This document shows, piece by piece, positions 1-49,174 of a DNA stretch of 49,174 nt. Numbering within the stretch: position 1 is the first letter of the stretch; every line of letters starts with the position of its first letter. The position numbers and the translations under genes were made by a program. Below the pieces are notes generated by a model. The model saw nothing but the letters and a program-made list of their open reading frames with translations. It was not told where the DNA came from and ran no database searches. The stretch is from a virus. The stretch covers positions 1 to 49,174 of IMG/VR virus record IMGVR_UViG_3300027749_000165; one strand, given 5' to 3'.

Positions 1-277
1 CAGCGCACAGCAGGCAAAACAAGGAGTTGCAGGAATTAATGCAGCCGTTCAAGGCGCACAGGGACAAGCTCAGTCAACTCAGGATTGGATTAACCAAATG
101 ATGGGATCTCAATCGCAAGCAGTAAACGCACACAACCAAAACTGGCAGAATTATCAACAAGCCATGTACACAGGAGCAGTTAATAACGCTGCATCACAGA
201 ATGCTCAACAAGGTCAAATGTACCAAACGGGCGGTGCGGCTGCTGGAGCTGCACTTGGAGCAGCAGTAATTATTTAA
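1..277 (+). CDS. C-terminal end of a Q/A/N-rich protein (5' truncated)
   Basis: The reading frame is open from base 2 to the TAA at 275-277, giving about 91 residues of a gene that begins outside the window. The residues are rich in Gln, Ala and Asn, and the tail is Gly/Ala-rich and hydrophobic, ending in AAVII. Its composition matches the Q/A-rich proteins at 1752 and 2266, so it probably belongs to the same virion or internal-protein group. The stop shares one base with the next ATG, which implies translational coupling. The function is unknown. Confidence 0.7.
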   Translation, partial: SAQQAKQGVAGINAAVQGAQGQAQSTQDWINQMMGSQSQAVNAHNQNWQNYQQAMYTGAVNNAASQNAQQGQMYQTGGAAAGAALGAAVII

Positions 278-1122
278 TGACAAACACATACACACAAACA
301 TTAATCACTCAAACAAAAGAAAAAGCAAAACAATGGATAAATAGGTGGCCTAAATCGGCTATCTTGTGGAGTGGAGGAAAAGACTCTACTGCATTGCTTC
401 ATTTTCTTAAATTTGAATGTGATATTCATTTGCCTGTAGTTCAATTCAGGGAACCAGCATTTCGCGAGCGTTACGCATATAGCGATAAACTGATAAAAGA
501 ATGGGATCTTGAAATGCATGAGTATCCTCCAACTAGGGTAGCAATATCAGACGGGCCAGATGTCAATACTGGAGAAATGAGGTTTGATTTATTGAAATAC
601 CAGCAATGGGGCATCAAATGCATCGTGCTTTCTTTAGGAACAGAGCGTCCAATAGGTGATGAGAAGTATTTGTGTGGGGTTGATTTTTTAGGAAGGCCAA
701 CGGGAGCGTTTAATTGGCCTTGGCAGTCGGTTTTCATAGGAACCAAGCAAGGAGACACAGATCCAATAAAAGGACACGTTCCCATGTCTCAAGACATCAG
801 ATATGCAGAAGGATCTCCAATTAGTTTGTATTTGATGCGTGATTGGGACGACGATCAAATATTTTCATGGCTTGTAGATAACGGAGTATGCCCAGATATG
901 GACAGGTATGAATGCATTGAGGGCAAATGGGGTCACAAGGCCGACAAAAGCAAAAATGCTGATTATATTCCAACTTGTCTTAATTGCATCGACAGGCATA
1001 CGGCAGGACAGCCTGCGTATTGTCCCAAACTAAAGGCAACCATTAGCAATATGTCGCATCTAGCACCGTATGAGGACATTGTCATCCAAGACCTTGGTTT
1101 TAAACCTGTATGGAACAAATAA
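277..1122 (+). CDS. PP-loop ATPase, PAPS reductase-like
   Basis: This is a 281-aa protein with the PP-loop signature SGGKDS at residues 32-37, the pyrophosphate-binding motif of the adenine nucleotide alpha-hydrolase/PAPS reductase superfamily. A Cys-rich C-terminal part (C-x-x-C in PTCLNCIDRH, then AYCPKL) could bind metal or a cluster. Family members adenylate or reduce sulfur compounds, and related folds occur in DNA phosphorothioation (DndC) and in many phages without a proven role. It sits within a run of virion-type genes and is coupled to both neighbours. Superfamily assignment is firm, but the substrate is unknown. A second, different PP-loop protein lies at 32984. Confidence 0.75.
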   Translation: MTNTYTQTLITQTKEKAKQWINRWPKSAILWSGGKDSTALLHFLKFECDIHLPVVQFREPAFRERYAYSDKLIKEWDLEMHEYPPTRVAISDGPDVNTGEMRFDLLKYQQWGIKCIVLSLGTERPIGDEKYLCGVDFLGRPTGAFNWPWQSVFIGTKQGDTDPIKGHVPMSQDIRYAEGSPISLYLMRDWDDDQIFSWLVDNGVCPDMDRYECIEGKWGHKADKSKNADYIPTCLNCIDRHTAGQPAYCPKLKATISNMSHLAPYEDIVIQDLGFKPVWNK

Positions 1123-1123
1123 T

Positions 1124-1345
1124 ATGATACATGAATTCAAAACGCCAATAGATGTCGTAACGCCACTTGGTGATGGGTATTTATTTTATGTTCAAAGTGG
1201 AGGAAATTGGGGAAATGACATATTTACTGTAATATTAAGAAAGGGCGGCATAGTTAGGCATTTCACTAGTGATCAGATACGGATATACCAAAACGGAACT
1301 TGGGATATAACAAAAGATATTGATCTTAATAAAGAAACAGCATAG
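1124..1345 (+). CDS. Small hypothetical protein
   Basis: This 73-aa protein starts at an ATG one base after the upstream stop. An upstream in-frame start at 1070 would overlap the PP-loop gene by 50 bases, so I prefer 1124. The sequence alternates hydrophobic and polar residues (DVVTPLGDGYLFYVQSGG, then IFTVILRKGG), which suggests a small beta-barrel. It resembles in style the small protein at 47601. The family is not recognised. Confidence 0.6.
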   Translation: MIHEFKTPIDVVTPLGDGYLFYVQSGGNWGNDIFTVILRKGGIVRHFTSDQIRIYQNGTWDITKDIDLNKETA

Positions 1346-1356
1346 CGTACTTTTTT

Positions 1357-1740
1357 ATGGGAGGAGCTAATCCAAACGATCAAATTACTGCAACACACCT
1401 TGATTTCAACAAAGGTGATGGCAATGGCATTCCTGTAGCATCAGTAGATAAGAAATGGGATGTTCAAAGCGCACATCCAGAAGCTGTGACACAAGGAATA
1501 ATTAAAGGAATTGGTTCATTAGCTACATCGGCTATTGGTGCTGGTGCAGGAGCAGCTGCAAAAGGTGCTGGTGACGCAACAACAGCATCACAAGCCACTG
1601 GAAATATTGGCCCTGTAGCATCTAGCACACCATCACCACAAGGATTTACAGATGCAGTTCAATATATGCGCCGTCCATCTATGCAAAACTATATGGATAT
1701 GAACGCTCCAGAGAAATTCTCATTCAACTACAACCAATAA
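1357..1740 (+). CDS. Putative virion-associated protein with SAHPE motif
   Basis: This 127-aa protein begins MGG and contains an Ala/Gly-rich helix-breaking stretch at residues 65-85. Residues about 33-55 carry a motif (WDVQSAHPEAVTQGI, then KGIG) that recurs in the 611-aa protein at 2784 (WKVESAHPEQVTAGI, then QGVG). The shared motif indicates paralogy or a common binding site within this gene block. There is no recognisable domain. From position, a virion or internal head protein is likely. Confidence 0.6.
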   Translation: MGGANPNDQITATHLDFNKGDGNGIPVASVDKKWDVQSAHPEAVTQGIIKGIGSLATSAIGAGAGAAAKGAGDATTASQATGNIGPVASSTPSPQGFTDAVQYMRRPSMQNYMDMNAPEKFSFNYNQ

Positions 1741-1751
1741 CCAACACTACT

Positions 1752-2264
1752 ATGGGAGGATCAGGAGGAGGAGGGCAACAAGCCCCAGTTCAAGACAACA
1801 GCGCAATGCTTGCGTTCTTGTCCCAACAACAAGCGCAACAAGCAGCGGCACAAGCGGCAGCTCTAAAGGCTCAACAACAGGCCGTCTACAACGCTTCAGT
1901 TCAATCTGCCACTACAGCAGGTCAACAAGGCGCACAGCAGGCCCAACAACAGCTAGGATTGCAAAACCAATACCAGCAGGCTCAAGATGCGGCTGCGTTG
2001 CAGGCTCAGAATGCTGCGTCTCAAGGCCAAGGTGCTTCAGCAGCAGGCGGGGGATTTGATCTTGCGGCGGCACAAAAGAACCAGATGTCAAATCTAGGAG
2101 CAGGAGCTGGATACCTTTCACCTACGGCAGCTAATCTTTCATACTCTCCAAAAACAATGAATCCTGCGGCTACCACAGCGGCTCAGACACCATTAGCTAA
2201 TGCTGGCGTTACTGGTCAAAACCAAATAGGTAAATCTGCTACAACTACGCTAGGGGGATATTAA
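1752..2264 (+). CDS. Q/A/G-rich low-complexity protein
   Basis: This 170-aa protein starts MGGSGGGGQQ. It is dominated by Gln and Ala with long predicted helical runs (QQQAQQAAAQAAALKAQQQA) and a Gly/Ser-rich second half. It has the same length and the same MGG start as the next gene, suggesting tandem duplication followed by divergence. Similar Q/A-rich proteins in phages are often internal or ejection proteins, but no specific family is seen here. Confidence 0.6.
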   Translation: MGGSGGGGQQAPVQDNSAMLAFLSQQQAQQAAAQAAALKAQQQAVYNASVQSATTAGQQGAQQAQQQLGLQNQYQQAQDAAALQAQNAASQGQGASAAGGGFDLAAAQKNQMSNLGAGAGYLSPTAANLSYSPKTMNPAATTAAQTPLANAGVTGQNQIGKSATTTLGGY

Positions 2265-2265
2265 T

Positions 2266-2778
2266 ATGGGAGGGCATGGAGGCGGATCAAATAATAATTC
2301 GCAGCAACAGCAGGCACAACAGCAGGCACAACAGCAGGCACAACAGCTTGCCCAAATGCAGGCGGCTGCTAAAGCTGCTGCGGCTGCGGCTGCGGCTGCT
2401 GCTTTGAAAAAGCAACAGCAAGCTGAATACCAAACACGGCTTACTGGCGCACAAGAAGTTGGAAAGGTTGGATCTCAACAGGCCCAAGCACAGCTTGCAA
2501 GCACTGGACAAGCGCAACAGTCTGAACAAGCACCAATAGCGCAGGCGGCATCGCAAGCCGGAGGATCTGGATTTAGTTTGTCTGGATCTAAGCAGGCAGC
2601 ACTTGGATCAGTAGGTGGCGGCGGTGGAACATCGATTGCCCCTACAAATGCAGCGACTCAGACAGCAAACACAGGTGCTGGAGGGCAAGCAGCTAAGGCC
2701 GCAAATATTAACCAGACCAATAACGCAACTCAATTTACGGTTCCACAAACAGACGGCATTAAATTCGGCGGCTCTTAA
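2266..2778 (+). CDS. Q/A-rich low-complexity protein, paralogue of the upstream gene
   Basis: This is a 170-aa protein with an MGGHGGGSNNN start, then polyglutamine/alanine built from short DNA repeats, then a poly-Ala run interrupted by Lys, then a Gly/Ser/Thr-rich tail. It begins two bases after the upstream stop. Composition, length and start match the gene at 1752. The repeated DNA could allow length change by slippage. The role is unknown, and an internal virion protein is plausible from context. Confidence 0.6.
   Translation: MGGHGGGSNNNSQQQQAQQQAQQQAQQLAQMQAAAKAAAAAAAAAALKKQQQAEYQTRLTGAQEVGKVGSQQAQAQLASTGQAQQSEQAPIAQAASQAGGSGFSLSGSKQAALGSVGGGGGTSIAPTNAATQTANTGAGGQAAKAANINQTNNATQFTVPQTDGIKFGGS
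2308..2343 (+). repeat. Three perfect 12-bp tandem units in a Q/A-rich gene
   Basis: The unit CAGCAGGCACAA occurs three times head to tail at 2308, 2320 and 2332 and encodes Q-Q-A-Q repeats in frame. A GCTGCG-type repeat encoding poly-Ala follows at about 2376-2402. Because the unit is a multiple of three, slippage would change protein length without breaking the frame. Confidence 0.85.
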
Positions 2779-2783
2779 AAATT

Positions 2784-4619
2784 ATGGCACTAGAAACACA
2801 AGGCTATCAATTTCAGGCTACAACCCCTGATCTTTCGAGAGAATATCCCCTCACTTCGTTAAAGGCTTTGTCGTTTTCTGGTGGTGCAAATAGCCCATTA
2901 AATATTCAGCCACTTGCAGGATGGAAAGTAGAGTCAGCGCATCCTGAGCAGGTAACGGCAGGAATAACTCAAGGGGTTGGCGCAATTGGTAAGGGAATTA
3001 CGGCGGCATATCTTAGCAATAAAGAAAAAAAGGAGAAAGCTGATGCATTAGCTAAGTCTCAGGCTCGCGAGGATTTGTTGCTTGGACAAAAATACAAAGA
3101 AGAAGAAAAGCTCGCTAGAATTAGGGGAAAGTACGCACTTGATCATGCGGAACTAATGCAAGGAATTAAAGATAGGGTTCCAAAACAAACACAAACAGAA
3201 AAAGCATTTACAGATCTTGAACTGCCCCCGCTTAGTGCAGGAGATTCTTCTGAATCTTTATTGCCGCCATCGCCTGAAGTTGAACCAATTAATACTGGAC
3301 TTAATTTTAATGGTCTTCCAACAGAAGAAATTGATGGCTCAGGTCAACCTGCACCATCTGGGCTTAATTTAGATAATAAACCTCTTGGAGACATTACTAG
3401 TCCAGTTCCTCTTGCCGCCGCGCCATCAGCAACTGGAGAACAGGCACTGAATGCTCTTGGAAACATTGATTGGTCTAAGATGACTGCAAGTTTAGGAGTC
3501 GGAACAGGAGCAGGAGCATCACCTGTAAGTATTCCATCATCTCAACCAGATTGGCTTAGATCTCCTAAATCTGTAACTGGATCTCTTTCTAAACTTGGAG
3601 GAGTTGATAACGTAGATCTTCCTTTGCAAGATCAGTATTTTGCCGGAATGCAAAAGGGATTAGAACAAACTAAAGCTCCAACAATTCCTGCGTATGAGAG
3701 GCAGATGAATAAAAACTATAGATCTATTTCTGATCAACAGGCGCAAGACATCCATGACTATGCAGTATCTCATGGATATGATGCTCCAGTTCTTACTGGA
3801 CTTGGCGGAGGAATGACTGAAGTGAAATGGGCCAGCCCTGAGCAGACAGAGGCAAAAAAATCTCGCGAGGAAGCCGCTAGTGGTCGTCGCGAAATTCAAA
3901 CTCAAAATACACTCAACCGAGAAAGTGCAATGTTTCAAGGTCATCCAGCAATCAAAGCATTTACTGGAGCAAACGGAATGCAGCAATCTCTTCCTAGGTT
4001 TATTAAAGATTATGATGCTATTGTTAAAAACCCTGAAGGAGCTGGCATTTCTGACGTAGGACTCCTTGATATGTTTGCTCGCGCAGAGGGTGGAGGAAGA
4101 GTAACAGAGGGCCAAGCAAACTTAGCACTTGGATCTATGGGGCTTAAAGATAAGGCTATGCAGCTTGGGTACAAACTTGAGGGAGGAGATAGGCTTTCTC
4201 AAAATCAACGTGACCAAATGCTTCGTGTTATTGCGGAGGATCATGGGGTTCAAGTAGCTTTAGCCAATCAAGCTGTTCAAATGACTAGGAATAAGCTAAT
4301 TGATCAGGGAGTAACTAATGAACATAGTCTTCCCCAGCCTTATATTAAGGCAAAGACAAAGTGGGATGCATTAAACGAGATTACAGAAATGAAGAAAAAT
4401 GCATTAGCTATCCATGAACAGCAAAAACAAGCTGAAGCATCTGGAGATAAAAAAACAGCCAATGACCTTAAAAGGCAACTTGAAGACATTGGTAAGAGCG
4501 CAAAGGAACTTCGCTCAAAGATAGATAAATCAAAAAGCGCAATTATTAATATTGATGAGTTGGAAAATACTCCTCAAGGTTGGGGCGGTGGTGCATCAGG
4601 AATCCTCATCCAGCAGTAA
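2784..4619 (+). CDS. Putative internal virion protein, 611 aa
   Basis: This is a large hypothetical protein. Residues about 45-75 carry the SAHPE motif shared with the gene at 1357. The following region is charged and helical (NKEKKEKADALAKSQAREDLLL). The middle is Pro/Ser/Gly-rich, with no detectable domain. The C-terminal 250 residues are helical and highly charged and end in a coiled-coil-like stretch (EITEMKKNALAIHEQQKQAEASG is the core). It immediately precedes the giant polyvalent protein, whose ATG overlaps this stop (TAATG). Position and composition fit an ejected or internal core protein, but this is inference. Confidence 0.6.
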   Translation: MALETQGYQFQATTPDLSREYPLTSLKALSFSGGANSPLNIQPLAGWKVESAHPEQVTAGITQGVGAIGKGITAAYLSNKEKKEKADALAKSQAREDLLLGQKYKEEEKLARIRGKYALDHAELMQGIKDRVPKQTQTEKAFTDLELPPLSAGDSSESLLPPSPEVEPINTGLNFNGLPTEEIDGSGQPAPSGLNLDNKPLGDITSPVPLAAAPSATGEQALNALGNIDWSKMTASLGVGTGAGASPVSIPSSQPDWLRSPKSVTGSLSKLGGVDNVDLPLQDQYFAGMQKGLEQTKAPTIPAYERQMNKNYRSISDQQAQDIHDYAVSHGYDAPVLTGLGGGMTEVKWASPEQTEAKKSREEAASGRREIQTQNTLNRESAMFQGHPAIKAFTGANGMQQSLPRFIKDYDAIVKNPEGAGISDVGLLDMFARAEGGGRVTEGQANLALGSMGLKDKAMQLGYKLEGGDRLSQNQRDQMLRVIAEDHGVQVALANQAVQMTRNKLIDQGVTNEHSLPQPYIKAKTKWDALNEITEMKKNALAIHEQQKQAEASGDKKTANDLKRQLEDIGKSAKELRSKIDKSKSAIINIDELENTPQGWGGGASGILIQQ

Positions 4620-7600
4620 TGTCTTCAATAACAGATAATCCAGAACAATTTTTCAATGAACTAAGCAATACGAAGGAAGAAAAACCTTCTCCTGCTATAG
4701 TTCCAGAACCTCCATCTCCAGCGCAGGCTCCAGCAAAAGAAACATCTATAACGGAGAATCCATCTGCGTTTTTTGACAATCTATCAAAGCCCGTAGAGCC
4801 ATACAAAAAAGAGACTCCACAATCAGTATTTTTGGGTCAGGTTGCTGAAAAGAAAGCTCCAGAACTTGATACATTTGACATTGAATCATTAAATTCACTT
4901 CAGCCAGAGGAATTGCACGATGTTGCAATGGCTAGAAAAGACATTCCTTTGACTGATCAGCAGTTAAGGACTGCATACGATTTCCATAAGAATAAATCGT
5001 CATCTGACCAAAATTACGGGACACCTTCATCGTTGCGTGAGTTTATGGACATGACGAATCGATGGGCAGAGCCTATTGGTGAAGTCGGGAACGATGTGGC
5101 TCATACTTTATGGAGTGCTGCTAAAGGAGCTGGAAAGTTAGCCTACAGGACGGCTGATTTTGCGTTTGCTCCAGACATGAGTTTTGCTGAGAACAGGAAA
5201 TATTACACACCTGAGCAACAGGCAGAGCTTAAAAAGCAGCAAGATATAAAAAGAAAGTCCCTTGAGGATGCTTGGCAAAGTGCAGTAGATCCTATTATTG
5301 GGATGCCTGAAGAACTTGCTTGGACAGGAACAAAATTAGGCGCAGGTGGCATGGATTGGTATGACAGGGCCAGTGAAGCCGTTGGCCTTCAAGACCATGA
5401 AAAGAGTTTTCAGCATTTTAAGAATAGGCGTGCTGTTGAGTCGGCTCAGGCTCAATACTACATGGAACACCCTACTGCACTTGGAAGGACATTAGACCTT
5501 CCTATTGTAAAAAGCGGTCTTGAGGCTATTGTTAAACACGATATGCCTACCACTCAGGAGTGGATGGCATCACATCCAAACCTTTCTAGGGAGCAGGCAC
5601 AGGCAGAGCTAGACGCTATTGCAAAAGATCACGTTGAGACTCAATTAAGGGAAACTGAATCACGCATTGCTGCGACAGATCCAGATATTGCCACGGCATC
5701 TACATTCTTAGCCCCAGAGGGGATCGGAATGGGTACTATGGGCGCACTTGGAATGGGAGCAAGGGTAGCTAGTGAATTGACTCCAAAGATCGCTCAAGGG
5801 CTTAAATATTTTGGCAAGACGGACGCAGAAATAAATTCCATGCAGAATGCGGCTCAGATACTTCAAAGAGAGCAAAAGGCAAAGGCAGCTCAAGATATTA
5901 TGCAGCCATCTCTGCTTGAAAAGGCGGCAGGAGGGACTGCAAAGGCAATTGATTGGACTGGCGCACTTGCAAAAGGAATTACAGAAAAGATTCCCAAGCA
6001 AATACGTCCTTTTGTCCCATACGTTGCTGGAGGAACTGCCGGAGGATTGTATGGTCATGAGCAAGGACGCTCTGTGATTGGCGATGTGCTTCGTGGAATA
6101 GAGATTGCCGGACTTATGAAGGCTCCTGCATTAGTTCGTGATATTGAGGCAGCTAGGCGTATATCTGGAGGAGGCACTAAAGGCACATTTGAGACAATGG
6201 CTGGGTTTCCGAATGTCAGCGAGGGTGCTGCAAAGATACTTCGTTTTGGAGGCAAGAATGTTGATAACCTGTTAAGTAACGCCGCTGAATACGCAAAATC
6301 CGGCATACATGGGACAGCATTAGCCGTTGCAACTGGTGTATTAGATTCAGCTGATCCAGAGGAGATGAACAAACTTGTTTCCCAAGGTCTTATTTACAGC
6401 CTTGGAGGTCATGCCTTCCAACGAATTAAAGGAGGTCTTTCAGGCAAAGATCCTATCCTAGAGAAGCGCAAAAGGGCGCAGCAGGATGTTGACAATCTTC
6501 GTACATTCTCTGAGCTGTCGCCGGAATCTCAGAATACTTTGAAAGATGTCACTAGCTGGAACAATGTAGTAGAGAACCAGCAGCAGAAAGCTAATGACGC
6601 TCGCATTGCTTATCTTGACGCACTCCAAAGGGGTAGCAAAGACACTCCAGAGCTTAGAAATAAATGGCAGGCAGAAACAAATGCACTTTCTACTGTCATG
6701 CGTGCAAACGTCCAGACTCGTAATGAGTATGGACGGATCTTTGTTGACCAGCTATCGCGCAATACAAACTTAGCTAATGGCACGCTAAAGGCCGGACAGA
6801 ACAACGTAGGCGTTCACATTCTAACTCCAAAACAGATTTTTGATAAGTTCCGCCAAGACCCAGCTAACGCAGGAAAGAGCGATGCAGATGTGCAGGAGGC
6901 AGCAAGCCAAGCTGGGTTTTATAGCTCTCCAGATGGCGCAATTGAATACAAGTCAGGAATGGGAATGGAAGCACCCAAAAAAGACTTGGTTTTTGATAGA
7001 ACAAAGCCATCAATTGTAATTAATGCCGATCACCTGAAGGCTCGCATGAAGATATTTGGTGAATCTGCCAACCAAGCACTGAATCATGAGTTTGGGCATC
7101 ATATCAGCAATATTCCAGAGTTCCGCGAAGCAAATAAAGATGCTGAGGCATTGCTTTTTAGCCAAGAAATAAAAGACCCATCTGGTGCTGTAGTATCAAC
7201 AACTTCAGGAAGGTATAGCCCGAAGGATCTCGTAGATATGTACGAGAACAACTACATGAAGGGTAAATCACCAGAGCAAATAAAGCAGCTTTCTGAGTTA
7301 GCTGGCCTTTGGGATCATTCTCGCCAAGCATTGGATGAAAATGCCGTTGCCGCATACATGAAGGAAGAGATCCTAGCAGATCTTAACTTAGAGACTCTTT
7401 CAAACCATCTTGGTAAAGATCTTGATAGTGGAACACTACATCTAATGGATCTTGCACGCCTCAAGACAAAGAAGAACCTACTAGATAGGGCTGTTAACAA
7501 GTTTGCCGGACTTGGAGGAAAGGGAGATCCTGTATCAGCTCTTACTGGGGCAGAATTTTCTCCAGAAGTATTAGCAGCAAATAGGCAGGCCGTTCGCGCA

Positions 7601-10600
7601 CTGCAATCGCTTCAGGGAGAAGTTTCTCCTGCTGTAGCAGCTCCAGACGCACCAAAGATTAGCAGGGCGGAGATGATGAAGAACCGAGCCTTGCAGGAAC
7701 GTGCAAAATACAGCGGTCTATTCAAGACCAAGGTACAAGCACAAGTTTACGATGCTGCTGGGAAGCCCGTAGGTGTGCCTGTAGACATCGAAAACATAAA
7801 TGCATCCGAAGGGTCATGGCAGAACAAAAATGGATCTTTGAGGCAGGTTACGGGCTATGGTCAACGTCCTGACGAGGCGATGGGCGTGCAAATCCCAGAG
7901 GGTGGGTCATTAGTGGTCGGAAGGCAGATAGTCCGGCAGGCCGATGGGGTGACACCTGTGCTAATGGAGCCAAAGGAAGCAAAGCAGCTTCAGAAAGATA
8001 GGGCTAGGGTAGTGCGTGACGCTTTAAACACGCCGGACGCTGGCGCACCTAACCGATTTGAACCTACAGGCGATCCAGACGGCACATGGAGGGGTACATT
8101 TACGCCGCTGCAAATTGAGGCAATCAAGAATCTTCCAGAGGGCATTGTTCCTAAGTCTGTAAAGGAAAAGATGCTTAAAATAAATGATTTGATCGTTAAG
8201 GGAGATGGTTCACGCATTCTAGCGGATTATGCAGCAATGATGAATGATAATGGTCGTTACACGCCATATTCTGCAAAGATCTATGACCTTGTTCCGATTG
8301 GTATGCACCTTTCCAAAGATGGTCACTTCCTTGCTACAACGATTTCTGTAGGCAGGATGTTCGATAAGTTGAATAAATGGAGCGAGCGTATGCCTGCTCG
8401 ACTTTCGCCTTGGAACGGAAGCAAGGACGCATTCTTCAAAGAATTCACGCAGACGTATCTAAAGAATTGGCAGAACGGATTAGCCGGAGAGACTGGACTT
8501 GGCGGAACGCCAGCCGAAGCATTTGCCAAGAAAAACATCTTCAATGATTTCTTGAACCTTACTACAAAAGACGCAGCACCTCTTAATCCAGACCGCACAA
8601 GGACACCTCGTCAAAGGGGTGACGTTCGTGGAAAGGACATTGATCGTACAATCATGTCTGTCCGCTTGGATCACATTACGGAGCTGATGGACAACGAACA
8701 CGCTCCAAAGGTTCCAGTCAGCTACCAGAAAGCAAAGTTCAACATGATGCCAAAGCCAGAGGAAGGCGAGGAAGCCATAAAGCCTCTAACTTTTGCACCA
8801 AAGGGAGAGCAGCCTGCGCTTACGCCGGAGATACTTAAAGGCATTACGGCTACGCACATTGCCCCAACACAACAAGTTGGAAATCAAGCCATTCAAGAAA
8901 TATCCAAGAAATATGTAGAATCTGCCGGAATACCTCACGATCCCCACCAAGCCTCAGTTCCTGTTAACGAAGAAATCGCTAAGAGAATAGCTGATTTTTA
9001 CCAACAACAACAAGACAGCCCAAATGATCCTGCTGTTAAAAAAGCGTATACATCACTGGCTAATGAGGTTGTTGATCAGTGGAAAGCGTTTGAACAGAAT
9101 GGATATACGGCAGAGCCGTGGACTGAAAAAGGTCAGCCATACGCTAATTCTAAAGAAATGATGGAAGATGTGCGAAACAACAAGCATATCTATTATTTTA
9201 CAACTGAAAGCGGATACGGAGAATCAGGAATTACGGACAAAATGCGTCAAGAGAATCCAATGCTTTCAGCTAGTGGCGTTGATTTTGGAAACGCAAAGAA
9301 TGTTCCAGCAAATGATGTGTTCCGAGTTGTCCATGACATAGTTGGTCACGGTGCTAATGGTTACGAATTTGGGCCAAAGGGAGAATTCAATGCATATCTT
9401 GAACACAGCAGAATGTTCAGCCAAGACGCAAAGCCTGCTCTTGCCGCAGAGACATTAGCTCAAAATAGCTGGGTAAATTATGGGCCGCATCTTCGCGACC
9501 AAGCTGGAAATCTTCCCAAGAAGGGTGAGTCAGGATTTATTCCAGTTACAGAAAGACCATTTGCCGAACAAAAGAATGTCATCATCCCTAAAGAAATTCT
9601 TGATGAAGTTGATAAGTATTCACAAGAACAAAAGACCATGCAGCAAAACGGAATTAGCTTCATGCCAGCTAATAACGAAAAGCAAGAGGTTCAATTTAAG
9701 TCTAAGCCAAAAAAAGGATCTGTAAGCGGACGCACGTTTGATCTTGTCCATTTTGGATCTTATGGCCTGAAGGAGACTAGCCCAAAGAAGATGGGCAAGG
9801 CATACGCCACGAAAACGGATCTTAGCGGAGCTGATAAGACATATTTCTATGTCAATGGCACAGATTACGAGTCACAGATTTCTGGCGGCAATCCATACAC
9901 CGCAAAGGTAGACGGGAATAGCATTTACGATTTATCCATCGATCCGCTTAAAGTCACTGGGACAATGAATCGTCTTAAAATGGATCAAGCTATCCAGAAA
10001 GCTGGATATGCAGGCTATTACAGCCCCAAGAAGTGGAGTGGATCTGGCTTTGACGCAGTTGCAATGTTCAAGCCTGTCAAGGTGACTGAAGCCGAGCCAT
10101 CGGATATTTATTCTAAGCGAAAGCTGGCGGCTATCAACAAAGGAAAGAAGACATCAGAGGCTCCTGATTATGCGGCGGCTGATGCGGCATGGGAGCAAAG
10201 GAAAGGCGGAATGCAATTCATGCCATCCCGCGAGGAAGAGCCTGAGCGCATTAAGGAAGCTACCTACACCAATCCTCGCACTGGCAAGGTATCTCGCGGC
10301 GAAACGCACCTTATTGCTAATCCTAACGCACCACAGGAGGCTACAGACCGCGAATCGCCTGCTTATGGCTTTGAGACTGACAAGGGACGCATAGTTGACA
10401 GGAATGAAGCGTACAACATCGCGCAGGAGGCTGGTCAGCTAAAGGAGCCGACTAGTGAGGATGAGAAGTTTCATGCTGATCGCGGAGTATTGCACAGCGG
10501 GATGTATGAGCCGAAAGGAATCTCCTTCATGCCTGCCGCCGGAGAGTCAAAGCCAGTTCCTACGCAAGAGGAGCTGGATGCAATGAAGGCTAGATTGCCT

Positions 10601-12007
10601 AAATATCGTCCTCAATTAATCCAATCCCCCATAAACAAAGATCGTTTCAAGATTAATATACGAGACGATAAAAATGAGGTGGTTGGATTTGGAACAGGTG
10701 CATACGACCCAACTGAAAACAGGCTAAATATAGAGCAAACGATGGTATATCCTGACTATCGGAAGCAAGGATATGGCGAAGCGTTGTATCGTGAGATTGC
10801 AAAGCACGCTCAATCCCTTGGTGCTGACTCCTTGTACAGTGAGGAAGTAAGCGATCCCGCAGAAAAGGTGCGCGAGAAACTTTTCCCGACAACATTAGAA
10901 AGAGGCGAGCGTGCAGATGAAAGGGCTATGGAAAGCGCAGTCCCATCCGGCATCTCTTTCATGCCTAAGAGCGATGAGCCAGACATCAGCGAAGAAGGCC
11001 ATGTATTTCCAAAAGACCTTTCCAAGCCTTTTGAATTTACTCCAAGGATTGCTATGCACTTCATGCCTGCTTCAGAAGAAGTAGATTGGAAAGACTATAT
11101 GCATCTTCCAACTATAGCACTAGCAGCTGATCGAATGGGTATAGGACAGGCTTATGTTGGCCCTACTGGAGCCAAGCAACCATTAAGCGTAAAATCAGAA
11201 GGAGGCGCAGGGTTCTCTACACTTTACAGGGACGAAAAACATAACCCGATTTGGGCGTTCTCTACATTACAAGCAGCAAAGAATTTCCTTAAAAGAATCA
11301 ATGATGTAGCCAATGAATTTAAAACAGAGTCGGTGCTTGTTTCTCCAACTCTTCTTGCTCCAGACAATCATCTAAAGAATCAGACAGGTCAACTTGGCTA
11401 TGTAGAAGCCTTGGAAGCCGCGATGAAAGCTAAAATGGTAAAAGAAACAGATCTCACAAAGCAAATAAACGAGATCATAAAAAGAATTTCCGAATCAAAG
11501 TCAGCAAAAGCTAAAGAGGCTACAAAAGCATTGGAAGGAATTACTACTTTTAAACAATTTGCACAGGCTGTAAGAGATAAGTCATTTAATTTTGGTGCTG
11601 CCGAATGGATCATGAAGAAAGCAGCGCAGAAAAAGCTGCCGATTACAGCTAAGGAGCTAGATCAAATGGGTATTTTGCCATCTCAGATTGCAAAGGACTT
11701 AGCGCATGAAGGGTATTATGAACTGCCTACATATTCAATGGTTTCATTGTTTGAAGTTCCAAAAGATCAAAAACCTGAAAAGGGAAATTTCCACAATTCG
11801 TACCCCTATATTGTACGAGGCAAATCCATTGGATATCTTAAACAAATTATTAATTTGGCCCAAGCAACCAAAGAGCCAAAGATATTTACCAAAAAAGGAA
11901 ATATTACCGCTCAACCATTAATGACCGTGATGCCTATACTTGACTCTGAACTAATAAACAAGGCATTATCCACTTTACAGGCATACGACCCTAAAACTAA
12001 CAAATAA
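4619..12007 (+). CDS. Giant multidomain polyvalent protein (2462 aa)
   Basis: The start at 4619 is coupled to the previous stop (TAATG). An in-frame ATG at 4580 would overlap the upstream gene. The N-terminus duplicates SIT(D/E)NPxxFFxxLS (residues 3-15 and about 41-53). A Gly-rich hydrophobic stretch lies near residues 460-500. A zincin HEFGHH is at 823-828. Residues about 1392-1680 form a module with H-D-x-x-G-H at 1572-1577 and an ET-x-x-QNSWVN stretch, known to me from other phage polyvalent proteins. Residues about 1700-1820 resemble an ADP-ribosyltransferase-like module (weak). Residues 1869-1969 carry the phage GRxVDRxEA module. Residues 1972-2113 are a GNAT fold with R-K-Q-G-Y-G at 2048-2053. 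The last 300 residues are unassigned. FMP motifs at residues 1681, 1867, 1970, 2114 and 2148 mark the boundaries. It is probably packaged and injected. Confidence 0.8.
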   Translation: MSSITDNPEQFFNELSNTKEEKPSPAIVPEPPSPAQAPAKETSITENPSAFFDNLSKPVEPYKKETPQSVFLGQVAEKKAPELDTFDIESLNSLQPEELHDVAMARKDIPLTDQQLRTAYDFHKNKSSSDQNYGTPSSLREFMDMTNRWAEPIGEVGNDVAHTLWSAAKGAGKLAYRTADFAFAPDMSFAENRKYYTPEQQAELKKQQDIKRKSLEDAWQSAVDPIIGMPEELAWTGTKLGAGGMDWYDRASEAVGLQDHEKSFQHFKNRRAVESAQAQYYMEHPTALGRTLDLPIVKSGLEAIVKHDMPTTQEWMASHPNLSREQAQAELDAIAKDHVETQLRETESRIAATDPDIATASTFLAPEGIGMGTMGALGMGARVASELTPKIAQGLKYFGKTDAEINSMQNAAQILQREQKAKAAQDIMQPSLLEKAAGGTAKAIDWTGALAKGITEKIPKQIRPFVPYVAGGTAGGLYGHEQGRSVIGDVLRGIEIAGLMKAPALVRDIEAARRISGGGTKGTFETMAGFPNVSEGAAKILRFGGKNVDNLLSNAAEYAKSGIHGTALAVATGVLDSADPEEMNKLVSQGLIYSLGGHAFQRIKGGLSGKDPILEKRKRAQQDVDNLRTFSELSPESQNTLKDVTSWNNVVENQQQKANDARIAYLDALQRGSKDTPELRNKWQAETNALSTVMRANVQTRNEYGRIFVDQLSRNTNLANGTLKAGQNNVGVHILTPKQIFDKFRQDPANAGKSDADVQEAASQAGFYSSPDGAIEYKSGMGMEAPKKDLVFDRTKPSIVINADHLKARMKIFGESANQALNHEFGHHISNIPEFREANKDAEALLFSQEIKDPSGAVVSTTSGRYSPKDLVDMYENNYMKGKSPEQIKQLSELAGLWDHSRQALDENAVAAYMKEEILADLNLETLSNHLGKDLDSGTLHLMDLARLKTKKNLLDRAVNKFAGLGGKGDPVSALTGAEFSPEVLAANRQAVRALQSLQGEVSPAVAAPDAPKISRAEMMKNRALQERAKYSGLFKTKVQAQVYDAAGKPVGVPVDIENINASEGSWQNKNGSLRQVTGYGQRPDEAMGVQIPEGGSLVVGRQIVRQADGVTPVLMEPKEAKQLQKDRARVVRDALNTPDAGAPNRFEPTGDPDGTWRGTFTPLQIEAIKNLPEGIVPKSVKEKMLKINDLIVKGDGSRILADYAAMMNDNGRYTPYSAKIYDLVPIGMHLSKDGHFLATTISVGRMFDKLNKWSERMPARLSPWNGSKDAFFKEFTQTYLKNWQNGLAGETGLGGTPAEAFAKKNIFNDFLNLTTKDAAPLNPDRTRTPRQRGDVRGKDIDRTIMSVRLDHITELMDNEHAPKVPVSYQKAKFNMMPKPEEGEEAIKPLTFAPKGEQPALTPEILKGITATHIAPTQQVGNQAIQEISKKYVESAGIPHDPHQASVPVNEEIAKRIADFYQQQQDSPNDPAVKKAYTSLANEVVDQWKAFEQNGYTAEPWTEKGQPYANSKEMMEDVRNNKHIYYFTTESGYGESGITDKMRQENPMLSASGVDFGNAKNVPANDVFRVVHDIVGHGANGYEFGPKGEFNAYLEHSRMFSQDAKPALAAETLAQNSWVNYGPHLRDQAGNLPKKGESGFIPVTERPFAEQKNVIIPKEILDEVDKYSQEQKTMQQNGISFMPANNEKQEVQFKSKPKKGSVSGRTFDLVHFGSYGLKETSPKKMGKAYATKTDLSGADKTYFYVNGTDYESQISGGNPYTAKVDGNSIYDLSIDPLKVTGTMNRLKMDQAIQKAGYAGYYSPKKWSGSGFDAVAMFKPVKVTEAEPSDIYSKRKLAAINKGKKTSEAPDYAAADAAWEQRKGGMQFMPSREEEPERIKEATYTNPRTGKVSRGETHLIANPNAPQEATDRESPAYGFETDKGRIVDRNEAYNIAQEAGQLKEPTSEDEKFHADRGVLHSGMYEPKGISFMPAAGESKPVPTQEELDAMKARLPKYRPQLIQSPINKDRFKINIRDDKNEVVGFGTGAYDPTENRLNIEQTMVYPDYRKQGYGEALYREIAKHAQSLGADSLYSEEVSDPAEKVREKLFPTTLERGERADERAMESAVPSGISFMPKSDEPDISEEGHVFPKDLSKPFEFTPRIAMHFMPASEEVDWKDYMHLPTIALAADRMGIGQAYVGPTGAKQPLSVKSEGGAGFSTLYRDEKHNPIWAFSTLQAAKNFLKRINDVANEFKTESVLVSPTLLAPDNHLKNQTGQLGYVEALEAAMKAKMVKETDLTKQINEIIKRISESKSAKAKEATKALEGITTFKQFAQAVRDKSFNFGAAEWIMKKAAQKKLPITAKELDQMGILPSQIAKDLAHEGYYELPTYSMVSLFEVPKDQKPEKGNFHNSYPYIVRGKSIGYLKQIINLAQATKEPKIFTKKGNITAQPLMTVMPILDSELINKALSTLQAYDPKTNK

Positions 12008-12010
12008 CTT

Positions 12011-13312
12011 ATGGCACAACCAATCCCACGCAAAGAAGACCTAAAGCCTATTAGCGAGGCTGTATGTATGTTTATTGATCATGGCTTGTTTCTATCTCAA
12101 GCTCTCCGTCTCGCTCAAGACTTTAAGAAGGTCTATGTATATACACCGTGGGAGTCGGGGTTCCCTTCTATGACTTCTCTTATCGGTACTGGATACGATG
12201 AGATTGAAGTGGTATTAAGTCCATTTCCGTACATTGATGAATGTGATGTTTTTGTGTTCCCTGATGTGAACCACGGGCCTCTTCAGCAATATCTAGCTGA
12301 TCAAGGAAAGGCAGTATGGGGATGTAAATTAGGCGAGTGCCTTGAGCTTGAACGCGAAGGATGCAAAGAAATTCTCAAGGTTCTTGATCTGCCTGTTGGT
12401 AAATTCACGCACATTGTTGGACTTGACAACCTCCGTGAGCATCTAAAGAAAAATGATGGGAAAACTTTGCACTGCAAATTGTCCCGCTGGAGGGGAACTT
12501 TTGAAACCTTTGCCTGTACGCATTATCGCGATGTTGAACCTAAGATTGATCAAATTGAGCATAAGATTGGGCCTCTGAAAGACGTTATGGAATTCACGGT
12601 AGAAGAAGATCTTCCTGATCGTGTTGAGGTAGGAACAGACGGATTTGTTATTGATGGAAAACAACCTTCTCAACTCATGGCTGGAATTGAGGTGAAGGAT
12701 CTCTGTTACGTTGGCAAATTCCTTAAATACAAGGACTTGCCAGAACCTGTTCGTCGATTTAATGACCGCATGGAGCCTGTTTTTAAAGCATACTCGTATC
12801 GTGGTTGGATGTCATCTGAAGTAAGGATCGGATCTGACTTAAAACCCTATATGATAGATGCTTGCACAAGGAGTCCTAGTCCGCCAAATGAGCTTTGGCA
12901 GCTTGTTTATGCTAATTTTTCCGAGATCATCTACTACGGAGCGCATGGCATCATGGTTGATCCTGAACCTACTGCAAAATATGGAGCAGAGATCTTGATT
13001 CATAGCTCATGGGCCGCTGGAAACTGGCAACCCGTAAACATTGACCCAGATGTCCGCGAGTTTGTGAAACTCCGCAACTCCATGAAATTTGGTGACAGGG
13101 AATACATTTCCCCGATCCAAGGAGAGCTTCCAGAAATTGGAGCCGTTGTTGGCCTTTCTGATGAGTCTATTGAGGACGCTATTGAGGAAGCATTTAAGAA
13201 TGCTGAAGGCGTGTCTGGCTACTATATTGAGATCCCCAAGGCATCTACACAAATTGCCCTTGAGCAAATCGCAAAGCTAGACGAGTTGGGCTTGAACTAC
13301 TTCAAAGACTAG
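12011..13312 (+). CDS. ATP-grasp-like protein (PurD-like fold)
   Basis: This 433-aa protein has the overall layout of ATP-grasp ligases. An N-terminal Rossmann-like part (DFKKVYVYTPWESGFPS, then DVFVFPDVNHGPLQQYLADQGKAVWG) precedes a central Lys-bearing segment. It ends in a substrate-loaded part with ...RGWMSSEVRIGSDLKPYMIDACTR, where the acidic and Asp residues resemble Mg-ATP ligands. ATP-grasp enzymes join a carboxylate to an amine or thiol. Phages carry similar proteins annotated as phosphoribosylamine-glycine ligase-like, without a proven reaction. It follows the giant gene by three bases, so it is probably co-transcribed. The substrate is unknown. Confidence 0.55.
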   Translation: MAQPIPRKEDLKPISEAVCMFIDHGLFLSQALRLAQDFKKVYVYTPWESGFPSMTSLIGTGYDEIEVVLSPFPYIDECDVFVFPDVNHGPLQQYLADQGKAVWGCKLGECLELEREGCKEILKVLDLPVGKFTHIVGLDNLREHLKKNDGKTLHCKLSRWRGTFETFACTHYRDVEPKIDQIEHKIGPLKDVMEFTVEEDLPDRVEVGTDGFVIDGKQPSQLMAGIEVKDLCYVGKFLKYKDLPEPVRRFNDRMEPVFKAYSYRGWMSSEVRIGSDLKPYMIDACTRSPSPPNELWQLVYANFSEIIYYGAHGIMVDPEPTAKYGAEILIHSSWAAGNWQPVNIDPDVREFVKLRNSMKFGDREYISPIQGELPEIGAVVGLSDESIEDAIEEAFKNAEGVSGYYIEIPKASTQIALEQIAKLDELGLNYFKD

Positions 13313-13329
13313 CCATACTTTATTCATCT

Positions 13330-14040
13330 ATGGATGAATCAATAAAGCATAAGCGAGGCGATATCAGAGATGACGGCAAAGTGTTTTGGGTATATTCCAA
13401 GAATCATGTCTCTGGTGAATGCTGGTTAAGTCCTGAAAAATTCCAAGAATACAAAGAAAACCAGAAAAAACATCGACACGATTGGTTTGTTAAAAATCAA
13501 GAGCAAAACAATCAGAATAAACGCAATTGGACTTCTACGAATCCAGAAAGAAAAATCCAAAACGATAGAAATTGGAGAAAGCAAAACATTGAAAAGGCAA
13601 ACGCATCTAACAAAAAATGGAGACAAAACAATCCTGATAAATGCTTGGAGCAACAAAGGGATTGGAGCAAACGGAATCCACAAAAACGGCGTGAATATTC
13701 AAGAGATTGGGCTGTAAGAAATCCTGAAAAGAGAAGCAAAATATTGTCAGAATGGAGGAGAAACAATCCTCAAAAAGCAAATTCTTATACCGCCAACCGA
13801 AGAGCATTGAAAAGATTTACCCCTATTATGATGCATCGTGATCATATTAAAATGATGGAGGTTTTTTATCAACAAAGCTCACGGGTTTCTTCATGTACGG
13901 GTATTCAACACAATGTTGATCATGTAATTCCTTTAACAAAGGGCGGATATCATATACCATCAAACCTTCAGGTTTTGCCTAAAAAAATTAATCAGAAGAA
14001 GTATAACAAACTCCCCCATGAATTGTCCCTCGCAGCTTAA
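13330..14040 (+). CDS. HNH endonuclease with tandem 15-residue repeats
   Basis: The 236-aa protein has three parts. Residues 1-45 (KRGDIRDDGKVFWVYSKN) form a short domain also found at the N-terminus of the HNH protein at 25053. The middle has six repeats of about 15 residues of the type (R/K)xWxxxNPxKxxxxx, probably DNA-binding helices. The C-terminus is an HNH fold (HNVDHVIPLTKGGYHIPSNLQVL, then N-x-K-K). The coding sequence is visibly more A-rich than its neighbours, as expected for a mobile free-standing homing endonuclease. It lies between the ATP-grasp-like gene and the gene at 14056. Confidence 0.8.
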   Translation: MDESIKHKRGDIRDDGKVFWVYSKNHVSGECWLSPEKFQEYKENQKKHRHDWFVKNQEQNNQNKRNWTSTNPERKIQNDRNWRKQNIEKANASNKKWRQNNPDKCLEQQRDWSKRNPQKRREYSRDWAVRNPEKRSKILSEWRRNNPQKANSYTANRRALKRFTPIMMHRDHIKMMEVFYQQSSRVSSCTGIQHNVDHVIPLTKGGYHIPSNLQVLPKKINQKKYNKLPHELSLAA

Positions 14041-14055
14041 TCCTCTTCCCCACAA

Positions 14056-14745
14056 ATGAGGATTGAAATCAAGTCCGTTGACCCTGCGGCGATTAGATAC
14101 CCTACTTGCGGAGATTGGATCTGGTTGCCGGACGGATCGCTCCAAATCTTTGTTCCAGACTACGCCAACGAAAACAGTGCGTTCCTTGTGGCTCTTCACG
14201 AACTCGCAGAGGCATGGATGTGCAGAGATGCCGGTATCAGCGAGGAAAGTGTATCCAAGTGGGATATAGACCATCCTGACGCTCCTGAGCCTGCCGAGGT
14301 GGAAGGCTCCCCATACATGGATCAGCATTCTATCGCAACGCAGGTTGAACTACGAGTCGCTGCCGGAATGGGCATCAATTGGAAAAACCACGACCGCTGG
14401 GTGCAGAACGCCGGAGATGAAGTAGAGCGTCAACTGAACAGCGGAGTGCCTGTGGCTAGAATCACCAAGGAAGGATCGCGGTACTGGGCGGAACTTCATT
14501 TGTACGGACTCCGGCATGGAGGAAAGCCAACGCAGCCTTGGCTTGATTTGTGGATTCATTCGTTGCCATTCGATGGATGCCCTTGCAAGGAACACTTCGC
14601 AGAATTTCTCCGCAACAATCCTCCTGACTGGTCAGACTTTTTTGGCTGGGGAGTGCGTTTGCACAATTCGGTGAATGATCGCATCGGGAGGCCGACGATC
14701 AGCGTCGAGAACGCAAGGATTGTATGGTCAAGTAGGTCATTCTAG
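14056..14745 (+). CDS. Zincin-like N-domain fused to Erv1/Alr-like C-domain
   Basis: The 229-aa protein has two halves. Residues 43-60 hold HELAEA (H48, E49, E52), a metalloprotease-like HExxE helix, followed by DxDHP at about 70-74. Residues 165-215 read GCPCKEHFAEFLRNNPP, then FFGWGVRLHNSVN and GRP, matching the Cys-HF, NPP, W and HNxVN pattern of Erv1/Alr sulfhydryl oxidases. The cysteines are in a CxC (175, 177) rather than CxxC arrangement. Erv/Alr enzymes pass disulfides using FAD, but whether this one binds FAD is unknown. A promoter cassette begins just after the stop, so this gene closes the late block or an upstream operon. Confidence 0.6.
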   Translation: MRIEIKSVDPAAIRYPTCGDWIWLPDGSLQIFVPDYANENSAFLVALHELAEAWMCRDAGISEESVSKWDIDHPDAPEPAEVEGSPYMDQHSIATQVELRVAAGMGINWKNHDRWVQNAGDEVERQLNSGVPVARITKEGSRYWAELHLYGLRHGGKPTQPWLDLWIHSLPFDGCPCKEHFAEFLRNNPPDWSDFFGWGVRLHNSVNDRIGRPTISVENARIVWSSRSF

Positions 14746-14770
14746 GCCGTAGAGCCTGTATTTATCAGCA

Positions 14771-14822
14771 TCAAATTATTTTCAAAATACTCGTTGACGC
14801 AAAGCGGCTTTGGTACTACCTT
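14771..14822 (+). promoter_or_regulatory. Palindrome-containing promoter, copy 1
   Basis: An AT-rich stretch (AAATTATTTTCAAAATA) is followed by TTGACG at 14794-14799. A 17-bp spacer filled by the palindrome CAAAGC-G-GCTTTG (14800-14812) leads to a weak -10 TACCTT at 14817-14822. It drives the 49-aa gene at 14969 after a C/A-rich leader. It is the most diverged of the four main copies, having lost the outer pair of the palindrome. Confidence 0.7.
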
Positions 14823-14968
14823 CATTCTTGTCGGTAGAAAACAACAACAACACATCAACACATCGAAATAAAAAAATATTACGCTCGACGGAGTCTCATA
14901 AACAAAAGTACATTCGTCACGCAGTAAGAAGCGATAACCACAACAAACCCAAATAAGGAAACAATACA

Positions 14969-15118
14969 ATGCACTCACTACAAGCCATCATATTCCAAGA
15001 CATCCACCACGCTCGCCGCGCTAAAGCTCGCGCTCTCAAGAAGCGTGCAGAGGCCGCACAGCAGGTCATCGTTAGCCGCCTCGCCGCAACTCGCGGTATC
15101 CCAGTCAACCATCGCTAA
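14969..15118 (+). CDS. Small basic protein, 49 aa
   Basis: The gene starts at ATG 14969 after AAGGAAACAATACA, one of the few plausible Shine-Dalgarno sites in the window. It runs to TAA 15116-15118. The product is a strongly basic helix (HHARRAKARALKKRAEAAQQ) followed by a short tail, suggesting nucleic-acid binding. It is the first gene behind promoter copy 1. The upstream 14746-14968 stretch holds only the promoter and leader. The family is unknown. Confidence 0.55.
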   Translation: MHSLQAIIFQDIHHARRAKARALKKRAEAAQQVIVSRLAATRGIPVNHR

Positions 15119-15145
15119 TACAATCTGGTATTGCGATTAGGAGAA

Positions 15146-15180
15146 CCTGTCCTTAATAGGGTGACAGCCGGAGAGACGGC
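15146..15180 (+). other. Two adjacent small hairpins in an intergenic leader
   Basis: The 81-base gap between 15118 and 15200 contains CTGTCCT-TAAT-AGG(GT)GACAG (15147-15167) and directly after it GCCG-GAGAGA-CGGC (15167-15180). Neither is followed by a T-tract. It may be a processing site or a structured leader of the gene at 15200, with no known RNA family recognised. Confidence 0.35.
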
Positions 15181-15199
15181 ACAATTATAAATAAATATC

Positions 15200-15628
15200 A
15201 TGCAATCAGAAATCACAGCACTTCTAAACAACGACTATTGGATCATCTTCTCCGCTCAGAATCCTGACGCAAAGAAACTGAGTGACGTACAGAACGAGAT
15301 CCTTCACCAAGACCTAATCCGCAAGTTGGCTGACCAAGGCCGCAAGTACGAGGAAGTATACGGACGCTACAGCGGAAATACTGAAAAGGGAGTCTTTCTG
15401 AAGACGCTCGTCCCAGTGGATCGCCAGCTTGCCTCATCCTTTGCTCGCCAATACGGTCAGGAGTCGGTTTTAACGGCAGAAGGATTGGTTTATCAAGACG
15501 GATCGCTACACCCTTGCAAGGGCATCGTATTCCCCTTGAGCGAGCCTGAAGATAACTTCTCACTGCTTCGCTCCACATATTTCTACTGCGACATTGATTT
15601 TGATCAAAAGGTGCAGGAGCCACAATAA
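15200..15628 (+). CDS. DUF3293-like protein
   Basis: This 142-aa protein matches the layout of DUF3293 as I recall it. It has a start like WIIFSAQNPDAKKLSDVQNE (AxNP then a S/N-containing helix), a middle with paired basic helices, and RQLASSFARQYGQESVL near residue 80, the conserved FGQ(E/N)S-type segment. The function of the family is not established. It is the second gene behind promoter copy 1 and is followed closely by two more small genes. Confidence 0.5.
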   Translation: MQSEITALLNNDYWIIFSAQNPDAKKLSDVQNEILHQDLIRKLADQGRKYEEVYGRYSGNTEKGVFLKTLVPVDRQLASSFARQYGQESVLTAEGLVYQDGSLHPCKGIVFPLSEPEDNFSLLRSTYFYCDIDFDQKVQEPQ

Positions 15629-15647
15629 TCACCATCAATACAATACC

Positions 15648-15830
15648 ATGACAAACGACACGCTAGAACAATTAGAGCTTCTTGCCGGACTTTGCAGAAG
15701 CAAGGGACTTGAAGGAGTTTCCTTGTCCGTAGACTCAGACGGCTATTTCACCGCTTACTTTGCAGGTGGCAAGGAAGTGTCTTATTACAATTTCGACCAC
15801 GCAGTAAAATCCATCCATAACCTAAAATAA
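15648..15830 (+). CDS. Small hypothetical protein, 60 aa
   Basis: I place the start at 15648 (MTNDTLEQLELLAG) because an in-frame upstream start would overlap the preceding gene. The product has one amphipathic helix, then beta-like residues (VSLSVDSDGYFTAYFAGGKEV) and a final helix. It is separated by two bases from the next gene. No family is recognised. Confidence 0.55.
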   Translation: MTNDTLEQLELLAGLCRSKGLEGVSLSVDSDGYFTAYFAGGKEVSYYNFDHAVKSIHNLK

Positions 15831-15832
15831 CC

Positions 15833-16291
15833 ATGAGCCGTTCCGTATCCACACACCCTAACGCAATTGTAACCCAGTATCTTGCCCCAGTCCTTGAGGG
15901 AGATCCTGATTTTCTTTATCACATCTTGGATGACTTCCTAGATGACATTCGCAACATCTTCACTGGCGAAGCGGGAGTAGATTCCGGCCTGCTCTTGAAC
16001 GGACAGCCGTTCACTGGCTTTGAAGGATACATTGAAGCTGATAGGTGGGCTGGGCGCGAGGATCACGTTATCCTTGAGGGCGAGCTAACCGAGATAAGTG
16101 TCAGCGAGTATGGCGGCATCGTTGCGGTTTGCCTAGCACCGCTGAATCCAGATGACGAGGCTCATGTTTCAACGTGCCAGAGGGCAGAGCCATATTTCAG
16201 GGCTATCTTGCAGAAGGCATTTCCCAATCAGTGCCTTTCAAGGCAGGGAACGATGAGCAATGGCGAGGGAGTGTACAACGTCATTGAGTAG
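15833..16291 (+). CDS. Hypothetical acidic protein, 152 aa
   Basis: The product is acidic, with paired Asp clusters near residues 24-40 (DPDFLYHILDDFLDDIRNIF). No catalytic motif is evident. It is the last gene of the unit begun by promoter copy 1; promoter copy 2 starts just after the stop. The 127 bases to the next gene contain the GGCCGC...AGCCGCATAAAC element shared with copy 3, an AT-rich palindrome and the promoter. Confidence 0.6.
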   Translation: MSRSVSTHPNAIVTQYLAPVLEGDPDFLYHILDDFLDDIRNIFTGEAGVDSGLLLNGQPFTGFEGYIEADRWAGREDHVILEGELTEISVSEYGGIVAVCLAPLNPDDEAHVSTCQRAEPYFRAILQKAFPNQCLSRQGTMSNGEGVYNVIE

Positions 16292-16321
16292 ATAGGCCGC
16301 GCAGCCGCATAAACACTGGAT

Positions 16322-16373
16322 CAAATTATTTTTAAAAATAATTGTTGACCCAAAGCGGCTTTGGTACTATTGT
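16322..16373 (+). promoter_or_regulatory. Palindrome-containing promoter, copy 2
   Basis: A perfect 20-bp AT palindrome (AATTATTTTT/AAAAATAATT, 16324-16343) precedes TTGACC at 16345-16350. The perfect 15-bp palindrome CCAAAGC-G-GCTTTGG spans 16350-16364. After a 17-bp spacer the -10 is TATTGT at 16368-16373. The palindrome therefore sits exactly under RNA polymerase, as an operator would. A C/A-rich leader leads to the gene at 16419. Confidence 0.8.
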
Positions 16374-16418
16374 GTCTGTAGTCAGTAAGAACAAACACAC
16401 AACCAACCAATAAATAAA

Positions 16419-16670
16419 ATGACATCACTACTCGCAAAACCCCATGTCGGAACCTCCAGTCCAGAGGTTGCTCACTATAGCACCCAAGACCAACTGCAAG
16501 ACCACTACGAGCTACGCGACTATGGTCGCCGGATCAGCCGCAGGGCTAACCAGAAGTTCGTTCAACTAGAAGAATGGACAGCCGAGCGCGAAGCAGCATT
16601 GGATCGTGAGTTTCAAAAAAAGGTAAGCACTGTGCGTTACGACCGCTTTGGCAAGCTAGTCAGTGAATAA
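16419..16670 (+). CDS. Small hypothetical protein, 83 aa
   Basis: First gene behind promoter copy 2, preceded by AACCAATAAATAAA without a Shine-Dalgarno site. The product is hydrophilic and helical in the second half (RRISRRANQKFVQLEEWTAE, then AALDREFQKKV), with many Arg and Glu. No family is recognised; regulatory or host-takeover roles are typical of such early phage genes but unproven here. Confidence 0.6.
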   Translation: MTSLLAKPHVGTSSPEVAHYSTQDQLQDHYELRDYGRRISRRANQKFVQLEEWTAEREAALDREFQKKVSTVRYDRFGKLVSE

Positions 16671-16676
16671 ACGACT

Positions 16677-16979
16677 ATGAATAAAGAAAAGTACACTCCA
16701 TCTCACATCTGGATCTTTGTTCCCAAAGCATTTTACCAAGATGCATTGGAATGCGGTTGCGATGTCCCTCCAATCCTCAGCAGAAAACGCCAAGGTAAGG
16801 GATACACCATAATGCTAGATGCGCTTGACCCTCGCTACGCCGACTTGGAGAATAGGGCAGAATACTATGCAGACTCCGGCATGGCTGGCGGTTGGGATGA
16901 AAGCGCAATCCGAGTCGTTGCCGCCGCCAAAGCATTCTTAAAAGCTCGGAAAAAATACGATTACCTTTTCACAGAATAA
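16677..16979 (+). CDS. Hypothetical protein, 100 aa
   Basis: A compact mixed-fold protein (SHIWIFVPKAFYQDALECGCDVPP) with two close cysteines and a helical C-terminus (AIRVVAAAKAFLKARKKYDYLF). It is six bases from the upstream gene, and the next ATG follows its stop with no gap. No family is recognised. Confidence 0.6.
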   Translation: MNKEKYTPSHIWIFVPKAFYQDALECGCDVPPILSRKRQGKGYTIMLDALDPRYADLENRAEYYADSGMAGGWDESAIRVVAAAKAFLKARKKYDYLFTE

Positions 16980-17108
16980 ATGAACATCGTCCAACGAATC
17001 CAATTCCTCAAATGGTGCGCCAGCCATCGCCTGCCAGTAAAACGCTTCCCAGCCTATGGGGAGCGTGTGGCATCAATCTGGATCAACGCTAAATACAAAG
17101 AAAAATGA
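16980..17108 (+). CDS. Very small basic protein, 42 aa
   Basis: ATG 16980 directly follows the upstream stop, and the TGA at 17106-17108 overlaps the next ATG (ATGA). The tight coupling on both sides supports it as a real gene despite its size. The product (RIQFLKWCASHRLPVKRFPA, then YGERVASIWINAKYKEK) is basic with a Trp-containing helix. The function is unknown. Confidence 0.55.
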   Translation: MNIVQRIQFLKWCASHRLPVKRFPAYGERVASIWINAKYKEK

Positions 17109-17455
17109 AAAAACACTCAACGATCCCAGATGACGATTACCGCAACAGGATCTTAGAAAAAATTGGAATTCCTCGCGAAATAACTCTTTCTTCCCTAGCT
17201 TTAAAATTGCTAGAGCGCAAAGAACGAGAGATCCAAACGGAAAAAGCATTGAGAGAAACTCCGAGGCACATTATTCACCAAGTTCATAATCATACCACAC
17301 CAATCCGAAAAGTTCGCAAGATAGGTGAATCTACTGGAATTGCAGACTTTGACCGCGCTGAACGTGACTACCACGGCTACGAGAAGCCACTAGAAATCGC
17401 TACAGGAGGCCATCGGGTGCGAGGACTCGACTACTTGATAAAATCGCGCACATAG
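17105..17455 (+). CDS. Hypothetical protein, 116 aa
   Basis: Coupled to the preceding tiny gene by ATGA. The N-terminal half is helical and highly charged, with a stretch like ITLSSLALKLLERKEREIQ. The second half has His-rich HHxxHNH-type residues (RHIIHQVHNHTTPIRKVRKIG). No known domain. It lies 17 bases upstream of the zincin-like gene. Confidence 0.55.
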   Translation: MKKHSTIPDDDYRNRILEKIGIPREITLSSLALKLLERKEREIQTEKALRETPRHIIHQVHNHTTPIRKVRKIGESTGIADFDRAERDYHGYEKPLEIATGGHRVRGLDYLIKSRT

Positions 17456-17472
17456 CCTATCCTCGCGGGATT

Positions 17473-17769
17473 ATGAGCTTCCGCAAAGTCTGCACCGCTA
17501 TGATCAACGGCAAACGCTGGAGCGTAGGTTTCGGCTTTACAGGCAAGACCGCCGGAATCGTTGACGATGGCGTATGCAGGTACGCCAGCAATAGGATCGT
17601 CGTCCACTCAGCGCACAGCGGTAGGGTGCGTAGCTTAGAGGAATGCGTCATCCATGAGGTTGCACACGCCGTACTGCCGCAAATCGACGAGGCCACAATT
17701 ACGCATCTGGGAGAGGTCGCCGCTAAGGTGCTTCTGAAGATGCAGGCCGCAGAGCCGCATAAACGCTAG
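17473..17769 (+). CDS. Small zincin (HExxH) protein, 98 aa
   Basis: Residues 51-75 read LEECVIHEVAHAVLP, then a downstream Glu in a helix (THLGEVAAKVLLKM). The HEVAH motif is the zinc-binding active-site helix of gluzincin/SprT/ImmA-type peptidases, here in a minimal domain. Small phage proteins of this type may cleave repressors or act as structural metal proteins. Promoter copy 3 starts at its end, and its last codons are part of the GGCCGC-AG-AGCCGC element. Confidence 0.65.
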   Translation: MSFRKVCTAMINGKRWSVGFGFTGKTAGIVDDGVCRYASNRIVVHSAHSGRVRSLEECVIHEVAHAVLPQIDEATITHLGEVAAKVLLKMQAAEPHKR

Positions 17770-17780
17770 GTATACAGCCA

Positions 17781-17832
17781 ATAAAAATAAATCAAAATAA
17801 TTGTTGACCCAAAGCGGCTTTGGTACTAGTCT
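17781..17832 (+). promoter_or_regulatory. Palindrome-containing promoter, copy 3
   Basis: An AT-rich stretch (AATAAAAATAAATCAAAATAA) precedes TTGACC at 17804-17809. The perfect palindrome CCAAAGC-G-GCTTTGG spans 17809-17823, and the -10 is TAGTCT at 17827-17832 after 17 bp. It is the same arrangement as copy 2, with a poorer -10. It heads the unit beginning at 17872 after a leader rich in CACA. Confidence 0.75.
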
Positions 17833-17871
17833 CTTAAATGTCAGTCACACACAACACACACACAAACACAC

Positions 17872-18060
17872 ATGAACTACCAGATCACCCTCACCTTTGA
17901 CGAACTCGTCCAAGCTCGCGCCGGACTCCAGTGCTACATTGAACACCTCTGGAAGCTCAGACGCGACAGCGACAGGGTCATTGCTCGCAATTGCTGGAAT
18001 CCAACAATCCGAGGCAAGATCGCCGCACTACGCGCACTCCGTAAGGCCACCCTAGTCTAA
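17872..18060 (+). CDS. Small hypothetical protein, 62 aa
   Basis: First gene behind promoter copy 3, starting after CACACAAACACAC with no Shine-Dalgarno site. It is helical throughout, with a basic C-terminus (PTIRGKIAALRALRKATLV). The family is unknown. Confidence 0.6.
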   Translation: MNYQITLTFDELVQARAGLQCYIEHLWKLRRDSDRVIARNCWNPTIRGKIAALRALRKATLV

Positions 18061-18083
18061 CCACCAACCCATAAATAAATACC

Positions 18084-18281
18084 ATGACAATAGCCGAACA
18101 CCACGAATTCGCTCAGATTGAGCGCACCTGCGACGAGATTCGCAAAGACAACATCGACCTGCAGGCCGAGATCCAATCCCTGCACCAAGACCTATGCCAG
18201 ATCCTGACGTTAAACACGCTAGGGAAGACTAAGGCAATCGCAGACCTAGTAAACGCAATCCTCGCACATCCATCACGATAA
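18084..18281 (+). CDS. Small coiled-coil protein, 65 aa
   Basis: Residues 8-45 form a clear heptad-like helix (FAQIERTCDEIRKDNIDLQA, then EIQSLHQDL), so it is probably a dimer. Its stop overlaps the next ATG (TAATG). The function is unknown. Confidence 0.6.
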   Translation: MTIAEHHEFAQIERTCDEIRKDNIDLQAEIQSLHQDLCQILTLNTLGKTKAIADLVNAILAHPSR

Positions 18282-18490
18282 TGCGCTGTATCGACAATTT
18301 AATTAACGGAAACATCAAGGAAGCTAAGGCCGGAGCCAAGCGAGCCACATTCAACTCCATCTTGAACGCCGCTGAAATGGTGTATGGGATGTCTATGCGC
18401 GAAGCTCTGTACACCGCCAAGTTTTTAAAAGGCGAGATCGAATGGGCGCAGTACTGCCAAGAGAAACACGCCCTAACCTTTTCATACTAA
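18281..18490 (+). CDS. Small hypothetical protein, 69 aa
   Basis: Coupled to both neighbours by TAATG overlaps. It has a helical core (SILNAAEMVYGMSMREALYT) and aromatic residues near the end. No family is recognised. Confidence 0.6.
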   Translation: MRCIDNLINGNIKEAKAGAKRATFNSILNAAEMVYGMSMREALYTAKFLKGEIEWAQYCQEKHALTFSY

Positions 18491-18597
18491 TGATCATCCA
18501 AAACATCCTATGGTTCCTCCAAGGAGGAATTCAAGCCACCCTGCCACTCGTAATCGCCTTCGCAATACTCCACCTCATCTACCGACCACAAAAATGA
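18490..18597 (+). CDS. Single-span membrane protein, 35 aa
   Basis: ATG 18490 overlaps the upstream stop, and TGA 18595-18597 overlaps the next ATG. The product is mostly one hydrophobic helix (ATLPLVIAFAILHLIY) after a short amphipathic start, ending in the basic tail RPQK. It is small and tightly coupled; an inner-membrane peptide is likely. A holin-like role is possible but unsupported by context. Confidence 0.55.
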   Translation: MIIQNILWFLQGGIQATLPLVIAFAILHLIYRPQK

Positions 18598-18809
18598 ATA
18601 CCCAAGTACAATCCCTCCTCAGCAACCTAGAAGCCCTGTTTACCAGCCAAGTGGCAATGGCAGACGCTCATGGCCTACCAACGCTACCACACATAAGCCT
18701 AGCGCGTGCAAAGGAGCTTCTAACCGACATCAGGATCGCCAAGGCCACAACCAAGCAGGCTAAAGACCCTGCGTACTTTAACCGACTCGACACAATACAT
18801 TGCAAATAA
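18594..18809 (+). CDS. Small helical protein, 71 aa
   Basis: I start it at ATG 18594, overlapping the membrane gene stop by four bases. The frame continues upstream, but only antisense to the membrane protein's logic. The product is helical (VQSLLSNLEALFTSQVAMAD, then LARAKELLTDIRIAKATT). It is the last gene before the promoter-like element at 18822. Confidence 0.55.
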   Translation: MNTQVQSLLSNLEALFTSQVAMADAHGLPTLPHISLARAKELLTDIRIAKATTKQAKDPAYFNRLDTIHCK

Positions 18810-18821
18810 TGCAATTATGTG

Positions 18822-18850
18822 TTGACACCAGTACCAAACCCGCTAACCCA
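18822..18850 (+). promoter_or_regulatory. Promoter-like element with half-site in opposite orientation
   Basis: TTGACA at 18822-18827 is followed by CCAGTACCAAACCCGC, which contains TACCAAA, the inverted form of the TTTGGTA arm of the palindromic operators. The -10 is poor (TAACCC with 16-bp spacing). It lies directly upstream of the gene at 18857. It shares GACACCA(A/G)TACCAAA with the element at 21877. Confidence 0.45.
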
Positions 18851-18856
18851 GAACAC

Positions 18857-19066
18857 ATGGAAAACATAAACCCATACGAGGCAGGAAAGAATGATATGCG
18901 CGAACAGCTAGTATCATTCATTTACGAAAGGTATTGTTACAACAAAACCTTTTTCGGAAAAGAACATCACGCGACTCAGGAAATCCGCCGGATCATCGAA
19001 GACATCCGCGAAGATCAGGCAGTCGAGCAGGAAAAACTCAAACATACAGAAACAGCGAGCGAATAA
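18857..19066 (+). CDS. Small hypothetical protein, 69 aa
   Basis: The start is placed at ATG 18857 (MENINPYEAGKND), since an in-frame upstream start at 18800 would run through the promoter-like element. The charged, helical product has a His-containing middle (FFGKEHHATQEIRRIIEDIR). No family is recognised. Confidence 0.6.
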   Translation: MENINPYEAGKNDMREQLVSFIYERYCYNKTFFGKEHHATQEIRRIIEDIREDQAVEQEKLKHTETASE

Positions 19067-19070
19067 ATAG

Positions 19071-19334
19071 ATGGCAAAATATAAATTACATAAATCAGAT
19101 ACAGTCTTAACCAACGTCCATTCTAAGAAAGTCTGTAAAGGAAACTATTGCTGTATTCACAACCCAAGCAAGCACCACATGGCTGACTGGGAACAGGTTT
19201 GGCGTGAGGATAGGCGCATGATGGAACGCATTTGCCCAGAGCATTCTTGCGGACATCCAGATCCCGATGATCCATCTGCGGATCGCACGCATGGTTGCTG
19301 TGGGTGCTGCCGCCCACCAGAAACTAATAAATAA
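19071..19334 (+). CDS. Cys/His-rich zinc-binding protein, 87 aa
   Basis: The order of Cys and His is VCKGNYCCIHNPSKHHMADW, then RRMMERICPEHSCGHPDPDD, then HGCCGCC. This pattern (CxGxxCxIHxPSxHHM, then ERICxHxxGHPDPDD, then HGCxGCC) recurs in phage and actinobacterial small proteins as I recall, with no assigned function. Several zinc sites are likely. It is preceded by AATAG only, without a Shine-Dalgarno site. Confidence 0.65.
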   Translation: MAKYKLHKSDTVLTNVHSKKVCKGNYCCIHNPSKHHMADWEQVWREDRRMMERICPEHSCGHPDPDDPSADRTHGCCGCCRPPETNK

Positions 19335-19336
19335 AT

Positions 19337-19471
19337 ATGAAAGCTAAAGAATACTTTGGAGATCGTCCCTGCATAAATTATATTTGGGTCATGCTTGACA
19401 GGTTAGGCCCATTTATACCTAAATTGCGACCTGCGGTAAAAATGCCGCACAAGCAATCATTAACAAAATAA
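19337..19471 (+). CDS. Very small hypothetical protein, 44 aa
   Basis: ATG 19337 lies three bases after the previous stop, and TAA is at 19469-19471. The product (YFGDRPCINYIWVMLDRLGP, then FIPKLRPAVKMPHK) is basic with a hydrophobic middle. It fills what would otherwise be a 140-base gap in a fully packed block. There is no homology recognised. Confidence 0.4.
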   Translation: MKAKEYFGDRPCINYIWVMLDRLGPFIPKLRPAVKMPHKQSLTK

Positions 19472-19475
19472 CTTT

Positions 19476-19712
19476 ATGAGTCGTGAACCCATTAACCATC
19501 CTGCTTTTCCTGTAGCCGCATACGCTGGCGATGAGACTAACCCAATCGTCCGACCTAATAGCGGCATGGGTATACGCGATTACTTTGCCGCCGCTGCACT
19601 CTCTGCCCTTGCCAAAGACAAGCAGGCCGGAGAGCCAGAGGTTGTCGCTGAAACAGCCTACGCCTTTGCAGACGCAATGCTAGAGGAACGCCAATACACA
19701 AACCGTAAATAA
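19476..19712 (+). CDS. Conserved phage protein of the GMxIRDYFAAAALxAL type
   Basis: This 78-aa protein has the motif SGMGIRDYFAAAALSALAKD and a C-terminal AYAFADAMLEER. Both are hallmarks of a very common small phage family (HPAFP, GMTLRDYFAAAAL, AYxxADAML) whose role is unknown. Typical length is 70-100 aa, as here. Confidence 0.75.
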   Translation: MSREPINHPAFPVAAYAGDETNPIVRPNSGMGIRDYFAAAALSALAKDKQAGEPEVVAETAYAFADAMLEERQYTNRK

Positions 19713-19713
19713 T

Positions 19714-19980
19714 ATGTGGCATCACAATAAAAAGAATCCAATGGTATCAACTCCGGCAAAGGCTCCGGCAAAGCCAGCTCCTGTTAACTCAACAGCTCAA
19801 TCCAGCTCATCATCTATTAAGATGGGATCTCCTGAGATCCGTATAGGACTAGATGGAGCTTCACGCCGTTCTGGAATGGGAGAGGATAAGTTCCCCAAAA
19901 TGCCAAAGGATAAGAAGTCAATCATGCCTAAGCCTAAGAAGGCCCGTATGCCAAAAGTAAAAATGCCAAAAGCAAAATAA
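19714..19980 (+). CDS. Lys/Pro/Ala-rich protein with MPK repeats, 88 aa
   Basis: Low-complexity protein. It has Ala/Pro/Lys at the start, a Ser run in the middle, and a C-terminal tail with repeated MPK units (KMPKDKKSIMPKPKKARMPK). The extreme positive charge suggests nucleic-acid or membrane-surface binding. No family is recognised. Confidence 0.5.
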   Translation: MWHHNKKNPMVSTPAKAPAKPAPVNSTAQSSSSSIKMGSPEIRIGLDGASRRSGMGEDKFPKMPKDKKSIMPKPKKARMPKVKMPKAK

Positions 19981-20015
19981 TCACCGCAGTAAAAACAAAC
20001 CAACAAAACAAACAT

Positions 20016-20285
20016 ATGTCCGACGAAACAAACACACCAGAAATCCCAGCCAGCGAGACAGCCGCACCTGCACAGCAAACGCTACAGGAGATGATTGCCG
20101 GAATTGATATTACCGAGGTCACATTTGAACAGATCTTCCGCGAGCTAATCGGAGCCATCCAGAATGTCGCCATCACCGCACAGATTGCCCTTGGTATCGC
20201 AGAGCGAGTCAAGATCCGCGATCTTGCTGCCGCATCTGCACAGGAGGAGGTTCCTGTTGTCACTCCAGAACTTGAGGTAGTCTAA
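20016..20285 (+). CDS. Hypothetical acidic protein, 89 aa
   Basis: The acidic N-terminus (MSDETNTPEIPASETAAPAQ) is followed by a helical core (FEQIFRELIGAIQNVAITAQIA) and an acidic tail. The 35-base gap upstream is C/A-rich leader. The function is unknown. Confidence 0.55.
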   Translation: MSDETNTPEIPASETAAPAQQTLQEMIAGIDITEVTFEQIFRELIGAIQNVAITAQIALGIAERVKIRDLAAASAQEEVPVVTPELEVV

Positions 20286-20289
20286 ATAT

Positions 20290-20469
20290 ATGAAAATTTC
20301 ATTTCCTGCATTACTTGGCACAGTGTTTATTGCGCTCAAGATTACTAAAGTCATCACATGGTCATGGCTATGGGTATTAGCCCCGTTTTGGATTCCGGCA
20401 GCTATTTGCATATTTCTTATTCTTGCCGCTTTGGTACTTTCGCTTATAGTTGCATTAAATGAAGGCTAA
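20290..20469 (+). CDS. Two-span membrane protein, Fragile-X-F transmembrane-like
   Basis: The 59-aa product has two hydrophobic segments. One is SFPALLGTVFIALKITKVIT, followed by WSWLWVLAPFWIPAA, and the second is CIFLILAALVLSLIVA. The WSWxWVLAPFWIP signature is typical of small phage proteins annotated as transmembrane Fragile-X-F, whose role is unknown. The ATG is at 20290. The frame encodes the piece GCCGCTTTGGTAC by chance (see rejected items). Confidence 0.6.
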   Translation: MKISFPALLGTVFIALKITKVITWSWLWVLAPFWIPAAICIFLILAALVLSLIVALNEG

Positions 20470-20644
20470 TAATTTATACAAACGAGCAGCTAAAGCTATT
20501 GACGGCGCAGATGAAGCGATTTCACCACGTTCTCACGCAGAAGAGCCTGCCGGAGACAAGGCAAAGAAAGCCAATCCACAACGCATGGACATCCTCCGCA
20601 GAGCAGCAATCTCAAACAGGCAGAACGATGTATCCAACTCATAA
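20459..20644 (+). CDS. Small hypothetical protein, 61 aa
   Basis: It overlaps the membrane gene by 11 bases (ATGAAGGCTAA). The product is hydrophilic and basic (NLYKRAAKAIDGADEAISPR). The alternative frame over the same bases (from 20499) is also open, so this call is uncertain. Confidence 0.4.
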   Translation: MKANNLYKRAAKAIDGADEAISPRSHAEEPAGDKAKKANPQRMDILRRAAISNRQNDVSNS

Positions 20645-20807
20645 ACAAGAAAACGAATGCACCGATGCGGCAATTGCCTACATCAGAAAACACTACCCAA
20701 ATGAAAGAAAAGAACCCTCACCTACAGCGTCACATTTTGAAAACGGAGACGTACCACGAATTGATGAACAGCCGGATTCACAAGCATACACGAAAGAGTT
20801 TAAATAG
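20628..20807 (+). CDS. Small hypothetical protein, 59 aa (alternative frame)
   Basis: Reads MYPTHKQENECTDAAIAYIR and continues with acidic, Pro-rich residues. It overlaps the previous call by 17 bases and the next by 107 bases, so at most one of this gene and the gene at 20701 is likely to be expressed at a high level. Kept because its start follows the tight spacing used elsewhere. Confidence 0.3.
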   Translation: MYPTHKQENECTDAAIAYIRKHYPNERKEPSPTASHFENGDVPRIDEQPDSQAYTKEFK

Positions 20808-20865
20808 TAAGCTCGGTGGTCTTTCCAAAGGAATGAAGCATAAGCCAATGGAGGAAGAGAAATGA
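20701..20865 (+). CDS. Small basic protein, 54 aa
   Basis: ATG 20701 to TGA 20863-20865, and its stop overlaps the next ATG (ATGA), the normal coupling in this block. The product is basic and helical (LMNSRIHKHTRKSLNSKLGG, then LSKGMKHKP). It competes with the frame at 20628; I prefer this one for its coupling. Confidence 0.5.
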   Translation: MKEKNPHLQRHILKTETYHELMNSRIHKHTRKSLNSKLGGLSKGMKHKPMEEEK

Positions 20866-21014
20866 AAAAAGGACTTTGGTACAACATCCACATCCACATG
20901 AAGCAGAAACGTATTGAACAAGGTTCTGGCGAGCGTATGCGTCCAGTAGGAAGCAAGGGTGCGCCAACCGCTGCTGCTATCAAGGCATCTCAAAAGACAT
21001 CCAAAAAAAAGTGA
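20862..21014 (+). CDS. Conserved small basic phage protein (KKGLWxNIH type), 50 aa
   Basis: The product reads MKKGLWYNIHIHMKQKRIEQ, then GSGERMRPVGSKGAPTAAA. The KKxLWxNIHxKxxRIxxGSGExMRxPGSKGAPT pattern is a widespread small family in phages and environmental contigs, of unknown function, highly basic. The stop overlaps the next GTG start. It is too short to be scored by most gene finders. Confidence 0.7.
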   Translation: MKKGLWYNIHIHMKQKRIEQGSGERMRPVGSKGAPTAAAIKASQKTSKKK

Positions 21015-21247
21015 GCGAAAAGAAATTCAAAAAAGTTGTTACCAACCCTGAGACTGGCAACAAGAAAACCGTGCGTTACGGAGCCAAGGGATATTCAATT
21101 GCCCCTCACACCAAAAAAGGTGATTCTTACTGCGCTCGCAGTGCTGGTCAGATGAAGGATCATCCAGCGGCAGCGCATGATCCAAACTCACCTTTGCGTT
21201 TGAGTCGCAAGAAATGGGCTTGCATCGGGAAACGTAGCGCAAGATGA
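21011..21247 (+). CDS. Conserved basic phage protein (YGAKGYxIAPxTKxGDSYCARS type)
   Basis: This 78-aa protein starts at GTG 21011, overlapping the previous stop (GTGA). The segment RYGAKGYSIAPHTKKGDSYC, then ARSAGQMKDHP and LRLSRKKWACIGKRS, matches a common phage family that is often adjacent to the KKGLW type. Two cysteines and many Lys/Arg suggest a compact nucleic-acid-binding fold. The function is unknown. Confidence 0.7.
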   Translation: MSEKKFKKVVTNPETGNKKTVRYGAKGYSIAPHTKKGDSYCARSAGQMKDHPAAAHDPNSPLRLSRKKWACIGKRSAR

Positions 21248-21414
21248 GTCAGCCAATAGCTAAAAACCAATTTGGAACAGGCGCAGGCAAGGGCGATCAC
21301 GAACGCCCTGTGAACCGCGCAGTATTCCGAGAGAACATTGATAAAATAAAGAAAGGCCCAATGCGAGGGAAGGCCGTTGCAGTCAAAGCCGGAAAGACAA
21401 CCTATAAATACTAA
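21244..21414 (+). CDS. Small basic protein, 56 aa
   Basis: ATG 21244 overlaps the previous stop (ATGA), and its TAA overlaps the next ATG. The product is Gly/Lys-rich (KNQFGTGAGKGDHERPVNRA, then KIKKGPMRGKAVAVKAGK). It is a further member of the basic mini-protein run. No family is recognised. Confidence 0.55.
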   Translation: MSQPIAKNQFGTGAGKGDHERPVNRAVFRENIDKIKKGPMRGKAVAVKAGKTTYKY

Positions 21415-21575
21415 TGAAAAAGATACCATCCGAAGTCCGCGAATACCTCGCCATGATTGGCGCAAAAGGCGGATCTAGCAAGAGCGAGAAAAAGCTGAAA
21501 TCCATCGGCGAGAATGCAAAAAAGGGAGGTTGGCACGCACAGAAGCGTAACCAGCCACAGCCGGAAGCGGCTTAA
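21414..21575 (+). CDS. Small KGG-type protein, 53 aa
   Basis: The product contains IGAKGGSSKSEKKLKSIGEN and AKKGGWHAQKR, a repeat of the GxKGGxxxSxxK type seen in small phage and bacterial DNA-associated proteins. The stop at 21573-21575 lies 18 bases before promoter copy 4. Confidence in the gene is moderate and in function low. Confidence 0.55.
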   Translation: MKKIPSEVREYLAMIGAKGGSSKSEKKLKSIGENAKKGGWHAQKRNQPQPEAA

Positions 21576-21592
21576 ACACAGGCTCTACAGGC

Positions 21593-21657
21593 CGTGAAAT
21601 TATTTTCATTTATTTTCACCGAATCGCTTGACACCTAAGCCGCTTTGGTACTATTGT
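21593..21657 (+). promoter_or_regulatory. Palindrome-containing promoter, copy 4
   Basis: An inverted repeat GTGAAA/TTTCAC (21594-21599, 21614-21619) with an AT-rich centre precedes TTGACA at 21628-21633. The imperfect palindrome CCTAAGC-C-GCTTTGG (21634-21648) lies in an 18-bp spacer, followed by TATTGT at 21652-21657. It has the best -35 of the set. Downstream it keeps the TGT(A/G)GTCA and ACACAC leader shared with copy 2. Confidence 0.75.
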
Positions 21658-21687
21658 GGTCGTGTAGTCAAAACAACCAACACACAC

Positions 21688-21873
21688 ATGAAAAACCCAA
21701 ACTTCAAAGAGATTGCAACAGCAGGTGACTTACGATTGGTCTATCGACAGTATTATGGCAACAAGCATGGTTACACTATCGCTATGGGAAACTGCATTCT
21801 ATGGAATGGACAGGAAGAGTCCCTTGGTCGTGATCTCCTGCAAAAGTTTTCCGAGATGAACTGGGGAAAATAA
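21688..21873 (+). CDS. Small hypothetical protein, 61 aa
   Basis: The start at ATG 21688 follows the leader CACACAC; an in-frame start at 21628 would lie within the promoter. It has Tyr-rich beta-like content (LRLVYRQYYGNKHGYTIAMG). It is the only gene between promoter copy 4 and the next promoter element. The family is unknown. Confidence 0.6.
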   Translation: MKNPNFKEIATAGDLRLVYRQYYGNKHGYTIAMGNCILWNGQEESLGRDLLQKFSEMNWGK

Positions 21874-21876
21874 ACA

Positions 21877-21904
21877 TAGACACCAATACCAAAGCCGTTA
21901 AATT
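21877..21904 (+). promoter_or_regulatory. Promoter with inverted half-site upstream of the ERF gene
   Basis: TAGACA (21877-21882) and TAAATT (21899-21904) are 16 bp apart, and the spacer is CCAATACCAAAGCCGT. CCAAAGCCG is the left arm and centre of the palindromic operator in reversed orientation relative to copies 1-4. The C/A-rich leader then leads to the ERF gene at 21935. Confidence 0.55.
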
Positions 21905-21934
21905 CACCCAGTCGGTCAACCTAAACACACACAC

Positions 21935-22570
21935 ATGAAAGACACACTAAACGCAGCCCTAGTAGCAGCTCTCAGCGAGCTTACCAACCTTGCCAAAGAC
22001 AAGGTCAACCCACACTTCAAGTCGCGCTTCACTTCACTCGATGCGATCCTTGATGCAACACGCCCAGTCCTTGCCAAGCATGGCCTAGCTCTATCACAGG
22101 AGCCTGTCTTTGAAGACGGCATGGCTGGCGTAGTCACTCGCATCATTCACACCTCCGGCGAAAGCAGGGAGAGCACGCTAATCCTACCCTTGCGAGACCA
22201 GTCGGCACAGGGAGTCGGAAGCGCAATCAGCTACGCTCGACGTTACTCTGCCGCCGCTGTGCTTGGCATCGCATCAGATGAGGACGACGATGGACAGCAG
22301 GCCAGCACACACCCAAAGTCCATGACACACCCCAAGGCCATAACGCGAGCCGCTATAGCCAAGCCTGTAATCAACAAGCCGGATAACTCGCTGGATACGC
22401 TCTTTGGCCTGATGGACACCAACAAGGTTTCCGAGGAAGAGATTCGCTCATTCTGCCTTTCAAAAGGCATGAAGGATGTGCCGGAGTTTGTAGCAGACAT
22501 CAAGGAGTCTGTTGCCAAGCGTCTGGTGGAAATCTTCTCCGAGGTGGTCGAGTTCAGCCTTAACAAGTAA
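21935..22570 (+). CDS. erf: ERF-family single-strand annealing protein
   Basis: This 211-aa protein is recognised from the ERF core: NPHFKSRFTSLDAILDATRP near residue 30, a central LxLPL segment, and the signature GVGSAISYARRYSAAAVLGI at about 90-110, followed by acidic ASDEDDDGQ. ERF proteins anneal complementary single strands in phage recombination and genome circularisation. The PD-(D/E)XK exonuclease two genes downstream is the expected partner. The C-terminal third is a linker plus a small helical domain. It is preceded by the promoter at 21877. Confidence 0.85.
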   Translation: MKDTLNAALVAALSELTNLAKDKVNPHFKSRFTSLDAILDATRPVLAKHGLALSQEPVFEDGMAGVVTRIIHTSGESRESTLILPLRDQSAQGVGSAISYARRYSAAAVLGIASDEDDDGQQASTHPKSMTHPKAITRAAIAKPVINKPDNSLDTLFGLMDTNKVSEEEIRSFCLSKGMKDVPEFVADIKESVAKRLVEIFSEVVEFSLNK

Positions 22571-22574
22571 TTAT

Positions 22575-22748
22575 ATGACCCAAGAAAACATCGTTAAAAT
22601 TTATCTAGCTGCTTACAAGAACTTAACACCAGATGCACTTGATGAGGTATACAAATGGCAATGGGATGATGTCTATCTGTTAGCGGATAGGATTATACAA
22701 GAGATTGAGCCATTGCTAGACGCATACGAAATGTCAGAAACTAAATAA
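22575..22748 (+). CDS. Small acidic helical protein, 57 aa
   Basis: I start it at ATG 22575 (MTQENIVKIYLAAY), since an earlier in-frame start would overlap erf by 59 bases. Acidic and helical (DRIIQEIEPLLDAYEMSETK). It lies between the annealing protein and the exonuclease, so it may be a recombination accessory protein. No family is recognised. Confidence 0.55.
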   Translation: MTQENIVKIYLAAYKNLTPDALDEVYKWQWDDVYLLADRIIQEIEPLLDAYEMSETK

Positions 22749-22753
22749 ACAAT

Positions 22754-23803
22754 ATGGACGAACGAGCCAACAAAATGTCCGGCAGTGCAATGGCGACCTA
22801 CGCCGACTGCGCCGGAAAATACCAGTTAGAGATTACCTGCCCTCCTAGCGAGGGCGGGGCGGCGGCGGACATGGGGACGAGAATCCATTCCTATCTTGCC
22901 GGAGAAGACATTATCCTGAACGACGAGGAGCAGGCAATCGCTGATCTTTGCGAAGCGGAATACGGAGAGATCCTAGAGACTTTGGGATTCGGAACGCCAG
23001 ATAATGTGACCATTGAAAAACGCTTATGGTACGGAGACATCTGGTCAGGCCAGATTGATCTGATCCTGCACTGGGGCGACAAGGTATTAATCATCGACTG
23101 GAAGACTGGAAGAGTCGGAACAGGAAACACTGCCGCCGACAATATCCAGCTCCGAGCCTATGCTGTTCTTGTCCGCAAGAATCTGAACATCAAGGAGGCA
23201 TATGTCGCCATCGTCCAGCCAATGGCGCAAAAGTACACAATTGCCCATTATGAGGAGAATGACCTGATCGACGCTGAAAAGCAGATACAGGGCATCGTGG
23301 AGGCCGCAATGCATCCTGAAGCACCAAGGACACCAAGCGCATCGGCTTGTAAGTATTGCCGAGCCAAGGCTATCTGCCCAGAAGTCGGAGGAGTCGCATC
23401 AGAGCTGGCAGTATTTACACCAGCGCAGGTTCCGGCACTCAGCAACGAGGCAATAGCTGATTTCTTGGATAAATCCGATGTGGTTGAAGCGTTTATCGAA
23501 GCGATTCGCGACGAGGCCAAGACGAGACTCCTAAAGGGCGAGGAAATCGCAGGACGGAAGCTGGCATCAGGCCGTACCAGCCGGAGCGTTGAAGACCCAG
23601 TAGAGGCATTCAAAGCCCTTGAACAGTACTTGACACCTTCCGAGTTCACTTCTGCTTGCAAGGTTTCAATTCCGCAACTAGAAAAGATTTTTGCCACAGC
23701 CAATGACATGAAACCAGCGGAGGCGAAAGTCTCTCTTGGAAAATTGTTGGAGGCTGTGCTAGTCACGAAGACTGGCGCACCAATGATGGTTCGTGCAAAA
23801 TAA
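22754..23803 (+). CDS. PD-(D/E)XK exonuclease, DUF2800/RecB-like
   Basis: The 349-aa protein has the RecB/Cas4-type nuclease layout: GTRIH (41-45), then SGQIDLIL with D102, then LIIDWKTGR with D115 and K117. A C-terminal cysteine trio (C199, C202, C208 in CKYCRAKAICP) together with Cys 19 near the N-terminus (YADCAGKYQ) could hold a 4Fe-4S cluster, as in AddB/Cas4. Such proteins resect DNA ends for ERF-type annealing. The C-terminal part is helical. It fits a recombination module with erf and rusA. Confidence 0.8.
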   Translation: MDERANKMSGSAMATYADCAGKYQLEITCPPSEGGAAADMGTRIHSYLAGEDIILNDEEQAIADLCEAEYGEILETLGFGTPDNVTIEKRLWYGDIWSGQIDLILHWGDKVLIIDWKTGRVGTGNTAADNIQLRAYAVLVRKNLNIKEAYVAIVQPMAQKYTIAHYEENDLIDAEKQIQGIVEAAMHPEAPRTPSASACKYCRAKAICPEVGGVASELAVFTPAQVPALSNEAIADFLDKSDVVEAFIEAIRDEAKTRLLKGEEIAGRKLASGRTSRSVEDPVEAFKALEQYLTPSEFTSACKVSIPQLEKIFATANDMKPAEAKVSLGKLLEAVLVTKTGAPMMVRAK

Positions 23804-23827
23804 CCAAACCAAAAACAAAACACACAT

Positions 23828-24115
23828 ATGTCTGATAAAATGACAGAGAAAGAGTTGGCTATTGTTTCTGCTATTGCGGCAGAGGCTGTTGATGCATTGC
23901 AAGTGGATGTTTTCCAAGCACAAGAAATTGTCGAGGATCGCATTCAGTTTCTTGTCGATGCTGAGTTGATCGAAGTCGAGGATGGCTCCGAAATGATTCG
24001 GACTGTTCTGCATATCGCTCTTGATGCGCTGTTAGATACAGACGAAGAAGAGGACGAGTGCGAAGATTGCGATGAGTCAGACGAGTACGGGGATTGTGAC
24101 GAGAGGGCTTACTAA
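23828..24115 (+). CDS. Acidic protein, 95 aa
   Basis: The product has helices in residues 5-45, then a very acidic tail with three cysteines (DTDEEEDECEDCDESDEYGD). Acidic, Cys-containing proteins of this kind can be DNA mimics or anti-restriction factors, but nothing specific is recognised. The stop overlaps the next ATG (TAATG). Confidence 0.55.
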   Translation: MSDKMTEKELAIVSAIAAEAVDALQVDVFQAQEIVEDRIQFLVDAELIEVEDGSEMIRTVLHIALDALLDTDEEEDECEDCDESDEYGDCDERAY

Positions 24116-24363
24116 TGCAATACGATAACAAAAATACAGGCGCAGCGTTCTTGAAAGAGAATGTCAACCCGAAGGCTCCAAAGTGGAGTGGCCCACTCAA
24201 TGTAGATGGAAAGGACTATCAGGTCAGCATCTGGGAGAAGAATTCCAAGGGCGGACTAGATTTCCTTTCCCTAAAGGTTGAGCCACCACGCCCGAAGGGT
24301 GAGGGATACAAGCCTAAGCCAAAGTTCACGCCGGACGATGATGGCGATGGCATCCCGTGGTAA
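24115..24363 (+). CDS. Conserved phage protein of the SGPLNVDGKDYxVSxW type, 82 aa
   Basis: It reads YDNKNTGAAFLKENVNPKAP, then SGPLNVDGKDYQVSIWEKNS and FLSLKVEPP. This is a frequent small phage family (YDNxNxGALFKN, SGxLNVDGKDYWLSAW, FMSLxVKP) with no assigned role, found near recombination genes. The C-terminus is Pro/Lys-rich and acidic. It overlaps the preceding stop. Confidence 0.65.
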   Translation: MQYDNKNTGAAFLKENVNPKAPKWSGPLNVDGKDYQVSIWEKNSKGGLDFLSLKVEPPRPKGEGYKPKPKFTPDDDGDGIPW

Positions 24364-24365
24364 AA

Positions 24366-24560
24366 ATGAGCGCAGTAGTTTCCAAAAAGGGGCTAAAAGA
24401 TTCCGACACATTTAGGTGCGATGATTGTGGAGAAAACATATCCGGCACTCGCGTGATAGATGGCGAATACGTCTATTACGTCAAGCAGGATAGGAGTAAC
24501 CCCAACAATAATCGCTACCGATGCGAAGAATGCCAAAGTGATATTTGGACTAACTTCTAA
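24366..24560 (+). CDS. Two-CxxC zinc-ribbon protein, 64 aa
   Basis: Two cysteine pairs (RCDDCGENISG and RCEECQSDIW) flank a beta-rich middle, the classic zinc ribbon. The ATG at 24366 is preferred over the GTG at 24357, which overlaps the upstream gene. The stop overlaps the RusA start. It may bind nucleic acid. Confidence 0.6.
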   Translation: MSAVVSKKGLKDSDTFRCDDCGENISGTRVIDGEYVYYVKQDRSNPNNNRYRCEECQSDIWTNF

Positions 24561-24994
24561 TGGAAGCTATATCGTTCATAGTTCCAATAATGCCAGCCTC
24601 CATGCAGGGGGCTGGCAAAAGGGCTATGTCAATGGGTGGAAGAGTAGTATTCTTTAAAGAAAAGCGTGCCAAAGACTATGAGACAGCAATCAAGTTTTAC
24701 GCATCACCACACATTCCAAAAGAAAAGTTTACTGGCCCTGTTAAGCTCACAATAGCCTTTGTACTAAAGCGTCCTGCATCATTGAATGGAAAGAAGTTTT
24801 CTCAAGAGCGCATACCTGCTACAAAGCGGCCTGATCTAGATAATCTTGTGAAATTTAGCGTGCAAGATTGTTTGAGTGCGTTCTGGGAGGATGACAGCCT
24901 TGTCACCCAGCTCATTGCCTCCAAGTGGTACGCCGCTGTTAATGAACAGCCAAAGATTGAGATTGCAATTGAGTCTATAGAAGGTATTAAATGA
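24560..24994 (+). CDS. rusA: RusA-type Holliday junction resolvase
   Basis: This 144-aa protein carries the RusA signature RPDLDNLVK (D92, D94, K98), then FWEDDSLVTQL (D111, D112) and a Lys in SKWY (122). These are the acidic catalytic residues that bind Mg2+ and cleave four-way junctions symmetrically. It acts with ERF and the exonuclease in phage recombination or in trimming replication intermediates. Length is typical (120-145 aa). An HNH endonuclease gene sits directly downstream. Confidence 0.85.
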   Translation: MEAISFIVPIMPASMQGAGKRAMSMGGRVVFFKEKRAKDYETAIKFYASPHIPKEKFTGPVKLTIAFVLKRPASLNGKKFSQERIPATKRPDLDNLVKFSVQDCLSAFWEDDSLVTQLIASKWYAAVNEQPKIEIAIESIEGIK

Positions 24995-24997
24995 ACA

Positions 24998-25030
24998 AAG
25001 CCACAGGGAGTTGACGCTCCGAGTGGCTTC
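24998..25030. repeat. Inverted repeat downstream of rusA
   Basis: AAGCCAC and GTGGCTT flank GGGAGTTGACGCTCC, which itself pairs as GGAG/CTCC, giving a compact two-part hairpin immediately after the rusA stop. It could be a weak terminator (no T-tract), a processing site, or the site used by the downstream homing endonuclease. Confidence 0.5.
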
Positions 25031-25052
25031 TAACCTCAACCATATCATTACT

Positions 25053-25760
25053 ATGACCGAAGCTGTTCAAACTTTAGAGCCTCCCGCGCATCGTTACAAG
25101 CGTGGAGATGTACGAGAAGACGGATTAATTTTTTGGGCTTATACACAGCATGGAAAATATCAAGAATGGGTATCTGAAAAAAGATTCCTAGACAGAAAAA
25201 CAAAACGAAAAGAATATCGTCATAAATACTATAAAAATAATAAAGAAACTGAAATACAAGGCCACAAAAAATACTATGCTATAAATAGGACTAATATCAT
25301 ACAAGGTATGAAAGAATACTATGTTAGAGATAGGGATAAGAGATTGTCAGATGGAAAGCAATATCGCGAAAAAAACAAATGCGAGATAAATAGAAGAAAC
25401 GTTATTTATTGTAAAAATAGACTAAAAACTGATGTATTATATAGACTGTCTCGTTCAGTTGGTAGTCTTATTAGAATCGCACTATTAAGCCAAAAATATA
25501 CCAAGAAAAGCAGAACACATGAAATACTTGGATGTTCATTTGAGTTTTTTAAAAACTATATAGAACAAAGGTTTCTTGACGGAATGACATGGGAAAATAG
25601 ATCCGAATGGCATCTTGATCATATTATTCCTGTATCTTTAGGAAAAACAGAAAAAGAGATTATAAAATTGAACCATTATACAAATTTTCGTCCACTATGG
25701 GCTAAAGAAAATATTGCTAAGGGCAATAAGCAGAACAAACAACTAGAACTAATAAAATGA
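25053..25760 (+). CDS. HNH homing endonuclease
   Basis: The 235-aa protein starts at ATG 25053; the upstream TTG at 25011 would sit in the inverted repeat. Residues about 15-35 (RYKRGDVREDGLIFWAYTQH) match the N-terminal piece of the HNH protein at 13330. The middle is a long basic helical region (KEYRHKYYKNNKETEIQGHK). The C-terminus is an HNH fold (EWHLDHIIPVSLGK, then N-x-R-P-L-W and ENIAKGNK). The gene is distinctly AT-rich compared with its neighbours and probably arrived by homing. Confidence 0.8.
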   Translation: MTEAVQTLEPPAHRYKRGDVREDGLIFWAYTQHGKYQEWVSEKRFLDRKTKRKEYRHKYYKNNKETEIQGHKKYYAINRTNIIQGMKEYYVRDRDKRLSDGKQYREKNKCEINRRNVIYCKNRLKTDVLYRLSRSVGSLIRIALLSQKYTKKSRTHEILGCSFEFFKNYIEQRFLDGMTWENRSEWHLDHIIPVSLGKTEKEIIKLNHYTNFRPLWAKENIAKGNKQNKQLELIK

Positions 25761-26101
25761 AAACAATACAATCTGAGCTGGTATTCCAGCCAATCAAACC
25801 AGAACCGCCGGAGAGCCGTCTTTATAGAAGATTTGAAAAGTTCCATAAAGATAATCCCAGCGTTTACGACAACCTAGTTCTCCTCGCACGCGAGTTCCGC
25901 CGTAAGGGTGGCAATCAGAATCGCAAGATGGGAATCGCAATGTTATACGAAACATTGAGGTGGAATTATTATATGAACGTGGAAACAGAGGAGGAGTACA
26001 AGCTCCCAAATGAATTTCGCGCACCGTATTCCAGATTGGTTATGGATCAGGAATTTGACCTACAGGACGCTTTCCTTATAAGAAGTTCAGTCGTTGACTA
26101 A
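25757..26101 (+). CDS. Conserved phage protein (FxxFHxxNPxVY type), 114 aa
   Basis: It reads FEKFHKDNPSVYDNLVLLAR, then GIAMLYETLRWNYYM, then KLPNEFRAPYSRLVMDQEFD. The order FHxxNPxVY, MLxExxRW, YKLxNxxRxxYxRxxM is a familiar phage family of unknown function, usually near replication genes. It overlaps the HNH stop by four bases, so the endonuclease is tightly inserted. Confidence 0.65.
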   Translation: MKTIQSELVFQPIKPEPPESRLYRRFEKFHKDNPSVYDNLVLLAREFRRKGGNQNRKMGIAMLYETLRWNYYMNVETEEEYKLPNEFRAPYSRLVMDQEFDLQDAFLIRSSVVD

Positions 26102-26109
26102 AAAAATAT

Positions 26110-26304
26110 ATGAAACCTAACGAAGCATTCACAAATTGGTACGCCACAGAAGGCGTAAGGACTCCAGTATACCCAGTAGAGGGTGAAACAAACCACCATG
26201 AGGAGTACCAGAAGCTGGCATACTTTGCAGGCTACAAGGCCGCAATCGACTACTGCGCGGCGGTTGTTGACAAGGTCGGCATTGAGCTAGGGAAAAGTAG
26301 ATAA
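26110..26304 (+). CDS. Small hypothetical protein, 64 aa
   Basis: Tyr-rich hydrophilic start (AFTNWYATEGVRTPVYPVEG) then a helix (YQKLAYFAGYKAAIDYCAAV). Its stop overlaps the ATG of the DUF1376 gene. No family is recognised. Confidence 0.55.
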   Translation: MKPNEAFTNWYATEGVRTPVYPVEGETNHHEEYQKLAYFAGYKAAIDYCAAVVDKVGIELGKSR

Positions 26305-26993
26305 TGAACTACTACAAAAGACACATTGGCGATTACGCCAAGAAAGCCGGAAAGCTCACCATGCTCCAACACGGAGCGTACACGCTTTTGTTGGATGCGT
26401 GCTATGATCGTGAAAGAATACCCACGCTTGAAGAGGCTTTGGAATGGTCATGGGCAATGTCTCAAGATGAGATCGATGCCGTCATATTTGTACACACGAA
26501 ATACTTTCCAAAGAACGACAATGGACAACACACCCAGAAGCGTGTTTTGGAGGAGCTTTTGTCGTATCAATCCATCTCAGAAACAAATAAACGCATCGCA
26601 ATTGAGCGTGAGCAAAAGAGAAAAAGCACGAAGCGTGCACAAGACGTGCACGAAGCTCCACCTAACCATAAACCAATAACCAATAACCATAAACCAGATA
26701 AGAAGAAGGTCGCTGAAGCTCCCGTTGTCATTCCGCCGTCCTTAGATAATGTTTCTTTCAAGATTGCATGGCAGGAGTACATCGCTTATCGCAGTGAGTA
26801 TAAGTTTAGGTCACTTAAAAGGCAGAGCATACAAAACATCTACGACCAAATGGAAGTTTGGGGATGTGATAACGCCATTGAATCAATTCGCGCTACAATC
26901 AGGAACGGATGGCAGGGCTTGTTCTTTCCAAAGCAGGCGCAGTCATCGGGAGGAAAAAAAGCCTCGCCTTCTGAGTTCGATCACGCATTCTAG
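26304..26993 (+). CDS. DUF1376-type replication initiation protein
   Basis: The 229-aa protein starts NYYKRHIGDYAKKAGKLTML and QHGAYTLLLDACYDRERIPT, the DUF1376 domain of phage replication initiators. The middle is a Pro/Lys linker. The C-terminal residues 150-215 are a DnaD-like helical segment (FKIAWQEYIAYRSEYKFRSL, then GWQGLFFPK) that in related proteins contacts the helicase loader. The gene directly downstream encodes a DnaC-like loader, supporting this role. It probably opens or marks the phage origin for helicase loading. Confidence 0.8.
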   Translation: MNYYKRHIGDYAKKAGKLTMLQHGAYTLLLDACYDRERIPTLEEALEWSWAMSQDEIDAVIFVHTKYFPKNDNGQHTQKRVLEELLSYQSISETNKRIAIEREQKRKSTKRAQDVHEAPPNHKPITNNHKPDKKKVAEAPVVIPPSLDNVSFKIAWQEYIAYRSEYKFRSLKRQSIQNIYDQMEVWGCDNAIESIRATIRNGWQGLFFPKQAQSSGGKKASPSEFDHAF

Positions 26994-27016
26994 CCAACCA
27001 ATAAATAAATCAATAC

Positions 27017-27700
27017 ATGAAAAAGACCTGCAATAATTGCACTGCAGAGTTCGACACCGAGGACATCTTCTTAGGTGAACGCCTGCTTTGGAGCATCAGC
27101 ACCTGCGATCCATGCAACGAGACGCTGGTAGCTGAACAAGCCGAGCGAGAGAAACAAGAGGCTTTAAACGCCCGTAAAACGCAATTCTGGTGCGATGTGC
27201 CGACATTGTACCAAGATACGGATAAAACGAAGCTACAGGCCAACCTCGTCGCGGCAATCGATGGATGGGAGTATGGAGCAAAGGGCTTAGGCTTCATCGG
27301 GAAGTCAGGAGCCGGAAAGACCCGCGCATCTGTTCTCCTACTCCAGCGCATAGCCATGACAGGGAAGTCTATCTGCTTTATGAAGGCCGTGAAGCTGACA
27401 AACTATGCACGCGATAAGTTCAGCGACGACCATAAGGAGAAGGAGGTGGCAACCGAGCGCATCCGGCAAGCCTATCGCGCAAAGCTATTGCTGATCGACG
27501 ACATCGGAAAGGGTCGCCTATCGCCGACAGCAGAGGAGCTTCTATTCGACATCATTGACGAGCGCAGCGAGAGAGGTCTTCCTATAATATGGACATCAAA
27601 CTCAGGTGCTAAGGCACTCCGAGAGATGCTGTCACCAGACAGGGCGGACGCTCTTATTCGCAGGCTCGCAGAGTTCACTACCATCACCCACATCCAATAA
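27017..27700 (+). CDS. DnaC-like AAA+ helicase loader
   Basis: This 227-aa protein has Walker A GKSGAGKT (95-102), Walker B LLLIDDIG with D161/D162, and a sensor-1 TSN (in WTSNSGAKAL). Two cysteine pairs at the N-terminus (C5/C8, C30/C33) form a small zinc finger, an addition seen in some phage loaders. DnaC-type proteins load the replicative helicase onto DNA; no phage helicase is in view, so the host helicase is the likely client. It follows the DUF1376 gene by 23 bases. Confidence 0.85.
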   Translation: MKKTCNNCTAEFDTEDIFLGERLLWSISTCDPCNETLVAEQAEREKQEALNARKTQFWCDVPTLYQDTDKTKLQANLVAAIDGWEYGAKGLGFIGKSGAGKTRASVLLLQRIAMTGKSICFMKAVKLTNYARDKFSDDHKEKEVATERIRQAYRAKLLLIDDIGKGRLSPTAEELLFDIIDERSERGLPIIWTSNSGAKALREMLSPDRADALIRRLAEFTTITHIQ

Positions 27701-27831
27701 TGAAACTACTCCAACAAATCTATTGCCTATTCAAGGGCCATTCACTTATTCTACAGGCTCACAAGCGCAATCAATCAACCCGATTTGTCAAATGCCTCCG
27801 ATGCGGAGACAGCTGGCCCGTCTATAAATAA
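27700..27831 (+). CDS. Small CxxC zinc-ribbon-like protein, 43 aa
   Basis: ATG 27700 shares its first base with the loader stop (TAATG). The product, LLQQIYCLFKGHSLILQAHK with RFVKCLRCGDSW, is of the common phage type with GH and a C-x-x-C pair (CLRCG). It is too short for standard gene finders but well coupled. The function is unknown. Confidence 0.6.
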   Translation: MKLLQQIYCLFKGHSLILQAHKRNQSTRFVKCLRCGDSWPVYK

Positions 27832-27836
27832 ATAAT

Positions 27837-28094
27837 ATGGAATCCGATACACCACGCACAGACGCTCTCATGCATAAAGGGTGCATTGCCATCAATATCA
27901 TGGAACACGCGAGGCAGTTAGAGCGCGAACTGACCGAGGCACAGGCGTACAATAACAAAGTAACCAAAGAGCTTTGGATGTGGAAGCATGGGGAGATGCG
28001 ATCCGAGCGATTGATTAAGGAACTAAACGCAACTCGCGCAGCATTAGAGCAGAGGACAGAAGACGCAGTTCGCATGAGGAATCTATTAGAATAA
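27837..28094 (+). CDS. Coiled-coil phage protein (DTPRTDA type), 85 aa
   Basis: Begins MESDTPRTDALM and continues with HARQLERELTEAQAYNN and long charged helices. The DTPRTDA start and RxLERELxEA helix are typical of a common phage family. The 256-aa protein at 28905 shares this start, suggesting paralogy. Its role is unknown. Confidence 0.65.
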   Translation: MESDTPRTDALMHKGCIAINIMEHARQLERELTEAQAYNNKVTKELWMWKHGEMRSERLIKELNATRAALEQRTEDAVRMRNLLE

Positions 28095-28140
28095 TTATGA
28101 GCAAGCCATACATCGAAGACGAAGACCCTGATCTGTAACC

Positions 28141-28632
28141 ATGAGCCTAGACATAAACACACCAAGAGGGCAGGAATCAGTACAGGAAGAGCTAGAAATG
28201 CTAGACATCATGCGTTACGCCCATAAAGACTATCAGTTTATCCACACCCCAATAACCAAGGCCGCTTTGATAGATGGAATGATTATCAGGGATGGAGAGC
28301 TAGTAGGGATCTATGAATCTAAGTGCCGTAGGAGTACTTTGAAACAATTCAAGAACGAATTCTCAAGCGAGTGGATGGTCAGCTTCCATAAACTACAGGC
28401 AGGTTCTCAGCTCGCTAAGGCTCTGTGCGTGCCATTCGTTGGATTCCTGTACCTAGTTCCGGACAAAATGGTGGCTCGCATCAAGCTAACGGATGATAAT
28501 GGCAACTTCCTACCATCTATATTTATCGGGCGCAAGCAGACATCCAAGTGCTGCAATGGAGGAACTATGATGGACACCTGCGGATTCATTAGCTTAGACT
28601 CTGCCGTCTACATCACAAAAGGAGACAACTAA
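28141..28632 (+). CDS. PD-(D/E)XK nuclease-like protein, 163 aa
   Basis: Residues 40-65 read KAALIDGMIIRDGELVGIYE then SKCRR, fitting the restriction-endonuclease-like core (D45 then E59-x-K61). The C-terminus has a Cys-containing region (TSKCCNGGTMMDTCG). Phage proteins of this group resemble VRR-NUC/type II nucleases and may process replication intermediates or degrade host DNA. It is the second PD-(D/E)XK protein in the window, with a different domain layout from the one at 22754. Confidence 0.6.
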   Translation: MSLDINTPRGQESVQEELEMLDIMRYAHKDYQFIHTPITKAALIDGMIIRDGELVGIYESKCRRSTLKQFKNEFSSEWMVSFHKLQAGSQLAKALCVPFVGFLYLVPDKMVARIKLTDDNGNFLPSIFIGRKQTSKCCNGGTMMDTCGFISLDSAVYITKGDN

Positions 28633-28637
28633 TAGCC

Positions 28638-28835
28638 ATGAGCGTATACAACGAGACTAACTTTAATAAGATGCTGGATGCATACTCTGAGCTGAAATCA
28701 GAACGTAACTCCCTAATACTGGTCATCAATAACCTAGCTACCGAGATGGTAAACAAGCATGGATATACTAATGAATCATTGTCGGAAGTAGTTAATAGAA
28801 AGCCGGAAGAAGAAGTTATTACTATACAACCATAA
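28638..28835 (+). CDS. Small helical protein, 65 aa
   Basis: The product is helical with a conserved-looking charge pattern (FNKMLDAYSELKSERNSLIL). It is acidic at the C-terminus. It lies in the same run as the nuclease-like gene and precedes the hairpin at 28851. The family is unknown. Confidence 0.55.
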   Translation: MSVYNETNFNKMLDAYSELKSERNSLILVINNLATEMVNKHGYTNESLSEVVNRKPEEEVITIQP

Positions 28836-28850
28836 AAACAAATAGATTGT

Positions 28851-28873
28851 AATAGAGACATTTTGTCTCTATT
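28851..28873. repeat. Perfect 10-bp-stem hairpin
   Basis: AATAGAGACA-TTT-TGTCTCTATT is a perfect inverted repeat with a 3-base loop, directly upstream of the promoter-like element at 28875. It lacks a T-tract, so it may be an operator or a processing hairpin rather than a terminator. Confidence 0.6.
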
Positions 28874-28874
28874 G

Positions 28875-28902
28875 CTGACAACCAAAGCCGATTAGATATA
28901 AG
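28875..28902 (+). promoter_or_regulatory. Promoter-like element with CCAAAGCCG half-site
   Basis: CTGACA (28875-28880) and TATAAG (28897-28902) are 16 bp apart, and the spacer contains ACCAAAGCCGATTAG with the CCAAAGCCG half of the operator. The ATG of the next gene is at 28905, so any transcript started here would be leaderless or nearly so. Confidence 0.45.
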
Positions 28903-28904
28903 AT

Positions 28905-29675
28905 ATGAAAACAGATACGCCACGAACTGATGCCGCCGAGCCTCAACTCTACAGCAATGCAGGAGGATGGGTTAAAGCAGACTTCCCGAGAGAGCTAGAA
29001 CGAAAGCTTGCCGAGTCACAAGCCGAGGTTGAGTTTTGGAAAGCCAAAGCATATGAAGCCGAGGAAATGGAAGGAAAGCACGAGGCCGAGGTCGAGAGGC
29101 TTACTAAACGCCCCTTTGGTTGCAAGTGCGAAACCCTTAGAGAGAAGGCTCTTGGTGATGGATGCGACGAATGCAATAAGGCTCTTGTTATTGAGATGCT
29201 AACCGACGAGCGGCATGAGCTAGAGGCCGAGATTGAACACATCAAGAAACTCCTAAAAGATCCATCGGCAGTCCATATTAACACGCTAAGAGGCACTATT
29301 GCTGGTCTTTCTTGGGATGGGTACGAACACATTCTTGGCCCTCATCCTTGCAGGGAACGAGCCGAGAAAGCAGAGGCCGAGGTCGAGAGGCTATCCAAAC
29401 TCACAGAAGATTGCCTAAACGTCATCCGTGTTTATTGCCCGACTTATTACAATGACGCAATGGAGCGTTTTAACAAAACCAACAAAATGAACTACAGAAT
29501 CATCAAAACACGATGCGGTAAGCATTTTATTAAATATAAGTTCCTATGGTTTTGGTTCACGAATCATCCATTTAAAGGGCCAACTTACATGGATTCACTC
29601 TACCACGCCGAGTTGGAGCTGAAGTCTATCAAAAAATACAAAGCGGCTAAACAAGAGATTGTTTACGAGGATTAA
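28905..29675 (+). CDS. Coiled-coil phage protein (DTPRTDA type), 256 aa
   Basis: MKTDTPRTDAAEPQL, then LERKLAESQAEVEFWKAK and long coiled-coil stretches with FGCKCETLREKALGDGCDEC (four cysteines). It is a longer relative of the protein at 27837. The C-terminal 80 residues are of different character (basic and aromatic: KFLWFWFTNHPF), suggesting a fusion of two small genes. No function is known. Confidence 0.55.
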   Translation: MKTDTPRTDAAEPQLYSNAGGWVKADFPRELERKLAESQAEVEFWKAKAYEAEEMEGKHEAEVERLTKRPFGCKCETLREKALGDGCDECNKALVIEMLTDERHELEAEIEHIKKLLKDPSAVHINTLRGTIAGLSWDGYEHILGPHPCRERAEKAEAEVERLSKLTEDCLNVIRVYCPTYYNDAMERFNKTNKMNYRIIKTRCGKHFIKYKFLWFWFTNHPFKGPTYMDSLYHAELELKSIKKYKAAKQEIVYED

Positions 29676-29676
29676 T

Positions 29677-30273
29677 ATGCACGCACTAAAAAACCCTAAG
29701 CACGAACGATACGCACGCCTTCTCGCGCAGGGGCTAACCCAGAAAGAAGCATTCATTAAATGCTACCCAGACCAAAACCCTGAGTACGTCAAACCTAATG
29801 CCTCGCGCCTAGCTAATCAGCTCGACGTGATGGCTCGCGTAGCCGAGATCAAGGAGATGGTTGACTCCCAGTATGCAATGCAACTTGGCGAGAAACGAGA
29901 TCTCCTACGCAGGATGATTGATGGCCTTGTGCCTACCAAGGTAGTTAAGAAAGCCGATGGCAAGATTGAAGCTATCTTTGACAGGCTCGCCGCTCTCCAG
30001 ATGGACAGCAAGATCGCCGGAGAGTTTGCTCCTGAACAAGTGCAGCTATCAACAGGCCCAACGCTCAAGCTGGAGTTCAACATGGTAGGCCGGAACACCG
30101 CTCCGAATGAGGCACTGGAAGCAGAGTGGGAAAGGATCAATCCTGAGACTGTAAAGCTGTTGAACGAGCAAGAAGACCTGACTAGGTTTGAGGAGGCAAA
30201 GATCCGGCCTGATCGCACTCCTAGTCTTGACAGCTTAAAGGAAGTAATCGATGACATGGAGTTTGCTAATTAA
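29677..30273 (+). CDS. terS: Terminase small subunit-like protein
   Basis: Start at ATG 29677 (MHALKNPKHERYARLLAQGL). Residues 1-60 contain an HTH-like segment (RYARLLAQGLTQKEAFIKCY, then NASRLANQLDVMARVAEIKE), typical of Terminase_2-like small subunits that bind the packaging site. The C-terminal half is helical with a tail rich in Glu. It lies about 0.8 kb upstream of the large subunit, separated by three small genes. No pac or cos site can be identified by eye. Confidence 0.7.
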   Translation: MHALKNPKHERYARLLAQGLTQKEAFIKCYPDQNPEYVKPNASRLANQLDVMARVAEIKEMVDSQYAMQLGEKRDLLRRMIDGLVPTKVVKKADGKIEAIFDRLAALQMDSKIAGEFAPEQVQLSTGPTLKLEFNMVGRNTAPNEALEAEWERINPETVKLLNEQEDLTRFEEAKIRPDRTPSLDSLKEVIDDMEFAN

Positions 30274-30275
30274 TT

Positions 30276-30482
30276 ATGAAAGCCACACTTGAATTTGATC
30301 TGCCGGAAGAGGGTGACGAACACATGAACGCAGTTAGGGGAGGAGAATGGCGGCTGGCATTCTACAAGCTCCATCAGTACCTGTTCCGGCTACACGATGA
30401 CGGCGCAACTAGCACGACAGAAAGAGACTTGTCAGAGGCCAACGAGATCTTAGAGGAACTGAACCTTAGTCTTTGGGATTGA
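30276..30482 (+). CDS. Small conserved phage protein, 68 aa
   Basis: Acidic helical protein, FDLPEEGDEHMNAVRGGEWR, then AFYKLHQYLFRLHDD. It resembles a frequent family beginning xFxLPEDxxE...AVxGxxxxxALxxFxxxLR found near terminase genes. The overlapping promoter starts in its last codons. Confidence 0.55.
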   Translation: MKATLEFDLPEEGDEHMNAVRGGEWRLAFYKLHQYLFRLHDDGATSTTERDLSEANEILEELNLSLWD

Positions 30483-30507
30483 CATAGCTAATAGCAATAG
30501 TTAATAG
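30479..30507 (+). promoter_or_regulatory. Promoter upstream of gene 30518
   Basis: TTGACA at 30479-30484 and TAATAG at 30502-30507, separated by exactly 17 bp. TSS would fall near 30514, only a few bases before the ATG at 30518. The -10 TAATAG is the same as at the capsid promoter (44319). Confidence 0.6.
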
Positions 30508-30517
30508 TGTCAGCACT

Positions 30518-30793
30518 ATGGCTAACTACTTCGTCAAAGGTCAACTTTACACCAACAACAACACAGATGTGTACGGAACAGACAAAGGTTCTGTCGTAAC
30601 CAATCACCAAGATCCCAACATGAGGATCATGACTTGGCTCTGCACCGCTGTAACAGCTACGTTTGCAGTCTTCAAAAGTAAATCTGGTCGTCCTGACGGA
30701 ACAGTCCACCGCCTTCGCATCTATAGCGATCAGCTTGGAAAGTTTGTCTTCCCTCGCGGACGCTTTGATGGTGCGCCTGTCTTCCGTAGCTAG
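30518..30793 (+). CDS. Hypothetical protein, 91 aa
   Basis: Beta-like product (YFVKGQLYTNNNTDVYGTDK) with an Arg/Lys-rich second half (FAVFKSKSGRPDGTVHRLRI). It has its own promoter (30479) and ends two bases before the convergent minus-strand gene. No family is recognised. Confidence 0.5.
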   Translation: MANYFVKGQLYTNNNTDVYGTDKGSVVTNHQDPNMRIMTWLCTAVTATFAVFKSKSGRPDGTVHRLRIYSDQLGKFVFPRGRFDGAPVFRS

Positions 30794-30795
30794 TC

Positions 30796-31026
30796 CTACT
30801 TGTTCCTAGCTTTCTTAGACGGCTTTGCCTGCACCTTTGCGTGCGCCCTACCATAGATGGTCTTGACTTGTATTGACTCCGGCAACTGCTGGACAAAGAT
30901 CTTTAAACGAAGAGCAGTCTCAGGACTCATTAGCTTAACTAGGTGAGAGAATTCCTCTCCGGCTGTTGCCAGCTTTGTTGCCTCAGTATATGTGTGTTTC
31001 TGGAGATCGTCGTATTTGTTAAACAT
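30796..31026 (-). CDS. Minus-strand small basic protein, 76 aa
   Basis: The gene reads leftwards from ATG at 31024-31026 to a stop at 30796. The product is helical (DDLQKHTYTEATKLATAGEE) with a strongly basic C-terminus (AHAKVQAKPSKKARNK), as in DNA-binding phage regulators. It converges with the gene at 30518, leaving two bases. No other open gene explains 30794-31066, which supports it. The function is unknown. Confidence 0.5.
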   Translation of the reverse strand: MFNKYDDLQKHTYTEATKLATAGEEFSHLVKLMSPETALRLKIFVQQLPESIQVKTIYGRAHAKVQAKPSKKARNK

Positions 31027-31066
31027 AGTTGCAATGGATTAACAGATTAGCTAACGATTACAACTT

Positions 31067-32968
31067 ATGAATTCATCCATGCCCGACACAGGGTATCGCA
31101 TCCAGCCGCCGCTAAGTCAGAAGGTCTATCACCAACACGCCATCAACATTCGTTTGGAGGCAGACAAAGACGAAGAGAAAGGAATCCTGTACGCTGCCCA
31201 ATACATTTTGCTCAATACGCTGAGGAATCCTGTTAACCTAACTGAGATTGACGTACCAACGGCAGAGGCTGTCGTGCGTCAGTATGTGCAACATCTACTC
31301 GACAACAATCAGTTTGAGGCCGGAGCGACGATCCTTTGGGGTAGTGCAGTTTATGACTGGAGACCGCGATCCTCACGCGATACATGGCGATGCCTGTTCG
31401 ATCACGACCAACTGATGGTCATGGGCGCAGGCGCAATGGGTAAATCATTCGGAGGCGGTGCATGGTTCTACCTAGACTGGTGGAGAGATCCGGCGCACAC
31501 CTGCATCAAGGTCATTTCGTTAACTAAGGAACACGCCGAGAGAAACATCTTTGCAGCTATCAAGACGTTCCACAGGACGGCATTGGTAAGGCCACTGACT
31601 GATCAGGCAGACAAGGCGACAAGCATTCAGGTCAATAGCGACAGCAAGAACGGCATTCAGCTTGTGGCAATACCTAAAGGAGAGTCAGGACATGGTACGT
31701 TGCGAGGCTATCACCCTTCGCCAAGGAGTGGGCAGGAGCATCATTTGTGGGGAAGACTTAGCCGGACACACGTTGTTTTGGATGAGGCCGAGGAAATCCC
31801 GTCTGGAGTCTGGGAGGGTATTAACAACATCTTGTCCACATCCGATACCGAGAAGTACGCCGGACACATTAAGATCTTTGGAGCGAGTAACCCAAAGGAT
31901 AGGACTAGCGCATTCGGTCAGCGGTGCGAGCCAAAGGATGGATGGGGTAGCGTAGATTGCGAGGATGACTTTGAGTGGACGAGTCGCGAAGGTTACAAGG
32001 TTCTCCGACTAGATGCGGCGCGATGCGAGAACGTCATTGAGAAGCGTATCGTTTACGCTGGCCTTCAGACATATCAGGGCTTCATGGGGTACATGAGCCG
32101 AGGCCGGACAGCGGAAGCAATGACGATGGCAAGGGGATGGTTTCCAGAGGAAGGTCAGGCTATGGGAATTATCGCGCCTAGCATGATGGACAACGCCATC
32201 GGCACAGTGCGGTTTATCGGGCCTGTAGTACCCCTAGCGGCCTTCGATTTAGCATTGGAGGGTAACGACCAAGTAATGTGTTCCTACGGACGATTTGGGC
32301 TTTGTGATGGCTGGACACCCATGTCCGGCAAGTTCATTGAGTTTAAGAAACCAAGGACGGTTCTTCAGCTTGACAGCCAGATCCCATTTCCAAAGAAGAC
32401 TACCTTGGAGCAGACGCAGGCGATCATCAACTTCTGCAAGATCATGAAGATCGGAGCCAACTGGCTATGTGTTGATCGTACAGGAAACGGCGCAGGCATT
32501 CACGATTCGCTTTGTTCCCTTTTTGGGAACGAGGTCATGGGAGTTAATTATAGCTGGGCAGCGAGCGAGACGCACATCCTTGGAGACGACAGCCAGCGAG
32601 CCAACGAGCTGTACAATGGGGTAGTGACTGAGCTGATCTTTGGACTGAGCAAGTACCTAGAGTTTGAGTACCTAAAGATCTCGCCATCGTTCAGGAATGA
32701 GGAGCTGACGCGACAAGCTACCGCTCGCAGATACAAGCAGAAGGGCAAGGGCATGGTGCGAGTCGAGAGCAAGGGAGAATACTGCAAGCGGACTAGGAGC
32801 AAGTCGCCGGATGAACTGGATTCCCTATCCATGCTGGTATACCTCATGCGGCAGAGAGGAGGGGCTGTAGCGACGATGACTGAGGCAAAGCCTGATCCTA
32901 ACGCGAACAGGCGCGAGATCCAATCGCTCGTTGACAAGATGGAGTTTGTTGATATGAGTGATGGCTGA
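31067..32968 (+). CDS. terL: Terminase large subunit
   Basis: The 633-aa protein has a Walker A-like loop GAGAMGKS (120-127), Walker B VVLDE (236-240) followed by E, a coupling motif region FGASNPKD, and a C-terminal nuclease part with LCVDRTGNG and DELDSLSMLVY. This is the motor and headful or cohesive-end nuclease that packages DNA into the prohead via the portal. The P-loop deviates from GKT/S norms only in the preceding residues. Order TerS, TerL, portal, scaffold, capsid is the typical packaging/head module. Confidence 0.85.
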   Translation: MNSSMPDTGYRIQPPLSQKVYHQHAINIRLEADKDEEKGILYAAQYILLNTLRNPVNLTEIDVPTAEAVVRQYVQHLLDNNQFEAGATILWGSAVYDWRPRSSRDTWRCLFDHDQLMVMGAGAMGKSFGGGAWFYLDWWRDPAHTCIKVISLTKEHAERNIFAAIKTFHRTALVRPLTDQADKATSIQVNSDSKNGIQLVAIPKGESGHGTLRGYHPSPRSGQEHHLWGRLSRTHVVLDEAEEIPSGVWEGINNILSTSDTEKYAGHIKIFGASNPKDRTSAFGQRCEPKDGWGSVDCEDDFEWTSREGYKVLRLDAARCENVIEKRIVYAGLQTYQGFMGYMSRGRTAEAMTMARGWFPEEGQAMGIIAPSMMDNAIGTVRFIGPVVPLAAFDLALEGNDQVMCSYGRFGLCDGWTPMSGKFIEFKKPRTVLQLDSQIPFPKKTTLEQTQAIINFCKIMKIGANWLCVDRTGNGAGIHDSLCSLFGNEVMGVNYSWAASETHILGDDSQRANELYNGVVTELIFGLSKYLEFEYLKISPSFRNEELTRQATARRYKQKGKGMVRVESKGEYCKRTRSKSPDELDSLSMLVYLMRQRGGAVATMTEAKPDPNANRREIQSLVDKMEFVDMSDG

Positions 32969-32983
32969 TCAATTAATCTATAC

Positions 32984-33778
32984 ATGAAAAACAACCTTCC
33001 TTTGGTTGTCGCCTATGGTGGCGGCACAAATAGCGTAGCAATGCTTTGCGGTTTCCTAGAACGAGACATCAAGCCAGAGCTTATCATTTTTGCTGATACT
33101 GGTGGTGAATTGCCACATACATATAGCCACATTGAGATGATGTCTAAGAAGACAATGGAATGGTGGGGGCTACCCATTGAGATTGTCCACAAGACATACA
33201 AGAAAGAGATAACAACCCTTGAAGGCGATTGCTTGAGAAACAAAACAATTCCATCGCTGGCCTATGGTAGAAAGGCTTGTAGTATGAAGTATAAGATTGA
33301 CCCCCAAAAAAAATACATGGTCAAGTGGATGCGATCTCAAAATTTGAACGAGGTTGTTTCTGCGGTTGGATACGATGCAGGAGAAGGGCATCGTGCTATT
33401 AACATCAAGGCCAATACCTTTGGAAAGGATTGTGCAGAAACAATGTGGTATCCACTAATTGAGTGGGCTTGGAGGCGACAGGAATGCGTAGAGGCAATCA
33501 ATCGTCATGGCATACCGCAAGCGGGAAAGTCTTCTTGTTTCTTTTGCCCATCAATGAAATTGGGTGAAATCATACGACTTCGCAAAGAACATCCAGAATA
33601 CTTTCAAAGGGCTATTGACTTAGAGGAAAACATGATTGTCAAAGGAAGGGTAGAAGGATTGAGATTTGGAGTCAAATGGAGCGAAATTGTAAAAGCCGAT
33701 GACGATCAACTTCAGATGTTTGAGTGGCTGGACAAGAACGATCCGGCAAAAATACCATGTGGATGCTATGATGGTTAA
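32984..33778 (+). CDS. PP-loop ATPase, phage PAPS reductase-like
   Basis: The 264-aa protein has a variant PP-loop YGGGTNS (11-17), then IIFADTGGELPHTYSHIEMM and a CFFCP motif (SSCFFCPSMKLGEIIRLR). These together are characteristic of a phage family usually annotated phosphoadenosine phosphosulfate reductase. The thiol chemistry carried out is not proven. It is directly downstream of terL and overlaps the membrane gene by 11 bases. It is clearly distinct from the PP-loop protein at 277. Confidence 0.75.
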   Translation: MKNNLPLVVAYGGGTNSVAMLCGFLERDIKPELIIFADTGGELPHTYSHIEMMSKKTMEWWGLPIEIVHKTYKKEITTLEGDCLRNKTIPSLAYGRKACSMKYKIDPQKKYMVKWMRSQNLNEVVSAVGYDAGEGHRAINIKANTFGKDCAETMWYPLIEWAWRRQECVEAINRHGIPQAGKSSCFFCPSMKLGEIIRLRKEHPEYFQRAIDLEENMIVKGRVEGLRFGVKWSEIVKADDDQLQMFEWLDKNDPAKIPCGCYDG

Positions 33779-34067
33779 AGAAATCGCAATGCTAATGGCC
33801 CTTGCTGTGCTTGGTTACATCCAAAATCTTGGATTTACTTGGGCATCAAGGAGCAGAAATCAAAACGACCCAAGCCTTCATAGGTGGGCCGCACTCTTTT
33901 CAAATTCCATATGGTTCATTGTGACTGTTTTGGTTTGGGGGCAAATGTGGTCAGCCCTTACGCATGGTTCAATATGGAAGATTGTAGCCACAGGTATTGT
34001 GTATGTAGTTTCCACATCAGAAGGATCTGTCATGGGAATGAAGATCCTGATTAAACGAGGAAAATAG
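33768..34067 (+). CDS. Three-span membrane protein, 99 aa
   Basis: The start is ATG 33768, inside the end of the PP-loop gene. Three hydrophobic segments are visible: EIAMLMALAVLGYIQNLGFT, WAALFSNSIWFIVTVLVWGQ and IWKIVATGIVYVVSTSEG. Charged loops separate them and a basic tail ends it. It could be a holin-like or superinfection-exclusion protein, but neither is supported beyond topology. tRNA-Gln follows six bases later. Confidence 0.55.
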   Translation: MMVKEIAMLMALAVLGYIQNLGFTWASRSRNQNDPSLHRWAALFSNSIWFIVTVLVWGQMWSALTHGSIWKIVATGIVYVVSTSEGSVMGMKILIKRGK

Positions 34068-34072
34068 TTTTT

Positions 34073-34146
34073 TACCCTTTGTTGTAACGGTAGCAAAAGC
34101 GACTTTGACTCGCTTAGTCATGGTTCAAATCCATGAGGGGTAGCCA
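34073..34146 (+). tRNA. tRNA-Gln (anticodon UUG) with encoded CCA
   Basis: All four arms fold. The acceptor is TACCCTT/AGGGGTA (34073-34079, 34136-34142). The D stem is TTGT/GCAA with AACGGTA in the loop. The anticodon stem is AGCGA/TCGCT with loop CTTTGAC, so the anticodon is TTG (34105-34107). The T stem is CATGG/CCATG with loop TTCAAAT. Discriminator G and CCA follow. Gln (CAA) codons are abundant in the Q-rich virion proteins, which fits a translational supplement. Confidence 0.9.
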
Positions 34147-34302
34147 ACTTGTAAGGATTGCTTACAGGTTGCAGATAGATAACATAAACCCGATATATGT
34201 AGTGTGCTTGCTGGTTTTATCATTGTTGATAAGTTGAGCCAGTAGATCCAGCAGTAAAGAAAAGCAAAAGATTAAAGCAAATTCCCCCCTGATCCCCCCG
34301 TA

Positions 34303-34485
34303 ATGGGAAAGCCTGTCAGAAAAGAAAAGAAACTACTGCTCACCATTCTAAACCCATCGAATTCGAGGGAATTAAAAATGCAAGCAGGGTGTTTCTTCTC
34401 ATCTCAATCGGGTAGGACGTTTTGGTTCGTCAAAGCCGATGTATTGGATCATGTGGCACGCATTCACACCCATCCTCAGTCCTAA
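34303..34485 (+). CDS. Small hypothetical protein, 60 aa
   Basis: The frame runs from ATG 34303 to TAA just five bases before a strong hairpin terminator, which supports it. The product is basic at the start (MGKPVRKEKKLLLTILNPSN) and aromatic in the middle (SQSGRTFWFVKADVLDHVAR). The region otherwise looks noncoding, so confidence is limited. Confidence 0.4.
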   Translation: MGKPVRKEKKLLLTILNPSNSRELKMQAGCFFSSQSGRTFWFVKADVLDHVARIHTHPQS

Positions 34486-34489
34486 AGGG

Positions 34490-34525
34490 AAAACCCTCCG
34501 AGTGTTACAGCACAGGGAGGGTTTT
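34490..34525. terminator. Hairpin terminator, bidirectional type
   Basis: AAAACCCTCC (34490-34499) and GGAGGGTTTT (34516-34525) form a perfect 10-bp stem with A and T ends on either side, as in bidirectional intrinsic terminators. The loop is 16 bases. It lies just after the gene at 34303. Confidence 0.75.
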
Positions 34526-34920
34526 GGTAGTTCGGGGGAACCGCTACAAAGTCTTCGTTCAGATGCGCGAACATTTAGAACAAGGCGAATATGATGTTGA
34601 CGAGATCATGTGTCAACAATATCTTTTCATTGGAATCATTGCTGGTTGCATTGGAAATATCCGATGGCTGGTCGCTCCAGTAGGGATGGAAACATCCGCC
34701 AGTAGTTATTCCTGACCCCATCAAGCCTATGTTCTAAGTACACGCTCAAACCGATGGGGCATCATTTTACATCTTGTCCCCATACCCTCTCCGTGATCGA
34801 AAGGTTGCGTGATGGGCAAGGACGCAAATCGGGGGAGGCAGAGAGGGGGGAATTACAGACGTAGAAGGCTTCACGCCTCGTTCTGCAATCCTAGCGACCT
34901 GTCCCTCCTCCGACCATTTT

Positions 34921-34992
34921 AGTTGGATCTTCTAACGCAAAAGAACCATTGCCTCATGCATGGGAATGTGGGTTCAAATCCCACTCCAACTC
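34921..34992 (+). tRNA. Degenerate tRNA-like sequence, anticodon uncertain
   Basis: A perfect 7-bp acceptor (AGTTGGA/TCCAACT), a D-arm TTCT/AGAA whose loop lacks the usual GG, and a perfect T arm GTGGG/CCCAC with TTCAAAT are clear. The anticodon arm is not canonical. CCAT/ATGG can pair, but the closing pair requires a bulge; the middle reads CCTCATG. Depending on register the anticodon is CAU (Met-like) or UCA. No CCA is encoded. It may be a decaying tRNA, an unusual tRNA, or a tRNA-mimic RNA. Confidence 0.45.
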
Positions 34993-35088
34993 AAAATAGT
35001 TCTTGATGCCTAAACCAAGATCGCCATATCTTATCCCCTCACCAAACCGTCGCCAGCAATGGTCGCGGATTGGGGTTTGGGAAAACCG

Positions 35089-35131
35089 CTCTCCACTGGC
35101 CGATTAGTTGCTGGTGGGGAGTTTTCTTTTT
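35089..35131 (+). terminator. Strong intrinsic terminator
   Basis: A 12-bp stem (CTCTCCACTGGC, 35089-35100, against GCTGGTGGGGAG, 35110-35121, with three G-U pairs) and a 9-base loop are followed by TTTTCTTTTT. It closes the tRNA region and insulates the ParB-like gene at 35221. Confidence 0.8.
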
Positions 35132-35220
35132 ACGGGTATAGTCTAATTTCTTAACGAATTGTTTAGACTATGGGCTAATAATCCCCTTATAGGTTAATTT
35201 CACCGCACCAACCTAATCAA

Positions 35221-35727
35221 ATGGAATTACACACACCCAAGACAATCGAACATATCGCAATCAAGAAGCTGACCCCTTATGCCAGAAATTCTAGGGTACA
35301 TAGCGAAATTCAAATATCACAACTTGCGTCTTCAATAAAAGAGTTTGGCTTCACCAACCCTGTGCTAATAGACGATGGCAACGACATCATCGCCGGACAT
35401 GGCAGGGTACTAGCGGCAACCAAGCTGGGGCTAGACACAGTGCCATGCATTAGGCTGAGTCATTTGACAGAACACCAGCGCAGGGCCTATGTAATCTTGG
35501 ACAACCAATCAAGCCAGACATCATCGTGGAATTTCGATATGCTTTCGGTCGAACTTGATGAGCTTAATGATGCTAAATATGACATTTCGCTAATTGGCTT
35601 CAGTACGGCAGAACTGGCAGAAATCATCGGATCTCCCAACGAAATCGACGTAAACGAGGATGAAAACGTGATTGCGGACAAGAAAACGACGATTTGTCCA
35701 AAGTGCAGCCATGAGTTTGTTAATTAA
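35221..35727 (+). CDS. ParB/Srx-fold protein
   Basis: This 168-aa protein begins EHIAIKKLTPYARNSRVHSE, then QLASSIKEFGFTNPVLIDDG and AGHGRVLAATKLGLDTVP (GHGR at 59-62). That is the N-terminal nuclease/ATPase fold of ParB/sulfiredoxin, in the form linked to phage DNA-modification genes (often fused to methylases). No methylase is present here. A C-terminal CPKCSHEF pair may bind zinc. It heads the portal module after the terminator. Confidence 0.75.
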   Translation: MELHTPKTIEHIAIKKLTPYARNSRVHSEIQISQLASSIKEFGFTNPVLIDDGNDIIAGHGRVLAATKLGLDTVPCIRLSHLTEHQRRAYVILDNQSSQTSSWNFDMLSVELDELNDAKYDISLIGFSTAELAEIIGSPNEIDVNEDENVIADKKTTICPKCSHEFVN

Positions 35728-35769
35728 CTAATACTTGCTTAGGCATTGCAAATAATATACGAAATCCTA

Positions 35770-36339
35770 ATGGCAAAACCGATAATTGGGATTATCCCAC
35801 CTAATGGCTGGCACTACATTGATGGTGATGCAAGGCTTGCCGGATACGATTACAACAACCTTCTGAGCGTTGTTGAAAACTATCGTGCCGAGAATCATCT
35901 GCCAATCGGTGACGTAGAGGGAGATGTGAATAGTTACATTTGCACAAACTACCCGCACTTTTGTCATGGAGTTGACATGGTTACAATTACTAGCGTCAAC
36001 CCATCTGGCGAGTTGCTTAATGACATCCAGACATGGGCAAAGAATATCCAGAACTCCGGCAAGCCCGTCATGTACGTTACGGACGAATTGGCAGAAGAGA
36101 GAGCTAAGACCTGTAGGGGATGCGTGAACAACGTCAACTGGAGAGGAGGCTGCTCATCCTGCATCTCTGCTACTGAGAGGCTATGTGCGAGCGTCAGGCA
36201 AGCCCGTGACACCGATTCCAGTGCTGTCCTTGGTGGATGTAACGTGATGCGTCACGACAACCGCACAGCCATTTTTCTTGATAAAGAGGAGCTTCAAACA
36301 TCATCAAATCTACCAGCCAATTGCTGGCTAAATCTATAA
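35770..36339 (+). CDS. Cys-rich hypothetical protein, 189 aa
   Basis: Starts at ATG 35770 (MAKPIIGIIPPNGWHYIDGD); an in-frame TTG upstream is less likely. The first half has beta strands. The second half has CRGCVNNVNWRGGCSSC, then CASVRQ and GGCNVMRHDN, a zinc-ribbon-like arrangement. It ends one base before the portal gene. Possibly a head accessory protein, but no family is recognised. Confidence 0.6.
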   Translation: MAKPIIGIIPPNGWHYIDGDARLAGYDYNNLLSVVENYRAENHLPIGDVEGDVNSYICTNYPHFCHGVDMVTITSVNPSGELLNDIQTWAKNIQNSGKPVMYVTDELAEERAKTCRGCVNNVNWRGGCSSCISATERLCASVRQARDTDSSAVLGGCNVMRHDNRTAIFLDKEELQTSSNLPANCWLNL

Positions 36340-36340
36340 T

Positions 36341-38746
36341 ATGGCAAACCTTAAACCGCTACCTCCAAAGATCACCGATGCATTTGCAAACAAAGCTCCA
36401 CGCATGGTGGACGCACACGATAAACCGCGCATTCTCGACCTTGATGTGGTTAACCCAGATAATGGAAATCTTGACACGGTAAACAAGGACACGCTTCAGG
36501 TACGCCGGACATTCAAAGACGCAACGCAGGCGCACGCTGCGTATCGTCGGCTTAAACAACAGAACGTAGAGCGCAATAAGAAAAACCAGCTCATTCAAAA
36601 GAAGCTCAACAACGAGCCTCCATACAACGCAAAGAAGCTGGAGAGCATGGGGCAGAACTGGAGGAGCAATCGTCCAACTGGATTCATTAGCACGATGGTC
36701 ACTCGCATTCAGCCACCGTTCAGGCAAGTCATTGAAAACGCCGCAACACTTACCTATGCAGCGTATCCGATTGAAAGCCTAGACGCAGAGAACAAGACAA
36801 AGATTTTCCGCGAGGAGATTACGAAGTGCATTAGGGGATGGAAAGGATTTGACGATCTTGTGGCTCAAGTTGTCCATGAGAATACTACCTTTGGATTCTG
36901 CGGATTGACTTGGGATGACTTGCGTGACTGGAAACCTGAATTCCTTCGCCAAGATTATACTTTTTTCAGCATTGAAACCCCACAGCAGACTGACCAGACA
37001 CCTATTTGGGCAAGGAAGCGTAGGTATCAGATTGCGGAGCTTCTACCAGTGCTAGAGACTCCTGAGATGTCTGCCGCTGCTGGCTGGCACGTTAATAACT
37101 TAGTAAAAAGCATTAACTCAGCTATTCCGGCTGGTCGCACCCTCGACGCAGACGATGACGCACGCAGGTACGAAGACTGGATTCGGGAAGGAAGTTACGG
37201 AGCATCTTACGAAAATGACGCAAAATATGTAGAGCTAGGCGAGATCTTAGTGAGAGAGCCACATGGAAAGATTAGCAGATTTTTGTTCGACGACAAGTCA
37301 GGTGAGGAGATCTGCACTCAAGTTGATCGTTATAACACGATGAGCGAGTGCTTGGCATTGTTCTCAGTCGAGATCGGTTCAGGCAATTTAATGTCGAGCC
37401 GTGGCGCAGGCCGTGATCTTTACAACACGCACGTTGCTGTTGAGAAGGCACGCAATCTAGTGATTGATAATACCTATCTCAAGGGAATGCTATTGCTAAA
37501 GAAAGGCCCGAACGCCAAGGTCGGAATTGCTCCTCTTACTGTCACGCACCCTGTTTGCTATGTCGCAGAAGGATATGAAGTAATTCCCCAGTCATTGCCA
37601 GCAGATGTCTCGGATTTCTTGCAGCTTGATCAATTCATTAGCCAACTAGCTGAAGTTCAGGTCGGCACATTCTTGCCAGCATCTCCAATTGTGGGTCAGT
37701 CAAAGAAGACAGCATCTGAAGTCAATCGTGTTGCTGCTATTGAGAATCAACTCCGCGAGGGAATCCTTACTAGGTTCAGCCGACAATTCTCTCAAGCCGT
37801 CGAGCGTATGCAACGGGGCATCTGTCACCCTGAGCATATCAAGGCTGCATCAGAGCTTAAGATGAAGTTAGACATAGCACGCCAATCTGAACCTAACGCA
37901 GTCTGGGCAAAGGCCAGTGTGGTAGATGCATTCGACCGTTCTTCAATGCCGCTGCCGCCATTTATGGTTCCATTTGAGATTGCTCCTCACTTAGATGAGG
38001 ACGCTGTCAGTGCCTGTATCAACATGATGGATCGCAACGTGCCGCCATCTGATATCCTTTTGATGGCATATAGCCCTGCAAGCCAGCTTCTAAACGACAC
38101 AACGCCGCAGGATGACATGATACTGGATAATCTGATCCAGCGTTACACTGGCAACCCAAACATCAACCAAGACGAGCTTATCAAATTGGATTGGAGTAAG
38201 AAGCTAGGAGAGAACGTAGCTAACTCAGTCATCCTTCCAAAAGATCAAGTTGAGGCACTAGCTATTGAGGCGACACGACAGCAGATCATTGAACTTCAGA
38301 GCATCATGGCTGGTCAAGACATCCCTGTATCGGCACGCGACAACGACATGGTTCATTTGCAGACAATGACTCAAAAACTACTTCCCGTAGTGCAAGCAAT
38401 CCCCGCAGGAGGACTTCCACCAGAGGGCGTTGCTCCGCTTACAAAAGCCATGCAGCACTTCGCTGGTCACATTGAGGCGGCAGCTAAGAAGGGAACTCCT
38501 ACAAAGATGCTAGAGCCGTTTAAACAGGCATATATGCAGGCTCACAAGCATTTGACACAAGGACATGGTACACCTCCACCACCTTCGCCGGACACAGTTC
38601 CAGCGGCGGCACACCATAGGGGAGGTCATGCACCTAGTGCAACTTTGCAAAAGCAGATGCAAGAAAACTACGCAGCAAACTCACCTAGCCAAGCCAGAGC
38701 AATTTCATCAATCGCAGCTCCACCTAGACCTTCAACAGCAGCTTAA
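36341..38746 (+). CDS. Portal protein
   Basis: The 801-aa protein has the size, position and order of a portal, after TerL and before scaffold and capsid. Features include a middle RPTGFISTMVTRIQPPFRQV stretch and a helical C-terminal region with ANSVILPKDQVEALAIEATR. Portals form the 12-mer ring through which DNA enters the head. The length is that of podovirus-type portals. The last 100 residues are low-complexity, with Pro/Ala/His, and may contact the core or tail. Confidence 0.7.
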   Translation: MANLKPLPPKITDAFANKAPRMVDAHDKPRILDLDVVNPDNGNLDTVNKDTLQVRRTFKDATQAHAAYRRLKQQNVERNKKNQLIQKKLNNEPPYNAKKLESMGQNWRSNRPTGFISTMVTRIQPPFRQVIENAATLTYAAYPIESLDAENKTKIFREEITKCIRGWKGFDDLVAQVVHENTTFGFCGLTWDDLRDWKPEFLRQDYTFFSIETPQQTDQTPIWARKRRYQIAELLPVLETPEMSAAAGWHVNNLVKSINSAIPAGRTLDADDDARRYEDWIREGSYGASYENDAKYVELGEILVREPHGKISRFLFDDKSGEEICTQVDRYNTMSECLALFSVEIGSGNLMSSRGAGRDLYNTHVAVEKARNLVIDNTYLKGMLLLKKGPNAKVGIAPLTVTHPVCYVAEGYEVIPQSLPADVSDFLQLDQFISQLAEVQVGTFLPASPIVGQSKKTASEVNRVAAIENQLREGILTRFSRQFSQAVERMQRGICHPEHIKAASELKMKLDIARQSEPNAVWAKASVVDAFDRSSMPLPPFMVPFEIAPHLDEDAVSACINMMDRNVPPSDILLMAYSPASQLLNDTTPQDDMILDNLIQRYTGNPNINQDELIKLDWSKKLGENVANSVILPKDQVEALAIEATRQQIIELQSIMAGQDIPVSARDNDMVHLQTMTQKLLPVVQAIPAGGLPPEGVAPLTKAMQHFAGHIEAAAKKGTPTKMLEPFKQAYMQAHKHLTQGHGTPPPPSPDTVPAAAHHRGGHAPSATLQKQMQENYAANSPSQARAISSIAAPPRPSTAA

Positions 38747-38764
38747 TCTTAACCAACTAAAATT

Positions 38765-39019
38765 ATGGGCGGACATCCTGAATACAACAACTTAGTAGAC
38801 TACTCTGGAAGTGGAGTAAAACCAACTGGAGCAGCAGCTAAAATACCAGCAAGTAGGGTAGCATATGGAGTTGATGGCGAGATGCTTGAAGTTCCAGTAG
38901 AGCAAGCACCAGCCGCAACTAATAAAGAACACGGTAATTTCTTTGGTCGTGATGCAAGCAAGCCAGCTTCACAGACGGAAGAGTCATCTAAAGTAATTCA
39001 CAAGGGATTAGATAAGTAA
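38765..39019 (+). CDS. Small MGG protein, 84 aa
   Basis: It begins MGGHPEYNNLVDYSGSGVKP, sharing the MGG start and GG-rich first codons of the genes at 1357, 1752 and 2266. The rest is Ala/Pro/Lys-rich and unstructured. It sits between portal and scaffold, so it may be a small head protein. No family is recognised. Confidence 0.5.
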   Translation: MGGHPEYNNLVDYSGSGVKPTGAAAKIPASRVAYGVDGEMLEVPVEQAPAATNKEHGNFFGRDASKPASQTEESSKVIHKGLDK

Positions 39020-39044
39020 TTAACTATTGACATAAATAGTGATT

Positions 39045-39071
39045 CGTCAGAAAACCTATGGGTCGTCTGAC
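39045..39071. repeat. Hairpin upstream of gene 39088
   Basis: GTCAGA (39045-39050) and TCTGAC (39066-39071) enclose AAACCTATGGGTCG, where ACC/GGT pair again. It is a stable stem-loop 17 bases upstream of the next ATG. A TTGACA lies 13 bases before it but no matching -10 is seen, so it may be a terminator of the 38765 gene or a translation control element. Confidence 0.5.
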
Positions 39072-39087
39072 ATAACAAATATAAATT

Positions 39088-39327
39088 ATGAAATGGGAAC
39101 AGTCTGATTCATCGCGTTTTCGTGAGTACCACCAGAAGAGTGGAGGAAAGCTAGTGGCTTATCTCAAGTCCATTATTCCAATGACGACAGGAAAGACTAT
39201 TGAGAGCGTTGCTCTTGAAGCAAAATTTAAGGAAGGCTGTGAGTTTGTGCTGCGTCAGATTGACGACATTCTCGCGGACGAAAGTAAGACCGACGATGCA
39301 ACTAATGGTTCGTTTGCATCAATGTAA
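39088..39327 (+). CDS. Small hypothetical protein, 79 aa
   Basis: Helical, mixed-charge product (YHQKSGGKLVAYLKSIIPMT, then CEFVLRQIDDILADES) between the portal and scaffold genes. Its stop lies three bases before the scaffold ATG. Possibly a small head or connector protein; no family is recognised. Confidence 0.55.
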   Translation: MKWEQSDSSRFREYHQKSGGKLVAYLKSIIPMTTGKTIESVALEAKFKEGCEFVLRQIDDILADESKTDDATNGSFASM

Positions 39328-39330
39328 TCT

Positions 39331-40611
39331 ATGGAAGACACCGAAAACACAGTACCCGAAATCACCGCTGCTAACCCAGATGGTGGAGCCGAAAACCTAA
39401 ACGCTGATCCAATCAGCCCAGCAACTCATGAGTCAATCGACTCGCTTCTTGACGAAGCGGAGCGCGAGACTGGAGTAGATACGATAACCGAACCAACACA
39501 AACACATGAAGATAACTCAACTCTTGAAGAGCTTGGCAACGAGCCTGTACAAGCACCTGTGGAACCATCCGTGGAACCATCTGCCCAACCTGAAGCCCCT
39601 ACACAGCCAGCGCAGCCCGAAGTCCAAATCGATCCCGAAATCCTCGCCATCGAACACCCGCGCAACCTCTCAGAAAAAAACCAAAACAACTGGAGGAAGC
39701 TCCAAGAAACCGCCAGCCTCTACAAAAGCCAAGCCGCCGAAGCAGAAGTCCTCCGGCAGAGACTAGCAGAAGCGGAGCAGCGTCAGACTCAGACACCTCA
39801 AGATTACGAGGAGCTTAAAAAGTTTAAGCAGATCTTTGATATCAAGAACGATCCTGAGTTTCAGAGTAAGTATTCTCAGCCAATCGAAAGCGCAAAACAA
39901 AGCATCTACAACACCATGAAAAAGCATGGAGCAACGGATGAGGTAATCGCTTCCATCGAGAAAGCTGGTGGCCCTGACAAGATTGATGACGGATGGTGGA
40001 GGCAGACTATTGATAAGCTGCCGATGATTGATCAGGAAAAGATCAAACGTGGCCTTGGAGATGTCAGCGAGCTTAAAGAAAAACAAGATAGTGAAATCAA
40101 GTATGCCGCAGAGCATGGAGAAGAGATCCTAGCTCAACGCCAGAACGAGTCTAAGGAATGGTATCAAAAGGAAACAACTGAGATTGATAACTATGTGGAC
40201 AACATCACAAAAGAAGTTCCTTGGGCTAGGTACAAGCAATTTACTGGCAACGAGACTATGGAGCAGGTCGAGCAGATTAAGTCTCATAACAATATTGTTG
40301 CAGATCTTCATCAGAAGTTTAACAGCGCACTGTGGCCTCAGACAGCCGGAGAGCGTGCGGCAGTAGCAGCGGCAGCAGTTCTTAGTCACCAGCTAACAGG
40401 CCAACTAAGGGCAGAACAGGAGTCTAAAGCACAGCTTCAGGCAGAATTGGCTAGGCTGTCCGACGAGAACAGCAGGATCAAGGCTTCCGGCAAGATGCCA
40501 AAGAGTAGCATTAGCACCCCTGCATCTGTTAAGAACAATGACATGAACAGCAGGATCAAGATGAATGCCAGCGATGCCATTGATCTAGGTCTTGACGAGG
40601 CTGGATACTAA
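39331..40611 (+). CDS. Scaffolding-like protein, 426 aa
   Basis: The 426-aa protein fits a scaffold by position (after portal, before capsid) and by composition. It has an acidic, Pro-rich N-terminal 110 residues, then coiled-coil-rich segments (AAEAEVLRQRLAEAEQRQTQ; QLRAEQESKAQLQAELARLS), and a C-terminal basic/polar tail likely to bind capsid. Scaffolds guide prohead assembly and are then removed or cleaved. No prohead protease is found nearby, so removal may be by exit or by another protease, such as the zincins in this window. Confidence 0.65.
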   Translation: MEDTENTVPEITAANPDGGAENLNADPISPATHESIDSLLDEAERETGVDTITEPTQTHEDNSTLEELGNEPVQAPVEPSVEPSAQPEAPTQPAQPEVQIDPEILAIEHPRNLSEKNQNNWRKLQETASLYKSQAAEAEVLRQRLAEAEQRQTQTPQDYEELKKFKQIFDIKNDPEFQSKYSQPIESAKQSIYNTMKKHGATDEVIASIEKAGGPDKIDDGWWRQTIDKLPMIDQEKIKRGLGDVSELKEKQDSEIKYAAEHGEEILAQRQNESKEWYQKETTEIDNYVDNITKEVPWARYKQFTGNETMEQVEQIKSHNNIVADLHQKFNSALWPQTAGERAAVAAAAVLSHQLTGQLRAEQESKAQLQAELARLSDENSRIKASGKMPKSSISTPASVKNNDMNSRIKMNASDAIDLGLDEAGY

Positions 40612-40613
40612 TT

Positions 40614-41654
40614 ATGGCTATCCTAGATCCTATTATTACTCCATTACAGGAGAGGACGAATCGCGCTTTAGAATCACCAAACCCATTTCTAACTCCTGTT
40701 GGCCCTACTAGAAGGATTGACGGGAAGCCTGTGGAGCCTGTGCAGTCGTTTTTCACGGCGCAGCCTATGCCGACTGCCCCTGAGCCAGAAGCTGACGAAG
40801 ATGAAGGCCCAGACACCGCAATTGAGGATTCAGTAGAACCTGTGTTTCCTGAAGTTTCCGAAGAGGTTACGCAAGAAATCCCACCATCATTAGATAACCT
40901 TGAAGATCCAGTCGTGCAAAATCCAATCCATGAAAGTAGGTCGGTTGCCGGACTGCCTTCGTATCGTTGTGAATTTGCTGGTCGAGACATCTTTGTTGGG
41001 TTTCCTTGTTATAAGACAACAAATCCAGTTACTGCTTTTGCCATGATTGCAATGGCATTGGACTTTGGACGCGACAAGATCCGATTTGACATGGCAATTG
41101 GTGACAGCAAGATCGAACACGCACGCAATCGCCTCGCTCATAAATTCTTAGAAACTGACGCTAAGTGGATGCTGATGATTGACGACGATATCATCCCATG
41201 TATCGGAAGGCCGGAGTGGTCAAGGTATTGGGTGCAGAATGCAAGGGGTCTTGCTGATCTTCCGTTACAGCGTCACGTTATTCACCGACTAATTGGAGCA
41301 GGAAAGACACTAGTGGGTGCTTCATACTTTGGCAGGCAAGAAGGTGGCGCACTCATGGCAAGCGACCAGTTACTAGCTCCTCGCGCTCGCTTGTACGAGG
41401 ACAAGGTAGTTGAAGTTGACTGGGTAGCCACAGGGTGCATCCTAATTCACCGAAAGGTATTTGAAGACATCCGCGCAAAGTTTGGTGACGAGCTAAAGAT
41501 TGACGTTCCAGATTACGATTACGATTTCTTTCGACCATTTGATAGCGCACATGGCGAGGATGTTTCATTCTGCAAACGTGCAAAGCAAGCAGGTCATCAA
41601 CCTCACCTAGACTTAGGACTCCCAGTGTCACACCTTGGTTACAAAACTTATTAA
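40614..41654 (+). CDS. GT-A-like glycosyltransferase
   Basis: The first 110 residues are acidic and Pro-rich with no fold. The catalytic part then starts at RDIFVGFPCYKTTNPVTAFA. It carries a DDD metal motif at D190-192 (LMIDDDIIP), WVATGCILIHRKVF, and a C-terminal GEDVSFCKRAKQAGHQPHLD then LPVSHLGYKTY, as in phage GT-A enzymes. It probably transfers a sugar from a nucleotide donor, to protein or lipid. First of five consecutive glycosyltransferase-like genes between scaffold and capsid. Confidence 0.75.
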   Translation: MAILDPIITPLQERTNRALESPNPFLTPVGPTRRIDGKPVEPVQSFFTAQPMPTAPEPEADEDEGPDTAIEDSVEPVFPEVSEEVTQEIPPSLDNLEDPVVQNPIHESRSVAGLPSYRCEFAGRDIFVGFPCYKTTNPVTAFAMIAMALDFGRDKIRFDMAIGDSKIEHARNRLAHKFLETDAKWMLMIDDDIIPCIGRPEWSRYWVQNARGLADLPLQRHVIHRLIGAGKTLVGASYFGRQEGGALMASDQLLAPRARLYEDKVVEVDWVATGCILIHRKVFEDIRAKFGDELKIDVPDYDYDFFRPFDSAHGEDVSFCKRAKQAGHQPHLDLGLPVSHLGYKTY

Positions 41655-41656
41655 AC

Positions 41657-42262
41657 ATGAAAAACATATACGCATATTATGAATCAATCTCTCACGCTAA
41701 TCAGGCAGAGGAATTTAATTGTGCTAATTATTGGAAGCATAGCTGGACAGCTAATGGCTGGAATCCAGAAATGATGAATAGAACGCACTCTCAAGCAAGC
41801 CCGTTATACATAAAATTACAGGCAAAACTAGTAAAGCAAGCATCAGAAATGCCTATGGAACTTAGAAATAAAGTCCAGTGGATTACTGCTAGATTTTCAA
41901 GATGGTGTGCCTTACACGCTGCCGGAGGAGGGTGGATGTCTGACTACGATGTCGCCAATCTTGGTTTCAAGCCAGAGCAGGCCGCAGAATATGAAAAGGA
42001 CGCTACCATTCAGATCAACGAGGTCGTCCCTGCGTATGTGTTCTATGCAACGCAAGACCATTGCGCTAACGCAATAAAGAAGTTCATTAATGATGATCTG
42101 ATTGAAGGTGATAGCGTTCTTCCAGAGGCTCATATATTGGGAGTTCGCAGTTCATTGTATCCTATTTTGCCACTATTGCATCACGCAAAGTCAACAAACG
42201 AAGAAAAGCGTTCTGACATCATGAAAGCATTGACAACTCCTACAGATGAAAAGCCCATTTAG
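41657..42262 (+). CDS. GT32-like glycosyltransferase
   Basis: The 201-aa protein shows the sugar-binding region motif: LRNKVQWITARFSRWCALHA then GGGWMSDYDV, where GGGxxSDxD corresponds to the DxD of GT32/Gly_transf_sug proteins. The N-terminus is YAYYESISHANQAEEFNCAN. It is AT-richer than the head genes. It overlaps the next gene by 17 bases, so the two are likely co-translated. Confidence 0.6.
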   Translation: MKNIYAYYESISHANQAEEFNCANYWKHSWTANGWNPEMMNRTHSQASPLYIKLQAKLVKQASEMPMELRNKVQWITARFSRWCALHAAGGGWMSDYDVANLGFKPEQAAEYEKDATIQINEVVPAYVFYATQDHCANAIKKFINDDLIEGDSVLPEAHILGVRSSLYPILPLLHHAKSTNEEKRSDIMKALTTPTDEKPI

Positions 42263-42980
42263 CAGACGCATCACATTTGTTCACACTGGTCACATTGGTG
42301 ATATCATCGCCTTTTTGCCTGTGTTTAATGCGATGGGAGGCACGAATTTAATGATCCGTGATGAGCCTTGGATGATACCGATGAGCGGGTACAAGTATGA
42401 ATCGCTAAAGCCATTGCTTGAAAGCCAAGGAATAGAAGTTTCTTTTAATATGGCATCGTCAATAGACTACGATGTTTCTGGATGGAGGGAATGCTATGAA
42501 CACACAATATCATTAATAGACGCTCAGGCAAGATTCTTAAACGTAGTCCCAAGAGGAAACGGATATTTTGAAGTGACCAAACCTTGGATCAATGTAGATC
42601 CTGATCCGTTAACAAAACAACGTGTTATTATTAACAGAACACACAGATACAGAAACCCAAATTTTCCTTGGAGTAATGTTCTTAAACACTTTGGAGATAG
42701 AGCATTGTTTATTGGAACAGAACAAGAGCATTTAAGTTTTCTTTGTGAAGTTGGAAACATAGAGCATTATAAAACAGAAAGCTGCCTTGATGTAGCAAAG
42801 GCTATTGAAGGATCAGAATTCTTTGTTGGAAATCAATCTAGTGCCTTCTGGATAGCGGCAGCATTGCATAAACCATTACTACAGGAGATGGATCTAGTAG
42901 TAACCAACAGTGTTGTTCCATTTGAAGGGGCAATGTATCCATACGATTGCAATGTTGATTTTGATAAACTACCAAAATGA
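42246..42980 (+). CDS. GT9-like (GT-B) glycosyltransferase
   Basis: The 244-aa protein carries GT-B signs: VHTGHIGDIIAFLPVFNAMG, later VIINRTHRYRNPNFPW, LFIGTEQEH, and EFFVGNQSSAFWIAAALHKP near the C-terminus, as in ADP-heptose transferases (family 9). The donor is uncertain. A-rich coding suggests recent acquisition. The start ATG 42246 lies in the end of the previous gene. Confidence 0.65.
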   Translation: MKSPFSRRITFVHTGHIGDIIAFLPVFNAMGGTNLMIRDEPWMIPMSGYKYESLKPLLESQGIEVSFNMASSIDYDVSGWRECYEHTISLIDAQARFLNVVPRGNGYFEVTKPWINVDPDPLTKQRVIINRTHRYRNPNFPWSNVLKHFGDRALFIGTEQEHLSFLCEVGNIEHYKTESCLDVAKAIEGSEFFVGNQSSAFWIAAALHKPLLQEMDLVVTNSVVPFEGAMYPYDCNVDFDKLPK

Positions 42981-43603
42981 AAACCCTCCTATTCTGTACA
43001 TCATACAGCGACTCCAAAGCTACATGGGATGGTAGATACAAGTCTTGGTATGATTACTATTCAAATTCAAAGATCAAACACGACCAAATAGTAATATTTG
43101 ATGACGCTAGTCCAGTAGAGCCAGACTTTTGCAAAGATGGAGAATATTTTAGGTTCTCAACCCATCTAGGAAGACAGGCGCACTTAGACTACGGAGGATG
43201 GTATAGGAGCTTTGCAATGGCTGCAAAGTATGCACAGGAGAATGGGTTTAATAAAATAATCCACGCAGAGTCAGACGCTTATCTTCTATCAGATAAAATA
43301 ATCGACGTTGTTAACTTTCTTCAATCAGGATGGCACACATTCTGGTGTCCGCTCCATAATCTACACGAATCAGCAATTCAAGTAATCTGCCAAGATCAAA
43401 TTCAAACATACAGGGACTTCACCGACAAATCATACGATGTGTATAGGAATCAGCTAATAGACAGAATGCTCCCATATACTGGTGTCCACGGAATATTCAA
43501 AGGAGATAGGTATGGAGAATACTTAGATCACATTCCTATTGGAGCAGACTTCTCATGTCAGACCAGTGTGGAGATGATTAATAACTGGAAAGCCAAACGC
43601 TAG
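42977..43603 (+). CDS. GT-A-like sugar transferase, 208 aa
   Basis: Starts TLLFCTSYSDSKATWDGRYK, with IVIFDDASPVEPDFC and later IIHAESDAYLLS, where ESDAY is a DxD-like metal motif. The N-terminal Rossmann-like part and acidic motif fit GT-A enzymes without a clear family. It overlaps the preceding stop (ATGA) and ends tail to tail with the minus-strand gene, sharing four bases. Confidence 0.55.
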   Translation: MKTLLFCTSYSDSKATWDGRYKSWYDYYSNSKIKHDQIVIFDDASPVEPDFCKDGEYFRFSTHLGRQAHLDYGGWYRSFAMAAKYAQENGFNKIIHAESDAYLLSDKIIDVVNFLQSGWHTFWCPLHNLHESAIQVICQDQIQTYRDFTDKSYDVYRNQLIDRMLPYTGVHGIFKGDRYGEYLDHIPIGADFSCQTSVEMINNWKAKR

Positions 43604-44268
43604 TCTTTCCAAGTAATTTTTGTTCTAACGTGGGAGAAGTTTGCTGCCTCTTGCATAGCCCACTTCAGTATATCAGCCCTAGTCTTAGTTGGAAACCCTA
43701 GCGCATGAATTACCCAATCTCCGGCTTGCCAGCTTGACTCGCAAGGAATCCTGAATATCTCATCTCCTTCTCTGCGATAAGGCAGATATGTGCTATTCAT
43801 ATGTCTGGCAGGCATTACCTTTAGCCTGTCCAAGCAATGAATCGCAACATGGTTTTGCCAAAGCCAACCATGAGAACACCATTCATCACGATCAGCTATT
43901 ACCTTATCTATAAGGCCAATACACTCAGGTGTATTTTTCCAGATCATCACATCGTTGTTGATGGGATTATTTCCTAAGCACTCTTGAGATATGACGGCCC
44001 TTGGATCTCCAAGTTCAGCCATATCCTGTATTTTGATGTCAAAGTTGGTAAATGCAGTGTCGCAACCCATTGCCATAACTAAATCGTTTTTTGAAATCCT
44101 ATCTTTTATTGTCTGTAGAAACAGAATGTGATTGTCGGTGTTAAAATCAATATCAAGGTTCTCAAACTCGTATCCGTGTTTGTCACAGTACCGCTGTTTA
44201 AGAACCGAAGACACAGAATTCAATTCTGATATTCTTTCTGAGAAATTAGATAGGACTAGTATTTTCAT
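43600..44268 (-). CDS. GT34-like glycosyltransferase (minus strand)
   Basis: The 222-aa protein begins MKILVLSNFSERISELN, then YCDKHGYEFENLD and DLVMAMGCDTAFTNFDIKIQ with D70, matching GT34 (MNN10/GMA12) enzymes: YCxxHGY, MxxDxDxxxTN, later WKNTPECIGLID and DWVIHALGFPTKTR. It is one of only two minus-strand genes accepted here. Its own promoter would lie in the capsid leader (right of 44268). It may be a separate acquisition. Confidence 0.7.
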   Translation of the reverse strand: MKILVLSNFSERISELNSVSSVLKQRYCDKHGYEFENLDIDFNTDNHILFLQTIKDRISKNDLVMAMGCDTAFTNFDIKIQDMAELGDPRAVISQECLGNNPINNDVMIWKNTPECIGLIDKVIADRDEWCSHGWLWQNHVAIHCLDRLKVMPARHMNSTYLPYRREGDEIFRIPCESSWQAGDWVIHALGFPTKTRADILKWAMQEAANFSHVRTKITWKD

Positions 44269-44295
44269 TAATTTATAATACTACATAAATAAGTA

Positions 44296-44324
44296 TTGAC
44301 CATCTATTAGATATTCCCTAATAG
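44296..44324 (+). promoter_or_regulatory. Promoter of the major capsid gene
   Basis: TTGACC at 44296-44301 and TAATAG at 44319-44324 are separated by 17 bp. Inside, CTATTAG (44304-44310) and CTAATAG (44318-44324) form a perfect 7-bp inverted repeat covering the -10. A leader of about 205 bases follows with a hairpin TCTCG-CACG-CGAGA and AGCGACA/TGTCGCT pairs. The -10 matches that at 30502. Confidence 0.65.
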
Positions 44325-44536
44325 TTCCCATAGTTCGGTATGACTCCTCCGTATGGGGTTGGCTTGGTGAAAGCCACAGACATTCACTAATACAGGCCGC
44401 AAACAAATGCTTTCAGCGTGCCGGAAAGCGACACCAAACCAAACTTCGTATCGTTCTCGCACGCGAGATCCGTACACCCTTGGGGTTGTCGCTTCCAAAT
44501 GGTTGTGACTACTTCAAGTCAACCAAACCAAACAAA

Positions 44537-45751
44537 ATGGCAGATACCAACAATTGTATCCCTCTTGCGACGATTCAAAACTTCGCCAGTAAGGATATTT
44601 CTCGCATCATCGGGCAGATCGCTAAAGTTCTTGCTCGCAAATCACCCTACATCAATTCCATTGATGGTGGCACGCTTCCGAATGTCTCTGACTCGGTTCG
44701 TAGCATCGTTGAGGAAATGGCAGTTCCTGCATCCTCTCTTGCAGCTCCTCTGTTCGTTGACGACCTTTCGCTTTGCGGCGTTGGCGCGACTCCTGACGTT
44801 GTGGGTAGCACTGAGTATCAGTTCAAACTTGAAACCCTCCGTGGTGCTGGCCCTCGTGTTTGCGTGAAGCAGGCTCGTACTGCATTCAAGGGTTCTTATC
44901 TCCAAGCCCAAGTATCGCTTGAGAAGACCATCCTCCAGATCATCAACGCTGATATTCGTTATCAGTATCTGTATCAGTCTGGAGTTAAGTATGTTGTAAA
45001 CACCACTCGTTCTTTCAATCAGAACCTCACTGGCGATATGCAGCGTATTAACCAAAAGTTTGCTCAGATCCTTCCTGATGGCCCTCTGAACTTCAAGACC
45101 CTGTATCGCATCGGAACCTTCCTTCGTGAAGAGATGCTTGCAGAGCCTTTTGCTTCTAAGGACGGAGAGTTCTTCCAAGTTATGCTTGGTGCAGACGCAA
45201 TTGAAAACATCCGCAACGATGCGGACGTTAAAGAGGATCTTCTGTATCTCACCGCTGGTAGCTTCAAGCTCGGCGAGGACAGCATCTCCGGCTATCAGTT
45301 CCAAGGCTATCGTGGCTTTGCGTTCGGTATTGATCAGCAGCCACTTCGTGCATCTGGTTTTGATCTGAACGGAGATCTGATTCTTATCAACCCAATCGTT
45401 AGCGAGAAAGTAACAAACGGCTTTGCTCAACGCCGAAACCCTGCATGGGTCAATGCTTCCTACGAGGTTGGTTTCGTCATCGCTGGCGAGGCTTTCAAGC
45501 GTCTGGTTCCTGAGACTTATGTTGGTGAAGGTACATTCCGCTTCGCTCCTCAGCTCGCTATGGGTGAACTTGAGTGGACTTACTTCCGCGACAACGATTG
45601 TAACCTCTATGGTGACTTCGGTCAGCACATCTACCAAATTCAGCGTGCGATTCAGCCGATTCGCCCTCAGAACGTGGTTCCTGTTCTGTACAAGCGTTGC
45701 CCATTTGATGGTCAGCCTCTCCCTTGCAGCACTAGCTCGACTGGTCTGTAA
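44537..45751 (+). CDS. Major capsid protein
   Basis: I start it at ATG 44537 (MADTNNCIPLATIQNFASKD); an in-frame ATG at 44480 lies in the structured leader. It is 404 aa, the normal length for HK97-fold capsid subunits. Head genes flank it: scaffold upstream, a hairpin terminator downstream. The coding sequence has strongly biased, highly expressed style (CGT, GGT, TTC preferred). Residues 15-150 (KVLARKSPYINSIDGGTLPN; GVGATPDVVGSTEYQFKLET) resemble phage MCP N-arm and E-loop by eye. HK97 fold not proven. Confidence 0.65.
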   Translation: MADTNNCIPLATIQNFASKDISRIIGQIAKVLARKSPYINSIDGGTLPNVSDSVRSIVEEMAVPASSLAAPLFVDDLSLCGVGATPDVVGSTEYQFKLETLRGAGPRVCVKQARTAFKGSYLQAQVSLEKTILQIINADIRYQYLYQSGVKYVVNTTRSFNQNLTGDMQRINQKFAQILPDGPLNFKTLYRIGTFLREEMLAEPFASKDGEFFQVMLGADAIENIRNDADVKEDLLYLTAGSFKLGEDSISGYQFQGYRGFAFGIDQQPLRASGFDLNGDLILINPIVSEKVTNGFAQRRNPAWVNASYEVGFVIAGEAFKRLVPETYVGEGTFRFAPQLAMGELEWTYFRDNDCNLYGDFGQHIYQIQRAIQPIRPQNVVPVLYKRCPFDGQPLPCSTSSTGL

Positions 45752-45763
45752 TAGTTAGTTATC

Positions 45764-45799
45764 GGTGGCTGGAGTGAGTTAATACTTGCTCCAGCTACC
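45764..45799. terminator. Hairpin after the capsid gene
   Basis: GGTGGCTGGAG (45764-45774) pairs with CTCCAGCTACC (45789-45799), 11 bp with one G-U pair, loop of 14 bases. It follows the capsid stop by 12 bases. There is no T-tract, so it may attenuate or protect the mRNA end rather than terminate fully. Confidence 0.6.
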
Positions 45800-45823
45800 T
45801 CAACTGATTATTAACTAATTGCT

Positions 45824-47608
45824 ATGGATATTCCCGCGACACTAGATACGGCAAAGTTTAGGCAACTTGTATTGCAAGGGATTGGTAGCTTGAGTGGTGG
45901 GAGTGGAGCAGCTACTAGCACGAACACAGCGGTTGGGCCTGATGGAGTTACTAGGGTTCCGTTGCAAGTAAATGCTGATGGAGAGCTAAAGGTAAACGTA
46001 GAAGCAAGCATCAATGCAGATCTCACGTTGATTGAGAACAAGCTGGATACGATTATTGGGATTGAGACACCGCAAGCGGCAGACGTTTCTGCGATTAAGA
46101 CAAAACTTAATAATAGCATTGCAGTAACGGGAACCTTCTACCAAGCAACACAGCCAGTATCACTTGCTTCTGTTCCTTCTCACGCAGTAACCAACGCAGG
46201 AACATTTGCTGTTCAGAATACAGCGGCTACTCCTGCCGGAACTAATTTCATTGGAAGTGTCAATCCTGATTCTACAGGAAGCGGTTCGGTAACAACCAGT
46301 GTCCCATTTGTTGTAACAGTTACTAATTCTGGAACGCTTGCATTTCAGTCTGATGCGGCAGCAACTGGAACGGTAACTATTGAAGCATCCGTTGATGGGA
46401 CAGCTTACACAGCCACTACTTACACTGCACTTGCCACTGGCAATACTTCTTCTAGCTTTAATGCGGCTACTGCTACTATTGGACAGATAGACACCTCTGG
46501 ATTTAAGAATATCCGCTTTAGGTCAAACACGATTGTTGGAACTGTTGGAATAACTTACAATCTAAGTAAGAATGTCAGCAATGTGATGTTGGACAATCCG
46601 TTGCCAGCAGGAACAAATGCGATTGGCTCTATTACAAACACAGCATTTACGGCAAACGCAGGGACGAACCTTAATACTTCGGCACTGGCACTTGAGTCGG
46701 GTGGAAATCTTGCGACTGTGGCAACAAAGATGAGTGATGGGACACAGACAACTAAAGTGGTCAACGGAGCAAACACGCTGGCGGTTGATTCTCTTGGTGC
46801 GGCGACTGTCAATAACGGAGCCAACCAGACATTTACTTATTCTACAACTTCTTCCATTGCGTCAGGAACAGTATTGCTTGGCCCATATACCTGCTCTGCA
46901 TATCGAAGTCTGTCGCTACACATCACATCATCATCAACTGGTACTTACCGAGTTGAGGTAAGTAACGACAATGCCAACTGGGCTTCAGTAGCAGGGCTTT
47001 TACATAATGCGAGTGGAACTGCCGCCAATCAATTTACATACCTGACAAATACAACTGGTTATACAGCAGGGACTGTGTTGGCCTACCCTTTGCAGGGAGT
47101 GGCGTTTGTTCGCGTGGTGGCAAATGCCGCTTTATCTGGGTCAACAAATGCGATTGCTATTTCTCTTTCACAGCAGGCGATTGTCACAACAGCAATATCA
47201 ATAAATAGTGGGCCAAACCCAGCTGAAGTGTCGCTAAAGACAACTCCCCAAGTTACTTCTGGTTTTTCTAATTACCACTCCAACATTTGTACAGCTTCCA
47301 CAAACTATACAAACGTAAAAAGCACTCAAACTCAAATTGGAACACTTATTTTAACAAACAGCTCGGCAACTTTTGCGTTTTTCCACTTATGCAATACTTC
47401 TGCCGCGCCCACATCTGCAACCGTCCCAATTGCAACAATCGGTGTTCCTCCAAATTCTAGCTTGGATTGCTCCACCAGTTACGCTGGATATAGGGTTTCT
47501 ACAGGGTTATCCTATTCGGTAACTGGGGCGATGGGAACAAATGCAATACCAGATGCCACGGCACTACTGGCGGCATCAACATTTTGCGTAAACATGACTT
47601 ATGCTTAA
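45824..47608 (+). CDS. Beta-rich virion protein, 594 aa
   Basis: The 594-aa protein is rich in Thr, Ser, Ala, Val and Gly with a short helical start (DTAKFRQLVLQGIGSL). Residues about 155-270 contain GTVTIEASVDGTAYTATTYT, then SSSFNAATATIGQIDTSGFK and NVMLDNPLPAGTNAIGS, repeated in the gene at 48037. Beta-sandwich content suggests a head decoration or fibre protein. It directly follows the capsid gene. No catalytic motif. Confidence 0.55.
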   Translation: MDIPATLDTAKFRQLVLQGIGSLSGGSGAATSTNTAVGPDGVTRVPLQVNADGELKVNVEASINADLTLIENKLDTIIGIETPQAADVSAIKTKLNNSIAVTGTFYQATQPVSLASVPSHAVTNAGTFAVQNTAATPAGTNFIGSVNPDSTGSGSVTTSVPFVVTVTNSGTLAFQSDAAATGTVTIEASVDGTAYTATTYTALATGNTSSSFNAATATIGQIDTSGFKNIRFRSNTIVGTVGITYNLSKNVSNVMLDNPLPAGTNAIGSITNTAFTANAGTNLNTSALALESGGNLATVATKMSDGTQTTKVVNGANTLAVDSLGAATVNNGANQTFTYSTTSSIASGTVLLGPYTCSAYRSLSLHITSSSTGTYRVEVSNDNANWASVAGLLHNASGTAANQFTYLTNTTGYTAGTVLAYPLQGVAFVRVVANAALSGSTNAIAISLSQQAIVTTAISINSGPNPAEVSLKTTPQVTSGFSNYHSNICTASTNYTNVKSTQTQIGTLILTNSSATFAFFHLCNTSAAPTSATVPIATIGVPPNSSLDCSTSYAGYRVSTGLSYSVTGAMGTNAIPDATALLAASTFCVNMTYA

Positions 47609-47810
47609 ACTAATCCTAAAAGCCACAGGCAACGAGTTGTTTGACCGCATTACCGTCTTAGTTAATGGAGAGGAAGGCAAAGTCACTGGATCTCCAATAA
47701 CTAATGGAAAGCAATTTTACCAAGCGGTTTTTCCTATTTATGGTGAAGAGGTTTGTTGGATTCCTTCCGAGTGTTGCGATGTAACGGAGATTGAAGATGC
47801 AACTACTTAA
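47601..47810 (+). CDS. Small hypothetical protein, 69 aa
   Basis: Beta-like product (MLKLILKATGNELFDRITVL, then GSPITNGKQFYQAVFPIYGE) with paired cysteines near the end (VCWIPSECCDV). It overlaps the previous gene by eight bases and the next by 20. The function is unknown. Confidence 0.55.
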   Translation: MLKLILKATGNELFDRITVLVNGEEGKVTGSPITNGKQFYQAVFPIYGEEVCWIPSECCDVTEIEDATT

Positions 47811-48021
47811 AGACCTCTGGCTTTTAATCAAAGTCTACCCACTAGCCAAGGCTAGTGTTTTATCACATTCAGATAGCCAGTACATTGGATCGGTCAGAAT
47901 GCAGATTGCTTACAATGAGGTGCGTACAGCTATCGTTAAATTAGGAATCCGTACTGACGACAACATTACTGGAGCTGTTGTTTATCTTGCAATATCACTA
48001 GCTTATTTGTTAAACAGATAA
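47791..48021 (+). CDS. Small helical protein, 76 aa
   Basis: Product with a hydrophobic start (MQLLKDLWLLIKVYPLAK) and a hydrophobic end (GAVVYLAISLAYLLNR). It is likely amphipathic or membrane-associated. Alternative start at the second ATG (47797). No family is recognised. Confidence 0.5.
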   Translation: MKMQLLKDLWLLIKVYPLAKASVLSHSDSQYIGSVRMQIAYNEVRTAIVKLGIRTDDNITGAVVYLAISLAYLLNR

Positions 48022-48036
48022 TTAACCAAAATCATT

Positions 48037-48813
48037 ATGTCTCAATTCCCTGAAATCGCATCTAATCTTTCTACTGCCAATTTTAGGGCATCTGTCCTAA
48101 CGGCATTGCAGGCCATTTACTCAAACGCAGGAACAGAGCAAGCTCCTGTAGTTAGCGGAGCAATTACTGGAACAAGTTCTGCCGGAAGCACGGCTTATGT
48201 TGTAAATACAGCAGATATTTCAACGCTTGCATTCTCTACCGTTCCTTCGGCAGTTTCAGGAATTACTGGAACGATTACAATCTATGCATCTGTAGATGGA
48301 GTTAATTATCTCCCAACATCCTATGTTGCACTTTCTACTGGCGGAACATCTTCTACATTTAACGCTCAGACTAAAACCATCGGTCAGATTGACACCGTAG
48401 GATTGGCCTATATCGCATTCCAAGCTAATGCTGTAACTGGTGGATCGGTAGCTATTACTACGGTTGGAACTACCGCTGTGAGTAACGTAATGCTGGATAA
48501 CCCTCTTCCAGCAGGAACAAACGTGATTGGCGGGGTAGCTACGCAAGCTGGGAATGGTGCTATCACAATGACCAACAGCTCAGTTGGTACTGCCTCTGCC
48601 ACACTACTTGCGGCTGGTGTTGCTACTAAAACGCTTACCATACAAAACACTTCTGCTAACACGCTGTATGTCAGCACAACTACACCAGCAACAGCATTGA
48701 ACGGAATCGTTATTGGTGCAGGGGTTGGCTACCAGTTCCCATACGTTCCTACCAATGCTTTGTATTGCTTGGGATCTGCCGCAAGCACGACATTTACTCT
48801 CTGGTACGCCTAA
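48037..48813 (+). CDS. Beta-rich virion protein, 258 aa, duplicated module
   Basis: Residues about 65-170 (TITIYASVDGVNYLPTSYVA, then SSTFNAQTKTIGQIDTVGLA and SNVMLDNPLPAGTNVIGG) align closely to the module of the 594-aa protein at 45824. The start helix (TANFRASVLTALQAIYSN) also resembles that protein. A domain duplication is likely. The C-terminus is Thr/Ala-rich beta. Virion role probable from position. Confidence 0.6.
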   Translation: MSQFPEIASNLSTANFRASVLTALQAIYSNAGTEQAPVVSGAITGTSSAGSTAYVVNTADISTLAFSTVPSAVSGITGTITIYASVDGVNYLPTSYVALSTGGTSSTFNAQTKTIGQIDTVGLAYIAFQANAVTGGSVAITTVGTTAVSNVMLDNPLPAGTNVIGGVATQAGNGAITMTNSSVGTASATLLAAGVATKTLTIQNTSANTLYVSTTTPATALNGIVIGAGVGYQFPYVPTNALYCLGSAASTTFTLWYA

Positions 48814-48825
48814 CCCCTCAGAGAG

Positions 48826-49174
48826 ATGGGTTTTATCCTCAATAATAAAGTAAGTCAGGCAGGAGATGGGAATGGAGGGTTTTTGAATCTGAATGTCAGC
48901 TCTGCACCCTATGTCCCAAACTATCCATCTGGACTTTCTGGAATTAGTGGGTTGCTTGGATGGTACGATTCATCAAATGCCAATACTTCATCAATTTTAG
49001 ATGAAGGTGGAAATGTAGTTTCAAATGGATCGTCTGTAGGTACTTGGAAAAATCTATTTTTAGGAGCAACTTTAGGTGCGGTTCATCTTCCAGATTTTAT
49101 TGTAAACCCTTTTGGATCGAACCCGTTTTATTCTACTTCGCAAAAATATGGGCCAAACCAAGCAACGGGAACCA
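48826..49174 (+). CDS. Start of a large protein, cut by the window end
   Basis: ATG 48826 after GAGAG opens a frame without a stop to the window end. It reads MGFILNNKVSQAGDGNGGFL, then GLLGWYDSSNANTSSILDEG and VGTWKNL. The GLxxWYDxS...GxW pattern recalls LamG/concanavalin-like beta domains found in phage fibre or host-recognition proteins. Tail-fibre or spike candidate; partial. Confidence 0.5.
   Translation, partial: MGFILNNKVSQAGDGNGGFLNLNVSSAPYVPNYPSGLSGISGLLGWYDSSNANTSSILDEGGNVVSNGSSVGTWKNLFLGATLGAVHLPDFIVNPFGSNPFYSTSQKYGPNQATGT

Follow-up and report, generated by a model that had tools for sequence, protein, structure and literature searches.

Motif-bounded, exchangeable cassettes in a giant phage polyvalent protein: candidate processing sites whose spelling follows the carrier lineage

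Related systems and the giant protein of the window

Toxins of the CDI and Rhs systems have one variable C-terminal toxin per protein and a near-universal border motif, whereas the proteins described here have several borders per chain and a lineage-specific spelling of the motif. Polymorphic toxins (PMC3482391) resemble them in having a short border beside an exchangeable effector and peptidases that release the effector. The polyvalent proteins of phages and of conjugative elements (Iyer 2017, PMC5512222) likewise join a zincin to unrelated activities in one giant protein; such activities are GNAT in the present protein and ART-PolyVal in its relatives. Processing of polyvalent proteins by the zincin has already been proposed there; the sections of that study used here, the peptidase section included, describe no site motif, whereas the present proteins carry a motif at each border and its spelling is tied to the carrier lineage. 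No published description of a processing site or site code was found in the literature consulted.

Two further giant proteins were compared. The virion RNA polymerase of N4, a giant ejected podovirus protein, has an HExxH domain and flexible linkers, and the part of the report consulted (PMC12633501) describes no border motif. The DarB-like protein gp69 of JC1, a Bcep22-like phage, was detected in virions by mass spectrometry (PMC9144972). A PAPS reductase and small proteins precede its giant gene, as in the present locus; the likeness is one of gene order only. No FMP-type punctuation was found in JC1 gp69, FMP not being among its over-represented words. The resembling gene position suggests a virion location for the present protein as well.

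The stretch of DNA analysed, here called the window, comprises 49,174 nucleotides of the IMG/VR virus record IMGVR_UViG_3300027749_000165. Its giant ORF starts with ATG at 4619, and an in-frame TTG is present at 4580. The layout is as follows; locus numbers (L001 and so on) denote the relatives described below.

4619–12004 (ORF to 12007), + strand: giant polyvalent protein, 2462 aa, from the ORF list and translation; similarly laid-out relatives are L001 and L149–L164.
4619–8752, + strand: carrier (N-terminal region, zincin and core domain), residues 1–1378, terminated by FNMMP; zincin and core 78% identical to L001, downstream part different.
7085–7099, + strand: putative zincin active-site motif HEFGH, residues 823–827; both H and the E unchanged in all 22 relatives aligned, a downstream Glu invariant or nearly so, and sub-threshold Peptidase_M91/M78 matches in relatives.
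8738–8752, + strand: FNMMP at the core end, residues 1374–1378; KLNFMP, IRNFMP or RWMP at the aligned position of relatives.
8753–9667, + strand: cassette 1, HDxxGH module, residues 1379–1683, terminated by GISFMP (FMP at 9659–9667); phrog_3170, cassette cluster shared with L015 and the L111/L113 group.
9668–10225, + strand: cassette 2, perhaps ART-like, residues 1684–1869, terminated by GMQFMP; L015 holds a homologous whole cassette, likewise motif-bounded.
10226–10534, + strand: cassette 3, unclassified, residues 1870–1972, terminated by GISFMP; no Pfam family, a similar stretch (by eye) before TGIQFMP in L149.
10535–10966, + strand: cassette 4, GNAT acetyltransferase, residues 1973–2116, terminated by GISFMP; PF00583, E 2.8e-9.
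10967–11068, + strand: short spacer, residues 2117–2150, terminated by AMHFMP, from the translation.
11069–12004, + strand: cassette 5, C-terminal module, residues 2151–2462; cluster c6, which always lies immediately behind a motif in L108, L114, L126, L134 and L137.

The initial annotation had noticed FMP at residues 1681, 1867, 1970, 2114 and 2148 and a related FNMMP at 1374, and these positions were confirmed (nucleotide starts 9659, 10217, 10526, 10958 and 11060 for FMP, 8738 for FNMMP). From its composition, 0.145 FMP would be expected in the giant protein against the five seen, and two or more occurred in only 178 of 20,000 shuffles. FMP was absent from the 36 other window ORFs checked. 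Internal duplication as the origin of the repeats was ruled out, as the segments between the motifs are mutually unrelated: motifs aside, the blastp alignments between them were all short, and their E values were about 0.01 or higher. As for the modules named between the motifs, the GNAT at 1970–2114 and the HDxxGH module before 1681 (phrog_3170, E 3e-15) stood, the ART-like assignment of 1684–1867 was doubtful (hhalign probability 37%), and no family was found for the "DRxEA" stretch at 1870–1970. The protein thus holds several domains of disparate activity (GNAT, zincin motif and HDxxGH) in one large polypeptide, which is how Iyer 2017 delimits polyvalent proteins. Domain families of known polyvalent proteins recur in same-core relatives as ART-PolyVal cassettes; the window's own ART match is weak.

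Elsewhere in the window, two ORFs (13330–14040 and 25011–25760) looked like HNH endonucleases by eye and had short basic repeats (..NP.K..); one of them lies close downstream of the giant gene.

The motif in relatives and the exchange of cassettes

Relatives were collected with the zincin/core region as a bait that is blind to the motif, and about 60 phage loci were obtained in all from uncultured phage sequences. Loci L003–L012 had been retrieved by a pattern containing FMP; therefore, only their other motifs were counted. A search with a core-domain alignment that omits the motif (A2) retrieved 46 loci, in most of which [FYW]MP stood at the core end, typically as RWMPA, with extra copies downstream and almost none upstream. 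After the core end, 90 copies of [FYW]MP were counted in 33,787 aa (3.2 expected) versus 3 in 37,206 aa before it, and R[FYW]MP occurred 118 times in the giant ORFs versus 0 times in the remaining plus-strand ORFs (200 aa or longer) of the same loci; as many of L102–L133 are close relatives, such counts exceed the number of independent events. Among 119 distinct contexts, collected with a search pattern that itself admitted only these letters, P was invariant and was preceded by M or L, in front of which stood F, W or Y, or M in two cases. The consensus first given, (I/M)(S/Q/H)FMP(A/S/K), describes the window's lineage; more generally, the motif reads x-[FYWM]-[ML]-P with a small or acidic residue after it.

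The motif coincided with the places where relatives stop being alike. L001 and the window share 59% identity in the N-terminal part and 78% in zincin and core, and the similarity stops within about 40 residues of FNMMP; the later modules of L001 are bounded by GISFMP, QIAFMP, DISFMP and DIRFMP. A module of about 560 aa between two FMPs in L001 matched a module between two FLPEs in L049. When the proteins were cut at the motif, 164 segments and 20 multi-member clusters resulted, several of the clusters being near-constant in length (456, 259, 241, 180 and 56 aa) and occurring in varied orders and combinations among the loci. With the motifs masked, 38 of 101 homology-block ends had a motif nearby, versus 13.4 by chance. 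Module shuffling at FMP, raised in the initial annotation as something to look for in relatives, was thereby found, and by these comparisons the cassettes delimited by the motif recombine as units.

The surroundings of the motifs also look flexible, disorder-promoting residues being commoner in their flanks than at random positions. An AlphaFold2 model of a cassette region was weak (mean pLDDT 46), and in it the motifs fall in low-confidence coil.

In L112 and most of L103–L133, the same small domain (GYR..Y.P.GKLIGIY, cluster c0) was seen in the ~100 aa that follow the core-end motif and again in the ~56 aa that close the protein. The cassettes of these proteins are therefore bracketed by two copies of it.

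Spelling of the site and its candidate reader

The letters of the site differed between lineages. In the window's lineage (L148–L164) the site is mostly [Q/N/S]F[M/L]P, and in the L112 lineage mostly R[F/W/Y]MP; R before the aromatic residue was found at 0 of 53 sites in the former versus 46 of 63 in the latter, ART ends excluded (Fisher p 3e-18, phylogeny ignored). Homologous EVQSD cassettes even end differently in different recipients, with GQ[LI]QFMP, GQIQFLP or GQIAFMP in the window's lineage, GQPRFMP in the L112 lineage and GQPMFLPE in L049. The residue after P was more uniform within proteins than expected (permutation p 0.0004, phylogeny ignored). In the sequences compared, the letters of the motif match the recipient protein and not the cassette, and this match to the host protein rather than to the preceding block suggests that a protease of the same protein reads the tag.

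Such results bear on whether the peptide has a function at all. As a passive linker or relic of recombination, it would be a functionless by-product of cassettes joined at short similar stretches of DNA, and its coincidence with cassette borders and the Phe codons of the motif, all TTC in the window and L001, would agree with that. Copies of the motif, however, differ synonymously (Ser is AGC, TCC or TCT, and all four Pro codons are used); therefore, what is conserved is the peptide and not the DNA. A linker travelling with its cassette is also at odds with the EVQSD cassette ends and the residue after P, which vary with the recipient, and we regard the passive origin as very unlikely. The Phe codon itself is TTC in every FMP copy of the window (9659–11068) and of L001, TTT being at least as common in both genes; in other loci, TTT also occurs at the motif.

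The codons speak similarly to the idea that translation starts internally at the Met of FMP, with several proteins made from one gene. That Met is ATG, and separate products would result. However, Shine-Dalgarno-like sequences preceded 21 of 138 motif ATGs versus 158 of 1470 other Met codons, which is no clear enrichment; the FLP versions have CTA or CTC as their Leu codon, other spellings contain no Met, and the conserved Pro and aromatic residue would be left unexplained. Internal initiation thus seems hardly credible.

We next consider the zincin. The HEFGH at residue 823, pointed out in the first annotation as a possible protease, was verified: H111, E112, H115 and E205 (numbering of the zincin alignment A3) were invariant in 22 proteins, that is, HExxH and a downstream Glu in the place of a zinc ligand. 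HExxH preceded the core in 25 of 25 relatives examined and lay N-terminal of the motif-bearing region in all core-family relatives checked. A PDB fold search with a weak AlphaFold2 model of zincin and core (mean pLDDT 55) gave no match at E 0.001 or better.

We propose a co-evolving recogniser because the sites are repeated, specific to the chain, placed at borders and flexible, and because their letters track the carrier; the zincin is the candidate because it was always seen with the FMP array and N-terminal of it. The chain would be a phage polyprotein in which the N-terminal carrier, conserved and equipped with a zincin protease, precedes serial, exchangeable effector cassettes. Flexible linkers would hold the site that bounds each cassette, x-[F/Y/W/M]-[M/L]-P-[small or acidic]. 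This site would be read by a cognate protease, for which the chain's own zincin is the likeliest choice, and cleavage there, whether in the virion or once the protein has been ejected, would separate the effectors from one another. The spelling would co-evolve with the carrier lineage, an incoming cassette keeping or gaining that of its recipient. We consider this model probable, and the layout has what a self-processed polyprotein shows, namely a putative protease and repeated specific sites between units in one chain. For the window, it predicts a carrier of ~1378 aa and products of ~305, 186, 103, 144, 34 and 312 aa. The initial annotation had offered protease sites and cassette-joining linkers as alternatives; both halves gained support and they are compatible, since modules swap at the motifs and the letters behave like the sites of a lineage-specific recogniser, from which we infer cleavage and the zincin as its enzyme. 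In the zincin processing put forward by Iyer et al. (PMC5512222), FMP-type sites would take the place of a substrate signal, which the consulted sections of that work do not describe.

The main rival is a tag for docking or handling without proteolysis. A short peptide of each cassette would attach to the carrier core, to the portal or to the ejection channel, and the chain would be packed or threaded unit by unit while remaining intact. All signs of a lineage-specific recogniser and the flexible flanks fit it, and the N4 virion RNA polymerase offers a precedent: in the portions of the sources consulted, this zincin-bearing giant is packaged uncut (PMC5512222) and works uncut with long flexible linkers (PMC12633501). 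The docking tag leaves unexplained, however, why an intact zincin is always found ahead of the motif-bearing part and why every border needs an invariant Pro after Met or Leu, and we judge it unlikely.

A delimiter that can be read in the sequence makes the processing model directly testable and supplies module borders for annotation, and unknown injected effectors could be found as the segments between delimiters. If lineage-specific cleavage is true, these phages would offer a natural collection of proteases, each with substrates that match it.

Other polyvalent proteins and phage records

A wider set of 80 loci was picked by the ART-PolyVal module. Their ART tails had many spellings, and the rule seen with FMP held in this set too, in spellings such as RYSL, RFAV, KSADR and TFSIA. 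In several proteins the own ART tail was among the most over-represented words (SNR, SADR, RFAV, TFS and FSN). With tandem ART modules excluded, the stretch in front of an ART module, itself part of the preceding module, was much closer to the protein's own ART tail than to the tails of other proteins (643 versus 419; the best of 20,000 permutations, which ignore phylogeny, reached 524). Tail words also recurred elsewhere in the same protein, with 32 four-letter recurrences versus a permutation mean of 3.8, some of which duplicated modules could account for. Neighbouring giant ORFs in a single phage can also be spelled alike, L055 and L056 being an example. HEx2-3H was present in 33 of 42 complete ART-bearing ORFs, and for six more, a different large ORF of the locus had HExxH; the motif was absent from three of the 42 and from the rest of the locus stretch read, a point against cleavage by the zincin. 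Shuffled proteins contained HExxH in 3% of cases.

We tentatively propose, as a serious possibility, that cleavage by cognate proteases is general among phage polyvalent proteins and takes place at sites of a lineage-specific dialect (FMP, FLPE, RYSL, RFAV, KSADR, TFSIA and others). The dialect would serve as an address code, in that a new effector cassette would be released only if it matched, and it would thereby shape which cassettes a phage can take up.

The zincin clade was tried as a predictor of spelling across all polyvalent proteins and did not hold. This accords with a site for another protease, either a phage prohead protease or a host protease, the zincin itself being an effector; the prohead protease gp245 of SPN3US cleaves head proteins according to the part of the source consulted (PMC10052503). 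The spelling could indeed co-vary with another gene of the same lineage, a counterpoint to cleavage by the zincin. A head protease should nevertheless have other substrates, and no other large plus-strand ORF of these loci contains R[FYW]MP, though a looser site is possible; a host protease would not account for the lineage-specific spelling. We hold another protease to be decidedly unlikely and retain the zincin as the candidate.

A scan of genome contigs gave no relative. With tblastn, only the HDxxGH module of the window protein matched phage records, mostly those of mycobacteriophages, and repeated FMP was not found in isolated phages with this module. The core of the FMP family was unmatched in the phage records; therefore, we offer no cultured phage with FMP punctuation. 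Among cultured phages of the wider kind, Pseudomonas phage F116 has two HExxH motifs in gp60, together with an ART module whose end reads PDILFSR. Three of the records (OL906435, OQ594354 and PP438419) are each exactly 65,014 bases long, bear different cyanobacterial hosts in their names and gave identical matches, and may therefore be one phage. Limnohabitans phage DC33 (L098) is filed under Inoviridae, yet it has a 39-kb genome, a 9.4-kb giant gene and podovirus-like neighbours. The giant genes of L094, L095 and L099 are annotated as "lysin" or "crystallin beta/gamma motif-containing protein", which are unlikely names for multi-domain giants.
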